From the IMG/VR virus record IMGVR_UViG_3300024346_000217, positions 1-37,828 of that record: a stretch of 37,828 nucleotides of DNA. One strand, 5' to 3'. Of this stretch, positions 1 through 37,828 are shown piece by piece (within the stretch, counting starts at the first letter, position 1; every line of letters begins with the position of its first letter). The position numbers and the translations under genes are program-made. The notes under the pieces were generated by a model, which saw only the letters and a program-made list of their open reading frames with translations, ran no database searches and was not told where the DNA came from. Origin of the DNA: a virus.

Positions 1-1
1 A

Positions 2-838
2 ACAGAATCTAAGTCTGAAAGTAAAAGTGAGTCCAAATCAGAAAGTAAAAGTGAGGAAAAAAAGGAAGAGTCAAAATCAGAATCTAAGGAAGAAAAGAAA
101 GAAGAATCTAAATCAGAAGAAAAGAAAGAGGAAGAAAAAAAGGAGGAAAAAAAAGAAGAGAAGAAAAAAGAAAAGGCTGTTGCATCAAACCCTATGTTGT
201 TATCTTCTGATTTGTCCGTTATTGAATCACCAGATGGTAGATGGTTACAATCGGCAACAGTTGGAGTATCAAAATCTTCATTAATGGGTGATGAAAGCTA
301 TTCTGCCAACGCGGTAATCATGAGTGATCTAAAAACGTTTATTGTTAGTGGAGGATATACTAAAATGGATTTTTCTAGTGGTAAGTTAAAAGCAATACAT
401 TCATATTCGACAGCCTTTGCATATCTAAATGGTGTATACATGAATTTGATGGGGTATACATACATTAAGCCAACAACAAAATATGGCGTGTTTGGATATA
501 ACGTTGGTTTAATAAATTTACTTATTAAGAACTCTACAGGTGGTTATGATCATAATATGTCATCATCTGTTGTTGGATTTTGGACAAAGCCATATCAATA
601 CAATAAAAAATTAAGTATTTCACCACAGGTGTTTACTATGTTTGCACCATTATCTTGGAATAGTGTTACTGGTGGATCAACAGTAAACAGAAGTGTTGGG
701 TTTTTATTAGGTTCTTCTTTTGATTATAAAATAACAAAAAGATTTGGATTTACAATAAACTATAAATTAAGCGGTAATACATCAGCAGGATCACCATTTT
801 TAAGTAACTTTTTAATTGGGTCAAGGATGATTTTATAA
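2..838 (+). CDS. Partial CDS: Lys/Glu/Ser-rich linker plus beta-rich C-terminal domain
   Basis: The reading frame is open from base 2, so the start lies outside the window. The first roughly 58 residues are a low-complexity run of SKSE- and EEKK-type units, followed near residue 65 by a folded region of about 210 residues. That region has alternating hydrophobic/polar strands with many Gly, Tyr, Ser and Asn, and ends in a hydrophobic strand finishing with Leu. This pattern resembles a small outer-membrane beta-barrel or a beta-rich virion protein, but I recognise no family. An ATG at 194 exists, yet the frame runs unbroken through it, so the upstream part is very likely coding. The gene ends before a strong hairpin terminator. 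Confidence 0.7.
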   Translation, partial: TESKSESKSESKSESKSEEKKEESKSESKEEKKEESKSEEKKEEEKKEEKKEEKKKEKAVASNPMLLSSDLSVIESPDGRWLQSATVGVSKSSLMGDESYSANAVIMSDLKTFIVSGGYTKMDFSSGKLKAIHSYSTAFAYLNGVYMNLMGYTYIKPTTKYGVFGYNVGLINLLIKNSTGGYDHNMSSSVVGFWTKPYQYNKKLSISPQVFTMFAPLSWNSVTGGSTVNRSVGFLLGSSFDYKITKRFGFTINYKLSGNTSAGSPFLSNFLIGSRMIL

Positions 839-848
839 AATAAAAAAA

Positions 849-875
849 CCCTTGTAAAAACAAGGGCCTTTTTTT
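849..875. terminator. Bidirectional intrinsic terminator
   Basis: CCCTTGT (849-855), loop AAAA, ACAAGGG (860-866), then CC and seven T. Seven A precede the stem, so a U-tract forms on either strand. It lies between the + gene ending at 838 and the - gene ending at 926 and can serve both. Confidence 0.85.
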
Positions 876-925
876 GGCAAGAAATGACTAAACGCACTCT
901 CTATACGTTTATGATATAATATAAA

Positions 926-1279
926 TTATTTTTTATTTTTTGTCAAGCTTTTATACAAACTTATTATTTCAGAACATTTTTCATAATCTTCTATATCTTC
1001 AAAATATTGGATTACATGATCAATAAGAATATCGGGATCTTTTTTAGATAATTGAAATTCTGTTTTCCAGTCCATTATCTCACCTTTACTCAATAATAAA
1101 CTAGCATTAACAACAAATTTAATTTCTTTTTTTCTTGTTGTTATTAAATGTTTAAACGAATCAACAACACCACCATAAATTAATGGTTTGTTTTTATCTA
1201 AAAAATCTTCAAAAGATTTGTATTTTCCAGTTACATGAACATCCAGTGTTTCTGGTTCGTTGGCGTTAGTTGTTCTCAT
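926..1279 (-). CDS. Hypothetical protein downstream of RNA ligase
   Basis: This is a 117-residue, mostly helical, charged protein ending in a Lys/Asn-rich tail; no family recognised. I chose the ATG at 1279, which overlaps the end of the RNA ligase gene by 14 nt. An in-frame ATG at 1345 would add 22 residues but would give an 80-nt overlap with ligase coding sequence. The tight coupling suggests co-translation with the RNA ligase. The terminator at 849-875 closes this operon. Confidence 0.7.
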   Translation of the reverse strand: MRTTNANEPETLDVHVTGKYKSFEDFLDKNKPLIYGGVVDSFKHLITTRKKEIKFVVNASLLLSKGEIMDWKTEFQLSKKDPDILIDHVIQYFEDIEDYEKCSEIISLYKSLTKNKK

Positions 1280-2459
1280 TTTTAAATGGTTTTGAGTATG
1301 TTGGGTATAATAATTTCCAAATAGTTTGTTTAGGGTTTGTTCCATCTAACATGTTAAATAAAATGTTAGAGTGTCTATATTGTTTTGCTCTTAAAGCAAA
1401 GTCTTTTCTACTTAAATTTCGATTATTTAAATTTTCAAATATTTCTCTATAATCTTTTTCTATGTTTTCAAATCTTACTGTTAAATCGCGAGCGGTTTCT
1501 TTTACCCAATTATTAAATTCGTCGGGTACTTTTTCGAGCAGCTCATCAAATGGTTTATTGTCTTTCAAGTATTCCCAAATATCTCTATTTGATATATTTG
1601 TTAAAATGCGGTGAAGTCTAATATATTCTTCACCTTTTATTTTCATTCGAAAACCATTCTTAAATCGGATCACATACCCTTCTTTATCGTTACTGATTTC
1701 TTCTTTAAGTAAATCATATCCTTCTCCCCAAGTTTTATATAGGGTAACAACTTTAATGTTTAAATTTTTTATTAGATTTTTTAATCTAATATCTTCATTA
1801 TTATCGTTGTGTATATTAACCTCATCACCGGTTTTGGTGTGGATCATACCAAGTAAAATTAAATCTTCAAAATCATAGTTACAAACTATTCTGTTTTCTG
1901 GATAAATAATTTCAAATAAATAGGTATAATCTTTGGCCAACCTATTGTAATCATATTTTTCCAATAATTCTCTTCCTTTGATTGCTTGTGTTGATGTAAA
2001 TGAACCGCGTGTAGCCAATATCCACTCACCTTTTGTTTTTGGTGTTGGGTCATAATAAGTGTTATCAAAATCAGGTAAATTCTTTGGATCAAAGAATCTT
2101 TCCATTCCGGTTTCATAATTATTATTAAACCATATGTTATATCTTCTTTCATCAGTTAATTCTTCTTCATAATAAAAAAGAATACCTAATGAACCATCCA
2201 TTTTTTCATATACCTCAAAATTTTCATTTGGTAAATCCTCAGGTTTATGTTCCTCATAATTGAAAAATTTCTTGAATGGTCTTGCAACAATTTCACCTTT
2301 AGTGTTTGTAACTAACCCACGACATTGTATAGTAATATCATCCCATAGTCTCTCATATTGAACTATTGGAGAATAATTCCAAATAGTTAAATCAAGAGTC
2401 GGGTGAGTTTGTTTATGTAACAAACCATCTTTGTAATATTTTTCTAATGTGTTTAACAC
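1266..2459 (-). CDS. rnlA: T4 Rnl1-like RNA ligase
   Basis: ATP-dependent RNA ligase that joins 5'-phosphate to 3'-OH RNA ends through enzyme-AMP and RNA-AMP intermediates. Visible motifs are: nucleotidyl-transfer motif I E-K-M-D-G-S with the AMP-accepting Lys86; a T4 Rnl1-type CRG and ARPFKKFFN stretch before it (residues 46-67); motif IIIa LFEIIYPENRIV (181-192); motif IV EGYVIRF (260-266); motif V MKIKGEEY (272-279). The length of 397 residues is close to T4 Rnl1 (374). The start is GTG at 2459, with no in-frame ATG upstream before a stop. A short ORF from an ATG at 2526 runs in another frame across this start (see separate entry). It follows a polynucleotide kinase, giving the classic tRNA-repair pair. 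Function is confident; the exact N-terminus is not. Confidence 0.92.
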   Translation of the reverse strand: MLNTLEKYYKDGLLHKQTHPTLDLTIWNYSPIVQYERLWDDITIQCRGLVTNTKGEIVARPFKKFFNYEEHKPEDLPNENFEVYEKMDGSLGILFYYEEELTDERRYNIWFNNNYETGMERFFDPKNLPDFDNTYYDPTPKTKGEWILATRGSFTSTQAIKGRELLEKYDYNRLAKDYTYLFEIIYPENRIVCNYDFEDLILLGMIHTKTGDEVNIHNDNNEDIRLKNLIKNLNIKVVTLYKTWGEGYDLLKEEISNDKEGYVIRFKNGFRMKIKGEEYIRLHRILTNISNRDIWEYLKDNKPFDELLEKVPDEFNNWVKETARDLTVRFENIEKDYREIFENLNNRNLSRKDFALRAKQYRHSNILFNMLDGTNPKQTIWKLLYPTYSKPFKNENN

Positions 2460-2526
2460 AGTATTTGAAGAGGGGTTTTTTTGGTGGATTTACTGACTTG
2501 GTAAAAGATTCAATAAACTTACTCAT
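2413..2526 (-). other. Short out-of-frame ORF across the RNA ligase start
   Basis: An ATG at 2526 directly abuts the TAA of the kinase gene and opens a 37-codon ORF, MSKFIESFTKSVNPPKK and onward. At an A7 tract (2476-2482 as T on the + strand), moving to the +1 frame enters the RNA ligase frame upstream of its GTG. It may be a leader peptide, a programmed +1 shift, a true frameshift mutation, or a homopolymer sequencing error hiding the ligase's real N-terminus. Confidence 0.4.
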
Positions 2527-2949
2527 TTACAATTTGATTTGAAACCTATTTTCCATTTGCTTGAGTTTGTCTTCGGGGACATTATGTACGTTTTTACTAT
2601 CATGCCTGTTTTCAACAATTAAAGTGTGAATTCGATATTTGTATCTTTCTGCCATTTCAAAATACGGTTCCATTTCCCACTCTTCAGTAAAAGTATTAGC
2701 AATAACAATTTTTGAAAATTCTAGTTTCATTCTATCTGCACATATTTGTTGACAATTAATATGCGCCTCCTTAAGTTTACTACCATCAAAGTGGTAAACA
2801 CCCTTATCATCAGTAAAATAATTGTCTGCAGAAATAATATCTGGTTTAGTTCCCTGATTTGAATGAAGTATTACTTCAGCAAATGTCGTTTTACCGGCAC
2901 CTGGCAATCCTCTTAGTAATATTACATCGCCGATCCATTCTTTTTCCAT
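2527..2949 (-). CDS. Polynucleotide kinase-like P-loop kinase
   Basis: A 140-residue P-loop kinase of the 5'-polynucleotide kinase type (AAA_33/N4BP2-like). It has Walker A GLPGAGKTT (residues 14-22), then an IISADNYF stretch whose Asp42 matches the catalytic base position in T4 Pnkp, then a D-x-x-K-L-x-x-A-H segment typical of the N4BP2-like group. No C-terminal phosphatase domain is present, unlike T4 Pnkp (301 residues). It probably phosphorylates 5'-OH RNA ends so the adjacent ligase can seal them. It sits one base downstream of a small membrane protein gene and just upstream of the ligase. Confidence 0.85.
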   Translation of the reverse strand: MEKEWIGDVILLRGLPGAGKTTFAEVILHSNQGTKPDIISADNYFTDDKGVYHFDGSKLKEAHINCQQICADRMKLEFSKIVIANTFTEEWEMEPYFEMAERYKYRIHTLIVENRHDSKNVHNVPEDKLKQMENRFQIKL

Positions 2950-2950
2950 G

Positions 2951-3103
2951 CTACTTATCTTTATTAATAATTACTTCCAATTTCTTAATTCTAACGTCTA
3001 AAGACTTCATTTCGTCTCTATAATGGTTTACAATTGAGAGGACCATTAACAACATTAAAATGGTAACTATAAATAAAATAAAGGTATTAATTGTCTTGTT
3101 CAT
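2951..3103 (-). CDS. Small membrane protein, 50 residues
   Basis: ATG at 3103 gives MNKTINTFILFIVTILMLLM followed by a charged tail ending in TAG at 2951. Residues 7-25 form one strongly hydrophobic segment, and residues 28-48 look like a short amphipathic helix or coiled coil. The stop lies one base before the kinase ATG, so it fits the operon exactly and fills an otherwise empty 200-nt gap. Function unknown; a single-pass inner-membrane peptide is the simplest reading. Confidence 0.65.
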   Translation of the reverse strand: MNKTINTFILFIVTILMLLMVLSIVNHYRDEMKSLDVRIKKLEVIINKDK

Positions 3104-3151
3104 ATCAATTATTATTAACTAAAGATAGATAAAAAAAACGAAAAAAAAAAA

Positions 3152-3490
3152 TTACTTACTTTCCCAATAACTTTTTCTAATTTTTCCACCAAGTTCTGAG
3201 TCATTTGGTGTGTTTAAAATTGTAGAAACGGGCACCAATATTTGTTCCCTATTTGTACCAAGATTATAACATTTTTCACATAACTGGCCACATCCTTCAA
3301 TATACCCATATCTCATGTCAATATGTTCATAAAATTTATAAGGGGTTTCTTCGCCACATAAAACACATGTTTCAATTTTATCGGCTTTTTCTGTTTGTAA
3401 AACACAAGACAAATGATCTGTACCAACTAGGTAATCATAATCAATACTAGAGGTGTCTTTATTACAAATACTGCATACATATTTTTCCAT
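3152..3490 (-). CDS. Zinc-ribbon-like hypothetical protein
   Basis: 112 residues with two CxxC knuckles (Cys6/Cys9 and Cys42/Cys45), plus Cys29, Cys67, Cys71 and Cys74, a set able to bind one or two zinc ions. The C-terminal 40 residues lack cysteines. No family recognised; nucleic-acid or protein binding is a guess from the ribbon alone. It starts at ATG 3490 and probably heads the RNA-repair operon, 48 nt upstream of the small membrane protein gene. Confidence 0.7.
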   Translation of the reverse strand: MEKYVCSICNKDTSSIDYDYLVGTDHLSCVLQTEKADKIETCVLCGEETPYKFYEHIDMRYGYIEGCGQLCEKCYNLGTNREQILVPVSTILNTPNDSELGGKIRKSYWESK

Positions 3491-3554
3491 ATTAGTAGTT
3501 TATAAACTAAAAATAAGTAAAAAATATAAATTAAGGAATATTTTATTGTATTTT

Positions 3555-3582
3555 TAAAAGAAAAGGGCCGAATTAACGGCCC
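3555..3582 (-). terminator. Intrinsic terminator after the lipoprotein gene
   Basis: On the - strand GGGCCG (3582-3577), loop, CGGCCC (3570-3565), followed by TTTTCTTTT. The hairpin starts 5 nt after the lipoprotein stop. Confidence 0.8.
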
Positions 3583-3587
3583 ATTTA

Positions 3588-3770
3588 CTATTTTACCTCG
3601 GTAGAACTTGTAGTGTCTACGGCCGCTTTCGTAGAATCAACTGCAATTACAGCAGATGTGTCAGCTTGAGTACCGGTTGAATCTGTTGTTTCATTTGTGG
3701 TAGATCTTGAACCACATGCTGTTAGTGTAACTGCTACACCAATAGCAAAAATAAATATATATTTCTTCAT
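3588..3770 (-). CDS. Small lipoprotein
   Basis: 60 residues. It has an N-terminal MKKY, a hydrophobic core (residues 5-17) and the lipobox LTAC with Cys19, so it should be exported, lipidated and cut at the cysteine. The mature part is a flexible Thr/Ser/Asp/Ala-rich chain with no fold. The frame extends upstream to a TTG at 3851, but that part would be encoded by a terminator hairpin, so ATG 3770 is the start. Upstream and downstream terminators make it a stand-alone transcription unit. Phage lipoproteins often act in superinfection exclusion; nothing here proves that. Confidence 0.8.
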   Translation of the reverse strand: MKKYIFIFAIGVAVTLTACGSRSTTNETTDSTGTQADTSAVIAVDSTKAAVDTTSSTEVK

Positions 3771-3800
3771 ATAGGTTAAATATAAGGAAAAAAAATGATA

Positions 3801-3827
3801 AAAAAAAACCCCAACGAGAAGTTGGGG
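3801..3827 (-). terminator. Strong intrinsic terminator
   Basis: On the - strand CCCCAAC (3827-3821), loop TTCTC, GTTGGGG (3815-3809), then eight T. It lies 128 nt past the Clp stop and isolates the lipoprotein gene from it. Confidence 0.88.
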
Positions 3828-3908
3828 TTTAAGGTCTTTCGGCGGGTTCAACTCCGCTTACTTTTTGAAAAAAAACGAAAGGTAATCGACAAAGAGAACC
3901 TATAGACA
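3801..3908 (-). ncRNA. Candidate small RNA (or short-peptide) segment
   Basis: Downstream of the Clp gene, the - strand carries a TATTTATA motif (3916-3909), then about 80 nt able to pair as CTTTCG/CGAAAG around an inner GCGG/CCGC hairpin, then the strong terminator at 3801-3827. This is the layout of a small RNA gene, but a structured 3' UTR of the Clp mRNA is as likely. A 37-codon ORF (3829-3942) also crosses it. No known RNA family recognised. Confidence 0.25.
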
Positions 3909-3921
3909 TATAAATATATGT
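3906..3921. repeat. Inverted repeat around a TATTTATA motif
   Basis: ACATATA-AA-TATATGT is a 7-bp perfect inverted repeat 35 nt past the Clp stop. It contains TATTTATA on the - strand (3916-3909), the element seen before many late genes here. Confidence 0.4.
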
Positions 3922-3955
3922 GATTTTGGTAAAAAGCCACATATTTAGTTAAAAA

Positions 3956-5974
3956 TTATATAATCTTCGTTTTTATCAATAATTTTTCTTTAAATGTTAT
4001 TTTTATGGGTGTATTTTCTTTAATATTACCCTTTAAAATTTCATCACTGAGAAAATCTTCACAAAGAGATTGAATAATTCTTTTGATTGGTCTGGCTCCA
4101 TACTGTTCATCTTTGTTTCTTTTAGCAATTTCACTCATAACACTCGCATCGAAGGTAATAAAATATTTTTTCTCATTTAAACGATCTATTAAACGATCCA
4201 TTTCAAGTTTTATAATCTTCTTAATTGCTTCTTCACCTAATGGATTAAATAAAACTATATCATCAATTCTATTCAAGAACTCAGGATTGAATTGTTGCTT
4301 AAGCGATTTCTGTATAATTGTTTTTTTAACTTCATATTGTTGATTTTCACTACTACTAGTATTAAACCCAACACCACTACCAAATTCAGATACTTTTTTA
4401 GCACCAATATTAGATGTCATAATGATCAATGTATTTGTGAAGTTTACTTTCCTACCAAAGGCGTCAGTTAAATGACCTTCGTCCAGTATTTGTAATAATA
4501 AATTAAACACATCCTTGTGCGCCTTTTCTATCTCATCAAATAAAATAACAGAAAACGGATTATTCTTAATTTTTTCTGTTAATTGACCACCTTCTTCATA
4601 ACCAACATAACCTGGAGGCGACCCAATTAATCTAGATACCGTGTGTTTTTCCATATACTCACTCATATCAACACGGATAACATTATCTTCTGATCCAAAA
4701 ATTAATTTAGATAATGTTTTTGCTAGATATGTTTTACCAACACCGGTAGAACCAAGAAATATAAAAGAACCAATTGGTTTTTTACTATCTTTAATTCCAA
4801 CTCTGTTTCTTCTAATTGATTTAGATATTGTACTAATAGCTTCGTCTTGCCCAATAACCCTTTCTGATAATTTAACTTCTAAATTTATTAAATTAGAAAC
4901 CTCATTACTATCCATTTTCGAAATTGGAATACCAACCATGCTCGATACCATATCATAAACATCATCAACACTAACTGGTATCAACGAATCGTTTTGTTTA
5001 GCTAACCATTTAGCTTTTTCATCATCTAATTTTTTGATGACCTTTTTTTCTTCATCTCTTAGTTTTGCAGCTTCTTCATAAACTTGTTTTTTAACAACTT
5101 CATGCTTCTTTTCTTTAATTGTTTCTATTTCTTTTTTTAATTTCTCAATTATTTCAGGAGCCTTTGTTACAACACGTTTTTCTGAACCTAGCTCATCTAA
5201 AACATCAATAGCTTTATCTGGAAATTGTTTATCTGTCATAAACCTTCCTGATAATCTTACTATTGTTTCAACAACCTCATCACCATATGATACTTTATGA
5301 AATCCCTCATATGATTTTTTTAAGTTTTTTAAAATCTCAACCGTTTCATCTTCAGTTGGTTCTTTTAAAATAATTTTTTGAAATCTTCTTACTAATGCGC
5401 CGTCCTTTTCAATGTGTTTTTTAAATTCATCAAATGTTGTTGCACCAATACACTGCATTTCACCTCTTGCTAATGCTGGTTTTAAAATATTAGCGGCATC
5501 CATTGAGCCAGATGCATTTCCGGCACCAACCATTGTGTGTATTTCATCAATAAAAACAATAACATCAGGGTTCTCTTGTAGTTCATGTAAAATTGCTTTA
5601 ATTCTCTCTTCAAATTGGCCTCGATATTTTGTACCCGCGACCAATGAAGTTAAGTCAAGTGATAGTAATCTTTTATCAATTAGATTAGATGGGCAATCTC
5701 CCTTAGATATCATTAATGCTAATTTTTCAACTAATGCGGATTTACCAACACCAGCATCACCAACAATAATCACATTATTTTTTTTCTTTCTTGAAAGGAT
5801 TTGCGCAATTCTTTTAACTTCTTTATCCCTACCAACAACCGGATCAATTTTATCTTCTTCTGCTAACTTAATTAAGTCTCTAGAAAAATTGTCTAAGATT
5901 GGTGTGTTTGAATTAACTCTTTTGTTTTTAGGGTTAGTTCTGGGGTTTTCTTCATAACCAAATTCTACTGCCAT
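3956..5974 (-). CDS. ClpC-like double AAA+ unfoldase without N-domain
   Basis: 672-residue Hsp100 unfoldase. Module 1: Walker A GDAGVGKS (72-79), pore loop KYRGQFEER (116-124), Walker B VIVFIDEIH (138-146), RRF arginine-finger region (196-198). A short middle segment (about 275-325) holds a UVR-like motif. Module 2: Walker A GSTGVGKT (408-415), pore loop GYVGYEEGG (455-463), Walker B VILFDEIEKAH (476-486), sensor-2 GARPIKR (626-632). A VGF tripeptide (535-537) sits where ClpC carries its ClpP-docking loop. The usual Clp N-terminal repeat domain (about 150 residues) is absent; only 25 unstructured residues precede module 1, so substrate choice must differ from host ClpC. It likely feeds proteins to host ClpP or disaggregates proteins. 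Start ATG 5974. A Bacteroidota-type promoter precedes it, and it is divergent from Hsp20. Confidence 0.92.
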   Translation of the reverse strand: MAVEFGYEENPRTNPKNKRVNSNTPILDNFSRDLIKLAEEDKIDPVVGRDKEVKRIAQILSRKKKNNVIIVGDAGVGKSALVEKLALMISKGDCPSNLIDKRLLSLDLTSLVAGTKYRGQFEERIKAILHELQENPDVIVFIDEIHTMVGAGNASGSMDAANILKPALARGEMQCIGATTFDEFKKHIEKDGALVRRFQKIILKEPTEDETVEILKNLKKSYEGFHKVSYGDEVVETIVRLSGRFMTDKQFPDKAIDVLDELGSEKRVVTKAPEIIEKLKKEIETIKEKKHEVVKKQVYEEAAKLRDEEKKVIKKLDDEKAKWLAKQNDSLIPVSVDDVYDMVSSMVGIPISKMDSNEVSNLINLEVKLSERVIGQDEAISTISKSIRRNRVGIKDSKKPIGSFIFLGSTGVGKTYLAKTLSKLIFGSEDNVIRVDMSEYMEKHTVSRLIGSPPGYVGYEEGGQLTEKIKNNPFSVILFDEIEKAHKDVFNLLLQILDEGHLTDAFGRKVNFTNTLIIMTSNIGAKKVSEFGSGVGFNTSSSENQQYEVKKTIIQKSLKQQFNPEFLNRIDDIVLFNPLGEEAIKKIIKLEMDRLIDRLNEKKYFITFDASVMSEIAKRNKDEQYGARPIKRIIQSLCEDFLSDEILKGNIKENTPIKITFKEKLLIKTKII

Positions 5975-5996
5975 ATACTATCTTTTAAGTTTAACA

Positions 5997-6028
5997 CAAA
6001 CATACGTAAAAAAAGTTAAAAAAACAAA
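5997..6028 (-). promoter_or_regulatory. Bacteroidota-type promoter of the Clp gene
   Basis: Read on the - strand: TTTG (6028-6025), a 20-nt spacer, then TATGTTTG (6004-5997). This matches the -33 TTTG / -7 TANNTTTG consensus of Bacteroidota housekeeping sigma. The predicted start near 5991 gives a leader of about 15-20 nt to ATG 5974. Confidence 0.6.
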
Positions 6029-6037
6029 ATATGGTTC

Positions 6038-6094
6038 AGACAAAATGTCTAAAAAAATGTCTAACGAATGTCTAAATGTCAGCTTTAGACATTT
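6038..6094. repeat. ATGTCTA repeat cluster between Clp and Hsp20
   Basis: ATGTCTA occurs at 6045-6051, 6057-6063 and 6068-6074, a partial copy ATGTCAG at 6076-6082, and the reverse complement TAGACAT at 6086-6092. Nested inverted repeats are AGACA-AAA-TGTCT (6038-6050) and AAATGTC-N7-GACATTT (6074-6094). The spacing (12, 11, 8 nt) and central position suggest a regulator-binding array for the divergent pair. Confidence 0.55.
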
Positions 6095-6134
6095 GGTTCA
6101 CAATTTGTAAATTGTAAAAATAAAATAAAACTAT

Positions 6135-6503
6135 ATGATTACATTATTTAAAGATCCGTTCTTTGATGCGTTTGATAAAGTATTAGATGCGTCTCGCTAC
6201 AATGTTAGCCCACAAACTAATATTCACAAAACAGAAAGTGAATATAAAATCTCAATGTCAATACCTGGTTTAACTAAGGATGACTTAAAGATTACCATAA
6301 AAGAAGGTGTTTTAAAAATCTCTTTCGAAAAGGATGAGAAGAATGAAAGAACACATTTCATTGGTAATTTTATAAAATCTTATACAATACCTGATGATGT
6401 TAAAGAAAAAGACATTGTGGGTAATGTTGAGAATGGTGTGTTGGTATTAACACTGCCAATCGATAAAAAGAAGTCAATTGAGAGACTTATTTCTCTTAAT
6501 TAA
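6135..6503 (+). CDS. Small heat-shock protein, Hsp20/alpha-crystallin family
   Basis: 122 residues. The alpha-crystallin domain spans roughly residues 28-118, with the conserved SIPGLTKDDLKI segment, the EGVLKI strand and the late NGVLVLTLP stretch typical of the family. It is an ATP-independent holdase that keeps unfolding proteins soluble, and such genes recur in T4-like marine phages. The N-terminal arm is short and the C-terminal I-x-I-like tail is weak (RLISLN). It starts at ATG 6135, is divergent from the Clp-like gene and probably shares its control region; a terminator follows. Confidence 0.92.
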   Translation: MITLFKDPFFDAFDKVLDASRYNVSPQTNIHKTESEYKISMSIPGLTKDDLKITIKEGVLKISFEKDEKNERTHFIGNFIKSYTIPDDVKEKDIVGNVENGVLVLTLPIDKKKSIERLISLN

Positions 6504-6509
6504 ATGTAA

Positions 6510-6534
6510 CCCCGATAATATCGGGGTTTTCTTT
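6510..6534 (+). terminator. Intrinsic terminator after hsp20
   Basis: CCCCGA (6510-6515), loop TAATA, TCGGGG (6521-6526), tail TTTTCTTT. It sits 7 nt past the Hsp20 stop. Confidence 0.88.
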
Positions 6535-6536
6535 AC

Positions 6537-6544
6537 TATTTATA
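6537..6544 (+). promoter_or_regulatory. TATTTATA late-promoter-like element
   Basis: TATTTATA directly after the hsp20 terminator, with 13 nt to the ATG at 6558. Its position between a terminator and a gene start fits a promoter. Confidence 0.45.
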
Positions 6545-6557
6545 ATAAATAGAAATC

Positions 6558-6743
6558 ATGAATAAATTAGAAATGAAACGTAAGCACATTGAAGAAGCTA
6601 ACATTTTACTGGACAAAAGGTCTAAAGAAGTTAACAATAAGGTGACTGCAGTTAGAGACACAACAAAAAAAGACCAGTTAAAAGACAAATTAATGAGTCA
6701 ATTGAAAACCGGTAGTGGAAATTCCTTTGGTTTGGTGAAATAA
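6558..6743 (+). CDS. Small basic hypothetical protein
   Basis: 61 residues, almost entirely helical and rich in Lys, Asn and Glu, ending in a short Gly/Ser tail. No family recognised. It is framed by a promoter-like TATTTATA, an ATG and its own terminator, so it is a convincing monocistronic gene despite its size. Size and charge would fit a DNA- or RNA-associated protein, but that is a guess. Confidence 0.7.
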   Translation: MNKLEMKRKHIEEANILLDKRSKEVNNKVTAVRDTTKKDQLKDKLMSQLKTGSGNSFGLVK

Positions 6744-6750
6744 ATTAAAA

Positions 6751-6772
6751 CCCTCAATATTGAGGGTTTTTT
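6751..6772 (+). terminator. Intrinsic terminator
   Basis: CCCTCA (6751-6756), loop ATAT, TGAGGG (6761-6766), then six T. Confidence 0.88.
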
Positions 6773-6785
6773 ATTTAATATTTAT

Positions 6786-6793
6786 TATTTATA
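6786..6793 (+). promoter_or_regulatory. TATTTATA element before the KTSC gene
   Basis: TATTTATA 16 nt upstream of ATG 6810 and 13 nt after the preceding U-tract. Confidence 0.42.
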
Positions 6794-6809
6794 TTACAAT
6801 AAAAAAATC

Positions 6810-7055
6810 ATGGCAATATTATCAGAAAGAATTGAGGGTACAAGTATATCTGTTGATATTAAATCGACTAATATTAGATCCGCGTCATATAATACGGAAA
6901 GCAAGTTGTTGACAGTTGTATTCAATAACGGTAGTATTTATGAATACGCAGATGTTTCATGGGAATTGTTCACCAAGTTTAGGATGAGTGATTCGCAGGG
7001 AGCATTTCTAAATGCAAAAATAAAGAATGCACACGCCTATAAAAAGGTAAGTTAA
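6810..7055 (+). CDS. KTSC-domain protein
   Basis: 81 residues that match the KTSC layout end to end: an early Ser/Asn-Ile segment with SASYN (residues 25-29), LLTVVFNNGSIYEY forming two strands, then SWELFTKFRMSDSQGAFLNA and a terminal HAYKKV. KTSC domains are small stand-alone or RNA-associated modules of unknown biochemical role, common in phages. The TAA overlaps the next gene's ATG by one base (TAATG), so the two are translationally coupled. Confidence 0.8.
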   Translation: MAILSERIEGTSISVDIKSTNIRSASYNTESKLLTVVFNNGSIYEYADVSWELFTKFRMSDSQGAFLNAKIKNAHAYKKVS

Positions 7056-7843
7056 TGAAAAATCTAGTAGACGAACTTTTAGAATTATCAGATCCGGAGA
7101 CAGACAGTAAGATTATTAAGTCATTTCAGCTTAAGGATACGTTGTGTCCAACAATATTTGATAAGAACGAAACTGGGGAATTTACAATTAAAAAGGAAAT
7201 TTCGGATAAGTTATTAGAGATAACAGATTCATTTATTGATTTCCTAGGTGTTGATTTTTTTATACATGATGTTATATTAACAGGCTCTTTAGCTAATTAC
7301 AATTGGTCAGAATACTCGGATGTGGATTTACACATATTAATAGATATGAATGAGATCAGTGAAGGTGATAGTGCTTCAAACGCTATGCACGATATCGTTA
7401 AAGAGTTTTTTGATGCAAAAAAGAATGTTTGGAATGAAAAGAATGACATTAAAATAAAAGGATTTGATGTTGAATTATATGTTCAAGATGTTAATGAAGA
7501 ACACGTTTCATCTGGGGTATATTCGGTTTTAAACAATGAATGGGTTGTTGAACCATCTATGAAAAAAGAGAATATCGACACCAAAAAGATACTAGAAAAG
7601 GGTGAATTTTTTGCCAAAAGAATTGACCAACTAATTGATTATCATGAACATGGTAAGGATGTTGATAAAATGGCTTTAGACCTAAGAGACAAATTAAAAA
7701 AATTTAGAAAAAGTGGGCTAGAGGCTGGTGGGGAATACTCATATGAGAACTTAACTTTCAAGCTTTTAAGAAGAAATGGGTATATTGAGAAGTTAATGAA
7801 TCTTAGAAATAGTATTTCAAACAAAAAATTATCCCTACCATAA
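7055..7843 (+). CDS. Predicted nucleotidyltransferase (Pol beta superfamily)
   Basis: 262 residues. The signature GS-L-A-N-Y-N-W-x-E-Y-S-D-V-D-L-H (residues 77-93) supplies the GS motif and the Asp89/Asp91 metal ligands. FDVELYV (137-143) offers the third acidic residue, probably Asp138 or Glu140. The C-terminal 90 residues are helical. Such enzymes transfer NMP to RNA, protein or small molecules; the acceptor cannot be read from the sequence. Related predicted transferases recur beside structural genes in T4-like marine phages. Coupled to the KTSC gene by a 1-nt overlap. Confidence 0.8.
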   Translation: MKNLVDELLELSDPETDSKIIKSFQLKDTLCPTIFDKNETGEFTIKKEISDKLLEITDSFIDFLGVDFFIHDVILTGSLANYNWSEYSDVDLHILIDMNEISEGDSASNAMHDIVKEFFDAKKNVWNEKNDIKIKGFDVELYVQDVNEEHVSSGVYSVLNNEWVVEPSMKKENIDTKKILEKGEFFAKRIDQLIDYHEHGKDVDKMALDLRDKLKKFRKSGLEAGGEYSYENLTFKLLRRNGYIEKLMNLRNSISNKKLSLP

Positions 7844-7874
7844 TTGTTATCTGTATTTTTTTCCTTTTCCCCTG

Positions 7875-7905
7875 TATTTATAGGGTAAGAATAAGCTTAT
7901 TTATA
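7875..7905 (+). promoter_or_regulatory. Two TATTTATA elements
   Basis: TATTTATA at 7875-7882, inside a CCCT...AGGG inverted repeat, and again at 7898-7905. The second is 11 nt before ATG 7917. This is the only doubled copy in the window and it precedes the first gene of the long virion cluster. Confidence 0.45.
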
Positions 7906-7916
7906 ATTTAAAAACA

Positions 7917-8960
7917 ATGGGAGATATTAAACCTATCGGTAGTGAGAAATTACAAGGGGATGAAAAGTTCAAAAGAATCCTCGAATTAACTTACTATAAT
8001 CAGAAATCGTCTAATCAAAAAACGTCTAATGCTGAATTAGTTAAAGAAGGTAAACATGGGGTTTACGGTATCGTTAGAGAAAAAGACGGATACTATGTTA
8101 AAAAAGGATTGAATGAATCATCACTAGATTATATTGGTGGTATGTTCATGAAAAATAAAAACAAATTTAGTTCATATGCTGAAGCTCTTAAAAGATTAGA
8201 ACTTTTAAAGGGTCAAGAAATGCTGAATGAAGACATAACAAAATATGTTTTAAAAACAACCAAACCAACACAGGAAATGCCAATGCCAGAACCGGCTGTT
8301 GATAGTGCACCAGCACCTTCGATGCCACCTTCTGATACTGAAGCACCTGCTGATAGTATGGACAATATGGATGCTCCTATGCCAGACGCTGAAGGTGAAC
8401 CAGAAGCAATGAGCCCAGAAGAAAGTAAGCGTTCTGATTATATGGCTGAGATTCAAAAGTTTTCTGGTAAATTAGGTCAAGAACTTAGAGATCAACAACC
8501 TAAAATGGAAAGTGATGATATAAAATATGTTTTAAACATGATAATTTCTGCGGTTGATTTGGATAAATTAGACGAAGATGATATCGAAGAGATTGGTAAA
8601 AAGTTTGAAAGAGATGAAGAGATGGGTTCTGAAGAAATGCCACAAGCAGATGCTGAGGCTCCAGAAGCTGAACCAGAATCTGACGAAGTTGTACCAGCAC
8701 CTGAAGATGATTTAGCAGAAAGAATGTCTAAATTAGAAGAACTTATTAACACAAAATTTGGTGAAGAACCAGAGGAAGAGGCTTTAGATGAAGTATATTT
8801 TGATTTTGAAGACGGTGGAGAAGATGCTTATGATAAACACTTAACAAAAGATTCTGAAGAAGAGGAAGATGAGGAGGGTAACTATAATTTAGATATCACT
8901 CATGAATTATCAAATATCAACGAAGCAATTAATACAACCTTAAGTAAATATTTTGAATAA
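7917..8960 (+). CDS. Acidic probable virion protein with Pro/Ala-rich linker
   Basis: 347 residues, no family recognised. The N-terminal 110 residues look folded and include YGIVREKDGYYVKKGL (50-65). Residues about 115-175 are a Met/Pro/Ala/Asp linker, followed by a helical segment (175-230) and a very acidic C-terminal half. It opens a tight run of genes (TAA next to ATG, then ATGA overlap) leading to terminase and portal, so a head, core or scaffold-associated role is likely. The acidity could mimic DNA inside the prohead. Function is inferred only from neighbours. Confidence 0.75.
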   Translation: MGDIKPIGSEKLQGDEKFKRILELTYYNQKSSNQKTSNAELVKEGKHGVYGIVREKDGYYVKKGLNESSLDYIGGMFMKNKNKFSSYAEALKRLELLKGQEMLNEDITKYVLKTTKPTQEMPMPEPAVDSAPAPSMPPSDTEAPADSMDNMDAPMPDAEGEPEAMSPEESKRSDYMAEIQKFSGKLGQELRDQQPKMESDDIKYVLNMIISAVDLDKLDEDDIEEIGKKFERDEEMGSEEMPQADAEAPEAEPESDEVVPAPEDDLAERMSKLEELINTKFGEEPEEEALDEVYFDFEDGGEDAYDKHLTKDSEEEEDEEGNYNLDITHELSNINEAINTTLSKYFE

Positions 8961-9362
8961 ATGTACCTTCTATACATTAATGAACTAGGTCAAGATTATA
9001 AAGGACAAAGACAATATGAATTTATCTTTGGTAACGACCCAGACACATTAGTTGAAGAATGGTTTATAATTCCGTCTGCCGGTAGAGCTATACCACCAGA
9101 AGTAGAATCAATCGATTTGGTTGGTTTACTTAAGAATTCTGATTTAAAACTTGAATTAGTACAGAATTCTGATTATTTTGGTGTTATCGATGCGGTTGAT
9201 GGAATTATTGCATTAGGGTGGGAAGCTTTTGATATTGAAGCAGAAGAAAGACCAATAAGGATTTCATTTCATTTTGCTGAAGAATTAGAAAGTGTAACAC
9301 AGAAATTAGCAACGAAGGGGCTTAGATTAATTAATGAAGAAATTAAATATAAATTAAAATGA
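8961..9362 (+). CDS. Hypothetical protein in virion operon
   Basis: 133 residues of mixed alpha/beta composition, no recognised family. The ATG directly follows the preceding TAA, and its TGA overlaps the next ATG (ATGA), so the three genes are probably made in step. No membrane segment, signal peptide or metal motif is visible. The compact globular look suggests a structural or assembly protein. Confidence 0.72.
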   Translation: MYLLYINELGQDYKGQRQYEFIFGNDPDTLVEEWFIIPSAGRAIPPEVESIDLVGLLKNSDLKLELVQNSDYFGVIDAVDGIIALGWEAFDIEAEERPIRISFHFAEELESVTQKLATKGLRLINEEIKYKLK

Positions 9363-10021
9363 AAAGAACAGAAATAATAGAAAAACTTATTAAAGAAGGA
9401 TTTTCAGAAAAAACATTGGTTAGATTCAATGATAATCAGTTAATGAAATTTGCTGATAAAATGTTAAAAGAGGCTCAAACTGTAACAACAACTAAAACTG
9501 TTTATAATAGTAAAGATCCTAAAGATATCGCAGCGTTAAACACGGTATTACAAACTCCAGATGCTTTAAAAGATCAATCAGTTGAAGTCAAAGAAGTTGA
9601 TGCGGCTAAAGCACCAAAAAAGAAAAAAGGTAAATCTATTCTTAATTTAAAAGACCCTAGTGCATTTGTTGAAAATGTTGTAAGTAAGAAATATCATTCA
9701 GTAACAACAAAATCGGAAATTATGGAAATGGTTAAATTAAAAATGAATGGCTCAGTGTCTGAAGATTTATCTGAAAGAAAAATGCCTAAGTTACCTGAAT
9801 TTTTATCTTTTGATTCTATTGTATCTGCTGGTAAACCAGAAGAAGCTCCAGTTCAACCTGAAGTAATTCCTGACACACCAACAAGAGAGAAACCAAAAAG
9901 AGAGGATGACCCAAGAAGAAGACCCTTTAGAAATCCAAATGAAGAGCCGGTTCCAGAGTCAGATCCAAAAGCTAAAATAAAAAAATTACATAGAAATAAA
10001 ATGTCTATGGCTGCCGAATAA
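9359..10021 (+). CDS. Probable virion-associated protein, helical N-terminus and disordered C-terminus
   Basis: 220 residues. Residues 1-38 form a small helical module (IIEKLIKEGFSEKTL...DNQLMKFADKML). The middle is Lys-rich (KKKKGK around 90), and the last 80 residues are Pro/Arg/Glu-rich and probably disordered. A D-L-S-E-R-K site near residue 137 matches the I/L-x-E cleavage preference of T4 prohead protease, so it may be an internal head protein trimmed on maturation. Overlaps the previous gene by 4 nt and is 8 nt before the next. Confidence 0.72.
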   Translation: MKRTEIIEKLIKEGFSEKTLVRFNDNQLMKFADKMLKEAQTVTTTKTVYNSKDPKDIAALNTVLQTPDALKDQSVEVKEVDAAKAPKKKKGKSILNLKDPSAFVENVVSKKYHSVTTKSEIMEMVKLKMNGSVSEDLSERKMPKLPEFLSFDSIVSAGKPEEAPVQPEVIPDTPTREKPKREDDPRRRPFRNPNEEPVPESDPKAKIKKLHRNKMSMAAE

Positions 10022-10029
10022 ATTTAACT

Positions 10030-11346
10030 ATGAAACTAACAAAAAAATCGTTATTATTGAAGATAAAAGAAAATATTAACGAAATGCCAATGACATTTGA
10101 TACACCTGATAGCAGGCCAAATCCTGACGTTGAAAGAGATTTGGCTGGTAGAGATCATACATTTAAGAAAGTAAACTTCCCTAAAAATGTTAATGAACCA
10201 CACTCAAATTTTGAGGAATTATTAGCATCTAAGCGTTATAAGCAAATTGTTGATAACGTTAGAAATAATTTAGGTATGTCATTAGGTGTTGGTGAAGAAA
10301 ACGCACATACACTAATAAGTACAATGATGCAGACTCAAGGTGAAGTTTCAAGAATTGAATCAAGACATTTGAGAGAGTTGGAAGCGTTAGCTGTTGAGTT
10401 GGTTATGAAGGAATTAGGTATTGAAGAGGGTGATATTGTTTATGAAGCAAAAATTGAACAACCATCTAATGAAGGGTTTAAGAACTCTCCTCCAGGTGAA
10501 ATTGAACCAGAAGAGGTTGAATTAGAAAAGGAACTTGTTGATGAATTAGACGATTTTACATTAGAAAGAGCAAAAAGAAGAATGATAAACGCTATGATGC
10601 AAGGTGCATCAACTAGAGGCCACTTTATGTTTCATTATGCCGCAAATAAATTACAAGAAATTACTGGCCAAGGAGAAAGATTAATAGCTATGTATGGGGC
10701 CTTAATGTCAGCAGCAGATGCTATGTTATGGCAAGGAAGTAATAGAGGGTTAGGTGTTGGTGGAGGTGGGACACCACCAGTTGGCGGTAAAGAAAAATCT
10801 TATCCAAATGAAAAACCACCAAGAGTTGTTGCAACAGCAATTAATTTTCCAATATTAGTTCATGAATTAATTAAAGGAACATACGAAGTTATTGCAGACC
10901 TACATAGTCAACCAAAAGATGCTGATGGTAATATAGATAAGGACTTAGCCAGAAGAGTAAAGGATAAGGAAGATAGTAAGAATAAAGAGATTTGGGATTT
11001 TAGATTAGGCCCAGCAATATGGGACATTCTTAAAGATTCTTTTCCAGAAGAAACAATTACAGATGAAGATAAGGCTGGAATTCAATTAATTATGTTCCAA
11101 ACTATTGTTTCTAAACCAGCTAAACAGTTTTTAGTATTCATGAGAGAAGTCCTTTCTAACACTGATACTAGTAAGAGATTAATGAAATCATTATATGATA
11201 TGATCAATGGTGAAATTAATGATTATGATTATAAAGTAGCAATGGAAGAATTTGACAAACAATTGGATGACATTACCAAGGGAATTGATGATGACGATTT
11301 ATATGGGGAACTAGGTGGTTTGGGAATAGATAAACCAAGAGATTAA
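10030..11346 (+). CDS. Probable virion structural protein
   Basis: 438 residues, no named family recognised. A helical core (residues about 170-240) includes RAKRRMINAMMQGAS and a His/Phe-rich GHFMFHYAANKL, then a Gly-rich loop with GVGGGG (about 239-244). A second helical domain follows and the C-terminus is acidic. It is the last gene before a strong terminator and terminase, and has high Glu/Asp and Met content like its neighbours. A head or neck role is inferred from position only. Confidence 0.75.
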   Translation: MKLTKKSLLLKIKENINEMPMTFDTPDSRPNPDVERDLAGRDHTFKKVNFPKNVNEPHSNFEELLASKRYKQIVDNVRNNLGMSLGVGEENAHTLISTMMQTQGEVSRIESRHLRELEALAVELVMKELGIEEGDIVYEAKIEQPSNEGFKNSPPGEIEPEEVELEKELVDELDDFTLERAKRRMINAMMQGASTRGHFMFHYAANKLQEITGQGERLIAMYGALMSAADAMLWQGSNRGLGVGGGGTPPVGGKEKSYPNEKPPRVVATAINFPILVHELIKGTYEVIADLHSQPKDADGNIDKDLARRVKDKEDSKNKEIWDFRLGPAIWDILKDSFPEETITDEDKAGIQLIMFQTIVSKPAKQFLVFMREVLSNTDTSKRLMKSLYDMINGEINDYDYKVAMEEFDKQLDDITKGIDDDDLYGELGGLGIDKPRD

Positions 11347-11360
11347 TGAGAAATTAAGTT

Positions 11361-11388
11361 AAAGTGGTCAAATTTGACCACTTTTTTT
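11361..11388 (+). terminator. Intrinsic terminator before terminase
   Basis: AAAGTGGTCA (11361-11370), loop AATT, TGACCACTTT (11375-11384), with the U-tract running to 11388. The terminase frame can be extended to a TTG inside this hairpin, which argues against that start. Confidence 0.88.
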
Positions 11389-11389
11389 A

Positions 11390-11397
11390 TATTTATA
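11390..11397 (+). promoter_or_regulatory. TATTTATA element before terminase
   Basis: TATTTATA immediately after the terminator U-tract and only 3 nt before ATG 11401. Several other genes show the same 3-4 nt gap. Confidence 0.45.
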
Positions 11398-11400
11398 TAT

Positions 11401-13185
11401 ATGAGTCAAAAAATAGAACAATTAAAGGAGTATGCTCGTGTAATAAAAGATACTCCATATGCACTTAGAACATATCTTCAAACATTTGATAATACTCAAA
11501 AAAAGTTTGTACCACTAGAGTTGTTTCCAGATCAAATACAATTATTAAAAGATTACGAAACATATAATGAAAACATTACTAGAAAATATCGTCAAGCTGG
11601 GGTTACAACAGTAACGGCTGCGTGGTTATCAAAAAAACTACAACTAGCCAAGCCAGAGAATCCTGAGAGAGTTTTGATTATTGCTAACAAGCGTGATACC
11701 GCTATTGAGATGGCGAATAAGGTTCGTCACTTTTTAGATCAATGGCCAGAGTGGTTAAATGTTGGATTCTCACCAGATAAAAACTCGGAAAGTAGATTTA
11801 GATTAAATAATGGATCTGAAGTAAAAGCGGTTGCAACATCTGCGGATGCACTTCGTGGTTTTACTCCAACAATATTAGTGTTTGATGAGGCTGCATATAT
11901 TGAGGCCGGAGAAGACTTCTGGGCGGCGTCTATGGCTTCTCTATCTACCGGTGGTAAGATTATATTAATATCAACACCAAATGGCTACGATCCAATTTAT
12001 TACGGTGTTTATGAACAAGCAATTAGGGGTATTAATGATTTTCACATCACTGATTTAAGATGGTTTAAAGATCCTAGATATACTAAAGATTTGGTTTGGA
12101 TTAAAGTTCCAGATATTGTGCATTATATGTTAAATAGAGAACAATATAATGATGATGAGGTTATTTTAAAAGAATTCGACATAACAAAATACAAAGAATT
12201 AATGGATGATGGGTATCAACCTTATTCATCTTGGTTTGAGTCAATGTCCAAAAAATTCAAATATGATAAGAGAAAAATTTCTCAAGAACTTGAATGTGAT
12301 TTCTTAGGATCTGGTGATAGTGTAATACCAACCGAGACAATGGAAAAAATTGCTAAAACCATGATTAAACAACCAAAAGAAAAATATATGCAAGGATTGC
12401 TTTGGCAATGGAAAGAACCTGTTCAGGGGCATAGGTATATTATGGGAGTTGATGTTAGTAGAGGTGATAGTGAGGATTTTTCATCAATCAATATTATTGA
12501 TTTCGATGAAAGAGAGCAAGTTGTTGAATATGTTGGTAAAATGCCACCAGACGATTTAGCGTCTGTTGCTTATAAATGGGGTATATTATATGATGCGTTT
12601 ATTGTAATCGATATCACAGGTGGTATGGGTGTTGCAACATCAAGAAAATTGCAAGAAATGAATTATAAGAACTTATTCATTGATGGTATTAATACCAAGA
12701 ATGTTTGGGAATATAATGCAAAAGCAATGGAAAAAATACCTGGAATTAATTTCAATAATAAAAGAACACAAATTGTTTCAGCATTTGAAGAACAACTCAG
12801 ACATGATTTTATTGTTAGATCTAATAGGCTTTTAAATGAACTAAACACTTTTGTTTATATAAATGGTAGACCAGATCATATGAAAGGACAACATGATGAT
12901 TCAATCATGAGTTTAGCTATTGCTTTGTATGCTGGAGAAATATCATTTACACAATTAGTTAGAAACGAACAACAGAATAAGGCTATGCTAGATTCTTGGG
13001 TTATGTCAGAAAGAACATATCAGTCACCACAAACAGAAAATTATTCATATGGAACTAGTTTCGATCAGGTTGGTATGATGCAAATTGATAGCTCACCATA
13101 CGCAAAGAGTAGTTCTAACGGTATACCAGCGAAAGAACAGTACAATCAATATTCCTGGTTATTCGGAACTAATAAAAAGGCTTGA
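11401..13185 (+). CDS. 17: Terminase large subunit (gp17-like)
   Basis: 594-residue DNA-packaging motor and headful nuclease. ATPase: the Walker A region reads R-Q-A-G-V-T-T (64-70), lacking the usual GK[ST]; Walker B ILVFDEA (158-164); motif C ISTPNG (190-195). The RNase H-like nuclease begins IMGVDVSRGDSEDF with Asp351, then IVIDITGGMG with Asp404, and ends with GQHDDS (Asp499/Asp500), giving the expected acidic metal ligands. Length is close to T4 gp17 (610). No small terminase gene is recognisable in the window. Start chosen at ATG 11401, after the terminator and TATTTATA element. Confidence 0.95.
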   Translation: MSQKIEQLKEYARVIKDTPYALRTYLQTFDNTQKKFVPLELFPDQIQLLKDYETYNENITRKYRQAGVTTVTAAWLSKKLQLAKPENPERVLIIANKRDTAIEMANKVRHFLDQWPEWLNVGFSPDKNSESRFRLNNGSEVKAVATSADALRGFTPTILVFDEAAYIEAGEDFWAASMASLSTGGKIILISTPNGYDPIYYGVYEQAIRGINDFHITDLRWFKDPRYTKDLVWIKVPDIVHYMLNREQYNDDEVILKEFDITKYKELMDDGYQPYSSWFESMSKKFKYDKRKISQELECDFLGSGDSVIPTETMEKIAKTMIKQPKEKYMQGLLWQWKEPVQGHRYIMGVDVSRGDSEDFSSINIIDFDEREQVVEYVGKMPPDDLASVAYKWGILYDAFIVIDITGGMGVATSRKLQEMNYKNLFIDGINTKNVWEYNAKAMEKIPGINFNNKRTQIVSAFEEQLRHDFIVRSNRLLNELNTFVYINGRPDHMKGQHDDSIMSLAIALYAGEISFTQLVRNEQQNKAMLDSWVMSERTYQSPQTENYSYGTSFDQVGMMQIDSSPYAKSSSNGIPAKEQYNQYSWLFGTNKKA

Positions 13186-13221
13186 TAATTCAATAAAAAT
13201 TGATTAGATTAATTACAATAG

Positions 13222-13229
13222 TATTTATA
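13222..13229 (+). promoter_or_regulatory. TATTTATA element before portal
   Basis: TATTTATA 4 nt before ATG 13234 in the 48-nt terminase-portal gap. Confidence 0.42.
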
Positions 13230-13233
13230 TAGT

Positions 13234-15039
13234 ATGGCGAATCAAGATTTGACAGTTTTTCAGAAATTAACTAAGATATTTGGCTTCCAGAATAAGGGAG
13301 AACAAAGTCCTCCGTCTTTTAATTTTTCAAGAGAAGAGTTATTAAAGACCGATGATCCCGTTGAATTTGAAAAAGCTAGGTTACAAGCACAACAGTCTCA
13401 ATATCTTTTTGATAAGTGGGCAAAATTAGATAATTCATTATATAACCAATCAGTATATTATGAACCAAATAGACTATCAGCATATTATGATTATGAGTCT
13501 ATGGAGTTTACACCTGAGGTGTCAGCAGCATTGGACATTTATGCGGAAGAATCTACAACGGTTTCTGAAAAGGGATATATTTTAAATGTATATTCCGAAT
13601 CAAAAAGAGTAAAGAACGTTTTAATAGATCTATTTGAAAATAGATTAGATATAAACACTAACCTACAAATGTGGGCTAGAAATGTGTGTAAGTATGGTGA
13701 CAACTTTGTTTATTTAAAGAGTGATCCAGAAAGAGGTATTGTTGGTTGTCAACAATTACCTAATATTGAAATTGAAAGACTTGAAGGTGCACAATCAAGA
13801 ACACCAAACGCTGGTGATCTAAAATCTCCAATTCGCGAATTGAGATTCCAATGGAAAAATAAGGATATGGAATTTCAGTCTTGGGAACTTGCACATTTTA
13901 GATTATTGGGTGATGATAGAAAGTTACCATATGGTACTTCTATGTTAGATAAGATTAGAAGAATTTGGAAACAACTTTTACTTGCTGAAGATGCTATGTT
14001 AATTTATAGAACATCAAGGGCTCCAGAAAGACGTGTATTCAAGATTTTTGTTGGTAATATGGATGATAAGGATATTGAACCATATGTACAACGTGTTGCA
14101 AACAAATTTAAAAGAGATCAGGTAGTAGATAGTAGAAATGGCCAAGTAGACATGAGATACAATCAAATGGCTGTTGATCAAGATTATTTTATTCCTGTTC
14201 GTGATCCTGCGGCCCCAAGTCCAATTGAAACATTAGCCGGTGCGCAAAACTTAGGTGAGATTGCTGATATTGAATATATTCAAAAGAAATTATTGGCAGC
14301 ACTTCGTATTCCTAAGGCGTTCTTAGGGTTTGAAGAAGTTGTTGGTGACGGTAAGAATCTTGCTTTAATGGATATTCGTTTTGCAAGAACAATCAATAGA
14401 ATTCAAAAATCTTTAATACAAGAATTAAATAAAATCGCTTTAATTCACTTATATCTTTTAGGATTAGAGGATGAATTAGAAAACTTTACATTAGGTTTAA
14501 CAAACCCTTCTTCACAAGCAGATTTATTAAAAATTGAGCAGTGGAAAGAAAAGGTTACATTATATAAAGATGCAACTTCAGATCAATCTCAAGTGGGTAT
14601 ATTACCAGTATCACATACGTGGGCTAAAAAGAATATTCTTGGTATGAGTGATAATGAAGTGTTGTTAGATTTACAACAACAACGTCTTGAAAGAGCTATG
14701 GGAGCTGAATTACAAAATACAGCACAGATCATTAAAAGGTCTGGTGTGTTTGATGAGGTTGATAGTAAGTATGGTATTCCGGAAGAAGAAAGAGCGGAAA
14801 TTGAAGCACAAGCGAACGCTGGCGGTGATGAAGGTGCATTAGGCGGAGGTATGCCACCTAGTCCATCATCAGAACCACCTGGAGAGGCTTCTGAACCATT
14901 AAGTGAAAGAAAAAAGTTTAGTAAAATTAGAAGTGTTTTAGGGGAATCACAAGAAAATAATGATTTATTTAATCTTGAAAAGGCACAGAAGAATATTTAT
15001 GAAATAGAAAATAAATTGAACGACATTATAAACGATTAA
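13234..15039 (+). CDS. 20: Portal vertex protein (gp20-like)
   Basis: 601 residues; forms the dodecameric portal for DNA entry, head assembly initiation and tail attachment. Typical T4-like gp20 features include the early YYEPNRLSAYYDYESM segment, SAALDIYAEESTTVSEKG, the APERRVFKI stretch and the KKLLAALRIPKAFLGFE helix region before a conserved acidic end. The C-terminal 90 residues (from about 515) are a Gly/Pro/Ser-rich extension with a P-L-S-E-R site near residue 558 that fits prohead protease cleavage. T4 gp20 is 524 residues, so this extension is extra. The next gene starts 2 nt after the stop. Confidence 0.95.
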   Translation: MANQDLTVFQKLTKIFGFQNKGEQSPPSFNFSREELLKTDDPVEFEKARLQAQQSQYLFDKWAKLDNSLYNQSVYYEPNRLSAYYDYESMEFTPEVSAALDIYAEESTTVSEKGYILNVYSESKRVKNVLIDLFENRLDINTNLQMWARNVCKYGDNFVYLKSDPERGIVGCQQLPNIEIERLEGAQSRTPNAGDLKSPIRELRFQWKNKDMEFQSWELAHFRLLGDDRKLPYGTSMLDKIRRIWKQLLLAEDAMLIYRTSRAPERRVFKIFVGNMDDKDIEPYVQRVANKFKRDQVVDSRNGQVDMRYNQMAVDQDYFIPVRDPAAPSPIETLAGAQNLGEIADIEYIQKKLLAALRIPKAFLGFEEVVGDGKNLALMDIRFARTINRIQKSLIQELNKIALIHLYLLGLEDELENFTLGLTNPSSQADLLKIEQWKEKVTLYKDATSDQSQVGILPVSHTWAKKNILGMSDNEVLLDLQQQRLERAMGAELQNTAQIIKRSGVFDEVDSKYGIPEEERAEIEAQANAGGDEGALGGGMPPSPSSEPPGEASEPLSERKKFSKIRSVLGESQENNDLFNLEKAQKNIYEIENKLNDIIND

Positions 15040-15041
15040 AA

Positions 15042-15785
15042 ATGAACAGAATTGGGATTATAAAGAGCAAACTCTTAAAAAAACTAACAGAATCATATGG
15101 TTCTAACAATAAATCTGAAATGAAAAACATTTTAAAATCTGTTGTTGAGAATAAGGAGTTCAAGGAGATGTATCTTTTCTACGAGGAAATTGAAAATAAA
15201 TATTTTGAAGATAAGGAAATAGCTAAATTATATGTTGAAGGTATTGATACCGAAATGGTAAAACAACAAGTTAAAAATTTAAAAACATTCTGTGAATCAC
15301 TAGATAAGAAGTTAGGGGATATTGAGGTAACAACAAATGAAATATATGAGGCATTAGATCAATTGGGATCTGAAGATTCGTTATCAAACCTTGAAAAGAA
15401 AATTGTGGCAAAAAAGAGACTAATTGAACATTTAACAACTAAAAAATCAGTAGAAAACATCTCTGAGAGTAAAACTTACACAGCAAATGAAAATTTGTTA
15501 CATGCAGTATTGGTAAATAATTTCAATAATCTATACGAAAATACATTATCTAAAGAAGATAAAGAGGCGCTTAAGAATATTTTGGATATAAACGGTGAAG
15601 AGTTATTAACTAAAACATCTGAACTAAAAGAAACAATTCTTTCTAAAGTTACAAATATTTTATCAGAATCTAAAGATGCTGATTTGGAAACAAAACTTAA
15701 ATCAGTTAGAAATGAGGTTACTTCGATGACTCCATCAAAATACAATTATTACAGATTAACACAACTTAAAAATGGTCTTGATTAA
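15042..15785 (+). CDS. Probable prohead core protein
   Basis: 247 residues, almost all alpha-helical and charged (Lys/Glu/Leu-rich), no cysteine cluster or membrane segment. It sits between portal and prohead protease, the place of the core proteins gp67/gp68 in T4, and contains I-S-E-S and I-L-S-E-S sites suited to the protease. Sequence itself is not recognisable as gp67 or gp68, so the call is positional. Its stop codon lies inside a terminator hairpin shared with the convergent bS21 gene. Confidence 0.65.
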   Translation: MNRIGIIKSKLLKKLTESYGSNNKSEMKNILKSVVENKEFKEMYLFYEEIENKYFEDKEIAKLYVEGIDTEMVKQQVKNLKTFCESLDKKLGDIEVTTNEIYEALDQLGSEDSLSNLEKKIVAKKRLIEHLTTKKSVENISESKTYTANENLLHAVLVNNFNNLYENTLSKEDKEALKNILDINGEELLTKTSELKETILSKVTNILSESKDADLETKLKSVRNEVTSMTPSKYNYYRLTQLKNGLD

Positions 15786-15799
15786 ATCAGACCATTTTT
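15768..15799. terminator. Shared terminator in overlapping 3' coding ends
   Basis: AAAAATGGTCT (15768-15778), loop of 10, AGACCATTTTT (15789-15799). It works on both strands and overlaps the ends of both convergent genes, whose stop codons interlock at 15782-15785. Confidence 0.8.
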
Positions 15800-15973
15800 T
15801 AATTTTTCCACATAAACAGCTTTTAATACTTCAGCACGTTTTTTAACAGAGGGTTTTGTAAACGATTGTCTTTCCCTTAGATTTTGAATCTGTTTAGTTT
15901 TTTGTACCTTACTTTTGTAAGTTTTAAGAGCAGACTCAATGCTCTTTTCTTTTTTCATATCAATTATAATCAT
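15782..15973 (-). CDS. rpsU: Ribosomal protein bS21, phage-encoded
   Basis: 63 residues. MIII start, SIESALKTYKSK, then RERQSFTKPSVKKRAEVLKA and a YVEKL tail. This is the bS21 pattern in its Bacteroidota form (start MIII, R-x-R-Q-x-F-x-K-P-S-V, A-x-Y-V). bS21 sits on the 30S platform next to the anti-Shine-Dalgarno tail of 16S rRNA and affects start-site choice. In Bacteroidota it helps hide that tail. Phage bS21 genes are known in several large phages, including T4-like marine ones. It is a lone - strand gene inside the + strand head cluster, with its own TATTTATA element 4 nt from the ATG. Confidence 0.88.
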   Translation of the reverse strand: MIIIDMKKEKSIESALKTYKSKVQKTKQIQNLRERQSFTKPSVKKRAEVLKAVYVEKLKNGLI

Positions 15974-15977
15974 ATAT

Positions 15978-15985
15978 TATAAATA
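15978..15985 (-). promoter_or_regulatory. TATTTATA element before bS21
   Basis: TATTTATA on the - strand, 4 nt before ATG 15973; suggests bS21 is made with the late genes. Confidence 0.42.
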
Positions 15986-16072
15986 TTTTCATTTAATCTT
16001 TTGGAATATTAAAAAAAAATCCTTATTTTATATCTTATCACCATAATATAATTAAAATTATGAAAAAAATTA

Positions 16073-16501
16073 ATGAAAATCGGAAAATTTATTCCATTAG
16101 GCGATCACAAAGATGTAAAAGTTGGCTATGGAACAGTAGATTTTAAAAATCTTAAAACAGTTTATGTAAAAATGAATGCATGGGTAGAACCCAATAATGA
16201 AAATGAAGACTTTGACAAAACAATCTCTAAAGCAAGAAAAAAAATGAAAGACTTTATTAGAGAGTATAATTTAGGTGAAAATTTCAAAAAAGAAAGTATT
16301 GTTGATTTAGATATTAGGACAAAAGGGATAAAGATGAATAAAAGATCATTTATGAATTTAGAAATCACATTATTTGTAGATAAATTTTTTGATGTTAAGT
16401 CTAATTTAGTTAAAAACTTACTTAAAACCTTCACTCACGAGTCAATAGATAGTTGTTTAGCGGATAAAACATTATTCAATTTTAATAAAACTAAGATTTG
16501 A
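16073..16501 (+). CDS. Hypothetical protein between bS21 and prohead protease
   Basis: 142 residues, Lys-rich, alternating strands and helices; no family recognised. It is divergent from bS21 across a 99-nt gap with poly-A tracts. An overlapping ATG at 16060 opens only a short false frame. T4 has no gene of this kind at this position, so it looks like an insertion into the conserved head order together with bS21. Confidence 0.65.
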   Translation: MKIGKFIPLGDHKDVKVGYGTVDFKNLKTVYVKMNAWVEPNNENEDFDKTISKARKKMKDFIREYNLGENFKKESIVDLDIRTKGIKMNKRSFMNLEITLFVDKFFDVKSNLVKNLLKTFTHESIDSCLADKTLFNFNKTKI

Positions 16502-16515
16502 TTCTATTATCCTTG

Positions 16516-16523
16516 TATTTATA
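16516..16523 (+). promoter_or_regulatory. TATTTATA element before prohead protease
   Basis: TATTTATA 20 nt before ATG 16544, followed by an AT-rich inverted repeat (GATATATTAATATATC, 16525-16540). Confidence 0.45.
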
Positions 16524-16543
16524 TGATATATTAATATATCATA

Positions 16544-17233
16544 ATGAAAATATTAGGACCTAACGACTCTGGAAGAGGACTACTGATTGAATATGACGCA
16601 GGTCACATATCTCCAGAAGAATTAAAAAACAAAAATATAATAACAGAAATACAGAATAAGGATACCGACCAGGATCTTATTCTGTATGCTGTTTTACAAA
16701 AATACGATACCCCAAATAAGAACGGTAGGATTTATCCTGAAATGTTACTTAAAAGGGAAAATGAAAAGTATCAACAAATAATGAGCAAGGGTTCCGCCCT
16801 TAATGAGCTCAATCATCCGTCATCATCACTTATTGATTTAGATAGAGTTTCCCATACAATCACTGAAACGTGGTGGGATGGTAAAACTTTAATGGGTAAA
16901 ATAAAAATATTAACATCTCCAGGTTGGAAAAAAATGGGGATTGTTAGTTGTAAAGGTGATCAAGCAGCCATGCTACTTCTAAATGGCGTTACATTAGGTA
17001 TATCTTCAAGAGGTGTTGGATCATTAAAACAAATAAAGGGACAAAACATTGTACAAGATGATTTTGAATTAGTTTGTTTTGATTTGGTATCATCACCATC
17101 AACACCAGGTGCTTACGTTTTTCAAGACATTGCGGATAAAGATAAATTTAACGAAACCGTTGAAGAAAAGTCTACTATAGACGATAGAATGAAGAAATTG
17201 ATGGGTAACCTTGATACTTTTCTTAAAAGATAA
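16544..17233 (+). CDS. 21: Prohead core protease (gp21-like)
   Basis: 229-residue serine protease of the T4 gp21 (U9/S77-like) herpes-assemblin-like fold, which cuts scaffold and capsid proteins after I/L-x-E during head maturation. Visible are KNGRIYP (59-65), ELNHP with likely catalytic His91, GISSRG with likely nucleophile Ser154 (or Ser155), and CFDLVSSPS (178-186) near the C-terminus. Length is close to T4 gp21 (212). The Lys-rich tail is probably removed by self-cleavage. It directly precedes the scaffold gene, as in T4. Confidence 0.93.
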   Translation: MKILGPNDSGRGLLIEYDAGHISPEELKNKNIITEIQNKDTDQDLILYAVLQKYDTPNKNGRIYPEMLLKRENEKYQQIMSKGSALNELNHPSSSLIDLDRVSHTITETWWDGKTLMGKIKILTSPGWKKMGIVSCKGDQAAMLLLNGVTLGISSRGVGSLKQIKGQNIVQDDFELVCFDLVSSPSTPGAYVFQDIADKDKFNETVEEKSTIDDRMKKLMGNLDTFLKR

Positions 17234-17296
17234 CAGTAAAACAATAAAAAAGCATCTATTTTGATATCAAAAAAGAGATTTTTTTAAATATACACA

Positions 17297-17304
17297 TATT
17301 TATA
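17297..17304 (+). promoter_or_regulatory. TATTTATA element before scaffold gene
   Basis: TATTTATA 20 nt before ATG 17325. A perfect TTTTGATATCAAAA palindrome lies 24 nt upstream of it (17259-17272). Confidence 0.42.
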
Positions 17305-17324
17305 TAGTAAATCAAACAAAAATA

Positions 17325-18524
17325 ATGAGCGAAAAATCGATTTTAGAACAAGCACTACTTCAGGTAAATACACTTGAAGAAGCAGTAAAGCAAAATGCAA
17401 AAGGTATACTTTCTTCAGTAATGAAGCAAGAACTAAACGAATTGCTTAAAGAATCAGAAGAAGAGGAAGAAGTAGCAGATGATGCTATGGATCCTAAAGC
17501 AGAGGAAAACGACATGTCAGAGCAGCCAGATTCAGATGATGAAGAAGCTGATGATGAAGATGAAATGCCCTCGATAAATGATGAACCATCAAAAGATATC
17601 GATGGTGAAGACGAAGAAGATGAAGACGATATGTTTTCAACTGACGACGAATCACCTGAAATGGAAGACGATGAGTTACCATCTATGGATGATATGGCAT
17701 CAGATGATGACGATACATTAGACATGACAGGAGCTCCAGATGAGGAGGTTCTAAAGGTGTTTAAAGCAATGTCAGATGAAGATGGTATTATTGTTAAAAA
17801 AGATGGTAATAATATTGAACTTACAGATGCTGATGATGAGTACATTATTAAGTTAGACGAATCAGAAGAAGAGGAAGAAGAAATGTCTGAAGACTGGACT
17901 GAAGAGGAAGCTAGCGATGATGTTGCGGATGACGAAACCATCTATGAAATTGAGTTAGATGATGAACCAGAAGATGAAGCTGAAATGTCTGAAGAAGATA
18001 TGCCAGCTGAAGAAGAGGTTGATGAAGCTGCTCGTGCTAAGTGGAACGTACATGGTGGTAAAAGATCTGGTTTAAAAAGCAAAAAAGTTTTTGCAGCCGG
18101 TGCTAAAAATGAATCTAAAGCATCAACAAATGCAATTAACGAAGAAGTAGAAAATCTTAAAAAACAAAACAGCGAATATAAAAAAGCGTTGATTATGTTT
18201 AAAGATAAACTAAATGAAGTTGCTGTATTTAACGCAAATCTTGCTTATGCAACTAGATTATTCACTGAACATTCAACAACAAAACAAGAGAAATTGAATA
18301 TTTTGAAGAAATTTGATTCAATTTCAAATATAAAAGAATCTAAAAATCTTTACAATACTATTAAATCAGAATTAGATACTAAAAAACCAGTAACTGAATC
18401 TATAGTTAATAAGATTGTTAATACCGCATCAACATCTTCTTCTCAAGAAGTTTTATCTGAGTCAAAAGCTTATGAAGCACCTCAATTTAAGAGAATGAGA
18501 GATTTGATGAGTAAAATAAAATAA
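17325..18524 (+). CDS. 22: Prohead scaffold/core protein (gp22-like)
   Basis: 399 residues. A helical N-terminus (1-45) is followed by about 190 residues that are extremely rich in Asp/Glu (35-230, with one short folded-looking patch at 143-175). Then comes a basic patch (KWNVHGGKRSGLKSKK, about 239-254) and a long helical C-terminus. The position between protease and capsid gene, plus the helical C-terminal half, fits T4 gp22. L-S-E-S near residue 379 is a likely protease site. It is longer than T4 gp22 (269) because of the acidic insert, which may pre-fill the head and then be degraded to peptides. Confidence 0.85.
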   Translation: MSEKSILEQALLQVNTLEEAVKQNAKGILSSVMKQELNELLKESEEEEEVADDAMDPKAEENDMSEQPDSDDEEADDEDEMPSINDEPSKDIDGEDEEDEDDMFSTDDESPEMEDDELPSMDDMASDDDDTLDMTGAPDEEVLKVFKAMSDEDGIIVKKDGNNIELTDADDEYIIKLDESEEEEEEMSEDWTEEEASDDVADDETIYEIELDDEPEDEAEMSEEDMPAEEEVDEAARAKWNVHGGKRSGLKSKKVFAAGAKNESKASTNAINEEVENLKKQNSEYKKALIMFKDKLNEVAVFNANLAYATRLFTEHSTTKQEKLNILKKFDSISNIKESKNLYNTIKSELDTKKPVTESIVNKIVNTASTSSSQEVLSESKAYEAPQFKRMRDLMSKIK

Positions 18525-18557
18525 TAAATAAAAAAAACAAAAACCAAATATTTTAAA

Positions 18558-20291
18558 ATGGGAGCATTATTAGAATCAGGTATGGTAGGTAACATCGGTC
18601 TTAAGCACCTTCGTGTTATCAAAGAAGATACCATCAAAAAATGGGATGACTTAGGCTTTTTAGAAGGTCTTGACGGTCACCAAAAAGATAACATCGCGCA
18701 ATTGTATGAAAACCAAGCGTCTTATTTAATCAACGAAGCAGCAGTTTCTGATGCTAGTGGTTCATTCGAGACAGTGGTATTCCCAATTATCCGCCGTGTA
18801 TTCTCTAAATTATTAGCAAACGATATCGTTTCTGTACAAGCAATGAACTTACCAATTGGTAAATTGTTCTACTTCGTACCTAAAATTCAAGAAAGACAAT
18901 CAAACTTACACAAATCACCTTATGGTATGCCAGGCAATAGCGACGCATCTACTTTAGGTTATGAAACTGGTACAACAGATCCAAGAAGCTTGTATGATCG
19001 TTTTTACGAAGCAAATGATGCAGCTGATGCTGGTATCTATGATTATTCTAAAGGAGCGTTCTCTGCTGTAACTTTAACAGGTTCTTCAGTTGTAACTTTC
19101 TCTAACGGAGCAACTACAGATGTAGCTAACGCTGATTTAACTGGTGATACAGTTTCTGATATCATTGTTAAATTCACAGGATTTGCAAAAGATGGTCAAG
19201 GTAAATTGATCGGGCCAAATGGTTCTGTAATGGATACTGAAGAATTCTTAGCTTCTGCTGTAGTTAACTACGCAGGTGCAGCAAGAAACTTTAACATTGT
19301 TACACAAAAGTATGGTAAAGGTATTGTTGAATATGGTCAAAAATCAACTTCAGCAACATATCCTTCAGGAAGATACCAAGATATTTGTGATGAAGAAGGT
19401 ACAATTTACGTAAAAGTAGATTTACAATCTTACAGCGCAACTTCAGGTTTCTCTGACTTTACTATTCCTTCAGGTTTCACTTCAAGTGCAGTATCATTAG
19501 TTTTCAGAGTTTATGATACATTAGAATTTGAAGATCAAATTGGTGAAGTATCGTTTGATTTAGCTTCAGTAACAGTTTCTGTAACTGAAAGAAAATTAAG
19601 AGCTAGCTGGTCTCCAGAATTAGCACAAGACGTTTCTGCTTTCCATAACATCGATGCTGAAGCTGAATTAACAGCTTTATTATCTGAGCAAATCGCTGCT
19701 GAGGTTGACCGTGAAATTTTACGTGACCTTAGAAAAGGTGCTGCTTGGACTGCTAAGTGGGATTATAATGAGTGGAAATATGGTGCAACTGGAAACACTC
19801 CGTTCATGGGTTACACTCAAAAGGATTGGAACCAAACATTGGTGACTAAAATCAACCAATTGTCAGCTCAAATCCATAAGACTACATTAAGAGGTGGTGC
19901 AAACTGGATCGTTGTTTCTTCAGAAGTATCTGCAGTATTCGATGATTTAGAATATTTCCACGTATCTAATGCTGGTCCAGAGCAAGATCAGTACAACATG
20001 GGTATCGAGAAAGTAGGTACACTTGCTGGACGTTATCAAGTATACCGTGATCCATACTTACCAGCAGGTAAGATCCTTGTAGGTCACAAAGGTAAGTCAC
20101 TATTAGACGCAGGTTATATCTACGCTCCATATGTGCCGTTACAGTTAACTCCAACAATGTACAATCCATTTAACATGACACCGATTAAAGGTATCATGAC
20201 ACGTTACGCAAAGAAAATGGTAAACAACCGTTACTTCGCTGTAATCAACGTAAGTGGTTTACAAACGTTCGATATGAATACTTTAAGATAA
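18558..20291 (+). CDS. 23: Major capsid protein (gp23-like)
   Basis: 577 residues. The N-terminus up to about residue 60 matches the T4 gp23 propeptide arrangement. L-I-N-E-A-A places the predicted protease cut after Glu60, close to E65 in T4. Conserved stretches include the FPIIRRVF region (75-82), MNLPIGKLFYF, RKLRASWSPELAQD, the LRKGAAWT and ANWIVVSSEV segments, and the ITRYAKKMVNNRYF-like end. It is somewhat longer than T4 gp23 (521), with extra strands in the 150-330 region. Codons are visibly richer in C-ending forms than in neighbours, as expected for the most abundant phage protein. A strong terminator follows. Confidence 0.96.
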   Translation: MGALLESGMVGNIGLKHLRVIKEDTIKKWDDLGFLEGLDGHQKDNIAQLYENQASYLINEAAVSDASGSFETVVFPIIRRVFSKLLANDIVSVQAMNLPIGKLFYFVPKIQERQSNLHKSPYGMPGNSDASTLGYETGTTDPRSLYDRFYEANDAADAGIYDYSKGAFSAVTLTGSSVVTFSNGATTDVANADLTGDTVSDIIVKFTGFAKDGQGKLIGPNGSVMDTEEFLASAVVNYAGAARNFNIVTQKYGKGIVEYGQKSTSATYPSGRYQDICDEEGTIYVKVDLQSYSATSGFSDFTIPSGFTSSAVSLVFRVYDTLEFEDQIGEVSFDLASVTVSVTERKLRASWSPELAQDVSAFHNIDAEAELTALLSEQIAAEVDREILRDLRKGAAWTAKWDYNEWKYGATGNTPFMGYTQKDWNQTLVTKINQLSAQIHKTTLRGGANWIVVSSEVSAVFDDLEYFHVSNAGPEQDQYNMGIEKVGTLAGRYQVYRDPYLPAGKILVGHKGKSLLDAGYIYAPYVPLQLTPTMYNPFNMTPIKGIMTRYAKKMVNNRYFAVINVSGLQTFDMNTLR

Positions 20292-20314
20292 TCTTAAAAT
20301 TATCATAATAAGAA

Positions 20315-20342
20315 CCCTCACAGAAATGTGGGGGTTTTTTTT
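20315..20342 (+). terminator. Intrinsic terminator after the capsid gene
   Basis: CCCTCACA (20315-20322), loop GAAA, TGTGGGGG (20327-20334), eight T (one G-U pair in the stem). Confidence 0.9.
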
Positions 20343-20357
20343 GTAATAAAATTAACC

Positions 20358-20365
20358 TATATTTG
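20358..20365 (+). promoter_or_regulatory. TATATTTG, Bacteroidota -7-like element
   Basis: Matches TANNTTTG. It ends 5 nt before ATG 20371, so the transcript would be nearly or fully leaderless. The nearest TTTG upstream (20340-20343) is only 14 nt away, shorter than the usual spacer, so the -33 box is weak. Confidence 0.35.
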
Positions 20366-20370
20366 TAATA

Positions 20371-20688
20371 ATGGGTGAAAATGTTGATTATAGTAAACTT
20401 AGACTAGATGTCCTTGAAAAAATGATATACCAACGAGGTATTGATTGTAAATTGAAGAAGGATGAAATGATAAGAATGCTTAAACTATATGACGAGGGTA
20501 AGTATGTGGAGCCAATGTTGGAAACCACCTATGACAAATATGAAAGTGGATTTACTATAGGTATAGATTTAAAAAATCATGCGCAATTGGTACAAATCGG
20601 TAAATTGGTCGAAAAAAAAGAAGCTAAGAGATTAAATCGTTATGCTTCTGGTAGGGTCTATTACTGGGGGCCAAATAAGCTCATTTAA
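20371..20688 (+). CDS. Hypothetical protein with SAP-like N-terminus
   Basis: 105 residues. Residues 8-42 (KLRLDVLEKMIYQRGIDCKLKKDEMIRMLK) have the two-helix spacing of a SAP-type nucleic-acid-binding motif, though I cannot confirm it. The C-terminal half is unassigned. It lies between the capsid terminator and a convergent gene, with which it overlaps by 4 nt at the stop codons. The promoter-like element suggests expression by host polymerase, unlike the late genes around it. Confidence 0.7.
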   Translation: MGENVDYSKLRLDVLEKMIYQRGIDCKLKKDEMIRMLKLYDEGKYVEPMLETTYDKYESGFTIGIDLKNHAQLVQIGKLVEKKEAKRLNRYASGRVYYWGPNKLI

Positions 20689-21203
20689 GGGGCTTTCTTA
20701 TCTTTCTCGCGTTCTTCATAGCTAGGCTCAAAATAAGCGCTAATAAGCTCATCAAACTCCCTATAAACATCTGCTTTATTTTCTGGTGTAATCTTTAAAA
20801 CATATTTATTGGTTCTGGTTATATCTAACATCTCATTTACGTCTGTAGTAACCACATCAGCATCCTTTATTGAATCTTCAGCATAAAAAGAGACACCATC
20901 TTCAAATAATTGGGTATCATCATCAAATTCTCTGTATGATTCTTCCCAAGAATCTTCATCTTCAAAATCCGGATCATCATCATTTACCCAATGGTAATCC
21001 CCTTGATAATACTCATGTGGAACGTCCTCAATATCAATAATATACGTTTCTTTAGTTTCTTTTTTTCTTACTAGTGCTAATCCATCATATGTAATTAAAA
21101 CATCATATAACGGTGTTCTATCATCATATGTACTATCAACAAATCCAAAATCATCATTGTATGATTCAAGTAAATTTTTTGCTATATTAACTAAACTAAT
21201 CAT
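20685..21203 (-). CDS. Acidic hypothetical protein
   Basis: 172 residues, rich in Asp, Glu and Tyr, with long acidic stretches (residues about 80-100). No family recognised. ATG 21203 overlaps the preceding TAA (TAATG); a TTG six bases earlier is a less likely start. It is the last gene of the - strand cluster starting at 23874 and converges on the previous + gene. The charge is opposite to that of the two basic proteins encoded just upstream, so it might pair with them. Confidence 0.7.
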   Translation of the reverse strand: MISLVNIAKNLLESYNDDFGFVDSTYDDRTPLYDVLITYDGLALVRKKETKETYIIDIEDVPHEYYQGDYHWVNDDDPDFEDEDSWEESYREFDDDTQLFEDGVSFYAEDSIKDADVVTTDVNEMLDITRTNKYVLKITPENKADVYREFDELISAYFEPSYEEREKDKKAP

Positions 21204-21952
21204 TACCAAGTTTTACATGCCCAATAACGAGGTTTCCAACGTGGGCCAGGATTTGCACAATTATGTCTTGCTCTAAAAGACTTACGTCTTTTGGGGTTAT
21301 TCTTCTTGATAACCATTCTTTTACCTTTAGCAGATTTACCACCAAAGCCAAAGTTTACTTTAACAACTTTACCCTTATCATTTTTGACATAAACTTTAAA
21401 CTTCTTAACATCACCTTGCATAATTTTACCTAATTGAACTTTACGCCCTTGGTATTCTGCTTCGTTTAAGATATTATTAAAGACAAAATTGGTATTCTGT
21501 ACAGAACCATCTTCATCTTCATATATTAATACGGGGGTTTCTTCGTTGTATTCGAATAATCTGTTAAATTGATCTTCAGATATTTGTATGATTTTTCTTT
21601 TTTTAATGTTTTCGTCAAACTTTACCATTGTAGGTTTGTTACCTTTACCAACTTTGGGGTCATTCTTTTCTGCTCTTCTTTTTTGTGATGTCATTGCTTT
21701 CTTTTCTTTTTTATCATAAGATGAAGCAACTTTTGGGGTTTCTTTAGACACTTTTTTAGAAGGTCTACATTTTGGATAGGATTTTCCATCAGCATCTTTT
21801 CTACCGCATGGAGGATGTTTACCGTCTACTTTTTTACTAACATCTACCCATTTTTCCTTAAACCATCTTCTAAGGTCTTCTTGTAAGACTTTTCCTGATT
21901 TTAATGACTCTTCGATATATTCTTTATCTTCCTTTGAAACAATAATTTTCAT
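21203..21952 (-). CDS. Basic probable virion protein with cysteine motif
   Basis: 249 residues from ATG 21952; longer frames use TTG and overlap the upstream gene by 86 nt. The N-terminal part carries WVDVSKK...HPPCGRKDADGKSYPKC (about 44-71), resembling the DUF5872-type phage motif with a CG...KC pair. The C-terminal 60 residues are strongly basic, with KRRKSFRARHNC and a final YWACKTW. Similar endings are frequent in phage proteins of unknown role. The basic tail suggests contact with packaged DNA. It follows the next gene by a single base. Confidence 0.72.
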   Translation of the reverse strand: MKIIVSKEDKEYIEESLKSGKVLQEDLRRWFKEKWVDVSKKVDGKHPPCGRKDADGKSYPKCRPSKKVSKETPKVASSYDKKEKKAMTSQKRRAEKNDPKVGKGNKPTMVKFDENIKKRKIIQISEDQFNRLFEYNEETPVLIYEDEDGSVQNTNFVFNNILNEAEYQGRKVQLGKIMQGDVKKFKVYVKNDKGKVVKVNFGFGGKSAKGKRMVIKKNNPKRRKSFRARHNCANPGPRWKPRYWACKTW

Positions 21953-21953
21953 A

Positions 21954-22487
21954 TTATTTACATTTTTTCCATCCACCACCCTTAGCTTTATAATTTTTTG
22001 CGGCCCAACCATTCGCATATGCTGAAGGGTAAACGTCAAATTTTCTTTTTGCGGCCGCTTTTGATGCCGCCCATTTTGATGGGTCTGTGGGGCAGTTTTT
22101 GCTTTCGTCTATTTCCTCTTCTTCTGAAATTTCTTTAGGTGTAACGCCCCTTTTCTTCATATTAATGGCTATTGCTGAGCGTTGTTTAGCACTAGATGCT
22201 TCATTAATATCCCCTTGTTGGTCACCTTCAATTTGCTGCTTAATAAAATTAGCAACTTCTTCAATATCATCTTTTGATGTTGTTATATGATCACCGGCCC
22301 ATGCGTGGTCCCCGGTAACTAATTGAGGGAACATACTGTGATGTTTATATTTTAGGATTAGTTGAATATCATCCATTATTTGTTGAAGGTTTTGTAAAAC
22401 CATATATGTCCCTTTTTCGGTAATATGCTCTTCCCCTTCTTTTACAATTTGTTTCAGGTGTTTTCTCACGATTTTATTGATTTCCAT
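21954..22487 (-). CDS. Probable virion protein with Lys/Gly-rich C-terminal motif
   Basis: 177 residues from ATG 22487 (a TTG 36 nt upstream would read through the promoter-like element). The N-terminal half is helical with MEINKIVRKHLKQI. The C-terminal 45 residues carry CPTDPSKWAASKAAAKRKF, then VYPSAYANGWAAKNYKAKGG and GWKKC. The K-x-x-V-Y-P-S-A-Y-A-N-x-x-A signature recurs in many phage proteins without known function. Its partner downstream ends in a similar basic, aromatic, Cys-containing tail, so the two may share a head-internal role. Confidence 0.72.
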   Translation of the reverse strand: MEINKIVRKHLKQIVKEGEEHITEKGTYMVLQNLQQIMDDIQLILKYKHHSMFPQLVTGDHAWAGDHITTSKDDIEEVANFIKQQIEGDQQGDINEASSAKQRSAIAINMKKRGVTPKEISEEEEIDESKNCPTDPSKWAASKAAAKRKFDVYPSAYANGWAAKNYKAKGGGWKKCK

Positions 22488-22490
22488 GAT

Positions 22491-22498
22491 TATAAATA
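22491..22498 (-). promoter_or_regulatory. TATTTATA element
   Basis: TATTTATA on the - strand, 3 nt before ATG 22487, the same gap as at terminase. Confidence 0.42.
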
Positions 22499-22500
22499 TT

Positions 22501-23874
22501 TTACTTTTCTGAGACAATCTCAAATTTTATGACATCATTATAGTAAATGTACTCATTATGCTTTTTACCCTTAATTTCCAAGTAGTATTCTCTTGGTATT
22601 AAATAAGATGTATCTAACATAAATGAATTCTCATTTGTTTTATCTAACAATGTCCAATCGAAGACATTTACATTTGTTTTACCTTCTCTAATGTATATTC
22701 TATAGAAAACCTCGTCAAATAGAACATTTTGAGGGGTGTCAATTGATCTGAATGTAGTGACAATTTTTCTTGTTTCACCACTTTTAATCTTTTCATTTAG
22801 TTTTATTCCAAAAAATTGAACAGAGTATCTTTCTAGCTCTTTAATGTTTTCACCAACGCTAAAATTAAATGTATACGGTTTAGGTACAAACTTTTGTATA
22901 ACAGGATCGATACTCACACCGTCTAGGGTTAATCCTTTCCATTTGTCATGATAAAATCTCTTACCGTCACATAAAACTCCGGTTAAACCAAATATAACCT
23001 TGTATACCCCTTTTCTTATTTTAGTTGTTGTTAGGTTTGATAAACCAGAAAGAACCGCACCATTACTATCTGTTATGTCTACGGTTGGTAATGTTGATAA
23101 ATCATAAAAATTATTACCCTTTGTAACATACAAATATAAATTTTGATTTACTTTTTCAATGAAATTTTGTCGATTATCATATATTGTATCATTAAAATGT
23201 GTTTCAACAAAAGGTTCAAAAAAGGTTTGTGTGTACTTGGTAAAAAAAGCAACAGATTGATCAACTTCGGCTTCAATATCTTGATATAAGACGGCAAATG
23301 CTAATCCTAAACCATGATTAGTATTACCGGAAACAATAATACCGTTTACGTAATTTGTTATGTCGGCAGACAAATCCTCGTTTCCATTATCAAAATGAAT
23401 AGTTTTAATTATAGTTGGGTTGTCATTATATATCCCTTCATTAGCCCATGCGTCTAGGGTTGTTCTATTAAACCAATTTGATGGTCTTTCATCAAAGGTA
23501 TTATTACCATCTGTAAAGTCAAAAACCTGATCTTCATAGTCGAAACCAATACCCTCATCCCAGAACTCTGATATTTTAAATATGATTAAATCAAATGAAG
23601 TTGTTCTATCTCTACCCCTACCATTTTTTTGCCTAAGTAGAGACTCGTCTCCAAAAATTGTGTTTGTAAGATGTAGCGTATGTGTTGTACTATCATTAAT
23701 GACAAATTCACCAGAATTTACTTTATTTTTTAATTCTGTAAAATCAACTTTGAATATGAATTTGGAGAAGGTAGAACCATATATTAGTTCTGTATTAGGG
23801 TTCTTGGAGGTGTTAACCTGAGAATCCTTTAAAATGGTGTTGTTTTTCTCGAAGTAAGAGCGAAAATATGACAT
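22501..23874 (-). CDS. Probable virion structural protein (tail/baseplate/fibre)
   Basis: 457 residues with high beta content (Asn, Thr, Phe, Tyr, Ile), no signal peptide and few cysteines. Segments such as GIGFDYEDQVFDFTDGNN and VNQNLYLYVTKGNNFYDLS look like repeated beta-sandwich strands. No family recognised. It lies 23 nt downstream of the gp5-like spike gene on the same strand, so a baseplate or fibre component is likely. Confidence 0.7.
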   Translation of the reverse strand: MSYFRSYFEKNNTILKDSQVNTSKNPNTELIYGSTFSKFIFKVDFTELKNKVNSGEFVINDSTTHTLHLTNTIFGDESLLRQKNGRGRDRTTSFDLIIFKISEFWDEGIGFDYEDQVFDFTDGNNTFDERPSNWFNRTTLDAWANEGIYNDNPTIIKTIHFDNGNEDLSADITNYVNGIIVSGNTNHGLGLAFAVLYQDIEAEVDQSVAFFTKYTQTFFEPFVETHFNDTIYDNRQNFIEKVNQNLYLYVTKGNNFYDLSTLPTVDITDSNGAVLSGLSNLTTTKIRKGVYKVIFGLTGVLCDGKRFYHDKWKGLTLDGVSIDPVIQKFVPKPYTFNFSVGENIKELERYSVQFFGIKLNEKIKSGETRKIVTTFRSIDTPQNVLFDEVFYRIYIREGKTNVNVFDWTLLDKTNENSFMLDTSYLIPREYYLEIKGKKHNEYIYYNDVIKFEIVSEK

Positions 23875-23884
23875 CTTTTTATTT

Positions 23885-23892
23885 AATAAATA
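23885..23892 (-). promoter_or_regulatory. TATTTATT variant element
   Basis: TATTTATT on the - strand, 10 nt before ATG 23874, overlapping the last codons' vicinity of the spike gene. Confidence 0.35.
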
Positions 23893-23897
23893 TCAAA

Positions 23898-25382
23898 TTA
23901 ATTTATTCTAATCGAAGAATTAATCATATCTATCTTGGCACGCTCAATTAATCGCTTTAAACTGTCTGTAGTCGCTTTAAAATACTTTGGTGGGGTAATT
24001 ATACCGTGAGTATGATTTAGTAAAATAAGGGTGATTAACTCTAGAATTTCAATTAGTTTTTCACCTCTAACAGACGAAAAGGTATTTGGTAAAATTCTCA
24101 TTAAATAATCTTCCTGTGTATACTCGTATTTGTCTAATGAACCAATATCTATGTTTTTACCATCAACCCCACTACTTGTTGTTGATATTTGTAAAATATG
24201 GTCAGCAGTGATGGCCGCAAATGTTTGATCTAGATCACTTGTTTTTTTAAGAACCGGAACTTCCTTTTTTTTAGTAATTAGAGGCACTTCAGCAGATGTT
24301 CTACTGTAAATTAAACCATTACCACCCGATTTGTTAATATAATATACGTTTGATAAAAACTCAGCAGAACCAAGTTGCCCTCTTAAATCATTTTGTGGCC
24401 TAAAATAAAAAGGGTGTGCAGGGATATCTAAAAGTGATGCATCAATAATAATTAAATTTTCTCTGTCAACTCTAGAAATAAAATCTCTCACAAGAATATA
24501 TGCTTCCTGGTTTTTATTAGGTGATTCTAGTGTTTGTGTATCCTCATATATTAATTCGGCAGTATTTACTAAATCAAGTTCTGTGTTTAAGCCAAAAACA
24601 TCTGTTTTATATTTTTCACCAAAACTTTTGTTTATTCTGTAAATGTATAATGTTAATTCAGTGGGTTGTAACACATTATCCAATTTATACTCAATAACGT
24701 GTTTTATATCTGTTCTACCCACAACATTATCGACAATTATTTCTTTATCTACTCTTAATGTTTCTGGAAATTTCTTTAAACTTATTTTAGCTTGTTTTTT
24801 AGAATAAATTGGGTATTTAGAAAGTTCAGTTTTAAATTTTGGATTTGTGGCTAATTTATCAACTAGTTTTCCGGCTCTAAGTTGTACACCATGTTCTGTT
24901 AGTATAAGGTCTGATCCGTAATTTCCAATAAGTCCGATATCATTCAATTTTGGTAAACTACCAACCGATTCAGCCCTAATAAATCCATCATCAAAAGATT
25001 TTTTATCACCATTAAAAGATTTAATTGCTGGTGACTTCTCGGCTCTTTTTGAATAAGTTGTTTCTGTTAATTGTGATAACTCATTTTGATAGGAATAATC
25101 AAATGTTGTTGTAAATGGACCAGGAATATATTCTTGATTTTGTAGGTCTTTTTCATTATCATATCTAATTAATTTAACAGCTTGTTCTTTCTGTGGAATG
25201 ATATTAAGATGTGTTGGTAGAAACGGAGAATAAACAAAAGGATCGTCTTTACTCCATTGCTCCCATTTAATAATCGAATTTGATCTATCAGATTCTGTTT
25301 CAGAAATGTCTCTAATTCTAATTCTACCTATACCTCTCGGATCTTTGTTATCAACACAAATACCAATATTTATTATTTTCAT
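23898..25382 (-). CDS. Baseplate spike protein, gp5-like OB-fold
   Basis: 494 residues. The N-terminal 80 residues, with VDNKDPRGIGRIRIRDI, PFVYSPFLP and PQKEQAVKLIRYD, fit the OB-fold that starts T4 gp5 and related spike/hub proteins. No lysozyme domain and no beta-helix repeat are visible. The middle part is beta-rich, and the C-terminus has a hydrophobic helix with L-L-N-H-T-H-G followed by a basic helix. It may form the central tail spike or a hub adaptor with a separate tip. The ATG overlaps the previous stop by 4 nt (ATGA). Confidence 0.65.
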   Translation of the reverse strand: MKIINIGICVDNKDPRGIGRIRIRDISETESDRSNSIIKWEQWSKDDPFVYSPFLPTHLNIIPQKEQAVKLIRYDNEKDLQNQEYIPGPFTTTFDYSYQNELSQLTETTYSKRAEKSPAIKSFNGDKKSFDDGFIRAESVGSLPKLNDIGLIGNYGSDLILTEHGVQLRAGKLVDKLATNPKFKTELSKYPIYSKKQAKISLKKFPETLRVDKEIIVDNVVGRTDIKHVIEYKLDNVLQPTELTLYIYRINKSFGEKYKTDVFGLNTELDLVNTAELIYEDTQTLESPNKNQEAYILVRDFISRVDRENLIIIDASLLDIPAHPFYFRPQNDLRGQLGSAEFLSNVYYINKSGGNGLIYSRTSAEVPLITKKKEVPVLKKTSDLDQTFAAITADHILQISTTSSGVDGKNIDIGSLDKYEYTQEDYLMRILPNTFSSVRGEKLIEILELITLILLNHTHGIITPPKYFKATTDSLKRLIERAKIDMINSSIRIN

Positions 25383-25576
25383 TTATATCTCTTATTTAAT
25401 TCGCCATTAATGTTATTATATAATACTTCGATCGATTCTAATTGTCTTGTCAATTCAATAATAATTTCTTTTGTTTTATCAAATTCACCAATTAAAAAAT
25501 CTCTAGCTTCAACTAGATCTTTGTTTCCAGTATTAACAACATCATTACCGATTTCTATAACTTTATTCAATTCCAT
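25379..25576 (-). CDS. Small coiled-coil protein
   Basis: 65 residues, nearly all helix, with heptad-like Leu/Ile spacing (LVEARDFLIGEFDKTKEIII). Overlaps the spike gene by 4 nt and follows the large tail protein gene by one base. It may be a chaperone or minor baseplate part; no family recognised. Confidence 0.7.
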   Translation of the reverse strand: MELNKVIEIGNDVVNTGNKDLVEARDFLIGEFDKTKEIIIELTRQLESIEVLYNNINGELNKRYK

Positions 25577-25577
25577 A

Positions 25578-27461
25578 TTATGTTAATTTACCATGTGCTT
25601 TTAATAATCCTGGTGGTATAACTGCAACGCCACCTAATGGTGCAACTGGGATCTGAGCATAATCTAAACTCACCTGAACAAATGAGTTTTCATCCATTTC
25701 TTTCTGATTACCCTTCACGATTGAGGATATGAAAGCAACAACATTGTTATCTTGTCCATATAAGTCACCTGTGGTTATTCCATTTGATTCTAAAAATTCG
25801 CCAATATTCATAATCGCTCTATCCTCACTATATCCTGGAAGTTTTTTTGATAATTGTAATAATAAACCAGGTATTTTTTGAGACACTCCAACTTTTAATA
25901 AATTTAATAGTTGTAGAATAGCGTTATAAAAATCTTCACATGAAGCAATTCCAATAAAAGGTATTAATGAAGTTAAAATATTAATTAACGACGTTAATAT
26001 TGTTAAGTATCTTTTTTTCGAATTCTTTAATATTCTTTTTGCTAAGTCTTTTAAAATAAGTGCTAATTGTGGTTTAACTTTTAACCAAAAAATTGTTAAA
26101 AACTTATTGAAAACGTCTTTAATAATACTATAAATCATTTTTGTTAAGTTCTTCATTATTGTTGCAATCGTTGTGACAGCATTCATTGCTGCAGATTTTA
26201 AAATTTTCCACAGAACAACAATAGGAAAAAACATTTTCGCCGAAAATAAAGATGATATTAATGCTTTAGGTAAATTAGTTAATGCATTAAAATCTAGATT
26301 TGCGGCAAACTGTGGAAACGGTATTGATAAATTTTTACTTGCAGCGTCTTTTGCTACCTTTGATAATGCACTATTGTATAAATCGGTAATATCGGTTTTG
26401 GTTGTAGAAAAAAACGCAAACTCTTCAACAATTCCTTGATTTACTGGTATCGTAAAATTATTACAATCTGTGAATCTTAACACCTTTTGATATCTCAAAT
26501 TTTCATCATCAATATCAATTCCTTCAACATCATCAAAGTTAAAAAATGAACCAAAATCAACATCATTCTCATTAAATTGATCTACGGCATTTTGTTTTAA
26601 TGATGTGTTTTGTGGTGAGCCACAAACCGCGCATATTTTATTAATTACTCTGGTTAATTTATTTAGATTAACATCATAACTACCATTAGTTACATTAATT
26701 CCTCCAGCTGGTATCAACATGGAAAAACTATTTTTTAAAACATCCGAAATTTTTGGAAATTCTATAGTCTCATAATATTTTGTTATAAACTGATCAATTG
26801 TTGTACCAGCACCTTGAAGCCCCTCTATTTTATATTTTTGGATGGCACTATCCCACTCTATTGAAAATAATTGTGTTTCATCTATTGATTGAAATATATA
26901 TGATCCTCCGCTAAACTTTTCATAAAATATTTTATTCATTTTTATTTTATCACCATTAGGTTGTACACCCTCATATATGATTTTACCTAATCCCGTTTGC
27001 GGATCGGTTTGTAACATTTCTAAATAATCAAATTCTTTGGGAGATATTGTCAATCCACTAACTGGCATTAGTGTTGTGGTACCACAATTCATATCACTAT
27101 CACTAGCAAAAAATAACTTTCTGACATTATCTAAGAAAATGGGTTTAATCGACTCGGTTGTTTCTTTTACAGACTCCCTAGTTATTCTTCTAAGCATACT
27201 TTCACCATCTTTCTGTTTGACTGGAAGTATTTTTTGGAGGTCTTTAGTTATTTTTTCAAATATGTTTTCAACGTTTGGTATCTTTTTTTTTGCTATATCA
27301 GCATAACTCTCTAACGTACTACCAACTTGACCTTGTAAGTTTTCTAAAGTATCGTCATATTTTTTTAATAGATCATCAACATCCTTTTTTCTATCACTAG
27401 CTTGTTGGATGATTTTAAACTTGGATTTAATTTCCCTTTGTTTATTTTTAAGATCTATCAT
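25578..27461 (-). CDS. Large probable tail/baseplate protein with hydrophobic helical region
   Basis: 627 residues. Residues 1-115 are helical and charged, possibly coiled coil. Residues 120-350 are beta-rich and contain three cysteines (277-333 area). Residues 400-525 form a long series of hydrophobic or amphipathic helices (FFPIVVLWKIL, NKFLTIFWLKV, LINILTSLIPFIGI), unusual for a soluble baseplate subunit. The C-terminus is Pro/Gly-rich. It lies in an overlapping operon between the sigma-factor gene and the spike. A role in membrane contact or channel formation during DNA entry is possible but unproven. Confidence 0.72.
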   Translation of the reverse strand: MIDLKNKQREIKSKFKIIQQASDRKKDVDDLLKKYDDTLENLQGQVGSTLESYADIAKKKIPNVENIFEKITKDLQKILPVKQKDGESMLRRITRESVKETTESIKPIFLDNVRKLFFASDSDMNCGTTTLMPVSGLTISPKEFDYLEMLQTDPQTGLGKIIYEGVQPNGDKIKMNKIFYEKFSGGSYIFQSIDETQLFSIEWDSAIQKYKIEGLQGAGTTIDQFITKYYETIEFPKISDVLKNSFSMLIPAGGINVTNGSYDVNLNKLTRVINKICAVCGSPQNTSLKQNAVDQFNENDVDFGSFFNFDDVEGIDIDDENLRYQKVLRFTDCNNFTIPVNQGIVEEFAFFSTTKTDITDLYNSALSKVAKDAASKNLSIPFPQFAANLDFNALTNLPKALISSLFSAKMFFPIVVLWKILKSAAMNAVTTIATIMKNLTKMIYSIIKDVFNKFLTIFWLKVKPQLALILKDLAKRILKNSKKRYLTILTSLINILTSLIPFIGIASCEDFYNAILQLLNLLKVGVSQKIPGLLLQLSKKLPGYSEDRAIMNIGEFLESNGITTGDLYGQDNNVVAFISSIVKGNQKEMDENSFVQVSLDYAQIPVAPLGGVAVIPPGLLKAHGKLT

Positions 27462-27835
27462 TATAGTTCATATTTTTGACCTTTATCATTATCGTTGTCT
27501 CCAACTAATTTTTCAAGTAATTCTCTATCCTCATCAGTAAGTGTCATTTTGCCTCCTGAGAACTTATCTGTAGATCCTCCACCCTTTTGAATAAGGGTAT
27601 TCTGGATCTTAACTAACGATAATTTCTTTTCGGTACATTCGTTTAGGATCTTTTGCTGTTCTTTAATTACTGGCCCAATAACGGACATGTCTTCAGATTC
27701 CTTCATAAAAGAAAGCATCTTTTTCATAATCAGTGTGGCAGTATTTTTTTGCTCTACAATATCATGGTAGATTTCCTGCATCAGTGCTAGCGCAGAATCT
27801 GTATCTATCGCTAAATTTTTCTTTGGTGGTCTCAT
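27461..27835 (-). CDS. Helical hypothetical protein
   Basis: 124 residues. Residues 10-85 are helical (ALALMQEIYHDIV...TLIMKKMLSFMKE), then a Gly-rich loop and a charged LTDEDRELLEKLV end. One-base overlap with the next gene, 15 nt after the sigma-factor gene. No family recognised. It could be a tail-assembly protein or, given its neighbour, a small transcription co-factor; neither is supported directly. Confidence 0.68.
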   Translation of the reverse strand: MRPPKKNLAIDTDSALALMQEIYHDIVEQKNTATLIMKKMLSFMKESEDMSVIGPVIKEQQKILNECTEKKLSLVKIQNTLIQKGGGSTDKFSGGKMTLTDEDRELLEKLVGDNDNDKGQKYEL

Positions 27836-27838
27836 AAT

Positions 27839-27846
27839 AATAAATA
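27839..27846 (-). promoter_or_regulatory. TATTTATT variant element
   Basis: TATTTATT on the - strand, 3 nt before ATG 27835. It occupies the only gap in an otherwise overlapping gene run, which suggests the tail genes start here. Confidence 0.42.
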
Positions 27847-27850
27847 GGGT

Positions 27851-28549
27851 TTACTCTAAAAATCTACCTAAAACACCATCATATAATAATTTATATCTTT
27901 TAAGTGATATTCTAATTTCCTTAGTTGATAGGGATGTCATTTCTCTTAAAGACAAAAGAATTAAATTCTTGTTAAACTTATTACCGTCACCTATTTGAAA
28001 AATCTGGTCAAAGTTGCTAAAAATCTCTAGAAGGGCATAACCCAATTTTTTTTCATTATCAGTTAGATCTTCTTTTTCAATAAAATCCTCTAATTTGTTA
28101 GTTAAATTAATTATAACCGTTGTATAATCAATATGGTACTCATCTATAGTATACGAAAACTCAACTCTACTTTCTATGTCTTCAGATATATCTTCGTATG
28201 AAATACTTCTATTTTGTTCTTTAGTGTCTTTTTGAATCGCACCCATTAAGTAGTTCTTACATATGGTTCCAAAATAAGAATACGCCTTATGGTTTTTTGT
28301 GTGATCAAATTTATTAATTTTTGTTATAAGAAAGGACATTGTATCGGTGTGTAAGTCTTCAAAATCCATATCTTTTCTGTATAGTTTGTATCTTCTTATG
28401 ATACTTTCAACCATAATAACTAGGGGTTCTCGTAAATATTCATTGAATATCTTATTTCTTTCTGCCTCATCAATACTGTCTAGGTACATGACTACCGCCT
28501 TTTCTTGATCCTCCCCAAAATAAACTTTTTGGGTTCTTTTTCTTGGCAT
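27851..28549 (-). CDS. 55: Late-transcription sigma factor (gp55-like)
   Basis: 232 residues. A sigma region 2-like core (about 40-110) has MVESIIRRYKLYRKDMDFEDL, then KINKFDHTKNHKAYSYFGTICKNYLMGAI, close to the pattern of T4 and cyanophage gp55. There is no clear region 4, as in gp55, which relies on sliding clamp and gp33 instead of a -35 contact. It should direct RNA polymerase to late promoters, plausibly the TATTTATA/T elements in this window. No gp33 or clamp gene is visible here. Its ATG overlaps the preceding stop by one base. Confidence 0.85.
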   Translation of the reverse strand: MPRKRTQKVYFGEDQEKAVVMYLDSIDEAERNKIFNEYLREPLVIMVESIIRRYKLYRKDMDFEDLHTDTMSFLITKINKFDHTKNHKAYSYFGTICKNYLMGAIQKDTKEQNRSISYEDISEDIESRVEFSYTIDEYHIDYTTVIINLTNKLEDFIEKEDLTDNEKKLGYALLEIFSNFDQIFQIGDGNKFNKNLILLSLREMTSLSTKEIRISLKRYKLLYDGVLGRFLE

Positions 28550-29334
28550 TAATTTCCATTATAATTTACTTCTCGTTTATTGGTAAAGAAAAATTCTTTT
28601 TTTGCTGTTTCCACCCAGAATTTGGCTTCGTTTTCTGCTAGCTTTGTTTTTTCATCATTTTTATATAACCAGAATAAGGAGTCTTCTCTTAAATTAACAT
28701 GTCTGTATCCAATTCTAGGAACAACCATAATTTTTGCCCCATTATGTGTAAGTCTTAATAAAAATTCATAACCAAAGGTTAATTTAACATTCTCTTTAAA
28801 CCCACCATTTTCTTTAACAACCTTTGTTTTATATAAACCACCACTGATTTGATAACTTTGATATTCAAGTAAAACTTCGTTATCGATCATACCTTGTTTT
28901 TCCGAAAACCCATATGCCCAAACAGACTCATTTGTGAAGTTTGTAAAATTACCCTCCTCATCAACATCTTTGACGATCGGTAAAAAAACATCGACATCCG
29001 CATTTTCTTTGATATGTTGATTAATAGACTTTAACCATATTTTTTGATATTCGTCATCAACTTCTAAAATTGAAAACCAATCTGTTTTACAATTATCAAT
29101 CCCCTCATTTACTTGAGAACAAAAATCCGTATTTTTAGTATGGTATTTGTATTCAATCTCTAGTTTTTTACCTAAGTCAACCGCTTCTAGGGTGCTTTTT
29201 AATGTTGTAGGCGCAACGATCATTAATTTAACATCGTTGTAAAATTCTTTTGCTGATTCTACAGCGTTTTGTAACATTAAATTATAATCATCATCTAGTT
29301 TGTGAACCGGTAAGATTATTGTTATATTTTTCAT
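28549..29334 (-). CDS. Family 2-like glycosyltransferase (GT-A)
   Basis: 261 residues. N-terminal MKNITIILPVHKLDDD is the GT-A nucleotide-sugar entry strand; EVDDEY (91-96) supplies the DxD-like metal motif. QISGGLYKTKVV and GYEFLLRLTHNGAKI match the acceptor-side region of GT2 enzymes. The acceptor is unknown. It is translationally coupled to both the sigma-factor gene and the next glycosyltransferase, so it is probably expressed in the virion-building phase. Confidence 0.82.
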   Translation of the reverse strand: MKNITIILPVHKLDDDYNLMLQNAVESAKEFYNDVKLMIVAPTTLKSTLEAVDLGKKLEIEYKYHTKNTDFCSQVNEGIDNCKTDWFSILEVDDEYQKIWLKSINQHIKENADVDVFLPIVKDVDEEGNFTNFTNESVWAYGFSEKQGMIDNEVLLEYQSYQISGGLYKTKVVKENGGFKENVKLTFGYEFLLRLTHNGAKIMVVPRIGYRHVNLREDSLFWLYKNDEKTKLAENEAKFWVETAKKEFFFTNKREVNYNGN

Positions 29335-30398
29335 ACTGCTTCTTCTTGTTTTAATTTTTCTAATCCTTTTAAAATCGTTTCTTTTCTTTTAGAATTAAAT
29401 GATTCAAAAATGTTAATGGTGTTGTTTTTTGTTATTTCTTTGTTATATGGTAATAAGGTTTCTTGCATTTTTTGTTTTACATCATCATTGATTTCAACAC
29501 CCTCTAACCAAGCTAAACAATATGTGCCCAGTAATTCAATAAGTTTACTTTCATCATATGTCCACATACCATTTTCAGATAACCAATCAGGTTCTGTCAT
29601 AGGTATTTTACCAATAATTGGTACACCCGTTTTCATTGACTCTAATGGAAAGGTTCCAAATGTACTATCATCATCTAACCACAATGAAACAAAACATTCT
29701 TTTAACCCTTCAGCAAATTCTGAATTTGACATTTGAACCATATCTCTAAACGTGACCCATCTTAGTTGTGGATATTTTAAATAGAATTCAGATATTAGTT
29801 TTCTGTGTTTAACCCTATCTCTACAACTAATAGCAATAAAAGGTTTTGACGGAGACGTGGGCACGCTAAAATGATCCTCAATAACAGGAGGAATAATAAA
29901 GACTAAAGATTCTGGAAAGTATTCTAAAATATATTTTTTAGCTGCTTCTGTTGTTGTGATAACTTTATCAAACCCAAAATCACTAAATCTACTTCCAATA
30001 GATAATGTGTCAAACATATATTCTTTTTGTTGAACTAGCATTATTTTAGTACATCTAACATTCGCTAATTGTTGTAAAACGTTAGCATAACTTTCTGGTA
30101 CAACAAGAATATCGTCAATACTCATTTCTACCTTATCTTCCTTAATTGATACTACTGGTATTTCTTTATAAGAATCTCCAAGCCACGCTGATACTCCACC
30201 ATACTTTGAGTCTTCGACAAGTACTTTTGAATTCATACCCGCTTGTTTCAGATATAATGCCATATCATAGATATGTTTAACAGAAGCCCTAGCATTACCT
30301 TTAGTGTCATAACACAAAAAATAAATCGCATTTTCTTTGGATTCAATTCTGGTTAGAGCGTCTTCTAATTTTTCGATGTTTTTTAATTTTTCACTCAT
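29331..30398 (-). CDS. GT-B glycosyltransferase
   Basis: 355 residues with two Rossmann-like halves. N-terminal NAIYFLCYDTKGNARAS and the start of the second half at FIAISCRDRVKHRK are typical of GT4-like enzymes. The donor-site region reads STFGTFPLESMKTGVPIIGK (about 253-272), with Glu in the family's E-x7-E area. Overlaps the GT2-like gene by 4 nt (ATGA), so the two probably act in one glycosylation path. Confidence 0.8.
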   Translation of the reverse strand: MSEKLKNIEKLEDALTRIESKENAIYFLCYDTKGNARASVKHIYDMALYLKQAGMNSKVLVEDSKYGGVSAWLGDSYKEIPVVSIKEDKVEMSIDDILVVPESYANVLQQLANVRCTKIMLVQQKEYMFDTLSIGSRFSDFGFDKVITTTEAAKKYILEYFPESLVFIIPPVIEDHFSVPTSPSKPFIAISCRDRVKHRKLISEFYLKYPQLRWVTFRDMVQMSNSEFAEGLKECFVSLWLDDDSTFGTFPLESMKTGVPIIGKIPMTEPDWLSENGMWTYDESKLIELLGTYCLAWLEGVEINDDVKQKMQETLLPYNKEITKNNTINIFESFNSKRKETILKGLEKLKQEEAV

Positions 30399-30402
30399 TT
30401 TT

Positions 30403-30687
30403 TTATATTTCTTCGTTTATTATTCCGTATTGTATTAGGGTATTAAAAGCAAGATTAAATGACAATGATCCGGAGCCATTTTTTAAAGAAGACAGTATAA
30501 CATCTTCTCCCTCATCTTCAAATTCATTTAATACTCGATCTAACATCATTTTTATTAACTCATATTTAAAAACGTTTATTTCAATAACGTCTTTACCATC
30601 CTCGTCACTTATTGTCCCACCTGTTCTACATTTTTCAACGATTCCGTCGATATCAATGTAATAATCTTTTCCGTTAAAATTATGCAT
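30403..30687 (-). CDS. Acidic hypothetical protein
   Basis: 94 residues, acidic, with an early KDYYIDIDGIVEKC strand and a helical C-terminus. No family recognised. Its start overlaps the end of the HAD-like gene by 8 nt and it ends 4 nt before the glycosyltransferase, so it belongs to that operon. Confidence 0.68.
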   Translation of the reverse strand: MHNFNGKDYYIDIDGIVEKCRTGGTISDEDGKDVIEINVFKYELIKMMLDRVLNEFEDEGEDVILSSLKNGSGSLSFNLAFNTLIQYGIINEEI

Positions 30688-31312
30688 CTAATTGTTTTTG
30701 TTCGTCTTTATTGAATATAATATTGTTTTGATTATCAATATTAATATCACTTAATTTATTGATTTTTTTCTCGTAAGTAAAGAAATTGTTATAGGTTGTT
30801 TCAAATAGTATAAATTCTTTATTATCTGGTTTTAAATCTAAAATTCTTTTAGAATCAGATATCCACACATCAGCTTTACCCCATTCTTCACTAATATTTT
30901 CACTTAAAATAAATTTAATATTATTTGGCATAAACCCACTTCTAGCTAAGAAAAATAATGTTGCTGGTTTTGCTTTAGCATACTCATCCAAACCGACTAA
31001 ATAAACATCATGATCTTTATAATCAAAGACAAATTTATTAAATTCGTTATAGACGTTAATATAACTAACTGGAGAGTGGCCATAGAGTTCCATTGGATAT
31101 TCTATGTATTGAAAGTGATCGCTTTGTTCTTTAGATTGAAAAGCAAAATGATCTGTCAGGTTTAAATTAGTAATTGGTTCGGTAATTTTATAATCAAAAG
31201 TATCTGTTGATCCTTCCTCTTCATCAACATTTATGTAAGCATTTTCATAATGATAATGAAACCTGTTTACAAAATTACGTAAAACCCCATCGATTGAAAT
31301 ATAGATATTCAT
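30680..31312 (-). CDS. HAD-like protein lacking the nucleophile Asp
   Basis: 210 residues. IYISIDGVLRN (3-13) is the HAD motif I, but the first Asp of D-x-D is Ser6; Asp8 is kept. VYLVGLDEYAKAKP (103-116) could hold motifs II/III, and ADVWISDSKRIL (147-158) resembles the late acidic motif. It looks like a phage HAD or 5'-nucleotidase relative that has lost phosphatase chemistry, perhaps a binding protein. First gene after PhoH on the - strand; 43-nt gap upstream. Confidence 0.6.
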   Translation of the reverse strand: MNIYISIDGVLRNFVNRFHYHYENAYINVDEEEGSTDTFDYKITEPITNLNLTDHFAFQSKEQSDHFQYIEYPMELYGHSPVSYINVYNEFNKFVFDYKDHDVYLVGLDEYAKAKPATLFFLARSGFMPNNIKFILSENISEEWGKADVWISDSKRILDLKPDNKEFILFETTYNNFFTYEKKINKLSDINIDNQNNIIFNKDEQKQLDA

Positions 31313-31336
31313 ATTCCAAAAGATAGGGTTTATTTT

Positions 31337-31361
31337 AAAAAAAGTAAATGAGTAATTACTC
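31337..31361 (-). terminator. Possible terminator after PhoH
   Basis: Perfect palindrome GAGTAATTACTC (31350-31361), overlapping the PhoH stop, then ATTTAC and seven T on the - strand. The stem is AT-rich and weak. Confidence 0.4.
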
Positions 31362-32069
31362 GTATCTATTTAATATTTCACCAATAATTGGGTTTCTAAC
31401 AATATCCTCATGTCCAAATTCGAAAACACCAATTCCTCTAACACCATCTAATCTTTTTTTGGCATCATATAATCCTGATTTCGTTTTATCTTTATATTTG
31501 TCAGATTGTTCTAGATCTCCAGATAAGAAAAATTTAGAATTAAATCCAATACGCGTTAATAGTAGCTTTATTTGAGATGGTGTAGCGTTCTGAGCTTCTT
31601 CAAAAACCAGAATTGTATTATCAACATTCCATCCTCTCATATATGCTAATGCAGCAACTTCGATATACCCCTCATCTTTCAATTGTTCTCTCGCTTCTTT
31701 ACCTATTATTTTATTTAGTAAATAATATGATGGATAAATGTAGGGATCTAATTTTTCTTCTAATCCACCAGGTAAGGAACCTAATTTCTCTTCAGCCTCA
31801 ACAGCGGGTCTAACTATGATAATTTTTTCAAATTTATTATCATCATCATGTAATAAGTCTACCGCCCTTTTCATTGCAATATATGATTTACCGACTCCGG
31901 CTGGCCCAAAACATAATGTTATTTGGTTTTCGCCTAAAATCTCCCAATATTTTTCTTGATTTTTGGTAAGGAACTTTTCTTTTGGTTTTTTGATGATTTC
32001 TCTAATTCTCTGCTTATGTGGTATTTTCTTCTCTTCTACTAGTCCTGGTTTTGTTTTCGACTTAATCAA
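31356..32069 (-). CDS. phoH: PhoH-like P-loop ATPase
   Basis: 237 residues, canonical PhoH core: Walker A GPAGVGKS (55-62), VRPAVEAEEKLGSLPGGLEEK (86-106), Walker B ILVFEEAQN with Glu replacing the first Asp (153-161), then TRIG and SGDLEQSD. PhoH proteins are RNA-associated ATPases widespread in marine phages; the role in infection is unsettled. No in-frame ATG exists before residue 67, so the start is TTG at 32069 (a TAA lies 15 nt upstream in frame). Confidence 0.92.
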   Translation of the reverse strand: MIKSKTKPGLVEEKKIPHKQRIREIIKKPKEKFLTKNQEKYWEILGENQITLCFGPAGVGKSYIAMKRAVDLLHDDDNKFEKIIIVRPAVEAEEKLGSLPGGLEEKLDPYIYPSYYLLNKIIGKEAREQLKDEGYIEVAALAYMRGWNVDNTILVFEEAQNATPSQIKLLLTRIGFNSKFFLSGDLEQSDKYKDKTKSGLYDAKKRLDGVRGIGVFEFGHEDIVRNPIIGEILNRYE

Positions 32070-32105
32070 GTTGTTTGAGTTTTAATTTACGATTATTGTC
32101 ACACT

Positions 32106-32113
32106 TATAAATA
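32106..32113 (-). promoter_or_regulatory. TATTTATA element before PhoH
   Basis: TATTTATA on the - strand between the dUTPase stop and PhoH, 36 nt from the TTG start. Confidence 0.35.
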
Positions 32114-32731
32114 TCACTTAATTCCACTAGAATTAAATCCGCCATCACCTCTTAAGGTTTCATTAATCACCTCTGTTTTAGCTAAAATAATCTTACCTTC
32201 ACCGAACACTGGCATAATTACCGCTTGAGCGATTCTGTCACCTTTTTGTATTGTAAACGGCTCTTCCCCTAGATTAATTAACGGAATCTTAACCTCACCT
32301 CTATAATGACTATCAACCGTTCCTGGGCTATTTAAAACAGTAATACCATTTTTTATGGCTAAACCACTTCTTGGTCTAACTTGTATTTCTGTACCTTTTT
32401 CTAATTCAAAATATAACCCAGTTGGAACTAAAACTCTTTTTAATGGATTTAAAACGATTGGTTCATCAATATCTGCTCTAAGATCAAATCCACTATCACC
32501 CTCATACGCAAATTTGGGATCTTCATTAGTCGATTTATTTATATATTTAACCGAAAGTTTTGAATATTCCTCTTTCTGTGCATTATAAATTTCACTATTT
32601 AAATCATCCAATGTTAAATTTATTTGCTTGGCTAATTCTTCATCAATTGTATCATCAGTTTCATCTACCGATAATAGTTTTTCATACTCTTTTAATTTAT
32701 CTAGAATTTCCTGAAAATTACCTTGTTCCAT
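32114..32731 (-). CDS. dut: dUTPase (trimeric)
   Basis: 205 residues; hydrolyses dUTP to dUMP and PPi, limiting uracil in phage DNA. All five motifs are present: DSGFDLRA (79-86), RPRSGLA (119-125), NSPGTVDSHYRGEV with Asp140 (134-147), GDRIAQAVI (164-172) and RGDGGFNSSG (194-203), the C-terminal lid. The first 55 residues are an extra helical, acidic extension not found in standard dUTPases (about 150 residues), perhaps a docking arm. Overlaps the next gene's end by 14 nt. Confidence 0.95.
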   Translation of the reverse strand: MEQGNFQEILDKLKEYEKLLSVDETDDTIDEELAKQINLTLDDLNSEIYNAQKEEYSKLSVKYINKSTNEDPKFAYEGDSGFDLRADIDEPIVLNPLKRVLVPTGLYFELEKGTEIQVRPRSGLAIKNGITVLNSPGTVDSHYRGEVKIPLINLGEEPFTIQKGDRIAQAVIMPVFGEGKIILAKTEVINETLRGDGGFNSSGIK

Positions 32732-33287
32732 ATTTTTCTTCTATTAATGCTAATTCAAATCCGTGTTTCATTACCTGGCTTAAAATCAATGAATGCCATT
32801 TGGCCATTTTATCATCAGAATCTTTATCTATGTTTATAATGGCTTGGTATTCATCTTCTTCTAACGAACAACCATATTTGGTTGCATAGTAAGCACTTCT
32901 TTCTCCAACTTTAAGAGCTGTCATCCCTTCTGAATTATAAACGTACATTTTACCTAAATTGGTTCTATGCCATTCACTATCATTCATTTTAAAAAGAAAC
33001 ACTTTACCTATTTGAGAAAGAAAAACGGTTTTTATTATTTTTTCTTTATTTAATTTTATTTTTTCTGGTAGAATATCGTTTATGTTTAATGAGTACTTAC
33101 AAACCTTCATTAAATGATCTAATAGACCTCCAGGATAGCAACCATATAAATCTAAAGAAGGAGAAGCTGGGGCATGATAAAAATCACTCCCCAGAAACTC
33201 CTCTAACTCTTTTGTAAAAATATTATACCTTAAGTTAGTTTCTTGAAATTTTTCTTTATTTTTTTCAATCCTATCCTTAGATAACAT
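32718..33287 (-). CDS. Degenerate HD-domain-like protein
   Basis: 189 helical residues. YPGGLLDHLMKVCKYSLNIN (51-70) resembles the first helix of HD hydrolases with His58, and FLSQIGK (89-95) aligns with the usual HDIGK but has Ser-Gln in place of His-Asp. A late acidic helix (NIDKDSDDK, 152-160) could hold the last Asp. Loss of the HD pair argues against metal-dependent hydrolysis. Genes with this GGLxxH pattern occur in phages next to nucleotide-metabolism genes; here it abuts dUTPase. Confidence 0.55.
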   Translation of the reverse strand: MLSKDRIEKNKEKFQETNLRYNIFTKELEEFLGSDFYHAPASPSLDLYGCYPGGLLDHLMKVCKYSLNINDILPEKIKLNKEKIIKTVFLSQIGKVFLFKMNDSEWHRTNLGKMYVYNSEGMTALKVGERSAYYATKYGCSLEEDEYQAIINIDKDSDDKMAKWHSLILSQVMKHGFELALIEEKYGTR

Positions 33288-33290
33288 ATT

Positions 33291-33521
33291 TTATTTGTAA
33301 TATTCTGGTGTGTTTTTTTCATCAATCACACACTCAATTTGCATCTTAGAGACGCTTAGGCTCTCACTACCTCTGATATCACCAGATCGATACTTGGCAG
33401 CAACGATAGTTGCTTCTTCCACAGAGTTAGCTTGCAACACATACTTAACTTTTTTAATTCTTGGGTTACCCTCTCGGTCCGTTTGTTCGGTTTCGTAACC
33501 AATTGTAATTAGATAATACAT
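33291..33521 (-). CDS. Small protein, possible DUF4494-like
   Basis: 76 residues: YYLITIGYETEQTDREGNPR, KKVKYVLQANSVEEAT, then a short C-terminal helix/strand. The order of strand, polar loop with a 'DEDG'-like turn, strand, and V-E-E-A helix resembles DUF4494, a family known mostly from Bacteroidota. Match is by pattern only. It starts the dUTPase-PhoH operon, 3 nt upstream of the HD-like gene. Confidence 0.55.
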   Translation of the reverse strand: MYYLITIGYETEQTDREGNPRIKKVKYVLQANSVEEATIVAAKYRSGDIRGSESLSVSKMQIECVIDEKNTPEYYK

Positions 33522-33589
33522 AATTTTTATATTTTATTGTTCGTTACTAATATAGATGATTTAATTTATAAAAACAAAAAAAGTAACAA

Positions 33590-34819
33590 TTATTTGGTGG
33601 TAATTAATTTTAAAAACTCAACCCTATCATCACACACCTTTTTTAACGAGTAATTAACCTTAACGGTTTCATATAGTCTGTTACCTAAGTCTTGAACTAA
33701 GTTAGGATTGTTGATTAACCTTTTCATATGTTTAGCCCAATCTTTATGGTTTTTTCTAGGTGAAACCACAAGCGCGTTACCTTTATCGTTGAATACACCA
33801 TTGTCAACCGCTGACACTAAATCTATTGTATATGGATTAGTTTCACTTGCGATTATTGCTTTTTTATGAAATCCGGCTTCAATAACTTTTAATTGAGATT
33901 TGCATGAATTAAAGAATGATTCAACAAGCGGTGCTAATGACACATCAAAATAGTTGTAGTTCATAGCATACTTGCTAACCTCTTGTGTCCATCTTCTAAC
34001 ATAAGGAACATCCATTGATTCGTAATCTATTTGTTTAAATGATGTTAAGTGATTCTTATAGTTCTCATCTAATACTTTATATGAGTTTGTAAAAATACTC
34101 TCATATTTGCTCCAAACCGTTTCGTGTGGCATGATTGGTCTTTGTCTTTGTTGACCAGTTGATTTGTCTATTTCTGTGACGCTTCCTCTAATATCAAAAC
34201 CGCATAAAACAAACTGTGTTTTATTTAAATCGCTGCTTTGTACACTTTCAATTCCAGATTTTAATAATTCAATGTCATGTAAGTGGGATGATCCACCTAA
34301 CCAGCCAAATCTTAGTCTATCGGATTGAATTGGATTTGGTTTAAATTGTGGTTCGTTTTCATCAACCGCATTTGGGAAAACAAAAATATTTTTTGTTAGG
34401 TTTAATCTTTTTTTGATTTCATTAGCAAAAAATGGTGTTGTACACGTGATGTAGTCAACTAGCTTTAATAGTTCAGCCTTTTTTTCACCAACTTTAGCAA
34501 GTCTTATTTGTTCATATAGTGGGTGTCTTTGATCAACGGTCCAAAAGTCATCAATATCCATTACTGTTTTAATTCCTTTGGCTTTTAACCACTTAACTCT
34601 TTCTACGTTTCTTTCGTGATTAACCTGATGAATGAAGCTATGAAAAATGACAACATCGTAATTATCGAAAACAGCATCGTTGTCTTCTAAGTTCATAACA
34701 ATATCAACATGGATATCATTATTAAAATTGTTACCAATAAATTTAAATGGATCTAATATCCTGTATTTTCCAACTCCGTGAGCGTCTGATGGAATGGCTA
34801 AAACTCTTACTTTTGACAT
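33590..34819 (-). CDS. GT-B glycosyltransferase (GT4-like)
   Basis: 409 residues. N-terminal MSKVRVLAIPSDAHGVGKYR is the acceptor-domain entry. TVMDIDDFW and ITCTTPFFANEIKKR are seen in many phage GT4-like proteins. The donor domain starts at LRFGWLGGSSHLHDI (about 169), and SQLKVIEAGFHKKAIIASETNP (about 312-333) is the E-x7-E donor-sugar region. Third glycosyltransferase in the window. A CTAGACAT copy, the heptamer of the Clp/Hsp20 region, lies upstream at about 34828-34835. Confidence 0.85.
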   Translation of the reverse strand: MSKVRVLAIPSDAHGVGKYRILDPFKFIGNNFNNDIHVDIVMNLEDNDAVFDNYDVVIFHSFIHQVNHERNVERVKWLKAKGIKTVMDIDDFWTVDQRHPLYEQIRLAKVGEKKAELLKLVDYITCTTPFFANEIKKRLNLTKNIFVFPNAVDENEPQFKPNPIQSDRLRFGWLGGSSHLHDIELLKSGIESVQSSDLNKTQFVLCGFDIRGSVTEIDKSTGQQRQRPIMPHETVWSKYESIFTNSYKVLDENYKNHLTSFKQIDYESMDVPYVRRWTQEVSKYAMNYNYFDVSLAPLVESFFNSCKSQLKVIEAGFHKKAIIASETNPYTIDLVSAVDNGVFNDKGNALVVSPRKNHKDWAKHMKRLINNPNLVQDLGNRLYETVKVNYSLKKVCDDRVEFLKLITTK

Positions 34820-34867
34820 ATATTAATATTATATGTCTAGTATAAGGGATTAAAAAATAAAAGTAAA

Positions 34868-35467
34868 TTACTTCGCTTTATTTACACCAGTGATTTTACC
34901 CTTAAAAATAGAATCACCAACCTTTAACACCAAATTTTCATTAATTGATGCAGTTGTAGATGCACTAAGGATTTGATTTAATTTTTCATCCATCACTTTG
35001 CGAACTGTGTTTTCAATAAGAACTGCGATTGCGTTCATATCAATATTACCAGCTGTAGTTGTACTTTGGGCTTGTCTTTGCTGTGGTTGTGTTTTTTTAG
35101 AAGGGACACCTTCTTGTTCCATTAGTCTCTTTGCCCCTTTTATAAAATCCATGTCCAATGTTTCATTTAATGAAATTTGTGGCATTTGTTGTATTGGGCT
35201 CTCCCTCATAGCTTTTTTGATTGCATCGGGTAATTTAGAGTTTTCTATTTTATCAAAATTAACCGAAGCTGATACATTTCTTGTCTCGGATAATGGCGGC
35301 ATATTATTTGTATGAATATATTCTTCTGGATCATTCATTAATACTTGCTCATTAACGTGACCTCTCTCGAAATTACCTGTATCTACTTTATTCATTATCT
35401 TTTTTGCTTGCGCCAATTTTTGCATCAAATCGTTTGAACTAATTGGGCCGGTATTTAATTGTGTCAT
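34868..35467 (-). CDS. Probable virion-associated protein
   Basis: 199 residues. The first 130 residues are mostly disordered, with Pro/Gln/Ser-rich stretches (KKTQPQQRQAQSTTTAG). Residues 140-175 form a helix (NAIAVLIENTVRKVMDEKL), and the end is a small beta hairpin (VLKVGDSIFKGKITGV). No family recognised. It has a TATTTATT element 3 nt upstream and stands among other probable virion genes. Confidence 0.65.
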   Translation of the reverse strand: MTQLNTGPISSNDLMQKLAQAKKIMNKVDTGNFERGHVNEQVLMNDPEEYIHTNNMPPLSETRNVSASVNFDKIENSKLPDAIKKAMRESPIQQMPQISLNETLDMDFIKGAKRLMEQEGVPSKKTQPQQRQAQSTTTAGNIDMNAIAVLIENTVRKVMDEKLNQILSASTTASINENLVLKVGDSIFKGKITGVNKAK

Positions 35468-35470
35468 ATT

Positions 35471-35478
35471 AATAAATA
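35471..35478 (-). promoter_or_regulatory. TATTTATT variant element
   Basis: TATTTATT on the - strand, 3 nt before ATG 35467. Confidence 0.42.
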
Positions 35479-35504
35479 TATTCTAATTATAACCAAAAAT
35501 AAAG

Positions 35505-36512
35505 TTAAAAATACGAAATAAGTTTTTTAACTCTATGAACAAAAGATTCACTTAGATCATATCGATTTTCATCTTCCGGACTTTTGTTTGGTTTTTCAGT
35601 TTTTTTAGGTTCTGGTAGTTTAGTTTTATCTGTAGATTGATTTGGTTCGTTTGGTTTTTTAGTTGGTTTTTTAGTTGGCTCTGGTATATTAATTTCTGGT
35701 TCTTTTTTAATGGCTCTATTAGCACTTAAAAATTTCTGAACATTAACATTTTTCATGTCTACACCAGATTGTGCAATTTGATTAACCAAATCGTCGATTT
35801 TAATTGTTAATTCTTTTTTCTTTCCCGTCAGATCTTTTAATATGTTTAAAAGAGGTTCTGCTTCAGGAGTATCTTTAACTTGTTTGTATTTTTCGTTTGT
35901 TGATTTTAAATCAGAAACAACCTTTGCCAAATCATTTTGTGCTGTTGTCATTTCTTTATCAAAATTTCTGGTCGTTTTTGTTACTCCAGGTTTTTTTGTT
36001 GGTTTTACTGGTTCAGCTTTAGGTGCAACAACTTTTGGTTCTGGTTTTACTTTTGGTTCTTTTGGTTTAGCTGAGAAATCAGTACTAACATATGTTACAC
36101 TCATTGACTTGTCATCACCACCCCCGTTAAATTTTTCTCTAGGGGTATCGAAAGTTTCGTCTTTTAAAACGTTAACATTATTAATTCTCGCAACTAAAAA
36201 TGTTCTCCAACCATAATTTGCTTTTTCGTTTCCAACATTACTAGGTGTTCCTCTTTTTGATACCGACGGATTATCGATCCACGCTCTAACAACAAGTCTA
36301 CCTTTTTTATTTAATCCTAATGCAACAGGCTCCGCTTTTACTCGATAACCAGCTCTTACACTTGTTTTTTTAGGTTTTCTTGGCCCAGTATAGAAAAAAC
36401 TAATAGGATGCCTATTTGTAATAGCATCCACTAAAGGTTTATTTTTAGTTGTTTTAAGAACAAGATCATTTTGTTCTTCTAGTATATCAATATAGTATTC
36501 GTTTAATGTCAT
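35505..36512 (-). CDS. Protein with WYL-like domain and Pro/Lys-rich linkers
   Basis: 335 residues from ATG 36512 (the longer frame uses TTG inside the upstream gene). Residues 25-120 look like a WYL-type SH3-like barrel: PISFFYTGP, YRVKAEPVALGLNKKGRLVV, RAWIDNP, WRTFLVARINNVNVL. A Pro/Lys linker with EPKV/PKAEPVKPTKKP units follows, then a helical coiled-coil segment (about 190-270), a second Pro/Lys linker and a short basic helix. No HTH is present, so it is not a usual WYL transcription regulator. The layout suggests a virion or adaptor protein binding nucleic acid or a ligand. Confidence 0.65.
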   Translation of the reverse strand: MTLNEYYIDILEEQNDLVLKTTKNKPLVDAITNRHPISFFYTGPRKPKKTSVRAGYRVKAEPVALGLNKKGRLVVRAWIDNPSVSKRGTPSNVGNEKANYGWRTFLVARINNVNVLKDETFDTPREKFNGGGDDKSMSVTYVSTDFSAKPKEPKVKPEPKVVAPKAEPVKPTKKPGVTKTTRNFDKEMTTAQNDLAKVVSDLKSTNEKYKQVKDTPEAEPLLNILKDLTGKKKELTIKIDDLVNQIAQSGVDMKNVNVQKFLSANRAIKKEPEINIPEPTKKPTKKPNEPNQSTDKTKLPEPKKTEKPNKSPEDENRYDLSESFVHRVKKLISYF

Positions 36513-36513
36513 A

Positions 36514-37167
36514 TTAAAAATCTGGATAACCTTTTGTTGCACCAAATTTATTTCTAGCTACACTATCATTTCTTAAATTAATATCAGTTAATGATCCAAT
36601 AGATCCATTATTTTCACCTTTTCCTTTTTCATCACCATCTGATAATGCATTAGGATTTGTACTATTATAACCATTTTGATTATTATATGGGTTTCTATTT
36701 AAGCTTTCAGTTCTCGTTTTTATGTCAGTTAATGACCCAATACTATTACTATTCTCACCTTTTCCCTTCTCATCACCATCTGATAATGCATTAGGGTTAG
36801 TTACACCATAACCTTTGTTTTGAAAATATGTATTTTTAGCCATTAGCTCATTTCTCGTTAGTATATCAACAGAAGAACCAATGGTACCATTTTCACCTTT
36901 TCCCTTTTCATCGCCATCTGACAATGCATTAGGATTATTTGAATTATACTCATTATTTGGAGAATAAGGATTTTTAAGTAAATTATTAACCCTAGTTTGA
37001 ATATCTAAAGATGAACCAATTGTTGCTGTTTCGCCTTTACCTTTTTCATCCCCATTTGATAGTGCATTTTCATGTGTTATACCATAACCATTTTTTTCAA
37101 GATATGAATTTCTTGTTAAGTGTGCCTGTCTTTCTTTCTCAGCAATAATTTCTAATTGTGTTGCCAT
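36514..37167 (-). CDS. Tandem-repeat protein, four units of about 46 residues
   Basis: 217 residues. The core N-A-L-S-[DN]-G-D-E-K-G-K-G-E occurs four times (GDEKGKGE at residues 39, 85, 131, 178), each followed by IGS-x-x-D-I-x-x-R, a basic/Asn stretch and N-P-Y/N-x-Y. Period is 46, 46 and 47. No cysteine or hydrophobic core, so the chain is probably extended or folds only on a partner. Related D-G-D-x-x-G-x-G repeats occur in other phage structural gene clusters, in my recollection. It lies one base upstream of the WYL-like gene. Confidence 0.75.
   Translation of the reverse strand: MATQLEIIAEKERQAHLTRNSYLEKNGYGITHENALSNGDEKGKGETATIGSSLDIQTRVNNLLKNPYSPNNEYNSNNPNALSDGDEKGKGENGTIGSSVDILTRNELMAKNTYFQNKGYGVTNPNALSDGDEKGKGENSNSIGSLTDIKTRTESLNRNPYNNQNGYNSTNPNALSDGDEKGKGENNGSIGSLTDINLRNDSVARNKFGATKGYPDF
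36520..37068 (-). repeat. Coding tandem repeat, four units of 138-141 nt
   Basis: Four in-frame units encode the GDEKGKGE/IGS core. The DNA of the core is well conserved (GATGAAAAAGG-type), while the Asn/Tyr-rich spacers have diverged, consistent with old duplication under selection. Confidence 0.8.
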
Positions 37168-37169
37168 AT

Positions 37170-37661
37170 TTACATTAATTTTTTAATTCTTTTAATTTGC
37201 TCAAATAAACCGTTCTGTTTTAGTGAGGAAACTGAATTTTCTTCTGAATTTGATTTTAATAAATCAACAGACATTTTATTACTGTGTTTTCTCTCTCCTT
37301 CTTTTCTAAATGGATTTTTTCTCAACCCATTCATTCCAGTATTATTATTAATATTATGTGATGCGAGTTTTTTTGATCTAACCAATTGTCTCTCACCATC
37401 TAAAAAAGTATTAGACCATTTTTCCATTACCTCACCACCATATAAATTATATCTAATTTGTTCGGTGTTTTTATCAAGATTCTTGATATCGTGAATAATT
37501 CTTTTTAATTGCCCGTATGTAACTTTTTTATCGTTAATCAATTTTTTAGCCCTATCTATTCCAATCACATTTGGATCTTGGATAGTAGAAAGTGTTGAAT
37601 TAATTTTATTTAATACTTCCTCTGGAACATCATAAACGTTATTTTTTAATTGACTATTCAC
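37170..37661 (-). CDS. Hypothetical protein, probable virion component
   Basis: 163 residues. The first half is helical with DPNVIGIDRAKKLINDKK, then YNLYGGEVMEKWSNTFL, which looks like a compact fold; the second half is basic, Asn/Lys-rich and probably flexible. The start is GTG at 37661, overlapping the previous stop by 8 nt; no earlier ATG is available. No family recognised. Confidence 0.65.
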   Translation of the reverse strand: MNSQLKNNVYDVPEEVLNKINSTLSTIQDPNVIGIDRAKKLINDKKVTYGQLKRIIHDIKNLDKNTEQIRYNLYGGEVMEKWSNTFLDGERQLVRSKKLASHNINNNTGMNGLRKNPFRKEGERKHSNKMSVDLLKSNSEENSVSSLKQNGLFEQIKRIKKLM

Positions 37662-37828
37662 CTTTTAGACGTTTTACTATTTTATCAACCGGAATATTAT
37701 TTTTTATTAAACTTTTTTTAAGTGAATCAATTTGTTTTAATATTAATGGATTAACGGTTTGTTCATCTTCTTTTTCTAAAACATCCGAATCTTGAGATTT
37801 TTTAACTAAAACACTTTCTATATAATCC
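37654..37828 (-). CDS. Partial CDS, C-terminal end of a helical protein
   Basis: The - strand frame is open from the window edge to TAG at 37654, encoding 57 residues (DYIESVLVKKSQ...KIVKRLKGE), acidic in the middle and Lys-rich at the end. The start lies beyond 37828. It overlaps the following GTG start by 8 nt, so it continues the same operon. No family recognised. Confidence 0.6.
   Translation of the reverse strand, partial: DYIESVLVKKSQDSDVLEKEDEQTVNPLILKQIDSLKKSLIKNNIPVDKIVKRLKGE

Follow-up and report, generated by a model that had tools for sequence, protein, structure and literature searches.

Phages carry bS21 far more often than any other ribosomal protein (PMC9976891). Mizuno et al. 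2019 (PMC6375957) placed it among the two commonest virus-encoded ribosomal proteins, reported that it is under purifying selection, and found that a virus-encoded bS21 was incorporated into E. coli 70S ribosomes; the protein that they tested came from a Pelagibacter phage (PMC9723584). The bS21-encoding Bacteroidetes myoviruses described by Chen et al. 2022 (ISME Commun; PMC9723584) form clades a-e and have genomes of 293-331 kb. Their bS21 gene is on the reverse strand between two hypothetical protein families, within a region that holds the genes for TerL, portal, protease, and major capsid protein (MCP). Phage and bacterial bS21 cluster apart, residue 54 is a conserved aromatic, and the clade-conserved C-terminus of the phage proteins was taken as possibly functional. 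In Lake Rotsee bS21 was transcribed with capsid genes, and a late replacement of host bS21 was proposed (PMC9723584). On the host side, Bacteroidota mRNAs lack Shine-Dalgarno (SD) sequences, and rpsU is the one clear exception in most Flavobacteriales (PMC9976891). Many Flavobacteriales rpsU genes have an extended SD, by which bS21-free ribosomes of Flavobacterium johnsoniae raise bS21 synthesis, and bS21-defective F. johnsoniae ribosomes initiate more weakly on SD-less mRNA; both results are experimental (PMC9976891).

The locus described here lies in a 37.8-kb viral fragment, which is called the window below. Its features are as follows.

11390-11397, plus strand: box TATTTATA, 3 nt before the TerL ATG at 11401
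11401-13185, plus strand: TerL (gp17-type), PHROG 2, E 1e-38 (ORF taken from TTG 11374)
13222-13229, plus strand: box TATTTATA, 4 nt before the portal ATG
13234-15039, plus strand: portal (gp20-type), PHROG 213, E 2.2e-63
15042-15785, plus strand: conserved hypothetical, convergent to bS21 and on the opposite strand beside it in 80/80 loci
15768-15799, no strand assigned: hairpin like a bidirectional intrinsic terminator, with an 11-bp stem and A and T tracts, across both convergent stop codons
15782-15973, minus strand: phage bS21, 63 aa, ATG start, complete, Tyr54 present
15974-16072, no strand assigned: conserved divergent intergenic region, from an alignment of 43 distinct upstreams
15978-15985, minus strand: late-promoter-like box TATTTATA, a putative promoter 4 nt before the bS21 ATG
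15999-16004, CN strand: conserved intergenic element TTTTGG
16039-16046, CN strand: conserved element CACCATAA, which in the window lies 26 nt upstream of the start of CN
16073-16501, plus strand: conserved hypothetical "CN", divergent from bS21, in 77/80 loci
16516-16523, plus strand: box upstream of the prohead protease
16544-17233, plus strand: prohead protease (gp21-type), PHROG 207, E 1e-44
17297-17304, plus strand: box upstream of the scaffold-position gene
17325-18524, plus strand: hypothetical called "scaffold" from its position only; no Pfam or PHROG match
18558-20291, plus strand: MCP (gp23-type), PHROG 138, E 9.6e-66

Nothing essential separates this locus from those of Chen et al.: bS21 is again on the reverse strand between two hypotheticals, near TerL, portal, protease, and MCP. 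The arrangement, and its interpretation as a late substitution of host bS21, are already published (PMC9723584). The original prediction, made from the window sequence alone, had bS21 interrupting the gp20-gp21 order on the opposite strand. The strand and the head-cluster setting are as predicted, but bS21 is in direct contact with neither gp20 nor gp21; its neighbors are 15042-15785, which it overlaps tail to tail by 4 nt, and CN. Upstream of the head cluster, 7055-7843 carries a nucleotidyltransferase domain (PF01909, 23.6 bits, cut-off 21).

A scan of IMG/VR confirmed 171 bS21 relatives, and the best 80 of the 171 were kept for locus counts. These show the window gene order wherever their flanks reach. 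Wherever one of the head genes was found (portal in 76 loci, protease in 73, TerL in 62, MCP in 59), it lies on the strand opposite to bS21, and the loci in which one of them was not found are mostly short. CN is missing beside bS21 in 3/80 loci, all three of which end within 123 nt on that side. TerL proteins are 75-100% identical to that of the window (alignments of at least 500 aa, 45 loci among the best 80 of 171), and the portal protein of one relative, a 251-kb contig (L013), is 96% identical to the window portal. A tblastn search of 50,697 phage records with phage bS21 (E 1e-3) gave 6 matches, no isolate among them.

The gene product was predicted to be a complete Bacteroidota-type bS21, and this is borne out. 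The protein exceeds the cut-offs of Pfam PF01165 (44.5 bits, cut-off 27, profile positions 2-52 of 55) and NCBIfam TIGR00030 (33.9 bits, cut-off 28.95), and it matches PHROG 21469 "ribosomal protein S21" (E 2.6e-5). Its best PDB match, over residues 1-62 (E 5.9e-13), is chain z of 7jil, the F. johnsoniae ribosome (PMC9723584). Tyr54 occurs in 40/40 distinct phage homologues and in 64/64 distinct host sequences. Tyrosine, or another aromatic residue, at position 54 marks the Bacteroidia-type bS21 that sequesters the anti-SD (ASD) tail of 16S rRNA, and by this residue the window protein is assigned to that type. The type suggests that the host group of the virus is Bacteroidota. The bS21 tested by Mizuno et al. 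was of the Pelagibacter-phage type, unlike the predicted Bacteroidota type, with its ASD-sequestering pocket, found here.

Residues 1-58 of the phage and host proteins were compared, a position being called diagnostic if no residue occurs at least 3 times in both groups. There are 13 diagnostic positions, all within residues 5-34, and the changes in phage bS21 include R14, R18, R21, and R30 to S, T, Q, or N. The C-terminal half is conserved relative to the hosts. This combination agrees with the contrast between the two halves drawn by Chen et al. Phage bS21 resembles F. johnsoniae bS21 in family, near-equal length, Tyr54, and C-terminal half; it differs in the 13 N-terminal positions and in having no strong SD, whereas F. 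johnsoniae rpsU is autoregulated through its extended SD (PMC9976891).

The check proposed with the original prediction was a phylogeny of bS21 with host and phage homologues, and in it the phage lineage is separate from the hosts. The tree covers 40 distinct phage proteins together with 8 from other viral contigs and 64 from hosts (64 columns). A branch with SH-aLRT 96 sets off all 40 phage proteins. They group with 7/8 of the other viral-contig proteins (SH-aLRT 98) apart from the hosts (SH-aLRT 98); finer forks are unresolved at 64 columns. The median pN/pS of bS21 is 0.22 (50 distinct CDS; 977/1225 pairs passing a pS filter of 0.05-0.7), a value that shows purifying selection. Because the lineage is separate, the gene is under purifying selection, and the locus order is conserved, bS21 looks like an old phage gene rather than a recent capture.

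Three groups of sequences in this collection are of separate interest. A 72-kb "viral" contig (L162), the eighth of the other viral contigs in the tree, has a Chryseobacterium-like rpsU with His54 and an upstream region nearly identical to that of Chryseobacterium. It clusters with Chryseobacterium in the tree and probably represents host DNA. Viral bS21 genes of Bacteroidota type also form a second group (L163-L182), in most of which TATATTTATTATCAT stops some 11-14 nt short of the ATG. Two MAGs titled Rhizobium and Limnohabitans (L103 and L133) hold Flavobacterium-type rpsU genes, a likely result of bin contamination.

When loci were collected by CN, bS21 was present in 74/80; of the other six, three are cut at the contig end and three lack bS21 although the flank is present. 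In these last three (L220:2155-3429, L223:2155-3429, and L257:2187-3426) both bS21 neighbors, the 15042-15785 type and CN, are retained, and no bS21 was found elsewhere on the contigs, which are fragments of 12, 83, and 18 kb, respectively. These relatives indicate that bS21 is not required by every such phage, being apparently dispensable for some phages of the window type, and that CN needs no adjoining bS21. Judged by eye, L220 and L223 keep both TTTTGG and CACCATAA in the intergenic region, as well as a hairpin where the 15042-type gene ends; L257 keeps just CACCATAA. CN is a candidate for the "bS21_CN" of Chen et al. If it is the same protein, the three relatives differ from the two bS21-less outgroup phages of that study, in which bS21_CN was undetected. 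CN is a 142-aa orphan whose model (mean pLDDT 85.3; order beta-beta-beta-alpha-beta-beta-alpha) has no PDB match at E 1e-3 and one BFVD match at that threshold, A0A8S5L9A5 of Myoviridae sp. ctPuP5, a predicted viral relative. The idea that CN is a functional partner of bS21 was considered and rejected; Pfam DUF3194 matches only below its cut-off, and fold and co-occurrence point to no function.

The hairpin at 15768-15799 has fold z-scores of -3.87 and -4.55 on the two strands. The best stem at this site is at least 9 bp in 39/39 distinct relatives, a raw count that allows G-T pairs and has no shuffled comparison, and two pairs are changed on both sides among the 10 distinct hairpins with a 4-nt loop. 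A plain terminator scan did not list the hairpin, probably owing to its loop rule. Both convergent genes read through the hairpin, and as a result their C-termini mirror one another: 15042-15785 ends in KNGLD and bS21 in KNGLI. In L220, which has no bS21, the 15042-type protein ends in ENGLE. The conserved NGL of the bS21 C-terminus is thus coded by a hairpin arm, mirrored in the convergent protein, and also found where bS21 is absent, which makes a constraint at the DNA level an alternative to the protein function considered by Chen et al.

The predicted element 4 nt upstream of bS21 was located as TATTTATA at 15978-15985 on the minus strand. Within 60 nt upstream of the 44 window ORFs, TATTTATA occurs in sense before 8 and in antisense before none. 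In 19 chosen relative loci it lies in sense upstream of 88/218 ORFs and in antisense upstream of 2, with 96 copies in total. The 251-kb relative (12 stretches, 240 kb) has it within 50 nt upstream in sense before 34/220 ORFs and in antisense before 7. The reversed string, used as a control, occurs upstream of 28/220 ORFs there, nearly as often, a result explained in part by its overlap with the same extended motif. Anywhere in this relative TATTTATA is found 78 times against 58 for the control, a modest excess for an AT-rich octamer. Ten of the 34 genes bearing the box were scanned. Five had no PHROG match, one fell in a PHROG whose function is unknown, and four matched PHROGs for structure or packaging (TerL, head-tail adaptor, tail tube, and baseplate wedge). 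Among 37 distinct bS21 upstreams of 30 nt, 11 have exact TATTTATA, 18 the variant TATACTTA, and 8 neither.

The T4 late promoter consensus is TATAAATA. A reading of 15978-15985 as this consensus on the plus strand, facing away from bS21, was ruled out; the box is TATTTATA in the sense of the gene, and the orientation first assigned to it holds, as TATTTATA reads in sense with the genes of these phages. Like a T4-type late promoter, the octamer stands in sense before genes of late type, with the sequence TATTTATA and not TATAAATA. Its presence before both bS21 and head genes is in keeping with the late expression that had been suggested, if the box is indeed a promoter. The cultured Flavobacterium phage immuto (MW353176), whose portal protein is 37% identical to that of the window and second only to a Microcystis phage, has a similar T4-type head cluster, and six of its genes, TerL and portal included, are preceded by TATTTATA at a distance of 11-17 nt. 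In the 31 kb of immuto examined, all 6 plus-strand copies precede genes, and the 4 minus-strand copies consist of 2 that overlap those and 2 inside genes. Unlike the window, this region has no annotated bS21. We found no report of a Flavobacterium phage late promoter in the open-licence PMC literature searched, nor TATTTATA itself in the related papers examined there.

Two further upstream elements were considered. The Bacteroidota -7 box TAnnTTTG precedes bS21 in many other clades and might be a signal for early host-sigma expression, but its strand contrast is weak (26/42 distinct 50-nt bS21 upstreams in sense, 16 in antisense), and no -33 element was seen by eye. It is absent upstream of the window bS21. 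The combined element TATATATTTGTRATATACTTAT, with up to 3 mismatches, occurs once in each of 3/6 relative contigs, just upstream of bS21 and on its strand, and was not found in the other three.

The distance from box to start codon differs among the genes. It is 3-6 nt for TerL in 14/16 distinct relatives (the other two hits begin deep inside TerL) and for portal in 11/11, and it is 4 nt for bS21 in 5/17 distinct upstreams, the window clade included. The distance is 15-21 nt for the protease in 13/14 and 18-27 nt for the scaffold-position genes in 14/14. MCP, CN, and 15042-15785 have no box within 60 nt upstream in any of 16 distinct relatives each. If the box is a -10 element, a distance of only 3-6 nt would make the messages start at or beside the AUG, so the mRNAs of TerL, portal, and window-type bS21 may be leaderless or nearly so. 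Zheng et al. 2011 (PMC3160421) use TA-like signals some 10-12 bp upstream to recognize leaderless genes, and leaders longer than 10 nt are found on 87% of the predicted transcripts of F. johnsoniae (PMC6847099).

The phage was predicted to have almost no SD sequences. Of the 46 window ORFs listed as genes, 36 were compared with the ASD tail (those omitted being mainly GTG- and TTG-start ORFs), and in no case did the pairing reach -8 kcal/mol; random 25-mers reach this value in 2%. The energies were calculated with an 11-nt ASD tail, a procedure that differs from that of PMC9976891, in which an extended SD is one below -13 kcal/mol. At the -8 kcal/mol threshold the 251-kb relative has 3/220 genes (random 2.3%), the phage bS21 upstreams 0/35 distinct (median 0.2, best -6.3), and the best 80 host rpsU loci 60. 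A strong SD is likewise found in 0/20 loci of the second viral bS21 group. The Flavobacterium-like host rpsU genes (L082-L139, a few with MAG titles that name other genera) all pair at about -16 kcal/mol or better (58/58). In the other host loci (L140-L161; Bacteroidales, Chryseobacterium, and others) a strong rpsU SD is present in 2/22 and absent in 20/22. Phage bS21, as calculated here, does not have the extended SD of the autoregulated Flavobacteriales rpsU genes. If the host has the rpsU SD loop, the phage gene would stand outside that loop. This point falls away if the host lineage has no rpsU SD, as in the 20/22 loci that are not Flavobacterium-like.

The text of PMC9723584 contains no word beginning with "promoter", "autoregul", or "terminator", and in this respect the present analysis adds to that work the late-type box, the lack of an SD of the rpsU type, and the terminator-like hairpin. 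They lead to a reading to which we give about an even chance: a functional phage bS21, expressed late from a promoter of its own, closed by a terminator and free of feedback, that would keep ribosomes replete with bS21 while repressing host rpsU. It builds on features plain in the sequence, namely the identity and conservation of bS21, Tyr54, the lack of a Flavobacterium-type extended SD, the late-type box common to the head genes, and the conserved end hairpin. Phage bS21 would enter the 30S subunits of a Bacteroidota host, where its C-terminal half would retain the 3' tail of 16S rRNA in the bS21-bS18-bS6 pocket, thereby keeping ribosomes replete for SD-less late mRNAs. With no extended SD to sense bS21-free ribosomes, its synthesis would run outside the feedback loop, and its occlusion of the ASD would make host rpsU less well translated. 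Supply and feedback, not recognition of phage messages, would then displace host bS21. Against this reading, just 11/37 bS21 upstreams have exact TATTTATA, the excess over the reversed control is modest, and three relatives have no bS21.

A simpler reading, which we regard as quite possible though not probable, is that the host loses its rpsU transcripts, by destruction or shut-off, and the phage tops up an easily exchanged protein, with no selectivity and no role in feedback. Viral ribosomal proteins tend to be of easily exchangeable types (PMC6375957), Tyr54 and the C-terminal half are conserved, and the weaker initiation of bS21-defective F. johnsoniae ribosomes on SD-less mRNA (PMC9976891) fits as well. 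Such resupply does not itself explain the phage-specific N-terminal signature, and the bS21-less relatives also count against it.

The N-terminal signature is central to the specialized ribosome of Chen et al. and of the original prediction, in which the diverged N-terminal half selects phage mRNAs over host mRNAs. The 13 diagnostic positions lie on what Chen et al. read as the mRNA side, the phage lineage is apart from the hosts, and PMC9723584 argues for such selection. However, no phage-specific mRNA feature was found for bS21 to read, phage genes being SD-less like host genes, and a long-separated lineage would be expected to diverge even without selectivity. We consider this explanation rather unlikely. 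The original wording, in which sequestration of the ASD biases 30S subunits toward phage mRNAs, is weak: sequestration alone cannot favor phage mRNAs, since those of the host are SD-less as well, rpsU excepted.

We are similarly doubtful of a more far-reaching rewiring of bS21 control, in which the phage gene would be late, SD-less, and leaderless or nearly so together with TerL and portal, and ASD occlusion would silence host rpsU and leave the phage as the only source of bS21. An extraribosomal or virion role is very improbable. A packaged or nucleic-acid-binding protein would account for the fixed place in the head cluster and the late-type box, and packaging was raised as a possibility by Chen et al. 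(PMC9723584), but Tyr54 and the bS21 signature are kept in 40/40 homologues, and the gene is on the strand opposite to the head genes with a terminator-like hairpin between. That bS21 is a functionless passenger recently captured from a host, as its absence from a few relatives might suggest, is hardly credible in view of the separate phage lineage, the pN/pS of 0.22, and the same neighbors in 80/80 and 77/80 loci.

The regulatory reading of a feedback-free, late, and perhaps leaderless phage bS21 was not found in the open-licence PMC literature searched, where no later study of phage bS21 appears to test the rpsU loop with such a protein, and it is the part worth testing. Flavobacteria would provide a clean test, as bS21 controls access to the anti-SD and most Flavobacteriales have a single strong-SD gene, rpsU. 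If phage bS21 has escaped the loop and yet feeds into it, selection of phage mRNA by the ribosome would become separable from takeover of the bS21 supply by the phage.
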